From NCBI GenBank assembly GCA_036397255.1, contig DASWJH010000113.1:1-34645 (forward strand): 34,645 nucleotides of DNA, read 5' to 3'. Shown piece after piece: positions 1 to 34,645 of the stretch. The notes below the pieces were generated by a model. It was not told where the DNA came from. It saw only the letters and a list, made by a program, of their open reading frames with translations, and made no database searches. The translations under genes were made by a program, and so were the position numbers. The stretch comes from Nitrospiria bacterium (GTDB taxonomy: Bacteria; Nitrospirota; Nitrospiria; DASWJH01). Positions within the stretch are counted from its first letter, which is position 1. Each line of letters starts with the position of its first letter.

Positions 1-63
1 GGGAATGACGAACTGGATTTTGCAGGAACCTCTAATACTTCAAAGGCTTCAACCACAGAATGA
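1..63 (+). CDS. 3' end of an unidentified gene (partial)
   Basis: The first 63 bases read without a stop in frame 1 and end in TGA at 61-63. They encode about 20 hydrophilic residues rich in Ser, Thr, Asn and Glu, which would suit the disordered C-terminus of a protein that starts left of the window. Frame 2 is also open from base 2 to a TAA near 103, so the true frame cannot be decided from this fragment. No family can be recognised. The fragment would be co-directional with the DUF2059 gene that follows. Confidence 0.25.
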   Translation, partial: GNDELDFAGTSNTSKASTTE

Positions 64-86
64 CTTTGACTTGACCCTTGCCCTGT

Positions 87-623
87 ATGGACCTTAAACA
101 CTTTTTAACAATTTTTACCCACTCGATTTCACGAAGACCCATATTTTTTATTATCCTTTTCCTGAATATTGCTCAATGGGGTTACGCTGAGGACAAAACC
201 CATCGAGAAAAAGCCGGGGAATTGGTAAGTTTGATGGACGTTCAGAGAAGTGTTGAAAAAAACTTGGAGGTGATCAAGCAGTTGCAAATCCACCAATTTA
301 AAAGTGCGCCCTTTCCTGAACTTTCCCCAGAGGAACTAAAAAAGCTCCAGGAGGAATTAATAAAACGGATTTCGGGTCATTTGAAATGGGAAAAACTGAA
401 AGAAGGGTATATCGATGTTTTCATGAGAACGTTCACAGAAAAAAAAATAAAAGGAATCATTGATTTTTATAAAAGTTCTATTGGCAAACAATTTGTCGAA
501 AAGACCTCTGAATTAATGAATCAAACCATGGATATTACCCAAGGATTTATCCAAGAGATTATGCCAAAAATTCAGGAGATGACCCCGGAATTTATCCAAA
601 AACATAAAAAGCTTAATCATTAG
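87..623 (+). CDS. Secreted DUF2059-domain protein
   Basis: A small exported protein of 178 residues. The N-terminus has basic residues (Arg19, Arg20) followed by a hydrophobic stretch and a likely signal peptidase I site after the Tyr-Ala pair near residue 35, so the mature protein should be periplasmic. The C-terminal half carries the DUF2059 pattern: a Tyr-x-x-Val-Phe segment, then a helix with Phe-Thr-Glu-Lys-Lys and 'IDFYKSSIGKQF', the Phe-Tyr-x-Ser-x-x-Gly core of that family. The domain has no established biochemical function; the mature part is almost entirely helical and charged. I chose ATG at 87. A TTG at 78 would add three residues, and neither start has a clear Shine-Dalgarno. The kinase follows 40 bp downstream on the same strand with no evident functional link. 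Confidence 0.75.
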   Translation: MDLKHFLTIFTHSISRRPIFFIILFLNIAQWGYAEDKTHREKAGELVSLMDVQRSVEKNLEVIKQLQIHQFKSAPFPELSPEELKKLQEELIKRISGHLKWEKLKEGYIDVFMRTFTEKKIKGIIDFYKSSIGKQFVEKTSELMNQTMDITQGFIQEIMPKIQEMTPEFIQKHKKLNH

Positions 624-663
624 GAAAAAAAATGATTGTTCAAGGAAGAGATGAACCCCCCGA

Positions 664-2130
664 ATGAAATATATTTTATCTGTTGACCAGGGAAGCACCC
701 ATTCCAAGGCTGGGCTGGTTGACGAAAAAGGTGAGTTGGTCCAATCTGTTTCTGTGCCACTTCGAACCTTCCGTCCAAGACCCTTTTGGGTAGAACATCG
801 TCCCGAAGAACTCATCAAAAGCCAAAATCAGGCCATTCAATCCTTACTCCAAAAGTCCGGGAAAAGGGGAGGAAGGATCATCGCTATGGGTTTGGCGTCC
901 CAGCGGTCTACTATCATTGTGTGGGAAAAAGATACAGGAAAACCCCTTGCCCCTGCTTTAAGCTGGCAGGATCTTCGGGGCTCAGTTGAGGTGGAGAAAT
1001 ATTCTGGGTTTGGAAGGTTGATTCGAAATAAGACAGGGCTTCTGCTTTCTCCCCATTATGCGGTTTTAAAGCTTCGGTGGATTTTAAAAAACGTAAAAGG
1101 GATTCGGGAGAAACTGGAAAAGGGTAAAGTGCTTTGTGGAACAGTGAATTCCTTTTTGATCTGGCATTGGACCCGTGGGGATGTTCATGCCACCGATCCT
1201 ACCCATGCTGCGCGGATGCTTCTGATGGATTTGAAAACACAAGACTGGGATTCTCAACTTTTAGGCCTTTTTAAAATTCCCAAATCCATTCTTCCTTCCA
1301 TTCAGACCAGCGTTTCGGATTTTGGATCGATCAAAATCGGAAGATTAAAAATTTCACTAAAAGCCTGTATCGGGGATCAACAAAGCGCTTTGGTGGGTTT
1401 AGGTGCAATTAGTAAGAAGGACGCTATCATCAATTACGGGACCGGCGGATTTTTTTTAATGAATACCGGTAAAAATTTAGTTCGCCTTCCGGGTCTTTTA
1501 AGCAGTGTGGGATGGTCTACTCCAGAAGAAAAAGTTTATGCATTGGAAGGGACGGTTAATTCAGTTGGAACGGTATTTGATTGGTTGAAAAAAACAGGGA
1601 TTATTTCTTCACCTACTGAAATTAATCAAATGATTCGTGCTTCCCGCCATCGGTCTTACCTGGTTCCGGCTTTGGCGGGTTTGGGAACCCCCCATTGGTT
1701 GAAAAAAGTACAGATGGGTGTTTTAGGTCTTGGGCCATGGACCACAAAAGCCGACCTGGTCCGTGCCGCGGTGGAGGGGATTGCTTTTCTAGTAAAAGAT
1801 GTAAATGAGGTGCTTCGAAAGGACAAAAATTTTAACATTCAAAACATTCAAGCCAGCGGTGGGATTTCTCACATTGACGGTCTTTTACAAATTCAATCGG
1901 ATTGGCTTGGAATTCCGGTTAGACGGTCCAATACTTCTGAAGGCACCCTTCTCGGGGCAGGATTACTTGCAGGGGTGGGGTGTGGAATTTGGAAGTCCGT
2001 TTATAAAATTCCCAAACCGAAAAAAGGTAAATTATTCTTGCCTAATCTTTCCAAAAAAGAACGGGATAAAATTTATCAAGGATGGAAAAAAGCTTTGCGT
2101 TCCGTTCGGGAATTTGGTTTATGGGAGTGA
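664..2130 (+). CDS. FGGY-family carbohydrate kinase, glycerol-kinase-like
   Basis: A 488-residue cytoplasmic ATP-dependent sugar or polyol kinase of the FGGY family, closest in motif pattern to glycerol kinase. Visible landmarks are the N-terminal phosphate loop (Asp8-Gln-Gly-Ser-Thr), 'FWVEHRPEEL' (41-50), the catalytic-base segment 'CIGDQQSALVG' with Asp238, 'NYGTGGFFLMNTG' (257-269), and the C-terminal ATPase region with 'ASGGISHIDGLLQIQSDWLG'. Length fits the family (about 490-510). Against the Escherichia coli GlpK glycerol pocket, Arg83, Trp103, Asp245, Gln246 and Phe270 appear kept (Arg81, Trp101, Asp238, Gln239, Phe263), but Glu84 is Ser82 and Tyr135 aligns with His131. The substrate may therefore not be glycerol, so I give no gene symbol. 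A purine-rich Shine-Dalgarno lies at 642-650, rather far from the ATG. No glpF or glpD is nearby. It converges with the ABC operon, with only 18 bp between stop codons. Confidence 0.85.
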   Translation: MKYILSVDQGSTHSKAGLVDEKGELVQSVSVPLRTFRPRPFWVEHRPEELIKSQNQAIQSLLQKSGKRGGRIIAMGLASQRSTIIVWEKDTGKPLAPALSWQDLRGSVEVEKYSGFGRLIRNKTGLLLSPHYAVLKLRWILKNVKGIREKLEKGKVLCGTVNSFLIWHWTRGDVHATDPTHAARMLLMDLKTQDWDSQLLGLFKIPKSILPSIQTSVSDFGSIKIGRLKISLKACIGDQQSALVGLGAISKKDAIINYGTGGFFLMNTGKNLVRLPGLLSSVGWSTPEEKVYALEGTVNSVGTVFDWLKKTGIISSPTEINQMIRASRHRSYLVPALAGLGTPHWLKKVQMGVLGLGPWTTKADLVRAAVEGIAFLVKDVNEVLRKDKNFNIQNIQASGGISHIDGLLQIQSDWLGIPVRRSNTSEGTLLGAGLLAGVGCGIWKSVYKIPKPKKGKLFLPNLSKKERDKIYQGWKKALRSVREFGLWE

Positions 2131-2148
2131 TTGGGAAAAAGGAAACTA

Positions 2149-3513
2149 TTATTTTTCTGTTTCTTCATCGTCTTCGCCTTTGAATAAATCAATTTTTTGG
2201 GGGATGCTTTTAAAGGTGCTTTTAAAAACGAGAGTGATTCCCAGGTCTTCCAATCCTTGAGCGTACAATTTCCCATCAGCCTCTTTTCCCAATTGCAGCC
2301 TTCCTACAGAAACTCCACTCAGGTTTTTTAATTCGATTTCGGTAAGGGGTGGTTGAAGGCCTGCTTCTTTAAAGGAGATTTTATTTTGGGGTTTTTCTTC
2401 TGCCTCCAAGGATTCTAAAAATTTAAGGAAATTGGTAACGGAAACCTGGTTGATTTCTTTTTCATCGCCTTCAAGGGTCCAGATATCCTTTGCTTTCCGG
2501 AGATAATAGGTATCCTCAGGATTTTTTACAGAGACCTCTTTTACCGAGTCTGGATCAAATACCAGAAGGTGTTTGTCTCGGTAAATGAAAAAATCATTTT
2601 TGAAATTATCCAAAAAGGATTTGGAAATCTCATAAACCGGTTTTTCATCGGAAGTCACGGCAAAATATTGACCCTTTTCCGTTTTGAAAATGGATGCCTT
2701 GATGGTTTGATTTCCTTCTTTTAGGCGGACCATCAATTCAGGTACCTTAAAGTTTTTTTGGAGTTTTTCTTTTTCTTCCTTAGAGTCCACAAATCCGATT
2801 GCCCGTAAGTCCTCAAAATCAAATAGGTTTCCGTTAATTTCTCCGCTATCGGCTTTGGCGGGTTGAGGTTTTCTAATTTTCCATTGGTTTTCTTCCTTAA
2901 CGAAAAGAAAGGTGGAGTCCTTAAAATCAATGGTGAATTGGGTAATTTGATTACGATCTATTGGGAGTATTTTTTTATTGCGAAGATCAAAGAGTTTCTT
3001 GGTCAGAGAATTCTTAATTCCTTTTTCGACCAAGACGACCTGCTGATCGCTTTCCCGCTTAACGAAAAGCGTGTTAAAGATGGGCCCGTCATCCCCCACC
3101 AAAATGGTCTCTTTTTTTTCGCCATCAGAGTCTTTTTGAGTTAAAGAAATTTTTATTTGCGGTTGGTCAAAACCGAATTCCCCGCCTTCTTCTAAATCTT
3201 CCAGAACACGAGAATGTCTCATTCCGACCACACTGGAGAGGAGCCCTGCAATTTCCCGTTCGTCGGTTTCCGCATGGATGGGTCTCGAGATAACCCATTT
3301 CCCCCCCTGACTTTTTGTCAGGTCTATTTCCGCTTCCGGGTCCCGGTATTGTAGTCCAATAAATTGAATATCGGTTTCATTGAATGAAACAACCTTTTGG
3401 GCTTGCGTTTCGGCTTCTTTTTTCCTTTCTCCTTGAGGAATTTCAATCCAAAAGAGGTATCCCGTTAAGCCGAGAAGGATAACTGCCATTATGAGTGTAT
3501 TTCGAAAACGCAT
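2149..3513 (-). CDS. DUF4340 domain-containing membrane-anchored protein
   Basis: A 454-residue protein with a single N-terminal membrane anchor (about residues 7-23) followed by a large extracytoplasmic domain rich in charged beta-strand-like segments. Repeated phrases such as 'WVISRPIHAETDEREIAGLL', 'WKIRKPQPAKADSGEINGNL' and 'WTLEGDEKEINQVSVTNFL' show the repeat architecture typical of DUF4340 proteins (Trp-x-[IL]-x-x-P or D, then an x-[IV]-x-x-[FL]-L helix). It is the last gene of a leftward operon with an ATPase, a permease and a GldG-like protein, 17 bp from the GldG-like gene. DUF4340 genes commonly accompany Gld-type ABC modules, so it is probably an accessory or substrate-contact subunit. 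That role is inferred from context; no enzymatic motif is visible. Confidence 0.85.
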   Translation of the reverse strand: MRFRNTLIMAVILLGLTGYLFWIEIPQGERKKEAETQAQKVVSFNETDIQFIGLQYRDPEAEIDLTKSQGGKWVISRPIHAETDEREIAGLLSSVVGMRHSRVLEDLEEGGEFGFDQPQIKISLTQKDSDGEKKETILVGDDGPIFNTLFVKRESDQQVVLVEKGIKNSLTKKLFDLRNKKILPIDRNQITQFTIDFKDSTFLFVKEENQWKIRKPQPAKADSGEINGNLFDFEDLRAIGFVDSKEEKEKLQKNFKVPELMVRLKEGNQTIKASIFKTEKGQYFAVTSDEKPVYEISKSFLDNFKNDFFIYRDKHLLVFDPDSVKEVSVKNPEDTYYLRKAKDIWTLEGDEKEINQVSVTNFLKFLESLEAEEKPQNKISFKEAGLQPPLTEIELKNLSGVSVGRLQLGKEADGKLYAQGLEDLGITLVFKSTFKSIPQKIDLFKGEDDEETEK

Positions 3514-3530
3514 GGTTAAAGGGAAAATAT

Positions 3531-5105
3531 TCAGAGACGGCGCCGGCGTTTCCAGATGATGAGTCCGGTGAGAAAAACAATGCCGGGCATTAATATAACA
3601 GAAGTATAAAAAACAACGTTTCCTTGAACTTTGGTTAAAAATAAGGGGGAAAAATTCGGTTTTTTGGGTGTAATGGCGATTAGATTTTTTTCTTTTGCCA
3701 AGAAATTGATGGTGTTTAGAATAAGATCTCCATTTCCATTAAAATCAAAAGATCCATTAGCGGCAAAGTCAGAATCACCGAAAACGATCAGTATCGGTTC
3801 ATCCGAGGGCTGGTCCGTGTTTTCCTCCGAGGGTATCTCTAGATCACTTTCTTCTTGGGAACTCGTTTCTTCCGTTTTTTTGGTAACCATTCCTGCAAGG
3901 GTCAGAGGCCCTCTAAGATCGGTCTTGGAATTAAAGTTTAGGTCACCTGAAATAATATCTGTTTTAGTCCAACTGTTTTCGGTGGTTTCAGCCAGGGACT
4001 GAAAGTTGAGGTGTGAATCCGAGGATTCAAATTGAACCCTTTGGGCAACGGGAAAGAACGTTGCTAAATTAAAACCCTCGGTAATTTCATGATTAGGATA
4101 TGTGGTCACCACAGGAATGGTTAAGTCTCCGCCAAAGAGTCTGGATAGGGTATCAACGATGATCCCCGGCCCCAATCGAATTCCCCACTGGCTGAAAAAA
4201 ACATCCAGGTTGGTTTGGGTTTGGGGGTCAATTAAGGCCAAAACCTTTCCTTTTTGATTTAAATAATTCGAAACCGCTTCAATTTCTTGGGGGAGAAAAG
4301 CCTTTTGGGGTCCAGCCACCACCAAAACAGCGGTGTCCTCTGGAATTTTTCCGGTTTGAAGAAGGGAAAGGCCCTCCACGTGGTAGCCTTGTTTTTCTAG
4401 GGCCCCTTGGACCCGGGAGAATCCTTCCCGTTCCGTGTTGGTAAGGTCATGTTCTCCATGACCTTCCAGAAAGTGAATGGTTTGTTTCTTTTTTTTATTG
4501 ACCCGAATGAGGGCATTGGTTAATTCTTGTTCGATGATATTTTTAATTTGAGTTTCCTGGTCACCCACTTCGATTACCAGGGTATTGTATTGGGTAATTC
4601 CATATTGCCGGGCAATGGCTGGTTTTTGGGAGGGATCAATCACCTGAAATGAGAGGTGATCGGTCTCATTGGAATAACTGTTTAAAAGATCTCTGATTTG
4701 ATTTTCGCTGGGGGTTTGGGATTCTGTAAATGCAGTTATTTTTACCTTTTGTTCCAAATTTTGGAGAACCTTTTTGGTTTGCGGAGCCAATGAAAAACGG
4801 CCGGTTTCCGATAAATCCAACCGCTGGTTATGCCGGGAGGACAGGAAATTTAAAATTCCGATGATGGAAAGAAAAATAACGACCATTAAAAAGCTGTTTA
4901 ACCCGAATTGGGTAGATCGACGTGTTGAAAAAACCTTGATCGCTTCGAAGTGGGTGATAAAGAAAAAGATCAATAGAACCAGGGAGGCCCCTTCTGCGAT
5001 GGAGACATAATTCCCCCAGCTTGGGTTAACCCCAAGGGCCAAAAGGCCTCCGAAAAAAAGAAAAAGCCCTAACCACCCTGAAAGCTTACTGAGTTGTTTA
5101 ATCAT
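3531..5105 (-). CDS. GldG-like ABC transporter auxiliary protein
   Basis: A 524-residue membrane protein. Two transmembrane helices lie near the N-terminus (about 10-28 and 38-56), and a further one at about 70-90 leads into a large extracytoplasmic domain. A last helix at about 495-518 ends in a run of basic residues. The soluble part has the features of the ABC-type auxiliary domain (PF09822 type): 'SLAPQTKKVLQNLEQKVKIT', 'DPSQKPAIARQYGI', 'HFLEGHGEHDL', and a later 'FGDSDFAANG' loop. In Bacteroidetes, GldG works with GldA and GldF in gliding, but homologues are widespread in non-gliding bacteria with unknown cargo. It starts 6 bp after the permease stop with no clear Shine-Dalgarno, suggesting translational coupling. 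A low-complexity acidic Glu/Ser insert (about 410-430) interrupts the C-terminal part. Confidence 0.87.
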   Translation of the reverse strand: MIKQLSKLSGWLGLFLFFGGLLALGVNPSWGNYVSIAEGASLVLLIFFFITHFEAIKVFSTRRSTQFGLNSFLMVVIFLSIIGILNFLSSRHNQRLDLSETGRFSLAPQTKKVLQNLEQKVKITAFTESQTPSENQIRDLLNSYSNETDHLSFQVIDPSQKPAIARQYGITQYNTLVIEVGDQETQIKNIIEQELTNALIRVNKKKKQTIHFLEGHGEHDLTNTEREGFSRVQGALEKQGYHVEGLSLLQTGKIPEDTAVLVVAGPQKAFLPQEIEAVSNYLNQKGKVLALIDPQTQTNLDVFFSQWGIRLGPGIIVDTLSRLFGGDLTIPVVTTYPNHEITEGFNLATFFPVAQRVQFESSDSHLNFQSLAETTENSWTKTDIISGDLNFNSKTDLRGPLTLAGMVTKKTEETSSQEESDLEIPSEENTDQPSDEPILIVFGDSDFAANGSFDFNGNGDLILNTINFLAKEKNLIAITPKKPNFSPLFLTKVQGNVVFYTSVILMPGIVFLTGLIIWKRRRRL

Positions 5106-5111
5106 ATTTTT

Positions 5112-5891
5112 TTATTTCCACCGATGCGCTTCGATTACCCGGTGGGTCAGAAAAAGGCCGACCGTTGCGAGGCTCAATAAATAAACAACATTTTTTGTAT
5201 CAATGAGCCCTTTTACAAAACTGCTAAAATGCTCCCCTACAGATAAAAAGGAGAGAATATCACCTAAAACCGAATTCCCTGCTCCCTGGGAGGCGATACC
5301 CATAAGCCATAGGAGGAGGGTAATTCCAAAGCCCACAAAACCTGCGATAATTTGATTTTCGGTGATGGAGGATGCAAATAACCCAACCGATAAGATGACT
5401 CCCCCTAATAAAAGAAGTCCCAGGTATCCGGCCAAAATAGGTTTCCATTGTAAATCCCCATAAATATTGATGAGAACGGGCATAAACCCGGTTAATAACA
5501 GCATCAAAGAAAATACAGAAAAAGCGGCAAGGAATTTTCCAAAGATAATCTCAAGGATAGAGATGGGGGAAGTAAATAATAATTCCACTGTTTTGGTCTT
5601 TTTCTCTTCCGCCAGGAGTCGCATGGTCAGCAGGGGTAAGGTGAAGAGAATGACAATGGCCATGTTGTGAAACGCTGGCCGGAAAACCAACTCAATGACA
5701 TTAATTTCTGGAAGAGCTCCTTGAAGACGCATTAGCTGCATACTTTGGCTGGAAGCAAAAAGAACGATTTGGGAGAAAAGAAACCCGCTGATTAAAAGGA
5801 AAACCGAAATCACTACATAGGCCATGGGTGAGGTGAAATAAATCCGCAATTCTTTACTGGTAATGGCGAGCACATTGTTTACCTTTTTCAT
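5112..5891 (-). CDS. ABC-2 type transporter permease, GldF-like
   Basis: The 259-residue integral membrane subunit of the ABC exporter. About six hydrophobic helices are visible. Family hallmarks are the N-terminal 'KELRIYFTSPMAYVVISVF' and the cytoplasmic loop 'LLAEEKKTKTVELLFTSPIS', both typical of ABC-2 permeases of the GldF/NosY type. It should dimerise in the inner membrane and be driven by the ATPase encoded immediately upstream on the same strand (18 bp gap). An AGGAGG sequence just after the ATPase stop is the likely ribosome binding site, about 13 bases before the ATG. The substrate is unknown. The length is normal for the family and no frame problems are seen. Confidence 0.9.
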   Translation of the reverse strand: MKKVNNVLAITSKELRIYFTSPMAYVVISVFLLISGFLFSQIVLFASSQSMQLMRLQGALPEINVIELVFRPAFHNMAIVILFTLPLLTMRLLAEEKKTKTVELLFTSPISILEIIFGKFLAAFSVFSLMLLLTGFMPVLINIYGDLQWKPILAGYLGLLLLGGVILSVGLFASSITENQIIAGFVGFGITLLLWLMGIASQGAGNSVLGDILSFLSVGEHFSSFVKGLIDTKNVVYLLSLATVGLFLTHRVIEAHRWK

Positions 5892-5909
5892 GGGCTTTAT
5901 CCGGACCTC

Positions 5910-6845
5910 CTAAGAAGGTTCTTCCTGTGTCAATTTAAGAAACACATCTTCCAAAGTCATGGAGACACTTTTCAATTCCAGAAGGCCCCATCCTTTATTC
6001 ACTACGCAGTGGGCCACATCCTCCCGAATATCAGTCCCCAGTTCGGATTCCACTATATAAATTTGTCCGTTGGTGTTAGGTTCTTCCAAAACATGAGTCA
6101 CCCGGTTCAAAGATTGGAGGACCTCTGGTATTTGAGGCGTAGGATTACGAACGATAATTCGAATTTTTTCCGATTGGCGAAGATTTGCAGAAAGATGTTC
6201 TGGGGAGTCAATGGCCCGTATCCGCCCCTCATGAATAATAATCACTCTTTGGCAAATGGCAGTGGCCTCAGGCAGAATATGGGTGCTTAAAATTAGGGTG
6301 TGCGCCCCAGCCAATTCGTGAATGAGTCCACGCATTTCAATGATTTGCTTGGGGTCAAGACCTACGGTGGGTTCATCCAAAATCAATACGTCAGGATTAT
6401 GAATTAAAGCTTGAGCAAGGCCAACCCGTTGCCGAAACCCCTTTGAAAGGTGGCCAATCAATCGCTCCCGAACGGCTGTAAGGTTGCACCTTTCCAATGC
6501 ATAAGTGAGGGCTTGGTTTTGGGATGACTTTGGAACTCCTTTAATTTTTGAGATAAAGTTTAAGTATTCCTTAACGGTCAATTCATTATAGAGTGGGGGG
6601 TTTTCAGGAAGATAGCCAATTCGGCGTCTGGCCTCCAGGGATGCTTCAAAAATATCAAACCCTGAAATAGATGCCGTCCCGGATGTTGCGGGGATGAAAC
6701 AGGTGAGGATCCGCATGGTGGTTGTTTTTCCGGCACCGTTTGGCCCTAGAAAAGCCAGTACTTCCCCTTTTTCTACGTTGAACGTTATATCTTCAATGGC
6801 AGTACGTTCCCCGTAACGCTTGGTCAAATGCTGAACATTTATCAT
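5910..6845 (-). CDS. ABC transporter ATP-binding protein, GldA-like
   Basis: A 311-residue cytoplasmic ATPase powering the adjacent permease. All nucleotide-binding motifs are intact: Walker A 'GPNGAGKTT' (34-42), signature 'LSKGFRQR' (133-140), Walker B 'VLILDEP' (153-159, catalytic Glu158), D-loop 'VGLDP' and the switch His189 in 'LSTHIL'. The signature is the LSKGxRQR variant typical of GldA/NosF-type exporters rather than LSGGQ. A C-terminal extension of about 90 residues ending in 'MTLEDVFLKLTQEEPS' is common in this subgroup. It is the first gene of the leftward four-gene operon, and its promoter should lie in the 416-bp divergent region to its right. I could not see a convincing -35/-10 pair there on the minus strand. 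Confidence 0.93.
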   Translation of the reverse strand: MINVQHLTKRYGERTAIEDITFNVEKGEVLAFLGPNGAGKTTTMRILTCFIPATSGTASISGFDIFEASLEARRRIGYLPENPPLYNELTVKEYLNFISKIKGVPKSSQNQALTYALERCNLTAVRERLIGHLSKGFRQRVGLAQALIHNPDVLILDEPTVGLDPKQIIEMRGLIHELAGAHTLILSTHILPEATAICQRVIIIHEGRIRAIDSPEHLSANLRQSEKIRIIVRNPTPQIPEVLQSLNRVTHVLEEPNTNGQIYIVESELGTDIREDVAHCVVNKGWGLLELKSVSMTLEDVFLKLTQEEPS

Positions 6846-7009
6846 GGGTTATTTTTCAGATAGGGCTGGCTTTTTTGAATAACAATAAAAAACCGTAGTC
6901 CCGTTTGTTTGTTGTGGTGGGGCATTAATATGTAAGTTTGAAGAAGTTATTGATCCCCACCCGCCAATGGCCCCAAATTCTTTCCCACAAGAGTGAATGA
7001 CGGAAATGT

Positions 7010-7049
7010 AAAAAGGTCCCAGGAACGGGGATTTGAGAAACCTTTTTTT
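7010..7049 (+). terminator. Possible hairpin with T tract
   Basis: AAAAAGGT (7010-7017) can pair with ACCTTTTT (7040-7047), followed by further T to 7049. Inside it CCC (7018-7020) can pair with GGG (7027-7029). This resembles an intrinsic terminator on the + strand, although the outer stem is mostly A-T and the inner arm is asymmetric. No annotated + strand gene ends just upstream, so it would have to terminate a small RNA or an antisense transcript. The assignment is weak. Confidence 0.2.
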
Positions 7050-7186
7050 CCAAACCAGGAAATTATTACAGTAAACCCAAAGCCTTTGTCAAGCCTAGGC
7101 TATAAAAGTGAGCCTGGAGAATTAAGTTCCTTTTTTTTCTGTTAAAAAAATTGGACCAATGTGAAAAACCCCCGAAAATGAACGGG

Positions 7187-7216
7187 TTGCTCATAATTTA
7201 AACAATGTGATAAAAT
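7187..7216 (+). promoter_or_regulatory. Candidate sigma-70-type promoter for era
   Basis: TTGCTC (7187-7192) and TAAAAT (7211-7216) resemble the -35 and -10 hexamers with an 18-bp spacer. A TG dinucleotide lies a few bases upstream of the -10 element. This would start transcription around 7223, about 40 bases before the era start codon. It is assigned by eye only. Confidence 0.4.
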
Positions 7217-7261
7217 CAAACGTTTTTTGGTAATGACCAACTGCTTTTCAAGGAGAGTGGC

Positions 7262-8146
7262 TTGAGTTTTCGATCCGGGTTTATTGCACTGATTGGCCGT
7301 CCGAATGTGGGGAAGTCTACCCTTCTCAATCAGATTTTGGGCGAGAAAATTGCTATTGTTTCCGACAAACCCCAAACTACCCGAAACCAGATTTTGGGGG
7401 TCAGAAACCTTCCGGATACCCAGTTGGTTTTTTTGGATACCCCTGGAATTCACAAACCCCGGCATAAATTAAACCAACGAATGGTGGATGGGGCTCTGAA
7501 AACTTTTAATCAGGTAGACATTCTGGCCTTCTTGGTTGAAGCAACGGGCATGCCGGGAACCGGGGATCGGTTTATTTTAGAAAGCCTGCGCGGTGTCAAA
7601 AAAAACAAATATTTAATTGTTAATAAAATTGATTTGGTCCAAAAAGTAACATTATTACCTTTGATTACAGAATATGCCAGAGAATGTTCGTTTGATGAAG
7701 TGTTCCCCGTGTCTGCCCTTAAGGGGGAAAATGTTGAACCTTTGGTAAAAAGTTTTTCCGGTCTCCTTCCGGAAGGAGACCCTTTTTTTCCTGAAGATGT
7801 TATTACAGATCAACCCATGCGCTTTATTGCGGGTGAAATGATTCGGGAGCAAGTATTGAAGAGGACCCGGGATGAAATCCCTTATTCGGTGGCGGTATGG
7901 ATTGAGTCTTTTAAGGAGGATCCGGGGCGCCCCTTGGTTCGTATTCAGGGAATTATTTACGTGGAAAGGGATTCCCAAAAAGGGATTTTAATCGGGAAGG
8001 GTGGCGAGCTGTTGAAAAAAATTGGAACAGAAGCCCGATTGGAGATTGAGGGAATTCTGGGAACGAAGGTTTTTCTTGACCTGTGGGTCAAGGTAAGAAA
8101 AAACTGGCGGGAGAATGAAAGAGTTCTCCAACAATTAGGCTATTAG
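7262..8146 (+). CDS. era: GTPase Era
   Basis: Era is an essential GTPase that binds the 3' end of 16S rRNA and assists 30S subunit maturation. The 294-residue protein has the full set of G motifs: G1 'GRPNVGKST' (12-20), the G2 region with 'QTTRNQILG' (38-46), G3 'DTPG' (59-62) and G4 'NKID' (121-124). A C-terminal KH domain carries the 'IGKGGELLKKIG' loop near residue 244. Length is as usual (about 300). The start is TTG at 7262, supported by AGGAGAG at 7251-7257 with good spacing; no in-frame ATG lies nearby. It heads a compact era-mgtE-recO run. Era and RecO genes are commonly clustered in bacteria, and mgtE lies between them here. Confidence 0.97.
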   Translation: MSFRSGFIALIGRPNVGKSTLLNQILGEKIAIVSDKPQTTRNQILGVRNLPDTQLVFLDTPGIHKPRHKLNQRMVDGALKTFNQVDILAFLVEATGMPGTGDRFILESLRGVKKNKYLIVNKIDLVQKVTLLPLITEYARECSFDEVFPVSALKGENVEPLVKSFSGLLPEGDPFFPEDVITDQPMRFIAGEMIREQVLKRTRDEIPYSVAVWIESFKEDPGRPLVRIQGIIYVERDSQKGILIGKGGELLKKIGTEARLEIEGILGTKVFLDLWVKVRKNWRENERVLQQLGY

Positions 8147-8163
8147 TTTTTTTCTGGGTAAAA

Positions 8164-9522
8164 ATGGCGACGCGATACGAGATTGTTTTGGAAACTGTTC
8201 AGCGCTTTTTGCGCCGTGGGGCTATTGCGAACCTGTCTAATATGGTGAACAAGATGCACCCCGCGGATATCGCAAAGGTGATTCGCCACCTGATGACCAC
8301 TCAGGAAAAAAGGACGATTTTCGACCTCATCAAGGATACGGGGAACAAAGCCACTGTGATCAGTGAAATTGATGCTGCCAGCGGGAGGGAAATTTTAGGG
8401 GATATGTCCTCCCCTGAGGTGGTCAAAATCCTAAAGGAACTTCCTGCCGATGATAATGCCGATATTTTAGGAGAATTTCCGCCTGAAAAGGCAAAGGAGA
8501 TTTTGCAATTAATGGGGAAGGAAGACTCCCTGGAGGTTGAAGGCCTTCTGAAATATCCTGATGAAACCGCGGGTGGCATTATGACCACCAACTTTTTTGC
8601 GCTCCAGGAAGATATAACTGCCCAGGAGGCCATCAAACGACTTCAAGAAGAAAAAGAAGCAGAAATGGTTTTTTATATTTACGTAGTGGATCCTAAAAAG
8701 AGATTGGTGGGGGTTCTATCGCTTCGCCAGCTATTGCTGGTACCTCCTCAAAAGATGCTTCGTGAAATCATGACCACAGAGGTTTTTTTCGTTCATACCG
8801 ATGAAGACCAGGAAGAGGTGGCCCGCCAGGTCGCCCGATATAATTTCTTGGCCCTTCCGGTTGTTGATTCGGAAAACCACCTGGTGGGAATTATAACCGT
8901 GGATGATGTGATAGACGTGATCCGAGAAGAAGCTACAGAGGATATTTTGAAAATGGCTGGAACCACGGAAGAGGAGGTATTATTAAACACCTCCAGTATC
9001 AAAGCCGCCCGGTTCCGACTGCCTTGGCTTTTGACCAACTTGGTGGGGGGAATTATAACCGGCGGTTTTCTTTGGTTTTTCAGATTAGCCATTCAGGAAG
9101 TAATTGCCTTGGCCACCTTCATTCCGGTCATTACAGCAACGGGAGGAAATATTGGTCTTCAAACGTCTACCATCATGGTGAGAGGCCTTGCCACGGGCCG
9201 AATTGAATTGACGGATGTCTGGAAAGTTTTTTTTAAAGAGTTAAGGGTGGGAGGGTTGATGGGTTTTATTTGCGGATCCATTGTGGGAATTGTTGCAAAC
9301 CTTTGGCATGGACATATGATGTTGGGGGTTGTGGTCGGGGTTTCCATGTTTTTTGCGATTACCATTGCAGCGGCAACGGGAACCCTGGCCCCTGTGGTTT
9401 TAAAAAAACTGGGAGTCGATCCCGCAATTTCCTCGGGGCCATTTGTCACCACCGCAAATGATATTTCCGGGTTGATTATTTATCTGAGTCTTGCAACGGT
9501 TTTGCTTCATTATTTACGGTAA
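8164..9522 (+). CDS. mgtE: Magnesium transporter MgtE
   Basis: A 452-residue Mg2+ channel/transporter of the MgtE family, acting as a dimer in the inner membrane. Domain order is an N-terminal helical domain (about 1-130) with the 'LKELPADDNADILGEFPPEKA' superhelix pattern, two CBS domains (about 136-198 and 200-257), a connecting helix, then five membrane helices (about 285-450). The pore hallmark 'PVITATGGNIGLQTSTIMVR' spans 321-340, and 'ANDISGLIIYLSLA' near the C-terminus carries the Asp expected to line the ion path. All cytosolic Mg2+-sensor elements seem present. It begins 17 bp after era, leaving no room for an M-box riboswitch, so magnesium control is probably by protein gating. No anomaly seen. 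Confidence 0.95.
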   Translation: MATRYEIVLETVQRFLRRGAIANLSNMVNKMHPADIAKVIRHLMTTQEKRTIFDLIKDTGNKATVISEIDAASGREILGDMSSPEVVKILKELPADDNADILGEFPPEKAKEILQLMGKEDSLEVEGLLKYPDETAGGIMTTNFFALQEDITAQEAIKRLQEEKEAEMVFYIYVVDPKKRLVGVLSLRQLLLVPPQKMLREIMTTEVFFVHTDEDQEEVARQVARYNFLALPVVDSENHLVGIITVDDVIDVIREEATEDILKMAGTTEEEVLLNTSSIKAARFRLPWLLTNLVGGIITGGFLWFFRLAIQEVIALATFIPVITATGGNIGLQTSTIMVRGLATGRIELTDVWKVFFKELRVGGLMGFICGSIVGIVANLWHGHMMLGVVVGVSMFFAITIAAATGTLAPVVLKKLGVDPAISSGPFVTTANDISGLIIYLSLATVLLHYLR

Positions 9523-9536
9523 CCCGATGGAATAAA

Positions 9537-10292
9537 ATGTCGCTCATACGAACCGAGGGGATAGTTTTACGGAATAAAACGTTGGGAGAATCCGATCGAT
9601 TGGTACACCTGTTTACCTTGACCCATGGAAAGTTGAAGGGGGTTGCAAAAGGGGCCAGACGGCCAAAAAATCGGTTTGGAAGTGCTTTGGAACCTATTAC
9701 CCATGCGAGCCTTTTTTTATTTGAACGGCGAACCGGAGGTCTTTTCCAAATCCAAGAAGCCGAAATCATCCGCTCCTTTCAGGCCTTAAGGGAAGATCTT
9801 AATACCATTTTTTATGCAAGCCATTTTTTAAGATGGATCGAGGCCTTTCTTCCCGAGGGAGAATCTCGACCCACCTGTTTTCATCTCCTGAGGGAGTTTT
9901 TATCCCTGCTCGGTGAGGTGAAGGATGTTGAAAGTTTGGCCCGGTGTTTTGAAATTAAGGTTTTGGATTTATCAGGGTTTCGACCCCGGTTAGATGTTTG
10001 CGGTGATTGTGGGAAAACCTTGGAAAGAAAAAAGATTTACTTTTCTTTTTTAGAGGGAAGGGGGTTGTGCAACAATTGCGGATCTCAGGAAAACCGTTTT
10101 CATTCCTTCCTGTCTCCGGGGACCGTTGCTTCCGTCCATCAAATTCTAACTCTTTATCCGAACAAGGTGAGCCGTTTGCATTTAAATGTTTTGATGAAGA
10201 AGGAACTTGGGAAAATGACCCGTGATTATGCCAAACATTTGTTGGGAAAAGAAATTGGAACAGAGCAGATGCTTTGTCACTCCTTTGGTTGA
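9537..10292 (+). CDS. recO: DNA repair protein RecO
   Basis: RecO helps load RecA onto SSB-coated single-stranded DNA in the RecFOR recombination pathway. The 251-residue protein opens with the characteristic OB-fold start 'TEGIVLRNKTLGESDRLVHL' (6-25) and 'GKLKGVAKGARRPKNRFGSA' (31-50). It has a helical middle and a zinc-binding segment with Cys155, Cys158, Cys178 and Cys181 in two CxxC pairs. Length matches the family (about 240-260). It follows mgtE by 14 bp and closes the era-mgtE-recO cluster. The C-terminus after residue 190 is a typical helical tail. Confidence 0.95.
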   Translation: MSLIRTEGIVLRNKTLGESDRLVHLFTLTHGKLKGVAKGARRPKNRFGSALEPITHASLFLFERRTGGLFQIQEAEIIRSFQALREDLNTIFYASHFLRWIEAFLPEGESRPTCFHLLREFLSLLGEVKDVESLARCFEIKVLDLSGFRPRLDVCGDCGKTLERKKIYFSFLEGRGLCNNCGSQENRFHSFLSPGTVASVHQILTLYPNKVSRLHLNVLMKKELGKMTRDYAKHLLGKEIGTEQMLCHSFG

Positions 10293-10361
10293 GGGGTCTT
10301 TTTTAAATTGTTTCTTTCAGTTATGAGGATCCTTCAATGGGTTTTAAAGGAAGGTTTAATA

Positions 10362-11933
10362 ATGAATACGTTTATTAAAATTTTTTTAGGTTTATCTCTA
10401 TTTTCTTTTTTGGGGTGCGGCAGCGGTAATGGAGGAGGGGAAGGGCAAGTTACAATTATAAGTGAAGATAAATTAGCCTCTGTAACTATTCCCCCCGGAG
10501 CCCTACCGGACGGAATGCCTTCTTCTGAGATAAGCGTAGATGTTGCTGGTACAGTGAATCTCCCTGATGGAAATATTGGTCAGGCCTATGAGTTTAAACC
10601 CCCGGGAACGCAATTTAAGCAAAATGTGACCATTTCCATTGAATACCTTGACCCAAGAATGGATCCCCAAGATACCCCTATTCCTTCAGGAACTAGTGAA
10701 TTTGATCTTGGGTTGGTAAAGTTTGATCCAAATGGAAATAGCTGGGGACCGGTGGAAAATTTAAGGCTTGATCCCCTAAATAATGTTGTGAGTGGCACTA
10801 CCACTAGTTTTAGTATTTATGGAATAAAGGATTTTGGGTTAGGAGGTTCGACCACTCCAACTTCAACCGATATGTCTGGATTTCGTGTAAACCATACGGC
10901 AACTCCTTTGTATGATGGTACGGTTTTGGTCAAAGTGTTATTTGCTGGAGGGCGTACCATTGTTGATGTGAATACGGATGTTCTTATTAGTGGGGAAATT
11001 TTTAATTTGAGTAATAATGAATTTGAAAAACCCACTCCTGTTGTTTTTATGAAAGAAGCCCGAAACGGACATTCGGCAACCCTTTTATCAGACAATAAAA
11101 CAGTTCTAATTGCAGGAGGGCAAGGCTCAAGAGAAACCGGCTTTGCCATTTCAAATAGTGCTGAGTTATTCGACTCCCAACAAAATAAATTTGAACTCCT
11201 TCAAAGTACTATGACGGAAAAACGGATCGGGCATACGGCCACTCTACTTGATAATGGGGAAGTTCTCATTGCCGGAGGACAAACCCGGCTTTCCAATAAC
11301 CCCCTTATTTTTCATCTCAGTGCGGAGCTATATGATCCTACTGGTAGAACTTTTAGTCCAACTTCCGGTTTAATGAATAGCCCTCGAATTGGCCATACCG
11401 CAACAAAGCTCGGTGATGGAACGGTTTTAATTGCAGGTGGGAAGGATTCAAATGAGGGTTTTCTTAGGACCGTCGAGTTATATAACCCAGTGGATGGTAG
11501 TTTTAAACCTCTAAAAGATTTGAAAGAGTATAGGGCTTCCCACACCGCAACCCTTCTAACTGACGGGAATATACTGATAGCGGGAGGTTTTGGAATAGAT
11601 GGAAAAATATTAACAAGTGTTGAGATTTATGATCCCGTGGCAGGACCATTGGCACAAGAAATTAATATGGTTATACCTCGGGTTCACCATACCGCCACCA
11701 TTCTCCAGGAAGGTTCGGTTTTAATTGCAGGTGGAACCAGTAATGGTTCGAACGTTCTTTCAAGTACTGAACTTTACCTCCCAAGTTCTTTTGCTTTTGA
11801 GGAGAGGAGAAGTCTGTTTGATTCCAGATTCAGCCATACAGCCACCCTCCTTCAGGATAATTCAGTCCTTTTAACGGGGGGGATTGGAATAAAGGGAGTA
11901 CAAAATAGCGCGGAAATTTTCAAGGCCAATTGA
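10362..11933 (+). CDS. Kelch-repeat lipoprotein with ZU5-like N-terminal domain
   Basis: A 523-residue predicted lipoprotein. I chose ATG 10362 over an upstream in-frame start at 10308 because AAGGAAGG (10347-10354) is ideally spaced and because the resulting N-terminus is a lipoprotein signal: two Lys-containing turns, a hydrophobic core, then Phe-Leu-Gly-Cys followed by a Gly-rich linker. Residues of about 35-160 resemble a ZU5-type beta domain ('VTIPPGALPDG', 'YEFKPPGTQFKQNVTISIEY'). Seven kelch motifs follow, each beginning near a His-Thr-Ala-Thr core (about 178, 236, 290, 344, 393, 442 and 491) and usually continuing to Val-Leu-[IL]-Ala-Gly-Gly. Seven repeats of 49-58 residues predict one closed seven-bladed beta-propeller, probably on the cell surface or in the periplasm. 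No catalytic residues are recognised, so binding or adhesion is the likelier role. Confidence 0.85.
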   Translation: MNTFIKIFLGLSLFSFLGCGSGNGGGEGQVTIISEDKLASVTIPPGALPDGMPSSEISVDVAGTVNLPDGNIGQAYEFKPPGTQFKQNVTISIEYLDPRMDPQDTPIPSGTSEFDLGLVKFDPNGNSWGPVENLRLDPLNNVVSGTTTSFSIYGIKDFGLGGSTTPTSTDMSGFRVNHTATPLYDGTVLVKVLFAGGRTIVDVNTDVLISGEIFNLSNNEFEKPTPVVFMKEARNGHSATLLSDNKTVLIAGGQGSRETGFAISNSAELFDSQQNKFELLQSTMTEKRIGHTATLLDNGEVLIAGGQTRLSNNPLIFHLSAELYDPTGRTFSPTSGLMNSPRIGHTATKLGDGTVLIAGGKDSNEGFLRTVELYNPVDGSFKPLKDLKEYRASHTATLLTDGNILIAGGFGIDGKILTSVEIYDPVAGPLAQEINMVIPRVHHTATILQEGSVLIAGGTSNGSNVLSSTELYLPSSFAFEERRSLFDSRFSHTATLLQDNSVLLTGGIGIKGVQNSAEIFKAN

Positions 11934-12301
11934 TCGTTTTTCAATTTAAAGTAAAAGTCCCTCCCCTGAACTCCATTAATATCGAATAAAAAAAACCCTT
12001 TTAATTATCCTCTGTTTTGTTTTGGTTTCCAAGAATCTGATTTTATTAACACTTTACTATTTACAGAGGTGTTTGAAAATGGTATTTTTAGCAGATTTTC
12101 ATGAGTTAATAAGGATAACCGGAATAAAGAGCCAGATTTATCGTTCCGTATTTAGAAAAGCCCTCCTAATGAAGGTTGGACTTTTCAAAAAAATATCATT
12201 TCTATTACCTTCCCTCTCTAGGGAACCAGAAACATTTCGTAAATGAATTGGGAAAAATCGGTGGAACCATATTTCAAATTGGAATTCTGGGGACTTCGAC
12301 C
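11934..12301 (+). other. Intergenic/leader region upstream of bamA with a small possible ORF
   Basis: This stretch of about 370 bp follows the kelch lipoprotein and precedes the chosen bamA start. It is AT-rich, with no convincing terminator. One small ORF, ATG 12079 to TGA 12246 (55 codons, basic and partly hydrophobic), has a good Shine-Dalgarno (AGAGGTG at 12065-12071) but resembles no family I know. It could be a leader peptide, a small protein or chance. The bamA frame is open from TTG 12176, so this region might partly encode an N-terminal extension of BamA. A promoter for the long envelope operon is expected here but was not pinpointed. Confidence 0.4.
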
Positions 12302-14641
12302 TTGATTAGGTCTGTTCTTCAGTTTTGGGTTCGAGTCAGTATTACTTCTTTTTTGATAGGGGTGAGCGTGGTATCCGCTTTAGCGCAGGAACAAAGTATT
12401 TTTGTGAAGCTCGTTGAAATTCAAGGAAATCACAGGATAGAGGACTCCACCATCCGCGCAAAACTTCAAATTGAAGAAGGCGGCCTTTTTGATTGCCGGG
12501 TTATCCAGGAAGATATCCGGGCCATTTTTCAACTGGGCTATTTTGAGGATGTGCAGGTTAAATCGGAAGGGTTTGAAGGGGGCATTAAAATTATTTACGT
12601 GGTTTCAGAGCGACCTTTTGTTTCGGAAATTCAGTTTGAGGGGTATGATGGGGTCACTTTAGAAGATTTGAATGAACAGATCTCTCTTGAAGTAGATAAC
12701 TTTTTTGATGAAAAGCAATTGAAGTCAGATGTGGAAAAAGTCAAGAAGTATTACGAAGAAGAAGGATTATCCAACGCAAAGGTCGTTCCAGTGGTCAAGG
12801 TTTTGGATGAAGAGAGAGTCAAAGTCATTTTTTTAATTGAAGAGGGGGAAAAAGTTTTAGTCCGGGAAATCCGCTTTGAAGGAAACGAAGCCTTTTCCTC
12901 TAAAAAATTGAAAAAAGAGTTGGCCACCCGTGAATATTTTTGGTTAACCTCATGGTTGACGGAATCCGGACGTTATAAAAAAGATCAGCTTTTAATCGAT
13001 GCTGAGAGGCTAAGGGAAGTCTATCTGAACAATGGGTATTTGGAAGTTCAGGTGGGAGAACCCAAAGTGGAAATTAATCAGGAGGAAGCGGCCTATATCC
13101 TCACCTTTTCACTAATTGAGGGAAAACAGTATACGGTTGAAGGGATGGGTTTCCGAGGAAATAAAATCATTGGAGATAGTGAGCTTAAAAGGCAGGTGGA
13201 GACAGCGGAAGGGGAAGTTTTCCGAAGAAATGTTTTGAGAAGAGATATTGGGGTTCTCACAGATGCCTACGGAGAAATTGGATATGCTTTTGCCAATATT
13301 GTTCCTCAAATGCAACCCAACCCCGAGACCCAAAAGGTGTTTATCCTATTTGAGGTAACGGAAGGGAAACCGGTTAAAGTGGGGAGAATTAATGTTTATG
13401 GAAATGATAAAACCCGAGATAAGGTCATTCGCCGAGAAATCAGAATGGATGAACAGGAGTTAATTAACACCAAAGGTTTGAAAAGAAGTTTTCAACGGTT
13501 GAACAACCTCAATTTTTTTGAAACGGTGGAAATCCTTCCAGAAGGGGTTTCAGAAGACCAAATGGATTTAAATGTTCGGGTGAAAGAAAAGGCGACGGGC
13601 TCCTTCAGCGTGGGGGGGGGGTATAGTTCGGTCGATAATTTAGTAGGAATTTTTGAGCTTTCACAGGGGAACCTCTTTGGGCGGGGTCAGCTTCTCCGGG
13701 CAAAGGCGGAATTTGGAAGCCGAAGAAACACCTACAGTTTGACCTTTCGGGAACCTTACTTATTAGATTATCCTATCTCAGGGACCACCAACATTTTTAA
13801 ATTAGAACGGGATTTTGATACCTATGAAGAAAAAAGGGTGGGAGGTGACGTCATTTTAGGTAAATCCATTACCGAATATGTGAGTGGAAGCGTTAGCTAT
13901 AAATATGAGGAACTGGAACTCTTTAATATTGATTCAACCAACCCCATCATTACGGCTCAGGAGGGGAAACAGAGTACCAGCAGCGTTGGTTTACAGTTAT
14001 CCTACGATTCCAGGGACAATTTTTTGGATACCCGTGAAGGAATGCGAAACTCAATTTCTTTTGAATTTGCGGGAACAGGGCTTGGGGGTTCCAATGATTT
14101 CTTAAAGGTAGTAGGGGACTCTAGTAAATATTTTCCTCTCTGGTGGGATATGGTTTTTTTAATTCATGGACGATTGGGTTACGGAACAGGTCTCCGGGGA
14201 AAAGACCTTCCTCTTAGCGAGCGGTTTTATGTTGGGGGAATCAATACGGTGAGGGGGTTTGATTTTGGGAAGGCGGGCCCCAGGGAAGAAGTAACGGTGG
14301 TTACGATTGACCCTGTTACCAGTGTGATTACGTCCACCAGTGTTCCAGGAGAAGTGATCGGTGGAGACCAAGAATTGATTTTTAATTTTGAATATATTGT
14401 TCCTTTGGTAAAGGAGGCCAACATTAAAGGGGTGTTGTTTTTTGACGCTGGGCGAGGGTATGACAATAGTTTGCTTTATTCAGAAAATTTTTATGACTTT
14501 CGCCTTCGTTATAGTTGGGGTTTTGGGATCCGTTGGATTTCCCCAGTGGGGCCCCTTCGATTGGAATGGGGCTTCAACTTGGATCCTCGAGAAGGTGAAA
14601 AAGCCAAAACTTTAGAGTTTTCCATTGGAACCTTGTTTTGA
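12302..14641 (+). CDS. bamA: Outer membrane protein assembly factor BamA
   Basis: BamA is the Omp85-family core of the outer-membrane beta-barrel assembly machine. From TTG 12302 the product is 779 residues, close to the usual 750-810. This start gives a signal peptide with likely cleavage after Ala28 (Ser-Ala-Leu-Ala|Gln) and a GGGGA motif at 12289-12293. The longer frame from TTG 12176 would place about 42 residues before a plausible signal. Five POTRA-like units follow, each with a Gly-Asn/Gly-Tyr turn (for example 'IQGNHRIEDSTIRAKLQIEE', 'IRFEGNEAFSSKKLKKELAT', 'INVYGNDKTRDKVIRREIRM'). The barrel starts near residue 435, holds the loop-6 Val-Arg-Gly-Phe near 650, and ends with Phe as a beta-signal. 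A G10 tract lies at the POTRA-barrel junction. A Skp-like chaperone and lpxD follow, the classic bamA-skp-lpxD order. Confidence 0.93.
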   Translation: MIRSVLQFWVRVSITSFLIGVSVVSALAQEQSIFVKLVEIQGNHRIEDSTIRAKLQIEEGGLFDCRVIQEDIRAIFQLGYFEDVQVKSEGFEGGIKIIYVVSERPFVSEIQFEGYDGVTLEDLNEQISLEVDNFFDEKQLKSDVEKVKKYYEEEGLSNAKVVPVVKVLDEERVKVIFLIEEGEKVLVREIRFEGNEAFSSKKLKKELATREYFWLTSWLTESGRYKKDQLLIDAERLREVYLNNGYLEVQVGEPKVEINQEEAAYILTFSLIEGKQYTVEGMGFRGNKIIGDSELKRQVETAEGEVFRRNVLRRDIGVLTDAYGEIGYAFANIVPQMQPNPETQKVFILFEVTEGKPVKVGRINVYGNDKTRDKVIRREIRMDEQELINTKGLKRSFQRLNNLNFFETVEILPEGVSEDQMDLNVRVKEKATGSFSVGGGYSSVDNLVGIFELSQGNLFGRGQLLRAKAEFGSRRNTYSLTFREPYLLDYPISGTTNIFKLERDFDTYEEKRVGGDVILGKSITEYVSGSVSYKYEELELFNIDSTNPIITAQEGKQSTSSVGLQLSYDSRDNFLDTREGMRNSISFEFAGTGLGGSNDFLKVVGDSSKYFPLWWDMVFLIHGRLGYGTGLRGKDLPLSERFYVGGINTVRGFDFGKAGPREEVTVVTIDPVTSVITSTSVPGEVIGGDQELIFNFEYIVPLVKEANIKGVLFFDAGRGYDNSLLYSENFYDFRLRYSWGFGIRWISPVGPLRLEWGFNLDPREGEKAKTLEFSIGTLF
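13612..13621 (+). repeat. G10 homopolymer inside bamA
   Basis: Ten consecutive G residues encode the Val-Gly-Gly-Gly turn at the start of the beta-barrel. The reading frame is intact across it. Such a tract is a potential slippage site for polymerase or for sequencing. Confidence 0.9.
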
Positions 14642-14725
14642 CATTAGGTTAAAAACCTTTCGGGATCAGTTTAGAGATATTTCAAAAATGATTTGTTAGC
14701 TTTTGAAAAAGGGAGGAGATGATTT

Positions 14726-15256
14726 ATGGTAAGTCGATGGTTCTTCGTTTGCTTAATGACTGTAATCGGGTTGGGTGTTGGGTCTTTGGGGCATTCCGCA
14801 GAAAGTAAACCGATTGGTTTTGTAGATGCCCAAGCGGTTTTGGAAAATACCAAGGAAGGGAAAAGAGCCAAGGAAACATTAGAGGAGTATTTAAAAAGTC
14901 GGCAAAAAATAATGGATTTGGACGAAAAAGAAATTAAAAGAATTGAGGAGGAAATTACAAAACAATCCTCTGTTTTAAGTCCGGAGGCCAAAAAAAGTAA
15001 GGAAGATGATTTGAAAAGAAAATTTATTGAATTCCAACAAAGGGGAGAGCGCCTCCAGCGGGAAATTCAAGGAAAACGCTCTGAGGTATTAAAGGAATTT
15101 TATAAAAATCTTGAAAGTGTGATCAAAAAAATTGCCGAGAAAGATGGGTATGAAATGATTTTTGATGGCCAAGAGGGAGGGGTCCTTCTTTTTGCGAAAG
15201 ACGGTCTAAATTTAACTCAACAAGTTATTGAAGAATATGATAAAATGTTCCCTTAA
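14726..15256 (+). CDS. skp: OmpH/Skp-family periplasmic chaperone
   Basis: A 176-residue periplasmic holdase of the OmpH/Skp family, which keeps unfolded outer-membrane proteins soluble before BamA inserts them. It has a signal peptide (about 1-25, cleavage near Ser-Ala|Glu), then a short strand 'KPIGFVDAQAVLENTKEGK' typical of Skp. A long charged coiled coil (about 45-140) forms the tentacle, and a final strand 'GYEMIFDGQEGGVLLFA' completes the trimeric body. Start ATG 14726 has a strong Shine-Dalgarno, GGAGGAG at 14712-14718. Its place between bamA and lpxD is the standard order. It is slightly longer than E. coli Skp (161). Confidence 0.92.
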   Translation: MVSRWFFVCLMTVIGLGVGSLGHSAESKPIGFVDAQAVLENTKEGKRAKETLEEYLKSRQKIMDLDEKEIKRIEEEITKQSSVLSPEAKKSKEDDLKRKFIEFQQRGERLQREIQGKRSEVLKEFYKNLESVIKKIAEKDGYEMIFDGQEGGVLLFAKDGLNLTQQVIEEYDKMFP

Positions 15257-15332
15257 GGTTTAAAGAGGGGTCATTTAACCTTTACCTGAATCGTCCTATT
15301 AAGAAAAATTTATTTTCAGACCTTTCTAAAAT

Positions 15333-16376
15333 ATGGAAATGAAATTATCTGACATTGCGGATGCGGTAGAGGGAACCCTAAAGGGGGATGGAAATATCCT
15401 CATCAAAGGAATTGCCGGGCTTCGGGAAGCCCGGGAAGGGGATATTAGTTTTTTAGCCAATCAAAAATACCTTTCGGAATTAAAGAGTACCCATGCATCT
15501 GCCGTTTTGGTTCCAATGGGGATTGAAAAGCCCTTCCCATCGCTTTCGAGCATTCAAGTTCAAAATCCCTACTATGCGTTTAGCCTGGTTCTTCGAGCTT
15601 TTTACGGTAAACCCTATCGTCCCACAGGAATCAGCTCGCAAGCAGTGTTGGGGGAAGGGGTGACAATTGGGAAGGATCCTTCCATCGGGCCTTTTGTGAC
15701 CCTAGGAAAGGGAACCCGTTTGGGGGACCGGGTAACGGTTCATGCAGGTTCTTTTGTGGGTGAAGACACCGAAATCGGGGATGATTGCTTGATATACCCC
15801 AATGTGACAATTCGCGAACGGGCAGTATTGGGTAAAAGAGTGATTATCCATAGTGGAACCGTTATTGGGAGTGACGGTTTTGGATATGCCGAACATAAGG
15901 GCCAGCACCACAAAATCCTTCAGGTTGGAAATGTCATCATCGAAGATGATGTGGAGTTAGGAGCCAATGTGGCCATTGATCGGGCTGCTCTTGGAAGGAC
16001 GGTTATTGGACGAGGAACCAAGGTGGATAACTTGGTTCAAATTGCTCATAATGTTAGAATTGGTCAACACTGCCTGTTGGTTGCCCAGGTGGGTATTTCT
16101 GGAAGTACGGAGCTAGGAAACTATGTGACCCTTGCGGGGCAAGTGGGGGTGGTAGGACATATTCGGATTGGTGATCAAGTCATTATTGGTGCGCAGTCCG
16201 GTGTGATTAAGGATGTTTCTTCCAAGAAAATGATGTCTGGGTCTCCTGTGATGGACCATCGAGAATGGTTAAAGGCACAAGCTGTTTTTTCAATGCTGCC
16301 CGAAATGAAGAAAAAACTTTTGAGTCTTGAAAAACAGGTAAAGGAATTAAAGGAGATTCAGAAAAAAAAGGATTGA
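15333..16376 (+). CDS. lpxD: UDP-3-O-(3-hydroxyacyl)glucosamine N-acyltransferase LpxD
   Basis: LpxD transfers the second 3-hydroxyacyl chain from acyl-ACP to the 2-amino group of UDP-3-O-acyl-GlcN, the third step of lipid A synthesis, in the cytoplasm. The 347-residue protein has the uridine-binding N-terminal domain (about 1-100, with '[15 protein letters not shown]'). A left-handed beta-helix of hexapeptide repeats follows (about 105-300), then a C-terminal helical tail rich in Lys and Glu. The catalytic His is His239 in 'QIAHNVRIG', matching the E. coli position. Length is typical (about 340). An in-frame ATG at 15339 is an alternative start; no strong Shine-Dalgarno is visible. FabZ follows after 125 bp. 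Confidence 0.96.
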
Positions 16377-16501
16377 TTGCCCATCCAAACAGTAAAGCAG
16401 CGTATAAAGGGCCGCACTTATATGTGTATCTTTTTATGGGGTAGGACGGTTTTAGGGAATTCCTTTTTCAAAATGTGTATTAGCAATGTGAGGACACCCG
16501 T

Positions 16502-16939
16502 ATGATTGATATTCGAGAGATTCTATCTATTCTTCCCCACCGGTATCCCTTTCTTCTGGTCGATCGAATTCTTGAACTGGAAATAGGGAAACGCGTGGTG
16601 GGTTTTAAAAATGTAACTTTTAATGAGGAATATTTCCAAGGTCATTTTCCGGAAGAACCGGTGATGCCGGGGGTTTTGATCATTGAGGCCATGGCCCAGG
16701 TGGGAGGGATCTTGGCATTTAAATCCAGTGAGGAAATAAAACGGAAGGTCGTGTATTTTGCAGGCATTGATAAAGCCAAATTTAGAAAGCCGGTGGTCCC
16801 GGGGGATCAGCTTCGAATGGAGCTGGACGTCCTTCATGTGAGACAGCCCTTTTGGAAAATGAAGGGTACAAGTTATGTGGAAAAGAGTTTGGTTTGCGAG
16901 GCGGAATTGACCGCCATGATTTCTGAAAGGAAAAATTAG
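16502..16939 (+). CDS. fabZ: 3-hydroxyacyl-[acyl-carrier-protein] dehydratase FabZ
   Basis: FabZ dehydrates 3-hydroxyacyl-ACP in fatty acid elongation and so competes with LpxA and LpxD for the 3-hydroxyacyl-ACP pool; clustering with lpx genes reflects this. The 145-residue hot-dog-fold protein shows 'LPHRYPFLLVDR' (11-22), the active-site segment 'GHFPEEPVMPGVLIIEAMAQ' with His48 and Glu62, and 'KFRKPVVPGDQL'. Start ATG 16502 has GAGGA at about 16489-16494. The gene sits between lpxD and lpxA, as in many Gram-negative genomes. All catalytic residues are present and the length is normal. Confidence 0.96.
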   Translation: MIDIREILSILPHRYPFLLVDRILELEIGKRVVGFKNVTFNEEYFQGHFPEEPVMPGVLIIEAMAQVGGILAFKSSEEIKRKVVYFAGIDKAKFRKPVVPGDQLRMELDVLHVRQPFWKMKGTSYVEKSLVCEAELTAMISERKN

Positions 16940-16980
16940 GATAAATAACAAAAAAAAACGTAAACGACAGGAGTTCTCTT

Positions 16981-17754
16981 TTGGAAATACATCCAACCGC
17001 AATCGTTAATCCCAAAGCTGAAATTGCCGAAGATGTCAGTATTGGCCCCTTTTCGGTTATTGAAGAAAACGTTCAAATCGGGCGAGGCAGTAAAATTGGA
17101 ACCCACGTGGTGATCGAAAATGGTTCCGAAATCGGAGAGGGTTGTACTTTTTTCCCCTTCTCTTCCATTGGAGGGGTTCCTCAAGACCTCAAATTCAAAG
17201 GCGAAGATTCTAAAGTGAGAATTGGGAACGGAAACACGTTTCGGGAATATGTCACTGTTAACCGGGCCACGCTTGAAGGAAGTGGGGAGACGGTTATTGG
17301 AAATGGAAACTTTTTTATGGCTTATGTCCATATTGCCCATGATTGCCGAATTGGAAACCATGTCATCATGGCCAATGCGGCTACCTTAGCAGGCCACATT
17401 TCCATTGAGGACTTTGCCATCATTGGGGGCTTGGTAGGGATTCATCAATTCGTGCGAATTGGTGCCTATGCCATGGTGGGAGGATGTTCCGCCATCGGGC
17501 AAGATATCCCCCCTTTTATGACGGCCTCGGGAATCCGGGCTTCCCTGTTTGGGTTAAATTCCCTGGGTTTAAAACGGCACGGGTTTTCCGAAGAGAGAAT
17601 TGCCGTGTTAAAAAAAGCCTATAAAATTCTCTTTCGTTTAAAACTGACACTCAAGGAGGCAGTCAAAAAAGTACGGGATGAGGTGGAGTCTACACCGGAC
17701 GTGGAGGCCCTGCTTCTTTTTATAGAAAACTCAAAAAGGGGGGTTTGCAGATGA
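16981..17754 (+). CDS. lpxA: UDP-N-acetylglucosamine O-acyltransferase LpxA
   Basis: LpxA catalyses the first lipid A step, acylating the 3-position of UDP-GlcNAc (or UDP-GlcNAc3N in some lineages) from 3-hydroxyacyl-ACP. The 257-residue protein is a hexapeptide-repeat left-handed beta-helix (1-185) with a helical C-terminus, close to the E. coli length of 262. The catalytic base is His120 in 'HIAHDCRIG' (E. coli His125). The acyl-length ruler position corresponding to E. coli Gly173 is also Gly (Gly168, in 'MVGGCS'), which suggests capacity for a long, C14-like hydroxyacyl chain. The start is TTG 16981 with AGGAG about 10 bases upstream; the protein then begins in the expected 'IHPTAIVNP'. 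lpxI follows by 39 bp. Confidence 0.96.
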   Translation: MEIHPTAIVNPKAEIAEDVSIGPFSVIEENVQIGRGSKIGTHVVIENGSEIGEGCTFFPFSSIGGVPQDLKFKGEDSKVRIGNGNTFREYVTVNRATLEGSGETVIGNGNFFMAYVHIAHDCRIGNHVIMANAATLAGHISIEDFAIIGGLVGIHQFVRIGAYAMVGGCSAIGQDIPPFMTASGIRASLFGLNSLGLKRHGFSEERIAVLKKAYKILFRLKLTLKEAVKKVRDEVESTPDVEALLLFIENSKRGVCR

Positions 17755-17793
17755 GTTTAACGTTAAAAGTAGAACCATCGAAATAAACGTTAA

Positions 17794-18606
17794 ATGGAGA
17801 GAATAGGCCTAATTGCAGGAAATGGAAGGTTTCCCCTTCTTTTTGCCCAGGGGGCTCGTAACCAATCTGTGAGTGTGACAGCGGTGGCCCACGTGGGAGA
17901 AACCCTTCCTGAATTAAGTGAATGGGTTGATAAAATTTTCTGGATTCGGGTAGGCCAGTTAGGAAAAATGATCAAAATTTTTAAGGCGGAAGGGGTAAAA
18001 GAGGTGGTGATGGCCGGGGGAATTAAAAAAACCCGTTTGTTTGCGGATGCCTGGCCGGATATTCGTTCTCTGACTCTTTTAGCAAAAGTTAAAGAGAAAA
18101 AAGACGATGCTTTACTCCGCGCGGTGGCCGGAGAATTGGAACGGGAGGGGATTAAGGTTTTGGAATCTACCCTTTATTTGAAATCCCTTTTGGCCCAAAA
18201 AGGAGTTATGACCAAACGAAAACCAACTACCCAGGAATTGGAGGATATCCGTTTCGGTTGGTCTCTGGCACGAGAAATCGGCCGGCTGGATATTGGACAA
18301 TGTTTGGTTGTAAAAAATAAGGTGGTGCTGGCAGTGGAAGCCATAGAAGGGACTGATGAGACCATCAAACGGGCAGGTCGGCTTGGAAAAGAGGGGGTTG
18401 TGGTTATTAAAATGTGTAAACCCCAACAGGATTTCCGTTTTGATATCCCTGCAGTGGGAATTGAAACCATTCGTGCCATGGGGGAGGTAAAAGCCTCCGT
18501 GCTGGCATTGGAGGCGGGACGGTCAATTTTGCTGGATAAGGACGAAACACTGGACCTTGCCAATCAAAAGGGAATTTCGGTTTTTGGAGTGGAGGAAACG
18601 GACTAA
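17794..18606 (+). CDS. lpxI: UDP-2,3-diacylglucosamine pyrophosphatase LpxI
   Basis: LpxI hydrolyses UDP-2,3-diacylglucosamine to lipid X and UMP and replaces LpxH in lineages such as alphaproteobacteria and several deeper diderm phyla. The 270-residue protein (formerly DUF1009) shows the N-terminal 'IGLIAGNGRFPLLFAQGARN' segment. It also has 'VMAGGIKKTRLFADAWPDI', and the C-terminal catalytic-domain pattern Asp213-x-Arg-x-Asp217-x-Pro followed by 'VGIETIRAM'. Length is typical (about 270-280). It sits directly between lpxA and the oxidoreductase-lpxB pair, giving the complete order lpxD-fabZ-lpxA-lpxI-lpxB. No clear Shine-Dalgarno precedes ATG 17794. Confidence 0.94.
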   Translation: MERIGLIAGNGRFPLLFAQGARNQSVSVTAVAHVGETLPELSEWVDKIFWIRVGQLGKMIKIFKAEGVKEVVMAGGIKKTRLFADAWPDIRSLTLLAKVKEKKDDALLRAVAGELEREGIKVLESTLYLKSLLAQKGVMTKRKPTTQELEDIRFGWSLAREIGRLDIGQCLVVKNKVVLAVEAIEGTDETIKRAGRLGKEGVVVIKMCKPQQDFRFDIPAVGIETIRAMGEVKASVLALEAGRSILLDKDETLDLANQKGISVFGVEETD

Positions 18607-18607
18607 T

Positions 18608-19540
18608 ATGAAACCAATTCGAGTGGGCGTAATCGGAGTGGGTTATTTAGGAGAACACCATGCCAGGATTTATTCAGAAATGGATGGGGTGGAACTGGTC
18701 GCCGTGGTGGATCCCAATGAAGAGAGAGCCCGGGAAATTGGAAAGAAATTGGGTTACCCGTTTTATACGAAACATCAAGAAATTTTAAATGCCGTCGATG
18801 CCGTGAGTATTGCCGCTCCCACTTCCTTTCATCATGACCTTTCGATTGATTTTCTCAAAAACAATGTGGATGTTTTGTTGGAAAAACCGATGACGGTCAC
18901 TCTGGAGGAGGCGGACCGTCTGGTACAAGAAGCCGAGCAAAATAAAAGAATTCTTCAAATTGGACATTTGGAACGCTTTAATGGGGCCATTCGAAAATTA
19001 AAGGAGGTCGTCAAAGACCCCCGTTTTGTGGAATCCCACCGCATCGGCCCTTTTGTCAATCGGGGAACCGATGTAGATGTAATTTTGGATCTGATGATCC
19101 ATGATATCGATATCCTATTAAGTATTGTTCAATCCAAGGTCAGTGATATCCGTGCAGTGGGGACTCCGGTGATTTCCTCCAATGTGGATATTGCCAATGC
19201 CAGGATTGAGTTTGAGGGAGGTTGTGTTGCCAATGTGACGGCCAGCCGTGTTTCCCTTAAAAAAGAACGTAAGATTAGAATTTTCCAGCCCGACACGTAT
19301 ATTTCTCTTGATTATCAGCTTCAGGAATTAAGGGTTTACCGCCGTGTCATGGACCCGGAGAAAGGGCCACAGATCATGATGGAAAAGATAGGAACCGCAA
19401 AAGACGAACCTCTTCGGGTTGAGTTAGAAGCCTTTATTCATTCGGTTCGAAGCAGAGACCAGCCGGTGATTTCCGGCCGGGATGGCCGGGAAGCCCTAAA
19501 GGTCGCTTTAAATATTATTTCACTAATGCGTGGATCATGA
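18608..19540 (+). CDS. Gfo/Idh/MocA-family oxidoreductase in lipid A operon (GnnA-like)
   Basis: A 310-residue NAD(P)-dependent oxidoreductase. The Rossmann fold begins at once ('IRVGVIGVGYLGEHHARIY', 4-22). The family Glu-Lys-Pro motif is at 92-94, and the active-site 'MIHDIDILLSI' contains His165-Asp166. I chose ATG 18608, just after the lpxI stop and downstream of GGAGG (18591-18595). The longer frame from 18557 overlaps lpxI and adds a tail before the Rossmann start. In Acidithiobacillus ferrooxidans, GnnA of this family oxidises the 3-OH of UDP-GlcNAc and GnnB aminates it, with both genes near lpxA. Position suggests a related role here, but no aminotransferase is present in the window, so oxidation of a UDP-sugar without transamination, or a partner elsewhere, must be considered. 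Confidence 0.85.
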   Translation: MKPIRVGVIGVGYLGEHHARIYSEMDGVELVAVVDPNEERAREIGKKLGYPFYTKHQEILNAVDAVSIAAPTSFHHDLSIDFLKNNVDVLLEKPMTVTLEEADRLVQEAEQNKRILQIGHLERFNGAIRKLKEVVKDPRFVESHRIGPFVNRGTDVDVILDLMIHDIDILLSIVQSKVSDIRAVGTPVISSNVDIANARIEFEGGCVANVTASRVSLKKERKIRIFQPDTYISLDYQLQELRVYRRVMDPEKGPQIMMEKIGTAKDEPLRVELEAFIHSVRSRDQPVISGRDGREALKVALNIISLMRGS

Positions 19541-19543
19541 ACC

Positions 19544-20677
19544 ATGCCCAAACGTATCCTAATGGTGGCTGGGGAATCCTCCGGGGACCTGCATGGCGCC
19601 CATTTGGCCACCGCTCTTTGGAAATTGGATCCTACCCTGGAAATAATGGGGGTTGGGGGAGATCGGATGCGATGCGCAGGGGTGAGAATTCTTTATGGGA
19701 TTGAAGACCTTGGTGTGGTTGGTGTCATTGAAGTTTTTTCCCATCTGAAAATCATTGCCAAAGTTTATTGGATGCTGAAACGGCTTCTTCAAAATAAGGA
19801 AGCCGACCTTTTAATTTTAATCGATTACCCTGATTTTAACCTTCGGCTTGCACGGGTCTCAAAACGTTTTAAAATTAAGACGATTTATTACATCAGTCCC
19901 CAAATATGGGCGTGGCGCAGGGGAAGGATTAAGGTCATTAAGCGTTTGGTCAGTCATATGATGGTCATTCTCCCGTTTGAAAAGAAAATATATGAAGAGG
20001 CCGCAGTTCCATGCAGTTTCGTAGGGCATCCTTTGTTAGATGAGATTCCGGTTGATTTTGACCGGAAAGGATTTTGTACCCGGCATGGGATTGACCCCAA
20101 TCAACCGATTTTGGGAATTCTTCCGGGAAGCCGGCGGTCCGAAATAGGTGCTCACATGCCTGTTTTGCTAAAAACACTACCTCAGATTCAGAAAAGGGTT
20201 TCGAATCTTCAGGTTATTATTGCAAGGGCCCCTTCCCTCCGGGAGGAAGATTTCAAAAATTGGAAAACCGCAGAGTCTCAAAGGATACATTGGGTATCGG
20301 GTGAAACGACAGAAGTGCTCAAGGCCTCTGATGCGGTGATTACCGCTTCCGGGACGGCCACCCTTCAGGCTGCTATTTGCGGGGCCCCGATGGTGATCAT
20401 TTACCGTGTTTCTCCCTGGACCTATTTTTTGGGTCGGATGTTAGTGAGGGTTAATTTTATTGGGATGGTCAATGTGGTGGCCGGGAAAAAGATCGTCCCT
20501 GAATTTATACAAAATGAAGTCACTCCGGATCGAATCGTGGAGGCGATTTGTCCGATCCTTTTGGATTCCAATCTTCGGGATAAAATACGAAAGGAATTAA
20601 ATTCCGTGCGTGAAACCCTTGGGACTCCCGGTGCCTCGGTTCGGGCCGCAGAAATTGTCAAAGGGTACCTCAATTAA
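19544..20677 (+). CDS. lpxB: Lipid-A-disaccharide synthase LpxB
   Basis: LpxB (glycosyltransferase family 19) condenses lipid X with UDP-2,3-diacylglucosamine to give the beta-1,6-linked disaccharide, working at the inner face of the cytoplasmic membrane. The 377-residue protein has 'AGESSGDLHGAHLATAL' (9-25), 'LIDYPDFNLRLA', 'YYISPQIWAWRRGRI', 'FVGHPLLDE', 'LPGSRRSEI' near 191 and 'TASGTATLQAAICGAPMVIIYR', all family hallmarks. Length matches E. coli LpxB (382). It starts 3 bp after the oxidoreductase stop, so translation is probably coupled. msbA follows after 57 bp. Confidence 0.96.
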   Translation: MPKRILMVAGESSGDLHGAHLATALWKLDPTLEIMGVGGDRMRCAGVRILYGIEDLGVVGVIEVFSHLKIIAKVYWMLKRLLQNKEADLLILIDYPDFNLRLARVSKRFKIKTIYYISPQIWAWRRGRIKVIKRLVSHMMVILPFEKKIYEEAAVPCSFVGHPLLDEIPVDFDRKGFCTRHGIDPNQPILGILPGSRRSEIGAHMPVLLKTLPQIQKRVSNLQVIIARAPSLREEDFKNWKTAESQRIHWVSGETTEVLKASDAVITASGTATLQAAICGAPMVIIYRVSPWTYFLGRMLVRVNFIGMVNVVAGKKIVPEFIQNEVTPDRIVEAICPILLDSNLRDKIRKELNSVRETLGTPGASVRAAEIVKGYLN

Positions 20678-20734
20678 GTGTTGATGGGAATCTTTCCAGA
20701 TCTTAAAAAAAATCTGTGAGGATAAAAGGGTTTA

Positions 20735-22483
20735 ATGAAAATCTATTTAAGATTGCTTAGGTACCTTAAGCCTTATTGGCCACGCTTGGTGGTTGCCATT
20801 ATATTGGCCAGTTTTGTTTCCTCTCTTACAGGAATCCTTGCGTGGCTAGTGGAGCCCGTGTTGGATAAAATTTTCGCCCAAAAAGATACCCAAATGCTTT
20901 TTATGCTTACCTCCGCTATTTTTCTGGTTACTTTTTTAAAAGGACTTTTTAGTTATGGTCAGGCCTATTTTATGCGATATGTAGGAAACCGGGTTCTCAT
21001 GGACCTTCGAAATGAAATTTTCGGTCACACGCTTTCCCTTCCTTTAGGTTTTTTTACGAAATATTCCACCGGAAGATTAATGTCCAGAGTAATTAATGAC
21101 GTGACCTTGATCCAAAGCGCGGTTTCCGGAGTGGTCAAAGATATTTTCCAACACACCCTCACTGTGTTTGTCCTTCTTGGGGTCATGATTTATCAGGATT
21201 GGAAATTAACCCTATTGGCCTTATTTGGGTTTCCCCTATCCAGTTACCTTTTGGTTCGGTTTGGAAAAAGATTGCGACGCTTAAGTCACCTGGGTCAAGA
21301 AAATATTTCAGATTTAACCAATCTTTTACAAGAGTCCCTCAGCGGAATTCGGGTGGTGAAGGCCTTCACCATGGATGATTATGAGCGAAAACGTTTTAAA
21401 GAAAAAAACCTTTCCTATTTCAGAAACTTGATGAGGGTGACCAAGATTCAAGAGTTAACCTCGCCCTTGATGGAGGTTATTGGTTCCCTGGGCCTTGCCT
21501 TAATGGTCGGTTACGGGGGTTATTATGTTATCCAGGGAAATATAACTCAAGGAACCTTTTTTTCCTTTATGGCTGCCTCTATGATGATGTATGCCCCCGT
21601 GAGAACATTAGCTTCGGCCAATAATATGATTCAACAGGCCATTGCGGCAAGCCAACGGGTATTTTCCGTTTTGGATGAGGATACGGAGCAGAGTTTTTCG
21701 ACCGGAACTCACATCTTCGGATCTGTACGCGGCGCCGTTGAATATAAAGGCGTTTCTTTCCATTATGAGGGAAGTGATCTGGCGACCTTAAAGGATGTCT
21801 GGGTTAGGGCCCAGCCCGGAGAGATCGTTGCTTTGGTGGGCAGTAGTGGAAGTGGGAAAACCACTCTGGTCAACTTACTTCCTCGGTTTTTTGAACCCAC
21901 CGCGGGAGAAATTATAATTGACAACATCAAAATTCAGGATGCGACTTTGACCTCTTTGAGACAACAAATTGGAATTGTGAGTCAGGAAACCGTGCTCTTT
22001 GATGATACGGTGGTTAACAATATTAGTTATGGGGAACAGGGGGTCAAGGAGGAAGCCGTTATACAGGCCGCTCAAGCGGCTTTTGCTCACCCTTTTATTA
22101 GTCGTTTGCCGCAAGGGTACGAAACCATGATTGGGGAGCGGGGGGTAAAACTTTCAGGGGGTGAACGGCAGCGTTTGGCCATTGCCAGAGCCCTACTTCG
22201 AAATGCTCCCATTCTGATTTTGGACGAAGCAACCTCGGCCCTGGACAGTGAATCGGAATTAATGGTGCAGCAGGCTTTGGTCAACCTCATGAAAAATAGA
22301 ACCACCTTTGTCATCGCCCACCGCCTTTCTACCATTAAAAACGCAACCCAGATCCTGGTCCTGGATCACGGGCAGATTGTTGAACGGGGGTCTCATGATG
22401 AGCTTCTCCAAAGGGGCGGTGTTTATAAACGGCTTTACCAAGTTCAATTTCGGGAAGAGGAAAATTATGCGGAAAATCTCTGA
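20735..22483 (+). CDS. msbA: Lipid A export ATP-binding/permease protein MsbA
   Basis: MsbA is the homodimeric ABC exporter that flips core-lipid A across the inner membrane. The 582-residue half-transporter has an N-terminal six-helix domain (about 1-320) and a C-terminal nucleotide-binding domain. Walker A 'GSSGSGKTT' is at about 369-377, the signature 'LSGGERQRLAIARAL' precedes Walker B 'ILILDEATSALD' (catalytic Glu near 498), and the switch His lies in 'VIAHRLSTI'. Length equals E. coli MsbA (582). Similarity to other type IV half exporters is strong, but the location between lpxB and waaA/lpxK supports MsbA. Its 3' end overlaps the start of the DUF374 acyltransferase gene by 17 bp. Confidence 0.93.
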   Translation: MKIYLRLLRYLKPYWPRLVVAIILASFVSSLTGILAWLVEPVLDKIFAQKDTQMLFMLTSAIFLVTFLKGLFSYGQAYFMRYVGNRVLMDLRNEIFGHTLSLPLGFFTKYSTGRLMSRVINDVTLIQSAVSGVVKDIFQHTLTVFVLLGVMIYQDWKLTLLALFGFPLSSYLLVRFGKRLRRLSHLGQENISDLTNLLQESLSGIRVVKAFTMDDYERKRFKEKNLSYFRNLMRVTKIQELTSPLMEVIGSLGLALMVGYGGYYVIQGNITQGTFFSFMAASMMMYAPVRTLASANNMIQQAIAASQRVFSVLDEDTEQSFSTGTHIFGSVRGAVEYKGVSFHYEGSDLATLKDVWVRAQPGEIVALVGSSGSGKTTLVNLLPRFFEPTAGEIIIDNIKIQDATLTSLRQQIGIVSQETVLFDDTVVNNISYGEQGVKEEAVIQAAQAAFAHPFISRLPQGYETMIGERGVKLSGGERQRLAIARALLRNAPILILDEATSALDSESELMVQQALVNLMKNRTTFVIAHRLSTIKNATQILVLDHGQIVERGSHDELLQRGGVYKRLYQVQFREEENYAENL

Positions 22484-23128
22484 TTGGATTCGTTATTACC
22501 TCCTTCCGGTTTTGATCTATGGGTTTATTAAAACCGTGGGTGGGTCGATGAGAATCCAAATCGTGGGAGCGGAGCAGGTAAGGGAGAACTGGAAACAGGG
22601 GGTTCCTTTTATTCTTTCTTTTTGGCACGGCAGGCAGTTGATGATTCCCTTAGCCTATGAAGGGAAAAATGTTCATATTCTCATCAGCCAACATCGCGAT
22701 GGTGAACTGATCAGCCGGGTAATGGTTTTTTTTGGGTATCGGACCATCAGGGGGTCAACCACAAAAGGAGCAATTGCCGGTTTAAAGGGGATGGTTCGGG
22801 CCATCCGTGGGGGGTCGGATTTGGCCATTACACCGGACGGTCCGAGAGGGCCCCGTTATGTGGTTCAAGGGGGCGTGTTGGAAATGGCCAAGTTGGCCCA
22901 AGTTCCCATTTATCCCGTTTCCTTTGGTGCTTCAAAAAAAAAATCCTGGGCTCTTGGGATGGTTTTTTTATTCCTTTTCCTTTTTCCAAGGGGGTATTTA
23001 TTTGGGGGAAACCTATTTGGGTGCCAAGAGATGTGACACAGGATGCCTTTGATGCCAAACGAAGAGAGCTGGAAATTTCTCTTTCTGAATTAACAAAACA
23101 AGCGGATTCTTATTTTGATCCGAAATAA
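22467..23128 (+). CDS. DUF374 lysophospholipid-acyltransferase-like protein, frameshifted at A10
   Basis: A DUF374 (COG2121) acyltransferase-like protein, frequent next to msbA and waaA. The start is ATG 22467, overlapping msbA by 17 bp, behind a GGGAAGAGGA ribosome binding site. Family marks are 'LSFWHGRQLMIPL', 'ISQHRDGELISRVM', 'TTKGAIAGL' and 'TPDGPRGPRYVVQGG'. In frame 0 the protein reads to residue 159 (three Lys codons in the A10 run at 22934-22943), then becomes an unlikely hydrophobic tail ending at TGA 23036. A -1 shift at the run instead gives 61 more residues, beginning 'ILGSWDGFFIPFPFSKGVFI', passing 'PIWVPRDVTQDAFDAKRREL', and ending at TAA 23126-23128. That product is 220 residues, the normal family length. 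Sequencing error, recent mutation, or slippage/-1 frameshifting are all possible. The precise lipid substrate is unknown. Confidence 0.82.
22934..22943 (+). repeat. A10 homopolymer, putative slippage site
   Basis: Ten consecutive A residues within the DUF374 gene mark the exact place where the family-like protein sequence leaves frame 0 and continues in the -1 frame. Eleven or eight A residues would restore one continuous frame. Confidence 0.9.
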
Positions 23129-23203
23129 CCGGTTGATCCCATTACAAAATAATCCCGCCGGAGTTCCTTTAACGGGAACCCCTTTATCCCGGATGAATTT
23201 AGG

Positions 23204-24547
23204 ATGGATGTGAAAGGTCCCGAACCGTTAGAGCAAACCCTATATTTTTTATATAACCTCCTCCTTCTGCTTTTTCTCCCGTTTGCTTTTGGAATCCTTT
23301 CCTGGCGTTGGGTGGTTCAGCCATCCTACCGAAAAGGGATATGGGAGCGATTTGGAATCCACCCCAAGGATATTGGAAAAAAGGAAAAAGGGGAGCGGCT
23401 TTTTTGGATTCATGCTGTTTCGGTTGGGGAGGTATTGGCCTCCGTTCCGCTGATTCATGCCATTAGGAAAAAATTTCCAAAAGACCGTTTGATTTTGTCA
23501 ACCGTCACGGTTACGGGCCAGGAAATTGCGCTGCAAAAAATTCCAGAAGTGGATCGGATGATATATTGTCCTTTTGATTTTCCTTGGGCGGTCCAGCGTG
23601 TTGTGGAAATTCTTCGCCCCAATTTATTTATATTCTTAGAAACGGAGCTTTGGCCTAATTTACTTCGTTGTTTAAAAAAGAAAGGGGTTGCATCCTTGAT
23701 GGTGAATGGGAGAATCTCACCCGGCTCGTTTAGGAATTATCGATGGGCCCGTGTGTTTTTCCGGAGGGTGTTGGGGCAGGTCTCTACCTTTTCTGTTCAA
23801 ACAGAGCGGGACGCTAGGTTCTTGCAAGAACTAGGAGCAGACCCCCTTACCATTGAATGTATGGGGAATATGAAGTATGATCAATCTTTTAAGGTGTTTG
23901 GGGAAGATGAATTAAATTCCCTCCGACAAAATCTGGGAATTGAGAAAAAAACCATGGTTTTTGTCGTTGGTAGCACCCATGAAAAAGAAGAAGCATCCCT
24001 CCTAGACCAATTCGGGGAAATGGTTTCCCGATGGGGTTCCTTTGTAATGATTTTGGCCCCTAGACATCTGGATAGACTTCCATCCATTGAAACTCTCTTG
24101 GAACAGAGAAAGATTCCCTATTTTCGGAAGACGGATTTGCTGGCATTAAGGAGAAAAGGCGACCCCGGATTAGGCAAAACCGGGGTAATCCTTTTGGATA
24201 CGTTGGGTGAGTTATCAAGCTATTATCGGTTAGCCACGGTGGTTTTTGTGGGGGGAAGTCTGGTTCCCATTGGGGGTCATAATATTCTGGAACCTGCCGC
24301 TTATGGGAAATTTAGTTACTTCGGTCCGTATATGCATAATTTTTCCGAAATCAGTTGTTTAATGAAAGAGCGAGGTGGGGGGGTTGAAGTGGAGAACGTG
24401 AAGGAATTGGTGGAAAAAATAGAAACGATTTTAAAAAAACCTGCCGAGTTGGAGCGTCGAGGAAGGGAGGCATTTAAAGTGGTGGAAGAAAACCGCGGTG
24501 CGGTGGAAAAAAATATGAAATTGATCGAGAAATTTATAACCCCGTGA
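23204..24547 (+). CDS. waaA: 3-deoxy-D-manno-octulosonic acid transferase WaaA (KdtA)
   Basis: WaaA (glycosyltransferase family 30) transfers Kdo from CMP-Kdo to lipid IVA at the inner membrane. The 447-residue protein has an N-terminal membrane anchor (about 14-32), then 'FWIHAVSVGEVLASVPLI' (67-84) with the catalytic Glu76 in Ser-Val-Gly-Glu. Further marks are 'LETELWPNLL' (145-154), 'NGRISPGSFRNYRW', 'MGNMKYD', 'VVGSTHEKEE' and 'GGHNILEPAAYGK', as expected. Length is near the usual 420-440. Whether it adds one, two or more Kdo units cannot be read from the sequence. It follows the DUF374 gene by 75 bp and precedes lpxK by 10 bp. Confidence 0.95.
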   Translation: MDVKGPEPLEQTLYFLYNLLLLLFLPFAFGILSWRWVVQPSYRKGIWERFGIHPKDIGKKEKGERLFWIHAVSVGEVLASVPLIHAIRKKFPKDRLILSTVTVTGQEIALQKIPEVDRMIYCPFDFPWAVQRVVEILRPNLFIFLETELWPNLLRCLKKKGVASLMVNGRISPGSFRNYRWARVFFRRVLGQVSTFSVQTERDARFLQELGADPLTIECMGNMKYDQSFKVFGEDELNSLRQNLGIEKKTMVFVVGSTHEKEEASLLDQFGEMVSRWGSFVMILAPRHLDRLPSIETLLEQRKIPYFRKTDLLALRRKGDPGLGKTGVILLDTLGELSSYYRLATVVFVGGSLVPIGGHNILEPAAYGKFSYFGPYMHNFSEISCLMKERGGGVEVENVKELVEKIETILKKPAELERRGREAFKVVEENRGAVEKNMKLIEKFITP

Positions 24548-24557
24548 GTTTGAGGGA

Positions 24558-25652
24558 ATGGAACCGTGGCTTGGAAAGGGAAAAAGGATTGCGAACTGGG
24601 GTCCTGGGGCCAAAAATATTTTATTTTTTCCATTAACCCTTTTATCATTTGTTTTTTTAATGGCCGTGTTCCTCAGGGTTTTCCTGTACCGTGCAGGAAT
24701 TTTCACTACGCAAAAACTCAACTGTAAGGTGGTCAGTGTTGGCAATTTAACTGTTGGAGGTACCGGGAAAACTCCCTTGATATTGGCAATGGCCAAACAA
24801 TTTCGTGATTTGGGAGAACGGGTTGTGGTCATCAGCAGGGGATATAAAGGAAGAAAAAAGGAAAAAATAACGATTGCCTCTCAAGGCGATGGGCCTCTGG
24901 TTTCCTGGGAAGAAGTGGGTGAAGAACCTTTTTTATTGGCCGACCGATGCGAGGGGGTTCCTGTCTTGGTGGGAAAAAACCGTTATGAGGTGGGGCGGTT
25001 TGCTTTGGAAAATTTTCGACCCACGGTTATTCTTTTGGATGATGGTTTTCAGCATCTAAAGCTTTTTCGGGATTTAAATGTTCTTTTGATTGATTGCACC
25101 GCTCCCTTCGGAAATGGTTATCTTCTTCCCCGGGGTCCACTCAGGGAACCTTTATCCCATATCAAAAGGGCATCCGCCATTGTTTTTAGCCGTGTGAGCC
25201 AATCAAAAAACCTACAACAGATAAAACAAAAAATTGAACCTTGGATTGAGGAGAAACCTGTTTTTCATTTAAATTTTTTTCCGATGGGTTTTGTTTCTAT
25301 CGGAACCAAAAAGGAAGAGGACCTTACCCTGGTGAAGGGGAAAAAAATTTTGGCCGTTTCCGGAATCGGAAATCCTTTTAATTTTCACCAAACCCTTTTG
25401 AAATTAGGTCCCCAAGAGGTTTTAGAAAAAGTATTTCCGGATCATTATTTTTATTCCCGTCGGGATTTTAAAAAAATACTGGATGCCGGTAAAGGGATGG
25501 ATTGTATTATTACGACCGAGAAAGATGGGGTTAAGCTCGAACGTTTTCTTGGGAAGGGATCTTCCTTATGGGCCTTGAGGATCGAGGGAAGAATTACGGA
25601 AGGAGAGGAATGGATGGATTTTCTAACCAAAAACAATCACGGTTTTGAATAG
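24558..25652 (+). CDS. lpxK: Tetraacyldisaccharide 4'-kinase LpxK
   Basis: LpxK phosphorylates the 4'-position of the tetraacyl disaccharide to form lipid IVA. The 364-residue monotopic membrane P-loop kinase has an N-terminal hydrophobic helix (about 20-45), then 'VVSVGNLTVGGTGKTPL' with Walker A 'GGTGKT' (67-72). 'ISRGYKGR' and 'GEEPFLLADR' follow, then 'LLDDGFQHLKLFRDL' (159-173), all LpxK signatures. 'DHYFYSRRDF' and 'TTEKDGVKL' in the C-terminal half are also typical. Length is in the usual range (330-360). It starts 10 bp after waaA, and lpxL begins 7 bp after its stop. Confidence 0.95.
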   Translation: MEPWLGKGKRIANWGPGAKNILFFPLTLLSFVFLMAVFLRVFLYRAGIFTTQKLNCKVVSVGNLTVGGTGKTPLILAMAKQFRDLGERVVVISRGYKGRKKEKITIASQGDGPLVSWEEVGEEPFLLADRCEGVPVLVGKNRYEVGRFALENFRPTVILLDDGFQHLKLFRDLNVLLIDCTAPFGNGYLLPRGPLREPLSHIKRASAIVFSRVSQSKNLQQIKQKIEPWIEEKPVFHLNFFPMGFVSIGTKKEEDLTLVKGKKILAVSGIGNPFNFHQTLLKLGPQEVLEKVFPDHYFYSRRDFKKILDAGKGMDCIITTEKDGVKLERFLGKGSSLWALRIEGRITEGEEWMDFLTKNNHGFE

Positions 25653-25659
25653 AGGGATC

Positions 25660-26556
25660 ATGAGAAGGTTCCAAATTCATTGGTTTTTTGAGTGGTCCGG
25701 GGTCATGTTATTTGTGGGCTTGTGTAACCTATTACCCCTACCTTGGGCTTTGGAGATGGGGAAAAAACTTGGCCTCTTGGCCTGGAAATTTGATAAACGG
25801 GATCGGACCATTTCCCTCATTAATCTCCAAAATGCATTTCAGGGAGTCAAGAGTAAGGAGGAAATCATTCAATTATCAAAAGCATGTTTTCTGCAATTGG
25901 GAGAGTCCATCGTAGAGTATGCCAGACTTCCTCGGTATCATAAGGAAGAAAATGGAAAGCATGTCAGCATCGAGGGTCTCGAGCACCTTCTTGAGGCTCA
26001 AAAAAAAGGGAAAGGTGTAATTTTATTAACGGGGCATTTTGGAAATTGGGAATTGTTAGGAGTGACACTTGCCAACTTGGGCTTTCCCCTCCATGTGGTT
26101 GCACGACGATTGGATAATCCCTTTTTAAATTCCTGGGTCATTCGGAGAAGAACGATGACTGGGAATACGGTGATTGAGAAAAACCAAGCAACCAAAGCGG
26201 TTTTGACACTGCTTAAAAGCGGAGAGGTTGTTGCTTTTCTATTAGATCAAGATACAAAATCTGGAGATGGGGTCTTTGTTCCTTTTTTTAACCGCCCCGC
26301 CTGTACCAGCAAAAGTGTGGCGGTGATTGCCTTGAGAAGGGGTGTTTCCGTTTTGCCTATGTTTATTACCCGTTTAGACGGGGGACACCATCGGATCTCC
26401 ATCGAGAAAGAATTGCCCGTTATTCGGACCGGACAAACCGGAGAAGATATTATTCAAAACACCGCACGGTATACCGGTATTTTGGAGGATAAAATTCGGG
26501 AACACCCGGAACAGTGGGTGTGGATTCACCGAAGGTGGAAAACCCAACCCCTTTAA
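25660..26556 (+). CDS. lpxL: Lipid A biosynthesis acyltransferase, LpxL/HtrB family
   Basis: This enzyme adds a secondary acyl chain to Kdo-lipid A at the inner membrane. The 298-residue protein has a hydrophobic N-terminus (about 8-30) and the catalytic HX4E motif His126...Glu131 in 'TGHFGNWELLG'. It also has 'VVARRLDNPFLNSWV', 'LLDQDTKSGDGVFVPFF' and the family ending 'PEQWVWIHRRWKTQP'. I chose ATG 25660, after the lpxK stop, rather than a TTG at 25645 that overlaps lpxK. It is the only LpxL/LpxM-type acyltransferase in the window, so a second secondary acylation would need a gene elsewhere or the nearby DUF374 enzyme. A 147-bp gap without a recognisable gene separates it from the core-sugar genes. 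Confidence 0.92.
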   Translation: MRRFQIHWFFEWSGVMLFVGLCNLLPLPWALEMGKKLGLLAWKFDKRDRTISLINLQNAFQGVKSKEEIIQLSKACFLQLGESIVEYARLPRYHKEENGKHVSIEGLEHLLEAQKKGKGVILLTGHFGNWELLGVTLANLGFPLHVVARRLDNPFLNSWVIRRRTMTGNTVIEKNQATKAVLTLLKSGEVVAFLLDQDTKSGDGVFVPFFNRPACTSKSVAVIALRRGVSVLPMFITRLDGGHHRISIEKELPVIRTGQTGEDIIQNTARYTGILEDKIREHPEQWVWIHRRWKTQPL

Positions 26557-26703
26557 TAAAGGGAAGTAAGGTGAGGTGTTTGGCGTGAGGAGAAAAAATA
26601 GGTTTAAGGTTGGAGTTTTTAGGCCAGAAAAAACTAAACAACCAAGATAAACCCGAAAAACCTAATGAACCAGAGAAAAAAAAACTGATTTGTTTTTAGG
26701 ATT

Positions 26704-28431
26704 ATGATTAACCGAGAATCTATCCAAAAGATATTAATTCGAGGAACCAATTGGATTGGAGATTCGGTTCTGGCTTCCCCTGCCATTACCGCCATAGGGA
26801 AACATTTTGAAAAGGCAGAAATAACCTTGCTGGCAAAGCCTCACGTAGGGGACCTCCTTTCACGGCATCCTTTTATCCACCATCATTTGCATTTTGAAGA
26901 TCAGGGGAAGCATCGTGGCTTTTTGGGAAAAAGAAAATTAATCCATGAGATTAAGGAAAAATCTTTTGATATGTTGATTCTTTTTCAAAATTCCTTTGAA
27001 AGTGCCCTTTTGGGGTTTTTTTCAAAAATTCCCATACGTTATGGGTATCGCACCGATGGAAGAAGATTTTTACTGACCCATCCCATTCCCGTTCCCAGAG
27101 ATTTATTGAAAAAACACCATATTTATTATTACCTGGAGCTTCTAAAACCATTAAACATCAAAAGTGAACCATCCCTGACCCTTGAAACCTCTAAAGAAGA
27201 GGATGAGTGGGCCGATGAGCAACTCCAATCATTGGGTGGGTCCGAAGAAAATATATGGATCGGTTTTAATCCGGGGGCAGCCTATGGGACGGCCAAGCGG
27301 TGGCCCATGGAGCGTTTTTCTGAACTTGGAAGAAAATTGGTTCAGGGATATCCTGCAAAAGTTCTTCTTTTTGGGACCCAGGAGGAGGAAATTCTCGGAA
27401 AAAAGATTGCAGAGGGAATTCCAGGAAAGGCAGTGGTTTTGAATGGAAAAACCACCCTCCGCCAACTGATGGCCCTTTTAAAGAAGTGTGATTTATTGGT
27501 CACCAATGATTCTGGTCCAATGCATGTTGCTATGGGGCTGAAAGTTCCTGTGGTTGCCATATTTGGTTCAACCGATCCAAAAACAACCGGTCCTTTTGGA
27601 AGGGCGGGGATCGTCGTCAAACGAGAGGTGGTCTGCTCTCCCTGCCAACTTCGGGTGTGTCCCATTGATCATCGCTGTATGGAATGGGTTACTGTAGGCG
27701 AGGTTTTTACAGCGGCGGCGAAATGTTTGGAGGAAACCGGTTTTCCCCGATGGAAAACCTCTGTAAAAAATGAATCCTCCGTTGGGGCTAAAGGGAAACA
27801 GGTGACCGAGGTTGCGGTATTTTTGGACCGGGATGGAACTTTGAATAAGGACGTGGGGTATGTTGATCGCCGGGAGCGAATGGCTTTTTATCCAAGAAGT
27901 ATCGCCGCCATTCAATTGCTCAATCAGGCGGGAATCAAAGTATTGTTAGTCACCAACCAAGCGGGGGTTGCCCGCGGCATAATGACTGAAGCGGCGGTTC
28001 AAACCCTTCACCGGGAATTGGTGCGATTACTCAAGCGTAAAGGTGCTTTTTTGGATGGAATTTATTATTGTCCACATCACCCTGAGGCAGGAAACTCACC
28101 TTATACCCAGGTGTGTCAATGCCGAAAACCAGCTCCAGGTTTAATTGAAAAGGCCTCCCAAGAGCATGGAATAGACCTCCGGCGCTCCTATGTGGTGGGC
28201 GATAAGTGGAGTGATATGGAGTTGGCCCGACGGGTGGGGGCTAGGGGAATCCTGGTTTTAACCGGTGATGGGAATCAGGAGGTCCACCGTTGTATTCGAA
28301 ACGGGTCAAAAGCAGAGGTGGTGGTTCCTGATCTATATGAGGCGGTTCAATGGATTCTTAGAGACTTCTCTGCTGGGGGCCAAAGGGACATTAACCCCAC
28401 CAAAGTGACCGAACTGAATTTAAAAATTTGA
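26704..28431 (+). CDS. Fusion: heptosyltransferase II (WaaF) + D,D-heptose 1,7-bisphosphate phosphatase (GmhB)
   Basis: A 575-residue two-domain protein. Residues 1 to about 345 are a GT9 heptosyltransferase of WaaF type: 'ILIRGTNWIGDSVLASPAI', 'GFNPGAAYGTAKRWPMERF' and 'TNDSGPMHVAMGLKVPVVAI'. A linker (about 346-368) follows, then a HAD phosphatase like GmhB with Asp375-x-Asp377 in 'VFLDRDGTLNKDVGYVDR' and 'VTNQAGVARG'. Its zinc-loop ligands are Cys456, His458, Cys471 and Cys473, and it ends with 'VGDKWSDMELARRVGA'. GmhB dephosphorylates heptose bisphosphate during ADP-heptose synthesis and WaaF uses ADP-heptose to add the second core heptose, so one polypeptide links donor supply and use. 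The frame is continuous with no internal stop. A short AGG precedes ATG 26704. No other gmh genes are present in the window. Confidence 0.93.
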   Translation: MINRESIQKILIRGTNWIGDSVLASPAITAIGKHFEKAEITLLAKPHVGDLLSRHPFIHHHLHFEDQGKHRGFLGKRKLIHEIKEKSFDMLILFQNSFESALLGFFSKIPIRYGYRTDGRRFLLTHPIPVPRDLLKKHHIYYYLELLKPLNIKSEPSLTLETSKEEDEWADEQLQSLGGSEENIWIGFNPGAAYGTAKRWPMERFSELGRKLVQGYPAKVLLFGTQEEEILGKKIAEGIPGKAVVLNGKTTLRQLMALLKKCDLLVTNDSGPMHVAMGLKVPVVAIFGSTDPKTTGPFGRAGIVVKREVVCSPCQLRVCPIDHRCMEWVTVGEVFTAAAKCLEETGFPRWKTSVKNESSVGAKGKQVTEVAVFLDRDGTLNKDVGYVDRRERMAFYPRSIAAIQLLNQAGIKVLLVTNQAGVARGIMTEAAVQTLHRELVRLLKRKGAFLDGIYYCPHHPEAGNSPYTQVCQCRKPAPGLIEKASQEHGIDLRRSYVVGDKWSDMELARRVGARGILVLTGDGNQEVHRCIRNGSKAEVVVPDLYEAVQWILRDFSAGGQRDINPTKVTELNLKI

Positions 28432-28439
28432 AATGTTAA

Positions 28440-29546
28440 ATGGGTGAAAATGTTTTGATTAAAATTGAAAAAGACTCCCCCAAAATTGCCTTAATAAAAC
28501 TGGGTTCAATCGGAGACTGTCTCCACATGCTTCCCCTGGTTTCCCTTTTAAAAAATATATTTCCAAAAGCCTATATCGTCTGGTTTGTAGAGGAGAAATC
28601 CAAAGAGATTTTGTTTAATCAAGCAGGGATTGATGAAATTATTATCGTGAACACCATGGAAATGAGGCAGCTATTTAAGAAAAGAAAATGGGGCCCTCTA
28701 TTTTCCGAAATGAAGGGGTTTAGAAAACGATTGTCGGATTTTAAATTTGATTTGGCCATTGATGGCCAAGGCCTTATTAAAAGTGGGTTGATTACTTACT
28801 TGACAGGAGCTCCTATTCGGATTGGGTATTCTCATGAATTTTGCCGAGAAAAATTGAATATGTGTTTTACCACCCATCGGATTAAACCTTTAGGGGACTA
28901 TGTGGTTGAGCAAACCCTATCCCTGGTTAGGGACGTAAAGGGTCTGAATGGAGAGCCAAAAAATTTTGAGCAATCTAAATATTTACATTTCATCCTCTCC
29001 CCAGAAGATAAAGAGCGGGTTTCTAAATGGCTTCAAAAAGTGGGGTTGGGGGATCGGAGAAATTTAATCGCTTTACATCCGGGGGCGGGGTTTCAAACAA
29101 AAAGATGGCCATTGGAACGATTTTTGGAACTTGGGGAATTATTAGAAATCCGGAAAGGGTTATCCATTTTATTCACACCGGGAGAAATGCTCAATGAGCT
29201 AGAACAGCTTTTGCTCTATAGAAAAAAGGCTCCTATGGTTGTTCCTCCTCTGAGCTTAAACGAATTGGCCGCACTGTATCAAAAATGCAGGGTGGTGGTG
29301 GCAGGAGACACCGGGCCTCTTCACTTAGCGGGGGCCGTAGGGTGTTCCACTGTGGGATTGTTTGGGCCATCCGATGGAAAGAGAAGCGCTCCATTGGGGG
29401 AACAACATCGAAATATTCAACGAACTTGTTTTTGTAGGGGAAATTCCAGGTATTTTCCGAGACAGTGTCGGATCGATAAATGGTGTATGGCGGAAATCAA
29501 TGTAGAGGAGGTTTATTCCATGGTGGTAGAATTATTAAATGAATAA
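28440..29546 (+). CDS. waaC: GT9 glycosyltransferase, heptosyltransferase I (WaaC)-like
   Basis: A 368-residue GT9 enzyme expected to add the first heptose to Kdo. Its N-terminal pattern is WaaC-like: 'IALIKLGSIGDCLHMLPLV', 'VWFVEEKSKEI', a 'KRKWGPLFSEMKGFRKRLSD' segment and 'AIDGQGLIKSGLI', compared with the Trp-x-Val-Glu-Glu and Asp-x-Gln-Gly-Leu-x-Lys-Ser of known WaaC. The donor-site half has 'ALHPGAGFQTKRWPLERFLE' and 'VAGDTGPLHLAGAVGCSTVG'. The late Cys cluster ('TCFCRGNSRYFPRQCR') is unlike E. coli WaaC but recurs in spirit in the WaaQ-like gene here. It starts 8 bp after the WaaF-GmhB stop. GT9 membership is firm; the exact acceptor is inferred. Confidence 0.85.
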   Translation: MGENVLIKIEKDSPKIALIKLGSIGDCLHMLPLVSLLKNIFPKAYIVWFVEEKSKEILFNQAGIDEIIIVNTMEMRQLFKKRKWGPLFSEMKGFRKRLSDFKFDLAIDGQGLIKSGLITYLTGAPIRIGYSHEFCREKLNMCFTTHRIKPLGDYVVEQTLSLVRDVKGLNGEPKNFEQSKYLHFILSPEDKERVSKWLQKVGLGDRRNLIALHPGAGFQTKRWPLERFLELGELLEIRKGLSILFTPGEMLNELEQLLLYRKKAPMVVPPLSLNELAALYQKCRVVVAGDTGPLHLAGAVGCSTVGLFGPSDGKRSAPLGEQHRNIQRTCFCRGNSRYFPRQCRIDKWCMAEINVEEVYSMVVELLNE

Positions 29547-29579
29547 ACCTTGTTTTTGGAAAAACATGGGAGAGAAATC

Positions 29580-29750
29580 ATGGGAATCGATAAGGACCTT
29601 TTAGATATCCTTGCATGCCCAAAATGTAAAGGAGAGATCCGTTTAACCCAGGAGGGGGATGCATTGATTTGCGATCCCTGTCGTTTAAAATATCTCATAA
29701 AAGATGATATTCCTGTAATGTTGATCGATGAAGCGATTCCTTTGAAGTGA
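29580..29750 (+). CDS. Trm112-family small zinc-ribbon protein (YcaR-like)
   Basis: A 56-residue Trm112/YcaR-type protein. It carries 'LLDILACPKCKGEIRL' at the N-terminus and a second pair in 'LICDPCRLKYLIKDDIPVML', giving two CxxC pairs for zinc, followed by the typical Asp-x-Ile-Pro-x-Met/Leu ending. I chose ATG 29580, preceded by GGGAGAG (29568-29574); an upstream TTG at 29550 would add ten residues without support. In eukaryotes and archaea Trm112 activates SAM methyltransferases; in bacteria the role is unclear, though the gene is often near kdsB and lpxK. Two methyltransferase genes lie downstream. Its stop overlaps the GTG of the next gene by 4 bp, which implies coupling. Confidence 0.88.
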   Translation: MGIDKDLLDILACPKCKGEIRLTQEGDALICDPCRLKYLIKDDIPVMLIDEAIPLK

Positions 29751-31228
29751 GTGGGCCCGCAGGAAAACAAACGAAACAGGGAATGGCCGGTTCTTTTAAA
29801 AAACCTTCCCTTTGTGGATTCAATCGGGATTTGGGTATTTCCCGGCGTTCCTTTGTGAATATCCTATCCCTATTTGGGATGGGGATTCTTGCCTTAGGGG
29901 CCGGAACCTCGTGTAACCGGCCCCTTCCAAAACCAGGCCGAATTCCAAAGAAAAATTCAAGAAAAGGTTTGCTGTTTGAAAAAGCGGTATTTTTTAATCA
30001 GGAAATTGAAAAATGGCATATTACTCCGGAAGGCCTTTTAGCTTACGAGATTCTCTGGCCACCTCCAAAGGGTGAAATGGTTCCCACCAGCTTTGCGGAT
30101 ATGGCCATCTGGACAGGATGTTATTTAGGCGCAGAATCATTTCGATATGCGGTGACAGGGAAATTAGATGCCAAAAAAAGAGTAGACCAATGTGTTGAGG
30201 GGCTGGGGCTTATTCAAAAAGTAACCGGGGTCCCGGGTCTCATCGCTCGATCGGTTCGAAGGAGAATTCAATACCCGAACCATGACAGGACCCCTGAGGG
30301 AGCTTATCCCCATCTTCCCTCTATCAATGAGACGTGGCGGGTGGGGAATGGACCTTTTTCAGATTATGAGTGGTTAGGGGATGTCAGTTCGGATCAATTG
30401 GATGGTGTCGTTTTTGGGGAGGCCATTGCCTTTGATTTGAGCCCCGAAAAAGAAACCAGAGATAAAATTAAATGGCAAATCACACAAATAGCTGACCATC
30501 TCCTTTACAATGATATGCGGATTGTGGATAGCACCGGGAAGGGAACCCGTCATGGTGATTTTACTTTGGGGTTGTTATCGGAACCCCTCAACTCCCTCAT
30601 TGCTTTGTCGTTGTTAAAAACCGCTGGGCGGGTTAGCGGGGATAAAACCTATTTAAATTCCTATCAAAACCTTGTGAGGGAGGGTTATGCCCATCAGACT
30701 GTTGGCGCAAGGGATCCTTGGTGGGAATTTTTTGCCGGAATTAACCATTCCGATAATAATCTTGCTTTTCTTGCTTATTTTACCCTTCTTCTTTATGAAG
30801 AAAACCCGAAGCTTTTGTCCCTTTATCAAAAGAGTTTGAACCGGGCCTGGAAGGTGGTTCGGGGAGAGGGAAATCCTTTTTTTACATGGATATATCATGC
30901 TCTGATTGGAGAGGGTCAAAATGATCATCTTGCCATTGAAGATGCTTTAGAGAACCTTAGGCGTTTTCCAAAAGATAGGGTGGATTGGCCGGTTAGAAAT
31001 AGTGATCGAAAAAATATTTGCAAAGCATGGTTTTCTGATCGGAAGAGCAAACCTCAAGCTTGTTTTCCGCTTCCTTTGGATGAAAGACCCACCAGTTCTT
31101 TCGAATGGCGCGAGAATCCCTACCGGTTAGATGGACCGGGGGGGGGAGGGGTTCGTTTTAGCGGCGTGGATTATCTTCTGGCCTACTGGATGGGCCGATA
31201 TTATGGTTTTGTAGGGGAAGAGGAATGA
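29747..31228 (+). CDS. Tat-signal exported protein of unknown function in LPS core operon
   Basis: A 493-residue protein I cannot name. An N-terminal twin-arginine motif 'SRRSFV' precedes a hydrophobic stretch ending at Gly-Thr-Ser-Cys, suggesting Tat export of a folded protein, perhaps a lipoprotein although the lipobox is not canonical. The body is helix-rich with Trp/Tyr/Gly motifs such as 'MAIWTGCYLGAESFRYAVTG' and 'KVTGVPGLIARSVRRR', then 'GDVSSDQLDGVVFGEAIAFD' and 'DPWWEFFAGINHSDNNLAFL'. This style is seen in (alpha/alpha) toroid glycosidases and lyases, but that is only a resemblance. The GTG start at 29747 overlaps the Trm112 stop; ATG 29783 is an alternative that keeps the Tat motif. 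It ends in a 4-bp overlap with the next glycosyltransferase, so it is embedded in the core operon. A G9 run lies at 31138-31146. Confidence 0.8.
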   Translation: MSGPAGKQTKQGMAGSFKKPSLCGFNRDLGISRRSFVNILSLFGMGILALGAGTSCNRPLPKPGRIPKKNSRKGLLFEKAVFFNQEIEKWHITPEGLLAYEILWPPPKGEMVPTSFADMAIWTGCYLGAESFRYAVTGKLDAKKRVDQCVEGLGLIQKVTGVPGLIARSVRRRIQYPNHDRTPEGAYPHLPSINETWRVGNGPFSDYEWLGDVSSDQLDGVVFGEAIAFDLSPEKETRDKIKWQITQIADHLLYNDMRIVDSTGKGTRHGDFTLGLLSEPLNSLIALSLLKTAGRVSGDKTYLNSYQNLVREGYAHQTVGARDPWWEFFAGINHSDNNLAFLAYFTLLLYEENPKLLSLYQKSLNRAWKVVRGEGNPFFTWIYHALIGEGQNDHLAIEDALENLRRFPKDRVDWPVRNSDRKNICKAWFSDRKSKPQACFPLPLDERPTSSFEWRENPYRLDGPGGGGVRFSGVDYLLAYWMGRYYGFVGEEE

Positions 31229-31995
31229 CAGAAAAGGTTTCGGTGGCCATTATTGCTTTTAATGAAGCAACCCGAATTCGCCCCTGCCTTGAAAGCGTTA
31301 AATGGGCGGATGAAATTGTGGTTGTGGATTCTTTAAGTAACGATGAAACGGTTAAGATTTGCATGGAGTATACCCAAGAGGTTATCAGTCAACCCTGGCT
31401 GGGGTACGGACCACAAAAAAATTTTGCCCTATCTAAAGTTCGAAATGATTGGGTGTTGAGTGTTGATGCCGATGAGCGGGTAACCTCGGAACTTCGAAAA
31501 GAAATTGAAAATGTTTTGTCAAAGGATTCCAATTGCATCGGTTATTATGTTCCAAGAAAGAGTTTTTTCCTAGGCAAGTGGATACGGTTTTGCGGTTGGT
31601 ACCCTGATTATAATTTAAGATTGTTTCGAAAGGACAGGGGACGTTTTAAGGATCGAATGGTCCACGAGTGTGTAGAGGTTCAGGGACCCGTGGGATATTT
31701 GAATGGCCCTCTTGAGCATGAGACCTACCGTTCAATGGATGAATATTTTGATCGAATGCACCGGTATTCCTCGCTGGGTGCAATGGAAATGAAAAAAGAA
31801 AAGAAGTCCACCACCGTCTTGGACCTCCTTTTTCGTCCCCCAGCCACCTTTTTGAAAATGTATTTAGTCCAACAAGGGTTTAGAGAAGGGTGGAGGGGAT
31901 TTCTCCTTTCATGCCTTTATGGAATGTATACCTTTAGCAAATATGCCAAGTATTGGGAAATGAAAAAAAATACAGCTTTAAAAAATAAAAATTAA
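31225..31995 (+). CDS. Family 2 glycosyltransferase, WaaE/KdtX-like
   Basis: A 256-residue GT2 enzyme of the WaaE/KdtX group, which in enterobacteria such as Serratia and Klebsiella adds glucose to the first core heptose. Visible elements are 'VSVAIIAFNEATRIRPCLES' (5-24), 'EIVVVDSLSNDETVKI', 'GYGPQKNFAL', the DxD-type 'VLSVDADERVTSEL', 'GWYPDYNLRLFRKDRGRFKD', and 'VHECVEVQGPVGYLNGPLEH'. A C-terminal membrane-associated segment includes 'PPATFLKMYLVQQGFREGW' and 'GFLLSCLYGMYTFSKYAKYW', all typical of this group. Translation starts in a 4-bp ATGA overlap with the upstream gene. The sugar donor cannot be read from the sequence. Confidence 0.88.
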   Translation: MTEKVSVAIIAFNEATRIRPCLESVKWADEIVVVDSLSNDETVKICMEYTQEVISQPWLGYGPQKNFALSKVRNDWVLSVDADERVTSELRKEIENVLSKDSNCIGYYVPRKSFFLGKWIRFCGWYPDYNLRLFRKDRGRFKDRMVHECVEVQGPVGYLNGPLEHETYRSMDEYFDRMHRYSSLGAMEMKKEKKSTTVLDLLFRPPATFLKMYLVQQGFREGWRGFLLSCLYGMYTFSKYAKYWEMKKNTALKNKN

Positions 31996-32049
31996 AATAG
32001 ATAGGGAAATTTTCTTTTTTGATTCCTTTGGGTGAAATGAGGGGTTTGT

Positions 32050-32604
32050 GTGAAAATGATTGATCGTCTTCGGTATATGGTAAGTCATAATCGGATTGTG
32101 ACCACCATGATTTTAGCCATTGGGTTTTTAATGCTGGCGGATCCCAACGCGTTTTCCATGGGGTGGGGTTTCCCCATTATCCTTTTGGGAGAGATTATTC
32201 GAATATCATCTTCTGGGTTTATCCATAAGGATTCAAGTCTCGCCCAAGAAGGGCCATACTCCATGTCCAGGAACCCGCTTTATTTGGGAAATTTTTTTCT
32301 AGGGTTCGGTTTTGTCATTATGGCGTCCAAATGGTATTTGATCGGAATATTTTTAATCCTTTTTTATTTTATTTACGATGCAACGATTAAAGAAGAAGAG
32401 AAAAAGCTTTTGGAACAGTTTGGCCAAAGCTACGAAGATTATGTAAATCGGGTTCCCAGGTTTTTCCCCAATATTACTGGGTTTGGATCATGGAATGGAA
32501 GATTTTCTTGGGGCTTGGTAAAAAAGCATCGCGAGTTCAATACCTGCTATGGGATTTTATTGGGGATTGGACTCATTTTTTTGAAAATGGTGTTGGTTTC
32601 CTGA
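32050..32604 (+). CDS. Isoprenylcysteine/phospholipid-type membrane methyltransferase (ICMT/PEMT family)
   Basis: A 184-residue integral membrane protein with about four or five hydrophobic segments. The family signature is in the middle: 'GPYSMSRNPLYLGNFFLGFG' (Gly-Pro-Tyr...Arg-Asn/His-Pro-x-Tyr) and then 'EEEKKLLEQFGQSYEDYVNR' followed by 'VPRFFP', the SAM-binding half of bacterial ICMT/PEMT-like methyltransferases. The start is GTG 32050, better spaced from GAGGGG (32038-32043) than ATG 32056. The substrate is unknown. Its place between core glycosyltransferases suggests methylation of a lipid- or glycan-linked group at the membrane, but no homologue with that proven role is known to me. 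A C-terminal helix at about 160-182 lies outside the conserved core. Confidence 0.85.
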   Translation: MKMIDRLRYMVSHNRIVTTMILAIGFLMLADPNAFSMGWGFPIILLGEIIRISSSGFIHKDSSLAQEGPYSMSRNPLYLGNFFLGFGFVIMASKWYLIGIFLILFYFIYDATIKEEEKKLLEQFGQSYEDYVNRVPRFFPNITGFGSWNGRFSWGLVKKHREFNTCYGILLGIGLIFLKMVLVS

Positions 32605-32607
32605 TTT

Positions 32608-33705
32608 ATGAAAAATAAAGATTTTTTAAATATCCAAAGAATATTAATCATGAAATTTCTTCATATTGGGGATGTATTGCTAATTACTCCGACCATTCGG
32701 GCCCTGCATGAATTTTTCCCTAAGGCTGAATTGGTTGTTTTGGTCAATCAGGGGACCGAAGAAATGCTCCAAGGAAATCCATTGATCAATGAAATAATGG
32801 TTTATCATCGCCGAAAAGGCTGTGGGCCAGTGGAACGGCTTAAAACTGAAATTGATCTTCTTAAAAGGATTCGGAATAATCCATTTGATTTAACCGTGGA
32901 CTTAACGGGAGGAGACCGGCCTGCCTTTTTGGGGTTTCTTTCTGGTGCAAGAATACGAGTAGGACCCCATCCCGAGGGAAAGGGGATGTTGGGTAAGAAA
33001 TGGCTTTATACCCATGCGGGTGTAAAGCGGAACCATACCCAGCATATGGTTGAACAGAATTTGGATATTGTTCGGCAAATTGGGATTCAACCATCCAAAT
33101 TAAATTTGGAGTTTTTTTTATCCAACGAAGAGGAAAAATTTGCCTTGGATTTCTTTGATGGAAATGGAGTCAGAAAAGAGGATTTGAAAATCCATGTTCA
33201 TCCCACTTCCCGATGGTTGTTTAAGTGTTGGCGGGACGATTATTTTGCGGATTTGATCAACCGGTTGGTTGCTGAATTTCAAGCGCAGGTTGTGCTAACC
33301 TGTAGTCCTGATCCAAAAGAGTTGGCCAAGGTGAAGAAAATCACGGATCGTGTTCACGAAAAAACCTTGAATTTGATTGGACGGATAACCTTGAGAGAGT
33401 TGGCAAGCATTTCAAAGGCCTCAGATCTTTTTATTGGTGTGGATTCTGCCCCCATGCATCTTGCCGCGGCGGTTGGAACCCCAACCATTGCACTTTTTGG
33501 GCCCACGGGGGATTATAATTGGCATCCTTGGTGTGTGACCCATAAAGTTTTAAAAAGGAATGAGGGGTGTGTTTCAACTGGACCTCAGGGTTGTACGGTG
33601 ACCAAGCGGTGCTTTTGCCTTGAAAAAATTACAGGAAATGAGGTTCTTGATGCAGTTCGTGGAATTTTTTCCAATCAATCCCCGTCATTTTCAAAAAAGT
33701 TTTGA
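32608..33705 (+). CDS. waaQ: GT9 glycosyltransferase, heptosyltransferase III (WaaQ)-like
   Basis: A 365-residue GT9 enzyme. It has the GT9 start 'ILIMKFLHIGDVLLITPTIR' and 'DLTVDLTGGDRPAFLGFLSG', then 'HMVEQNLDIVRQIG', the WaaQ-type 'HVHPTSRWLFKCWRDDYFAD' and 'GVDSAPMHLAAAVGTPTIAL', with a 'FGPTGDYNWHPW' loop. The Arg-Trp-[LM]-Phe-Lys-Cys-Trp string is characteristic of WaaQ, which adds a branching heptose to the second core heptose. The C-terminal Cys-rich stretch (Cys in 'EGCVSTGPQGCTVTKRCFC') differs from E. coli WaaQ. It starts 3 bp after the methyltransferase stop; an internal ATG at 32650 is a less likely start. It is the third GT9 gene in the window. Confidence 0.88.
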   Translation: MKNKDFLNIQRILIMKFLHIGDVLLITPTIRALHEFFPKAELVVLVNQGTEEMLQGNPLINEIMVYHRRKGCGPVERLKTEIDLLKRIRNNPFDLTVDLTGGDRPAFLGFLSGARIRVGPHPEGKGMLGKKWLYTHAGVKRNHTQHMVEQNLDIVRQIGIQPSKLNLEFFLSNEEEKFALDFFDGNGVRKEDLKIHVHPTSRWLFKCWRDDYFADLINRLVAEFQAQVVLTCSPDPKELAKVKKITDRVHEKTLNLIGRITLRELASISKASDLFIGVDSAPMHLAAAVGTPTIALFGPTGDYNWHPWCVTHKVLKRNEGCVSTGPQGCTVTKRCFCLEKITGNEVLDAVRGIFSNQSPSFSKKF

Positions 33706-33732
33706 ATCACCCTTTTTAAATAAAGGTCCATT

Positions 33733-34455
33733 ATGAAAAAATTTCAGTTGAAACATATCGGTTATCAATTATTCAAAAAAGCGCATTATATTTGGGCATT
33801 AAAAACCCTTAAAGTTTTAGAAAAAGAATACCCCGATCTAGAATCGCGGTTTATTATCCCCTTTGATTATAAGGGAAAGGGTTTTTTTAAATCTATTAAA
33901 CCCATGCAATCTAAAAAAGAAATTTCTGATTTGTATAAAATTGTAGCAAAACGAAAACCTCATGGAGTATTAGAAATCGGAACTTGTCATGGGGGAACCC
34001 TATATTTGTGGGCCCAGGCTGCAGCCATTGATGCAGTTATTATAAGTATTGATTTGCCATATGGGGAATTTGGCGGTGGGTATTATCCTTGTCGGATTCC
34101 ATTTTATCAATCCTTTGCTTTACCCAAACAGAAAATTCACCTTTTACAAACGGATACCCATGAGACAAAGCTACCTAAAGATCTTTCTAACCTGCTAAAT
34201 GGGGAAATGCTCGATTTCCTTTTTATAGATGGGGATCATAGTTATCAAGGGGTTAAACAAGATTTTGACCTTTATTCAGGTTTAGTGAAACCGGGGGGGT
34301 TAATTGCGATGCATGATATTCTTCCCCGCGAGGATGTACCCAGTATAGAAGTCTATCGTTTTTGGAGAGAAATTAATACTCGATTTCAGACAACAGAATT
34401 GATAAGTAATGAACCCGGTGACCGAAAAATTGGAATCGGCCTAATTGAATGGTAA
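33733..34455 (+). CDS. Class I SAM-dependent methyltransferase (CmcI/Methyltransf_24-like)
   Basis: A 240-residue Rossmann-fold methyltransferase. Motif I is 'VLEIGTCHGGTLYLWAQAA' from residue 78, the acidic end of strand 2 is 'ISIDLPYGEFGGGY', and the core ends with 'LDFLFIDGDHSYQGVKQDF' and 'LVKPGGLIAMHDI'. The Asp-Gly-Asp-His-Ser-Tyr cluster is typical of CmcI-like or Methyltransf_24 enzymes that often modify glycans, frequently with a bound metal. AAAGG (33726-33730) is well spaced before ATG 33733. It is followed after 1 bp by a probable glycosyltransferase, so a sugar O-methylation role in the core or O-antigen is a reasonable inference. The upstream Trm112-like protein might be a partner for one of the two methyltransferases here, which is speculative. 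Confidence 0.85.
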   Translation: MKKFQLKHIGYQLFKKAHYIWALKTLKVLEKEYPDLESRFIIPFDYKGKGFFKSIKPMQSKKEISDLYKIVAKRKPHGVLEIGTCHGGTLYLWAQAAAIDAVIISIDLPYGEFGGGYYPCRIPFYQSFALPKQKIHLLQTDTHETKLPKDLSNLLNGEMLDFLFIDGDHSYQGVKQDFDLYSGLVKPGGLIAMHDILPREDVPSIEVYRFWREINTRFQTTELISNEPGDRKIGIGLIEW

Positions 34456-34456
34456 A

Positions 34457-34645
34457 ATGAACATTTTTGTATTGACTGCGGGAGATCGAAGAACCGCGAG
34501 CAGTTATTATAGGATTTTTCAATATGAGGAATTGTTTAAAAAAGAGAAAATAGGACTTCAATGGAGTATCGCAAAAGAATTTATAGACTTTCAAAAACTG
34601 AAATACTTTGATTGTGTAATCCTCCAAAAAACAATTTTATCAAAA
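34457..34645 (+). CDS. N-terminus of a probable glycosyltransferase (partial, cut by window edge)
   Basis: An open frame runs from ATG 34457 to the last base (63 codons, no stop). The start 'MNIFVLTAGDRRTASSYYRI' followed by a Phe-Gln-Tyr, and then 'YFDCVILQKTILSK' at the edge, resembles the N-terminal domain of GT4-type (group 1) glycosyltransferases that carry a Ser-x-Tyr-Arg-Ile and a Asp-x-Val-Ile-Leu-Gln-Lys segment. It begins 1 bp after the methyltransferase stop, so it belongs to the same operon. The gene continues beyond the window and its class is tentative. Confidence 0.65.
   Translation, partial: MNIFVLTAGDRRTASSYYRIFQYEELFKKEKIGLQWSIAKEFIDFQKLKYFDCVILQKTILSK

Follow-up and report, generated by a model that had tools for sequence, protein, structure and literature searches.

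In Acidithiobacillus ferrooxidans, GnnA and GnnB produce UDP-GlcNAc3N, from which amide-linked lipid A is made. Another pair of enzymes, WbpB and WbpE, produces UDP-GlcNAc3NAcA for the O-antigen. The lipid A of Legionella pneumophila is listed as being of the diaminoglucose (GlcN3N) type, and so is that of Caulobacter, in the portion of PMC8036547 that was consulted. In Caulobacter, lpxI is located between lpxA and lpxB (excerpt of PMC3087551), and the separation of gnnA and gnnB in Mesorhizobium loti is already in print (excerpt of PMC5644692). Here, we describe a known enzyme, GnnA, encoded in a lipid A operon of the lpxI type, an arrangement that hides a transaminase probably encoded elsewhere.

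The lipid A operon and its oxidoreductase gene

The window (the whole 34.6-kb stretch of DNA that was analysed, contig C113) carries genes in the order bamA-like, ompH-like, lpxD, fabZ, lpxA, lpxI, gnnA, lpxB, msbA-like, waaA-like, lpxK, and lpxL-like, where the names bamA, ompH, and msbA were assigned by reading. The features considered are the following.

15333..16376, + strand: lpxD, above the NCBIfam cut-off
16502..16939, + strand: fabZ, above the NCBIfam cut-off
16981..17754, + strand: lpxA, first acyltransferase and predicted consumer of UDP-GlcNAc3N, above the NCBIfam cut-off, active-site His retained
17794..18606, + strand: lpxI, UDP-2,3-diacylglucosamine pyrophosphatase, directly 5′ of gnnA, both Pfam LpxI domains
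18608..19540, + strand: gnnA, predicted UDP-GlcNAc 3-dehydrogenase, 310 amino acids, intact from the ATG at 18608 to the stop codon ending at 19540
19544..20677, + strand: lpxB, lipid A disaccharide synthase, above the NCBIfam cut-off
20735..22483, + strand: MsbA-like ABC transporter (lipid A flippase), named by reading, the same gene being downstream at the class loci
23204..24547, + strand: waaA (Kdo transferase)-like, best NCBIfam score 370 bits (cut-off 438)
24558..25652, + strand: lpxK, above the NCBIfam cut-off

An earlier note on this DNA had placed a Gfo/Idh/MocA gene between lpxI and lpxB, and the open reading frame coordinates, the Pfam search, and the NCBIfam assignments of the neighbours confirmed it. 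The genes are tightly packed, with one base between the lpxI stop codon (ending at 18606) and gnnA, and three bases between gnnA and lpxB. Both Pfam domains of LpxI scored far over their cut-offs, and the NCBIfam LpxI score was 154, below the model cut-off of 400. Further along the window, at 26704-28431, a heptosyltransferase II-like domain is fused to a GmhB-like phosphatase domain.

The gnnA product consists of an N-terminal Rossmann domain and a C-terminal domain (Pfam GFO_IDH_MocA, 117 bits, and GFO_IDH_MocA_C3). Its best NCBIfam model is the archaeal UDP-GlcNAc 3-dehydrogenase model NF040723, to which it is not assigned because its score of 259.6 bits falls short of the curated cut-off of 450. 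Among solved structures, the protein is most similar to 7bvj (E 4.9e-57, 38% identity, full length with residues 4-303 covered), which we take to be A. ferrooxidans GnnA and whose record reads just "Oxidoreductase, NAD-binding". The predicted catalytic residues Lys93 (EKP) and His165 (MIHD) were retained in all 129 GnnA-family rows of the alignment. When 35 GnnA rows with an adjacent aminotransferase were compared with 55 rows with an adjacent LpxI, the 65 columns conserved at 90% or more in both groups were identical in every case, and the two groups are therefore taken to carry out the same reaction.

The GnnA-type identity proposed in the earlier note was supported by these residues and by the phylogeny against known GnnA that it had suggested. 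A tree with 134 rows placed the window enzyme among the 129 GnnA-family proteins, which were split from five WbpB-like proteins by a long branch (SH-aLRT 100); the tree was built by a quick method and A. ferrooxidans GnnA itself sits on a long branch. Judging from its sequence, the window gene very probably encodes a protein with GnnA activity.

A candidate aminotransferase on another contig

That the window holds no GnnB-like gene, as the earlier note had stated, also stood: a profile search of the contigs of this genome (3.35 Mb, 97.5% complete) produced no PF01041 match on contig C113, i.e., no DegT/DnrJ aminotransferase in the window. The genome search for a GnnB-type aminotransferase found one full-length DegT gene, on contig C18, and the reading taken from the window alone, that there is no partner, was rejected.

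Contig C18, 2722-3840, − strand: DegT-family aminotransferase, GnnB-like candidate partner, PF01041 370 bits

This is the single full-length DegT/DnrJ/EryC1 aminotransferase of the genome (the next best match scored 42.5 bits), and it carries the PLP-lysine motif SFFPSKNLGGAGDGG. The window GnnA is the sole strong Gfo/Idh/MocA protein of the genome (119.5 bits, next 28.3), and no WbpB-like dehydrogenase was found there at E ≤ 1e-50. The closest solved structures to the aminotransferase are 7b0d, QdtB, 2oga, 3uwc, 4qgr, and WbpE, of which QdtB, 2oga (DesV), and WbpE are presumably 3-aminotransferases. Its scores were below the cut-offs of PseC (224 vs. 423.5) and of the other 4-aminotransferase models.

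The gene ends a polysaccharide cluster that contains WecA-, WecB-, and PseB/FnlA-like genes. Because of this location the enzyme may serve a surface glycan, and this is the main ground for caution. In the aminotransferase tree it fell outside the clade of the GnnBs encoded beside gnnA, for which reason it is named here GnnB-like and not GnnB. It is found in the sister clade, together with the trans-encoded genes of both Legionellaceae genomes and with WbpE-like enzymes encoded beside WbpB-WbpD fusions; since the clade includes the latter, membership in it does not fix the substrate by phylogeny.

The partner search covered 27 genomes: this one, two with an aminotransferase adjacent to gnnA, and 24 without. 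A DegT gene with E ≤ 1e-70 to an operon GnnB was present in 22 of the 24 genomes with an unpartnered GnnA, both Legionellaceae among them; of the remaining two, G210 had only a weak DegT match and G213 (0.9 Mb) had none. The 22 genes were distributed in the tree as 19 in the sister clade, one in the operon-GnnB clade, and two with 7b0d and QdtB. A further comparison was made with 80 named loci taken from a collection scan by their similarity to 7bvj. An aminotransferase adjoined gnnA in 34 of them, lpxI in 10, and both in none (hypergeometric P 0.0025), an exclusion that we only remark upon because the loci share descent and were picked through 7bvj. One of these loci, an Ectothiorhodospiraceae contig (L113), has two lpxA genes, one at 5120 (+) and the other at 9963 (−). 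One of the two is beside gnnA and an aminotransferase and the other is beside fabZ/lpxB, which makes them a natural pair for the sugar choice of LpxA.

Distribution across the class and competing explanations

The survey comprised 185 genomes of the host class, each at least 90% complete, and gnnA was called at E ≤ 1e-50. The class is probably Nitrospiria of the Nitrospirota. The GnnAs of two named contigs, one from Nitrospirota (L138) and one from Candidatus Troglogloeales (L162), are identical to those of class members, and NCBI places Candidatus Troglogloeales in Nitrospiria. The gnnA gene was found in 171 of the 185 genomes, and lpxA-lpxI-gnnA-lpxB is the standard order in the class. We found no description of this layout in the open-access PMC literature, and we do not claim its absence from print. 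Since lpxI adjoins gnnA at 44 of the 45 class loci read, the position of gnnA in the lpx operon is not due to chance; at none of the 45 is an aminotransferase beside gnnA. A homolog of the C18 aminotransferase (E ≤ 1e-95) was present in 161/185 genomes and in 151/171 of those with gnnA (cross-counted by hand).

The cleanest case for the coupling of both genes is genus g21, where gnnA and the aminotransferase were found in 14/14 genomes, a WbpB-like gene (E ≤ 1e-50) in 0/14, and a single DegT gene in 12/14. The coupling is looser in genus g2 (gnnA in 53/53, the aminotransferase at E ≤ 1e-95 in 41/53). In three genomes (G110, G087, and G107), gnnA and a close aminotransferase homolog share one LPS cluster; the homolog is located about 14-17 kb downstream of gnnA, and the stretch that separates them has no WbpB-like gene. 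Several class members encode, next to a WbpE-like aminotransferase, a fusion of a WbpB-like dehydrogenase with a hexapeptide (WbpD-like) domain (e.g., L053 and L058, where the fusion is upstream of the aminotransferase).

These distributions bear on the possibility that GnnA and the C18 aminotransferase make UDP-GlcNAc3N(Ac) mainly for an O-antigen or core glycan, with the lipid A remaining glucosamine-based. The polysaccharide cluster around the C18 gene and the WbpB-WbpD fusions adjoining its sister enzymes point in that direction. However, gnnA is a neighbour of lpxI at nearly all class loci, and the neighbouring open reading frames scanned at three g21 aminotransferase loci held no sugar genes recognised by Pfam. 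We regard this explanation as unlikely.

Among the single-contig genomes of the class, gnnA and the C18-type homolog were both present in 17/17, and a WbpB-like dehydrogenase (E ≤ 1e-50) was missing from nine of the 17; in those nine, no source of a UDP-3-keto sugar other than GnnA is therefore recognised. The co-occurrence argues against a second explanation, in which the C18 enzyme makes an unrelated 4-amino sugar and GnnA pairs with some other, unrecognised aminotransferase. The PseB/FnlA-like dehydratase encoded in the C18 cluster (PseB score 307.7 bits, under the cut-off of 407.75) could provide the 4-keto substrate, and the existence of gnnA-positive genomes with no DegT match (see below) fits such a scheme. 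The low PseC score and the presence of QdtB, 2oga, and WbpE, besides 7b0d, among the closest solved relatives speak against it, and we consider it quite unlikely.

No DegT match at E ≤ 1e-30 was detected in five of the 171 gnnA-positive genomes (G009, G021, G089, G100, and G130), and the C18-type homolog (E ≤ 1e-95) was missing from 20 of the 171. In all five, gnnA stays in the operon, and in G021, G100, and G130 it is under purifying selection (pairwise dN/dS about 0.08-0.16, comparable with lpxB; dS was saturated for G009, and G089 lay outside the pairs). Incompleteness is a likely explanation for all five genomes, two of which, G021 (8 contigs) and G100, are rated 99% complete. Polysaccharide islands may be lost from draft assemblies, and as the aminotransferase is in every single-contig genome, its absence from drafts may reflect an assembly or binning gap. 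This possibility, together with the finding that not one conserved residue separates the LpxI-adjacent GnnAs from the aminotransferase-adjacent ones, makes it very unlikely that GnnA acts without a transaminase and generates a 3-keto or 3-epimeric sugar nucleotide (or epimerises while NAD stays bound), the product entering lipid A or regulating the pathway, as the constrained operon gnnA of the DegT-less genomes could suggest. That some Nitrospirota have GnnA with no transaminase at all, and an LpxA that acylates, or a pathway controlled by, such a UDP-sugar, is highly improbable; to our knowledge, a lipid A backbone originating from a 3-keto or 3-epimeric UDP-sugar has not yet been described.

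The earlier note had left two options, a partner elsewhere or a different reaction. The former is the better supported, by the single DegT gene on another contig, its class-wide co-occurrence with GnnA, and the fact that the same aminotransferase type is also the best match in most other genomes with an unpartnered GnnA. The option of a reaction without a transaminase is less supported, with the five DegT-less genomes keeping some room for it. We consider it quite probable, on the sequence comparisons above, that the C18 aminotransferase is the partner of the window GnnA.

The 14 class genomes without a gnnA match include five of family f5, seven that also have no lpxA match, and two with a cut or split gnnA (G140 and G033). 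Two of the five f5 genomes (G010 and G019) have aminotransferase matches at E ≤ 1e-95, which are of other subtypes. At the four f5 lpx loci read, a kinase-like open reading frame of about 227 amino acids occupies exactly the gnnA slot, flanked by lpxI and lpxB.

L183, 7546-8229, − strand: kinase-like open reading frame
L184, 2890-3570, + strand: kinase-like open reading frame
L185, 3403-4083, + strand: kinase-like open reading frame
L186, 7841-8524, − strand: kinase-like open reading frame

Their similarity to Ser/Thr kinase models, and for one of them also to a Kdo kinase, is weak.

The LpxA sequences were inspected at the column of E. coli His168. The window LpxA has Tyr, as in 3hsq, which we take to be L. 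interrogans LpxA, but also as in 4e6u, presumably the Acinetobacter enzyme (glucosamine lipid A). Nearly all gnnA-positive class rows covering the column have Tyr (the exceptions are L011, His, and L022, Phe), and the seven gnnA-less f5 rows have His. In L113, the gnnA-adjacent LpxA has Tyr and the second LpxA has His. The residue was rejected as a marker of sugar choice because 4e6u has Tyr, other gnnA-linked LpxAs (e.g., those of L099, L107, and L137) have His, and f5 is a single clade. In family f2, five LpxAs (L175, L177, L178, L179, and L181) have His in place of E. coli Asp74 and Gly in place of Lys76; other members, represented by partial rows, have Gln, His, or Asn at position 76.

Proposed pathway and comparison with known systems

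In the pathway that we favour, GnnA would use NAD+ to oxidise UDP-GlcNAc at C3, giving the 3-keto sugar, as expected from its family and residues, and the trans-encoded C18 aminotransferase would aminate C3 to form UDP-GlcNAc3N. LpxA would then acylate the 3-amine, and LpxI and LpxB would process the di-amide to a lipid A with amide-linked 3- and 3′-acyl chains. This reading as a whole, in which GnnA and a trans-encoded aminotransferase supply UDP-GlcNAc3N for amide-linked lipid A, is probably correct, and the lipid A of the organism is, with the same probability, predicted to be of the diaminoglucose type. Most likely, the window bacterium and its relatives would thus have an outer membrane lipid with tougher amide bonds.

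If this is true, amide-linked (diaminoglucose) lipid A is predicted from the genome alone for nearly the whole Nitrospirota class, with family f5 and its kinase-like gene in the gnnA slot as a natural contrast. The rule that the lack of gnnB beside gnnA means no GlcN3N would be wrong, and an operon slot annotated as "Gfo/Idh/MocA oxidoreductase" would find an explanation.

The system resembles GnnA/GnnB of A. ferrooxidans in the full-length homology, the catalytic Lys and His, the place among lpx genes, and the presence of a DegT aminotransferase in the genome. It differs in that no gnnB is beside gnnA, lpxI fills the slot before gnnA, and the aminotransferase is encoded on a different contig and belongs to the sister clade. 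WbpB/WbpE share the chemistry and the enzyme superfamilies, and WbpB-WbpD fusions do occur beside WbpE-like genes in class members; the WbpB-like proteins are set apart from GnnA by the long branch and are missing from this genome. Legionella is similar in that gnnA adjoins lpxB with no neighbouring gnnB (L070, L143, and L166) and that one DegT gene (E about 1e-85) is elsewhere in the genome, but its gnnA has no adjoining lpxI. The Caulobacter lpxI operon shares with the window the location of lpxI between lpxA and lpxB (excerpt of PMC3087551). As Caulobacter combines this operon with lipid A of the diaminoglucose type, according to the consulted portions of the two sources, LpxI appears to be compatible with such a backbone.
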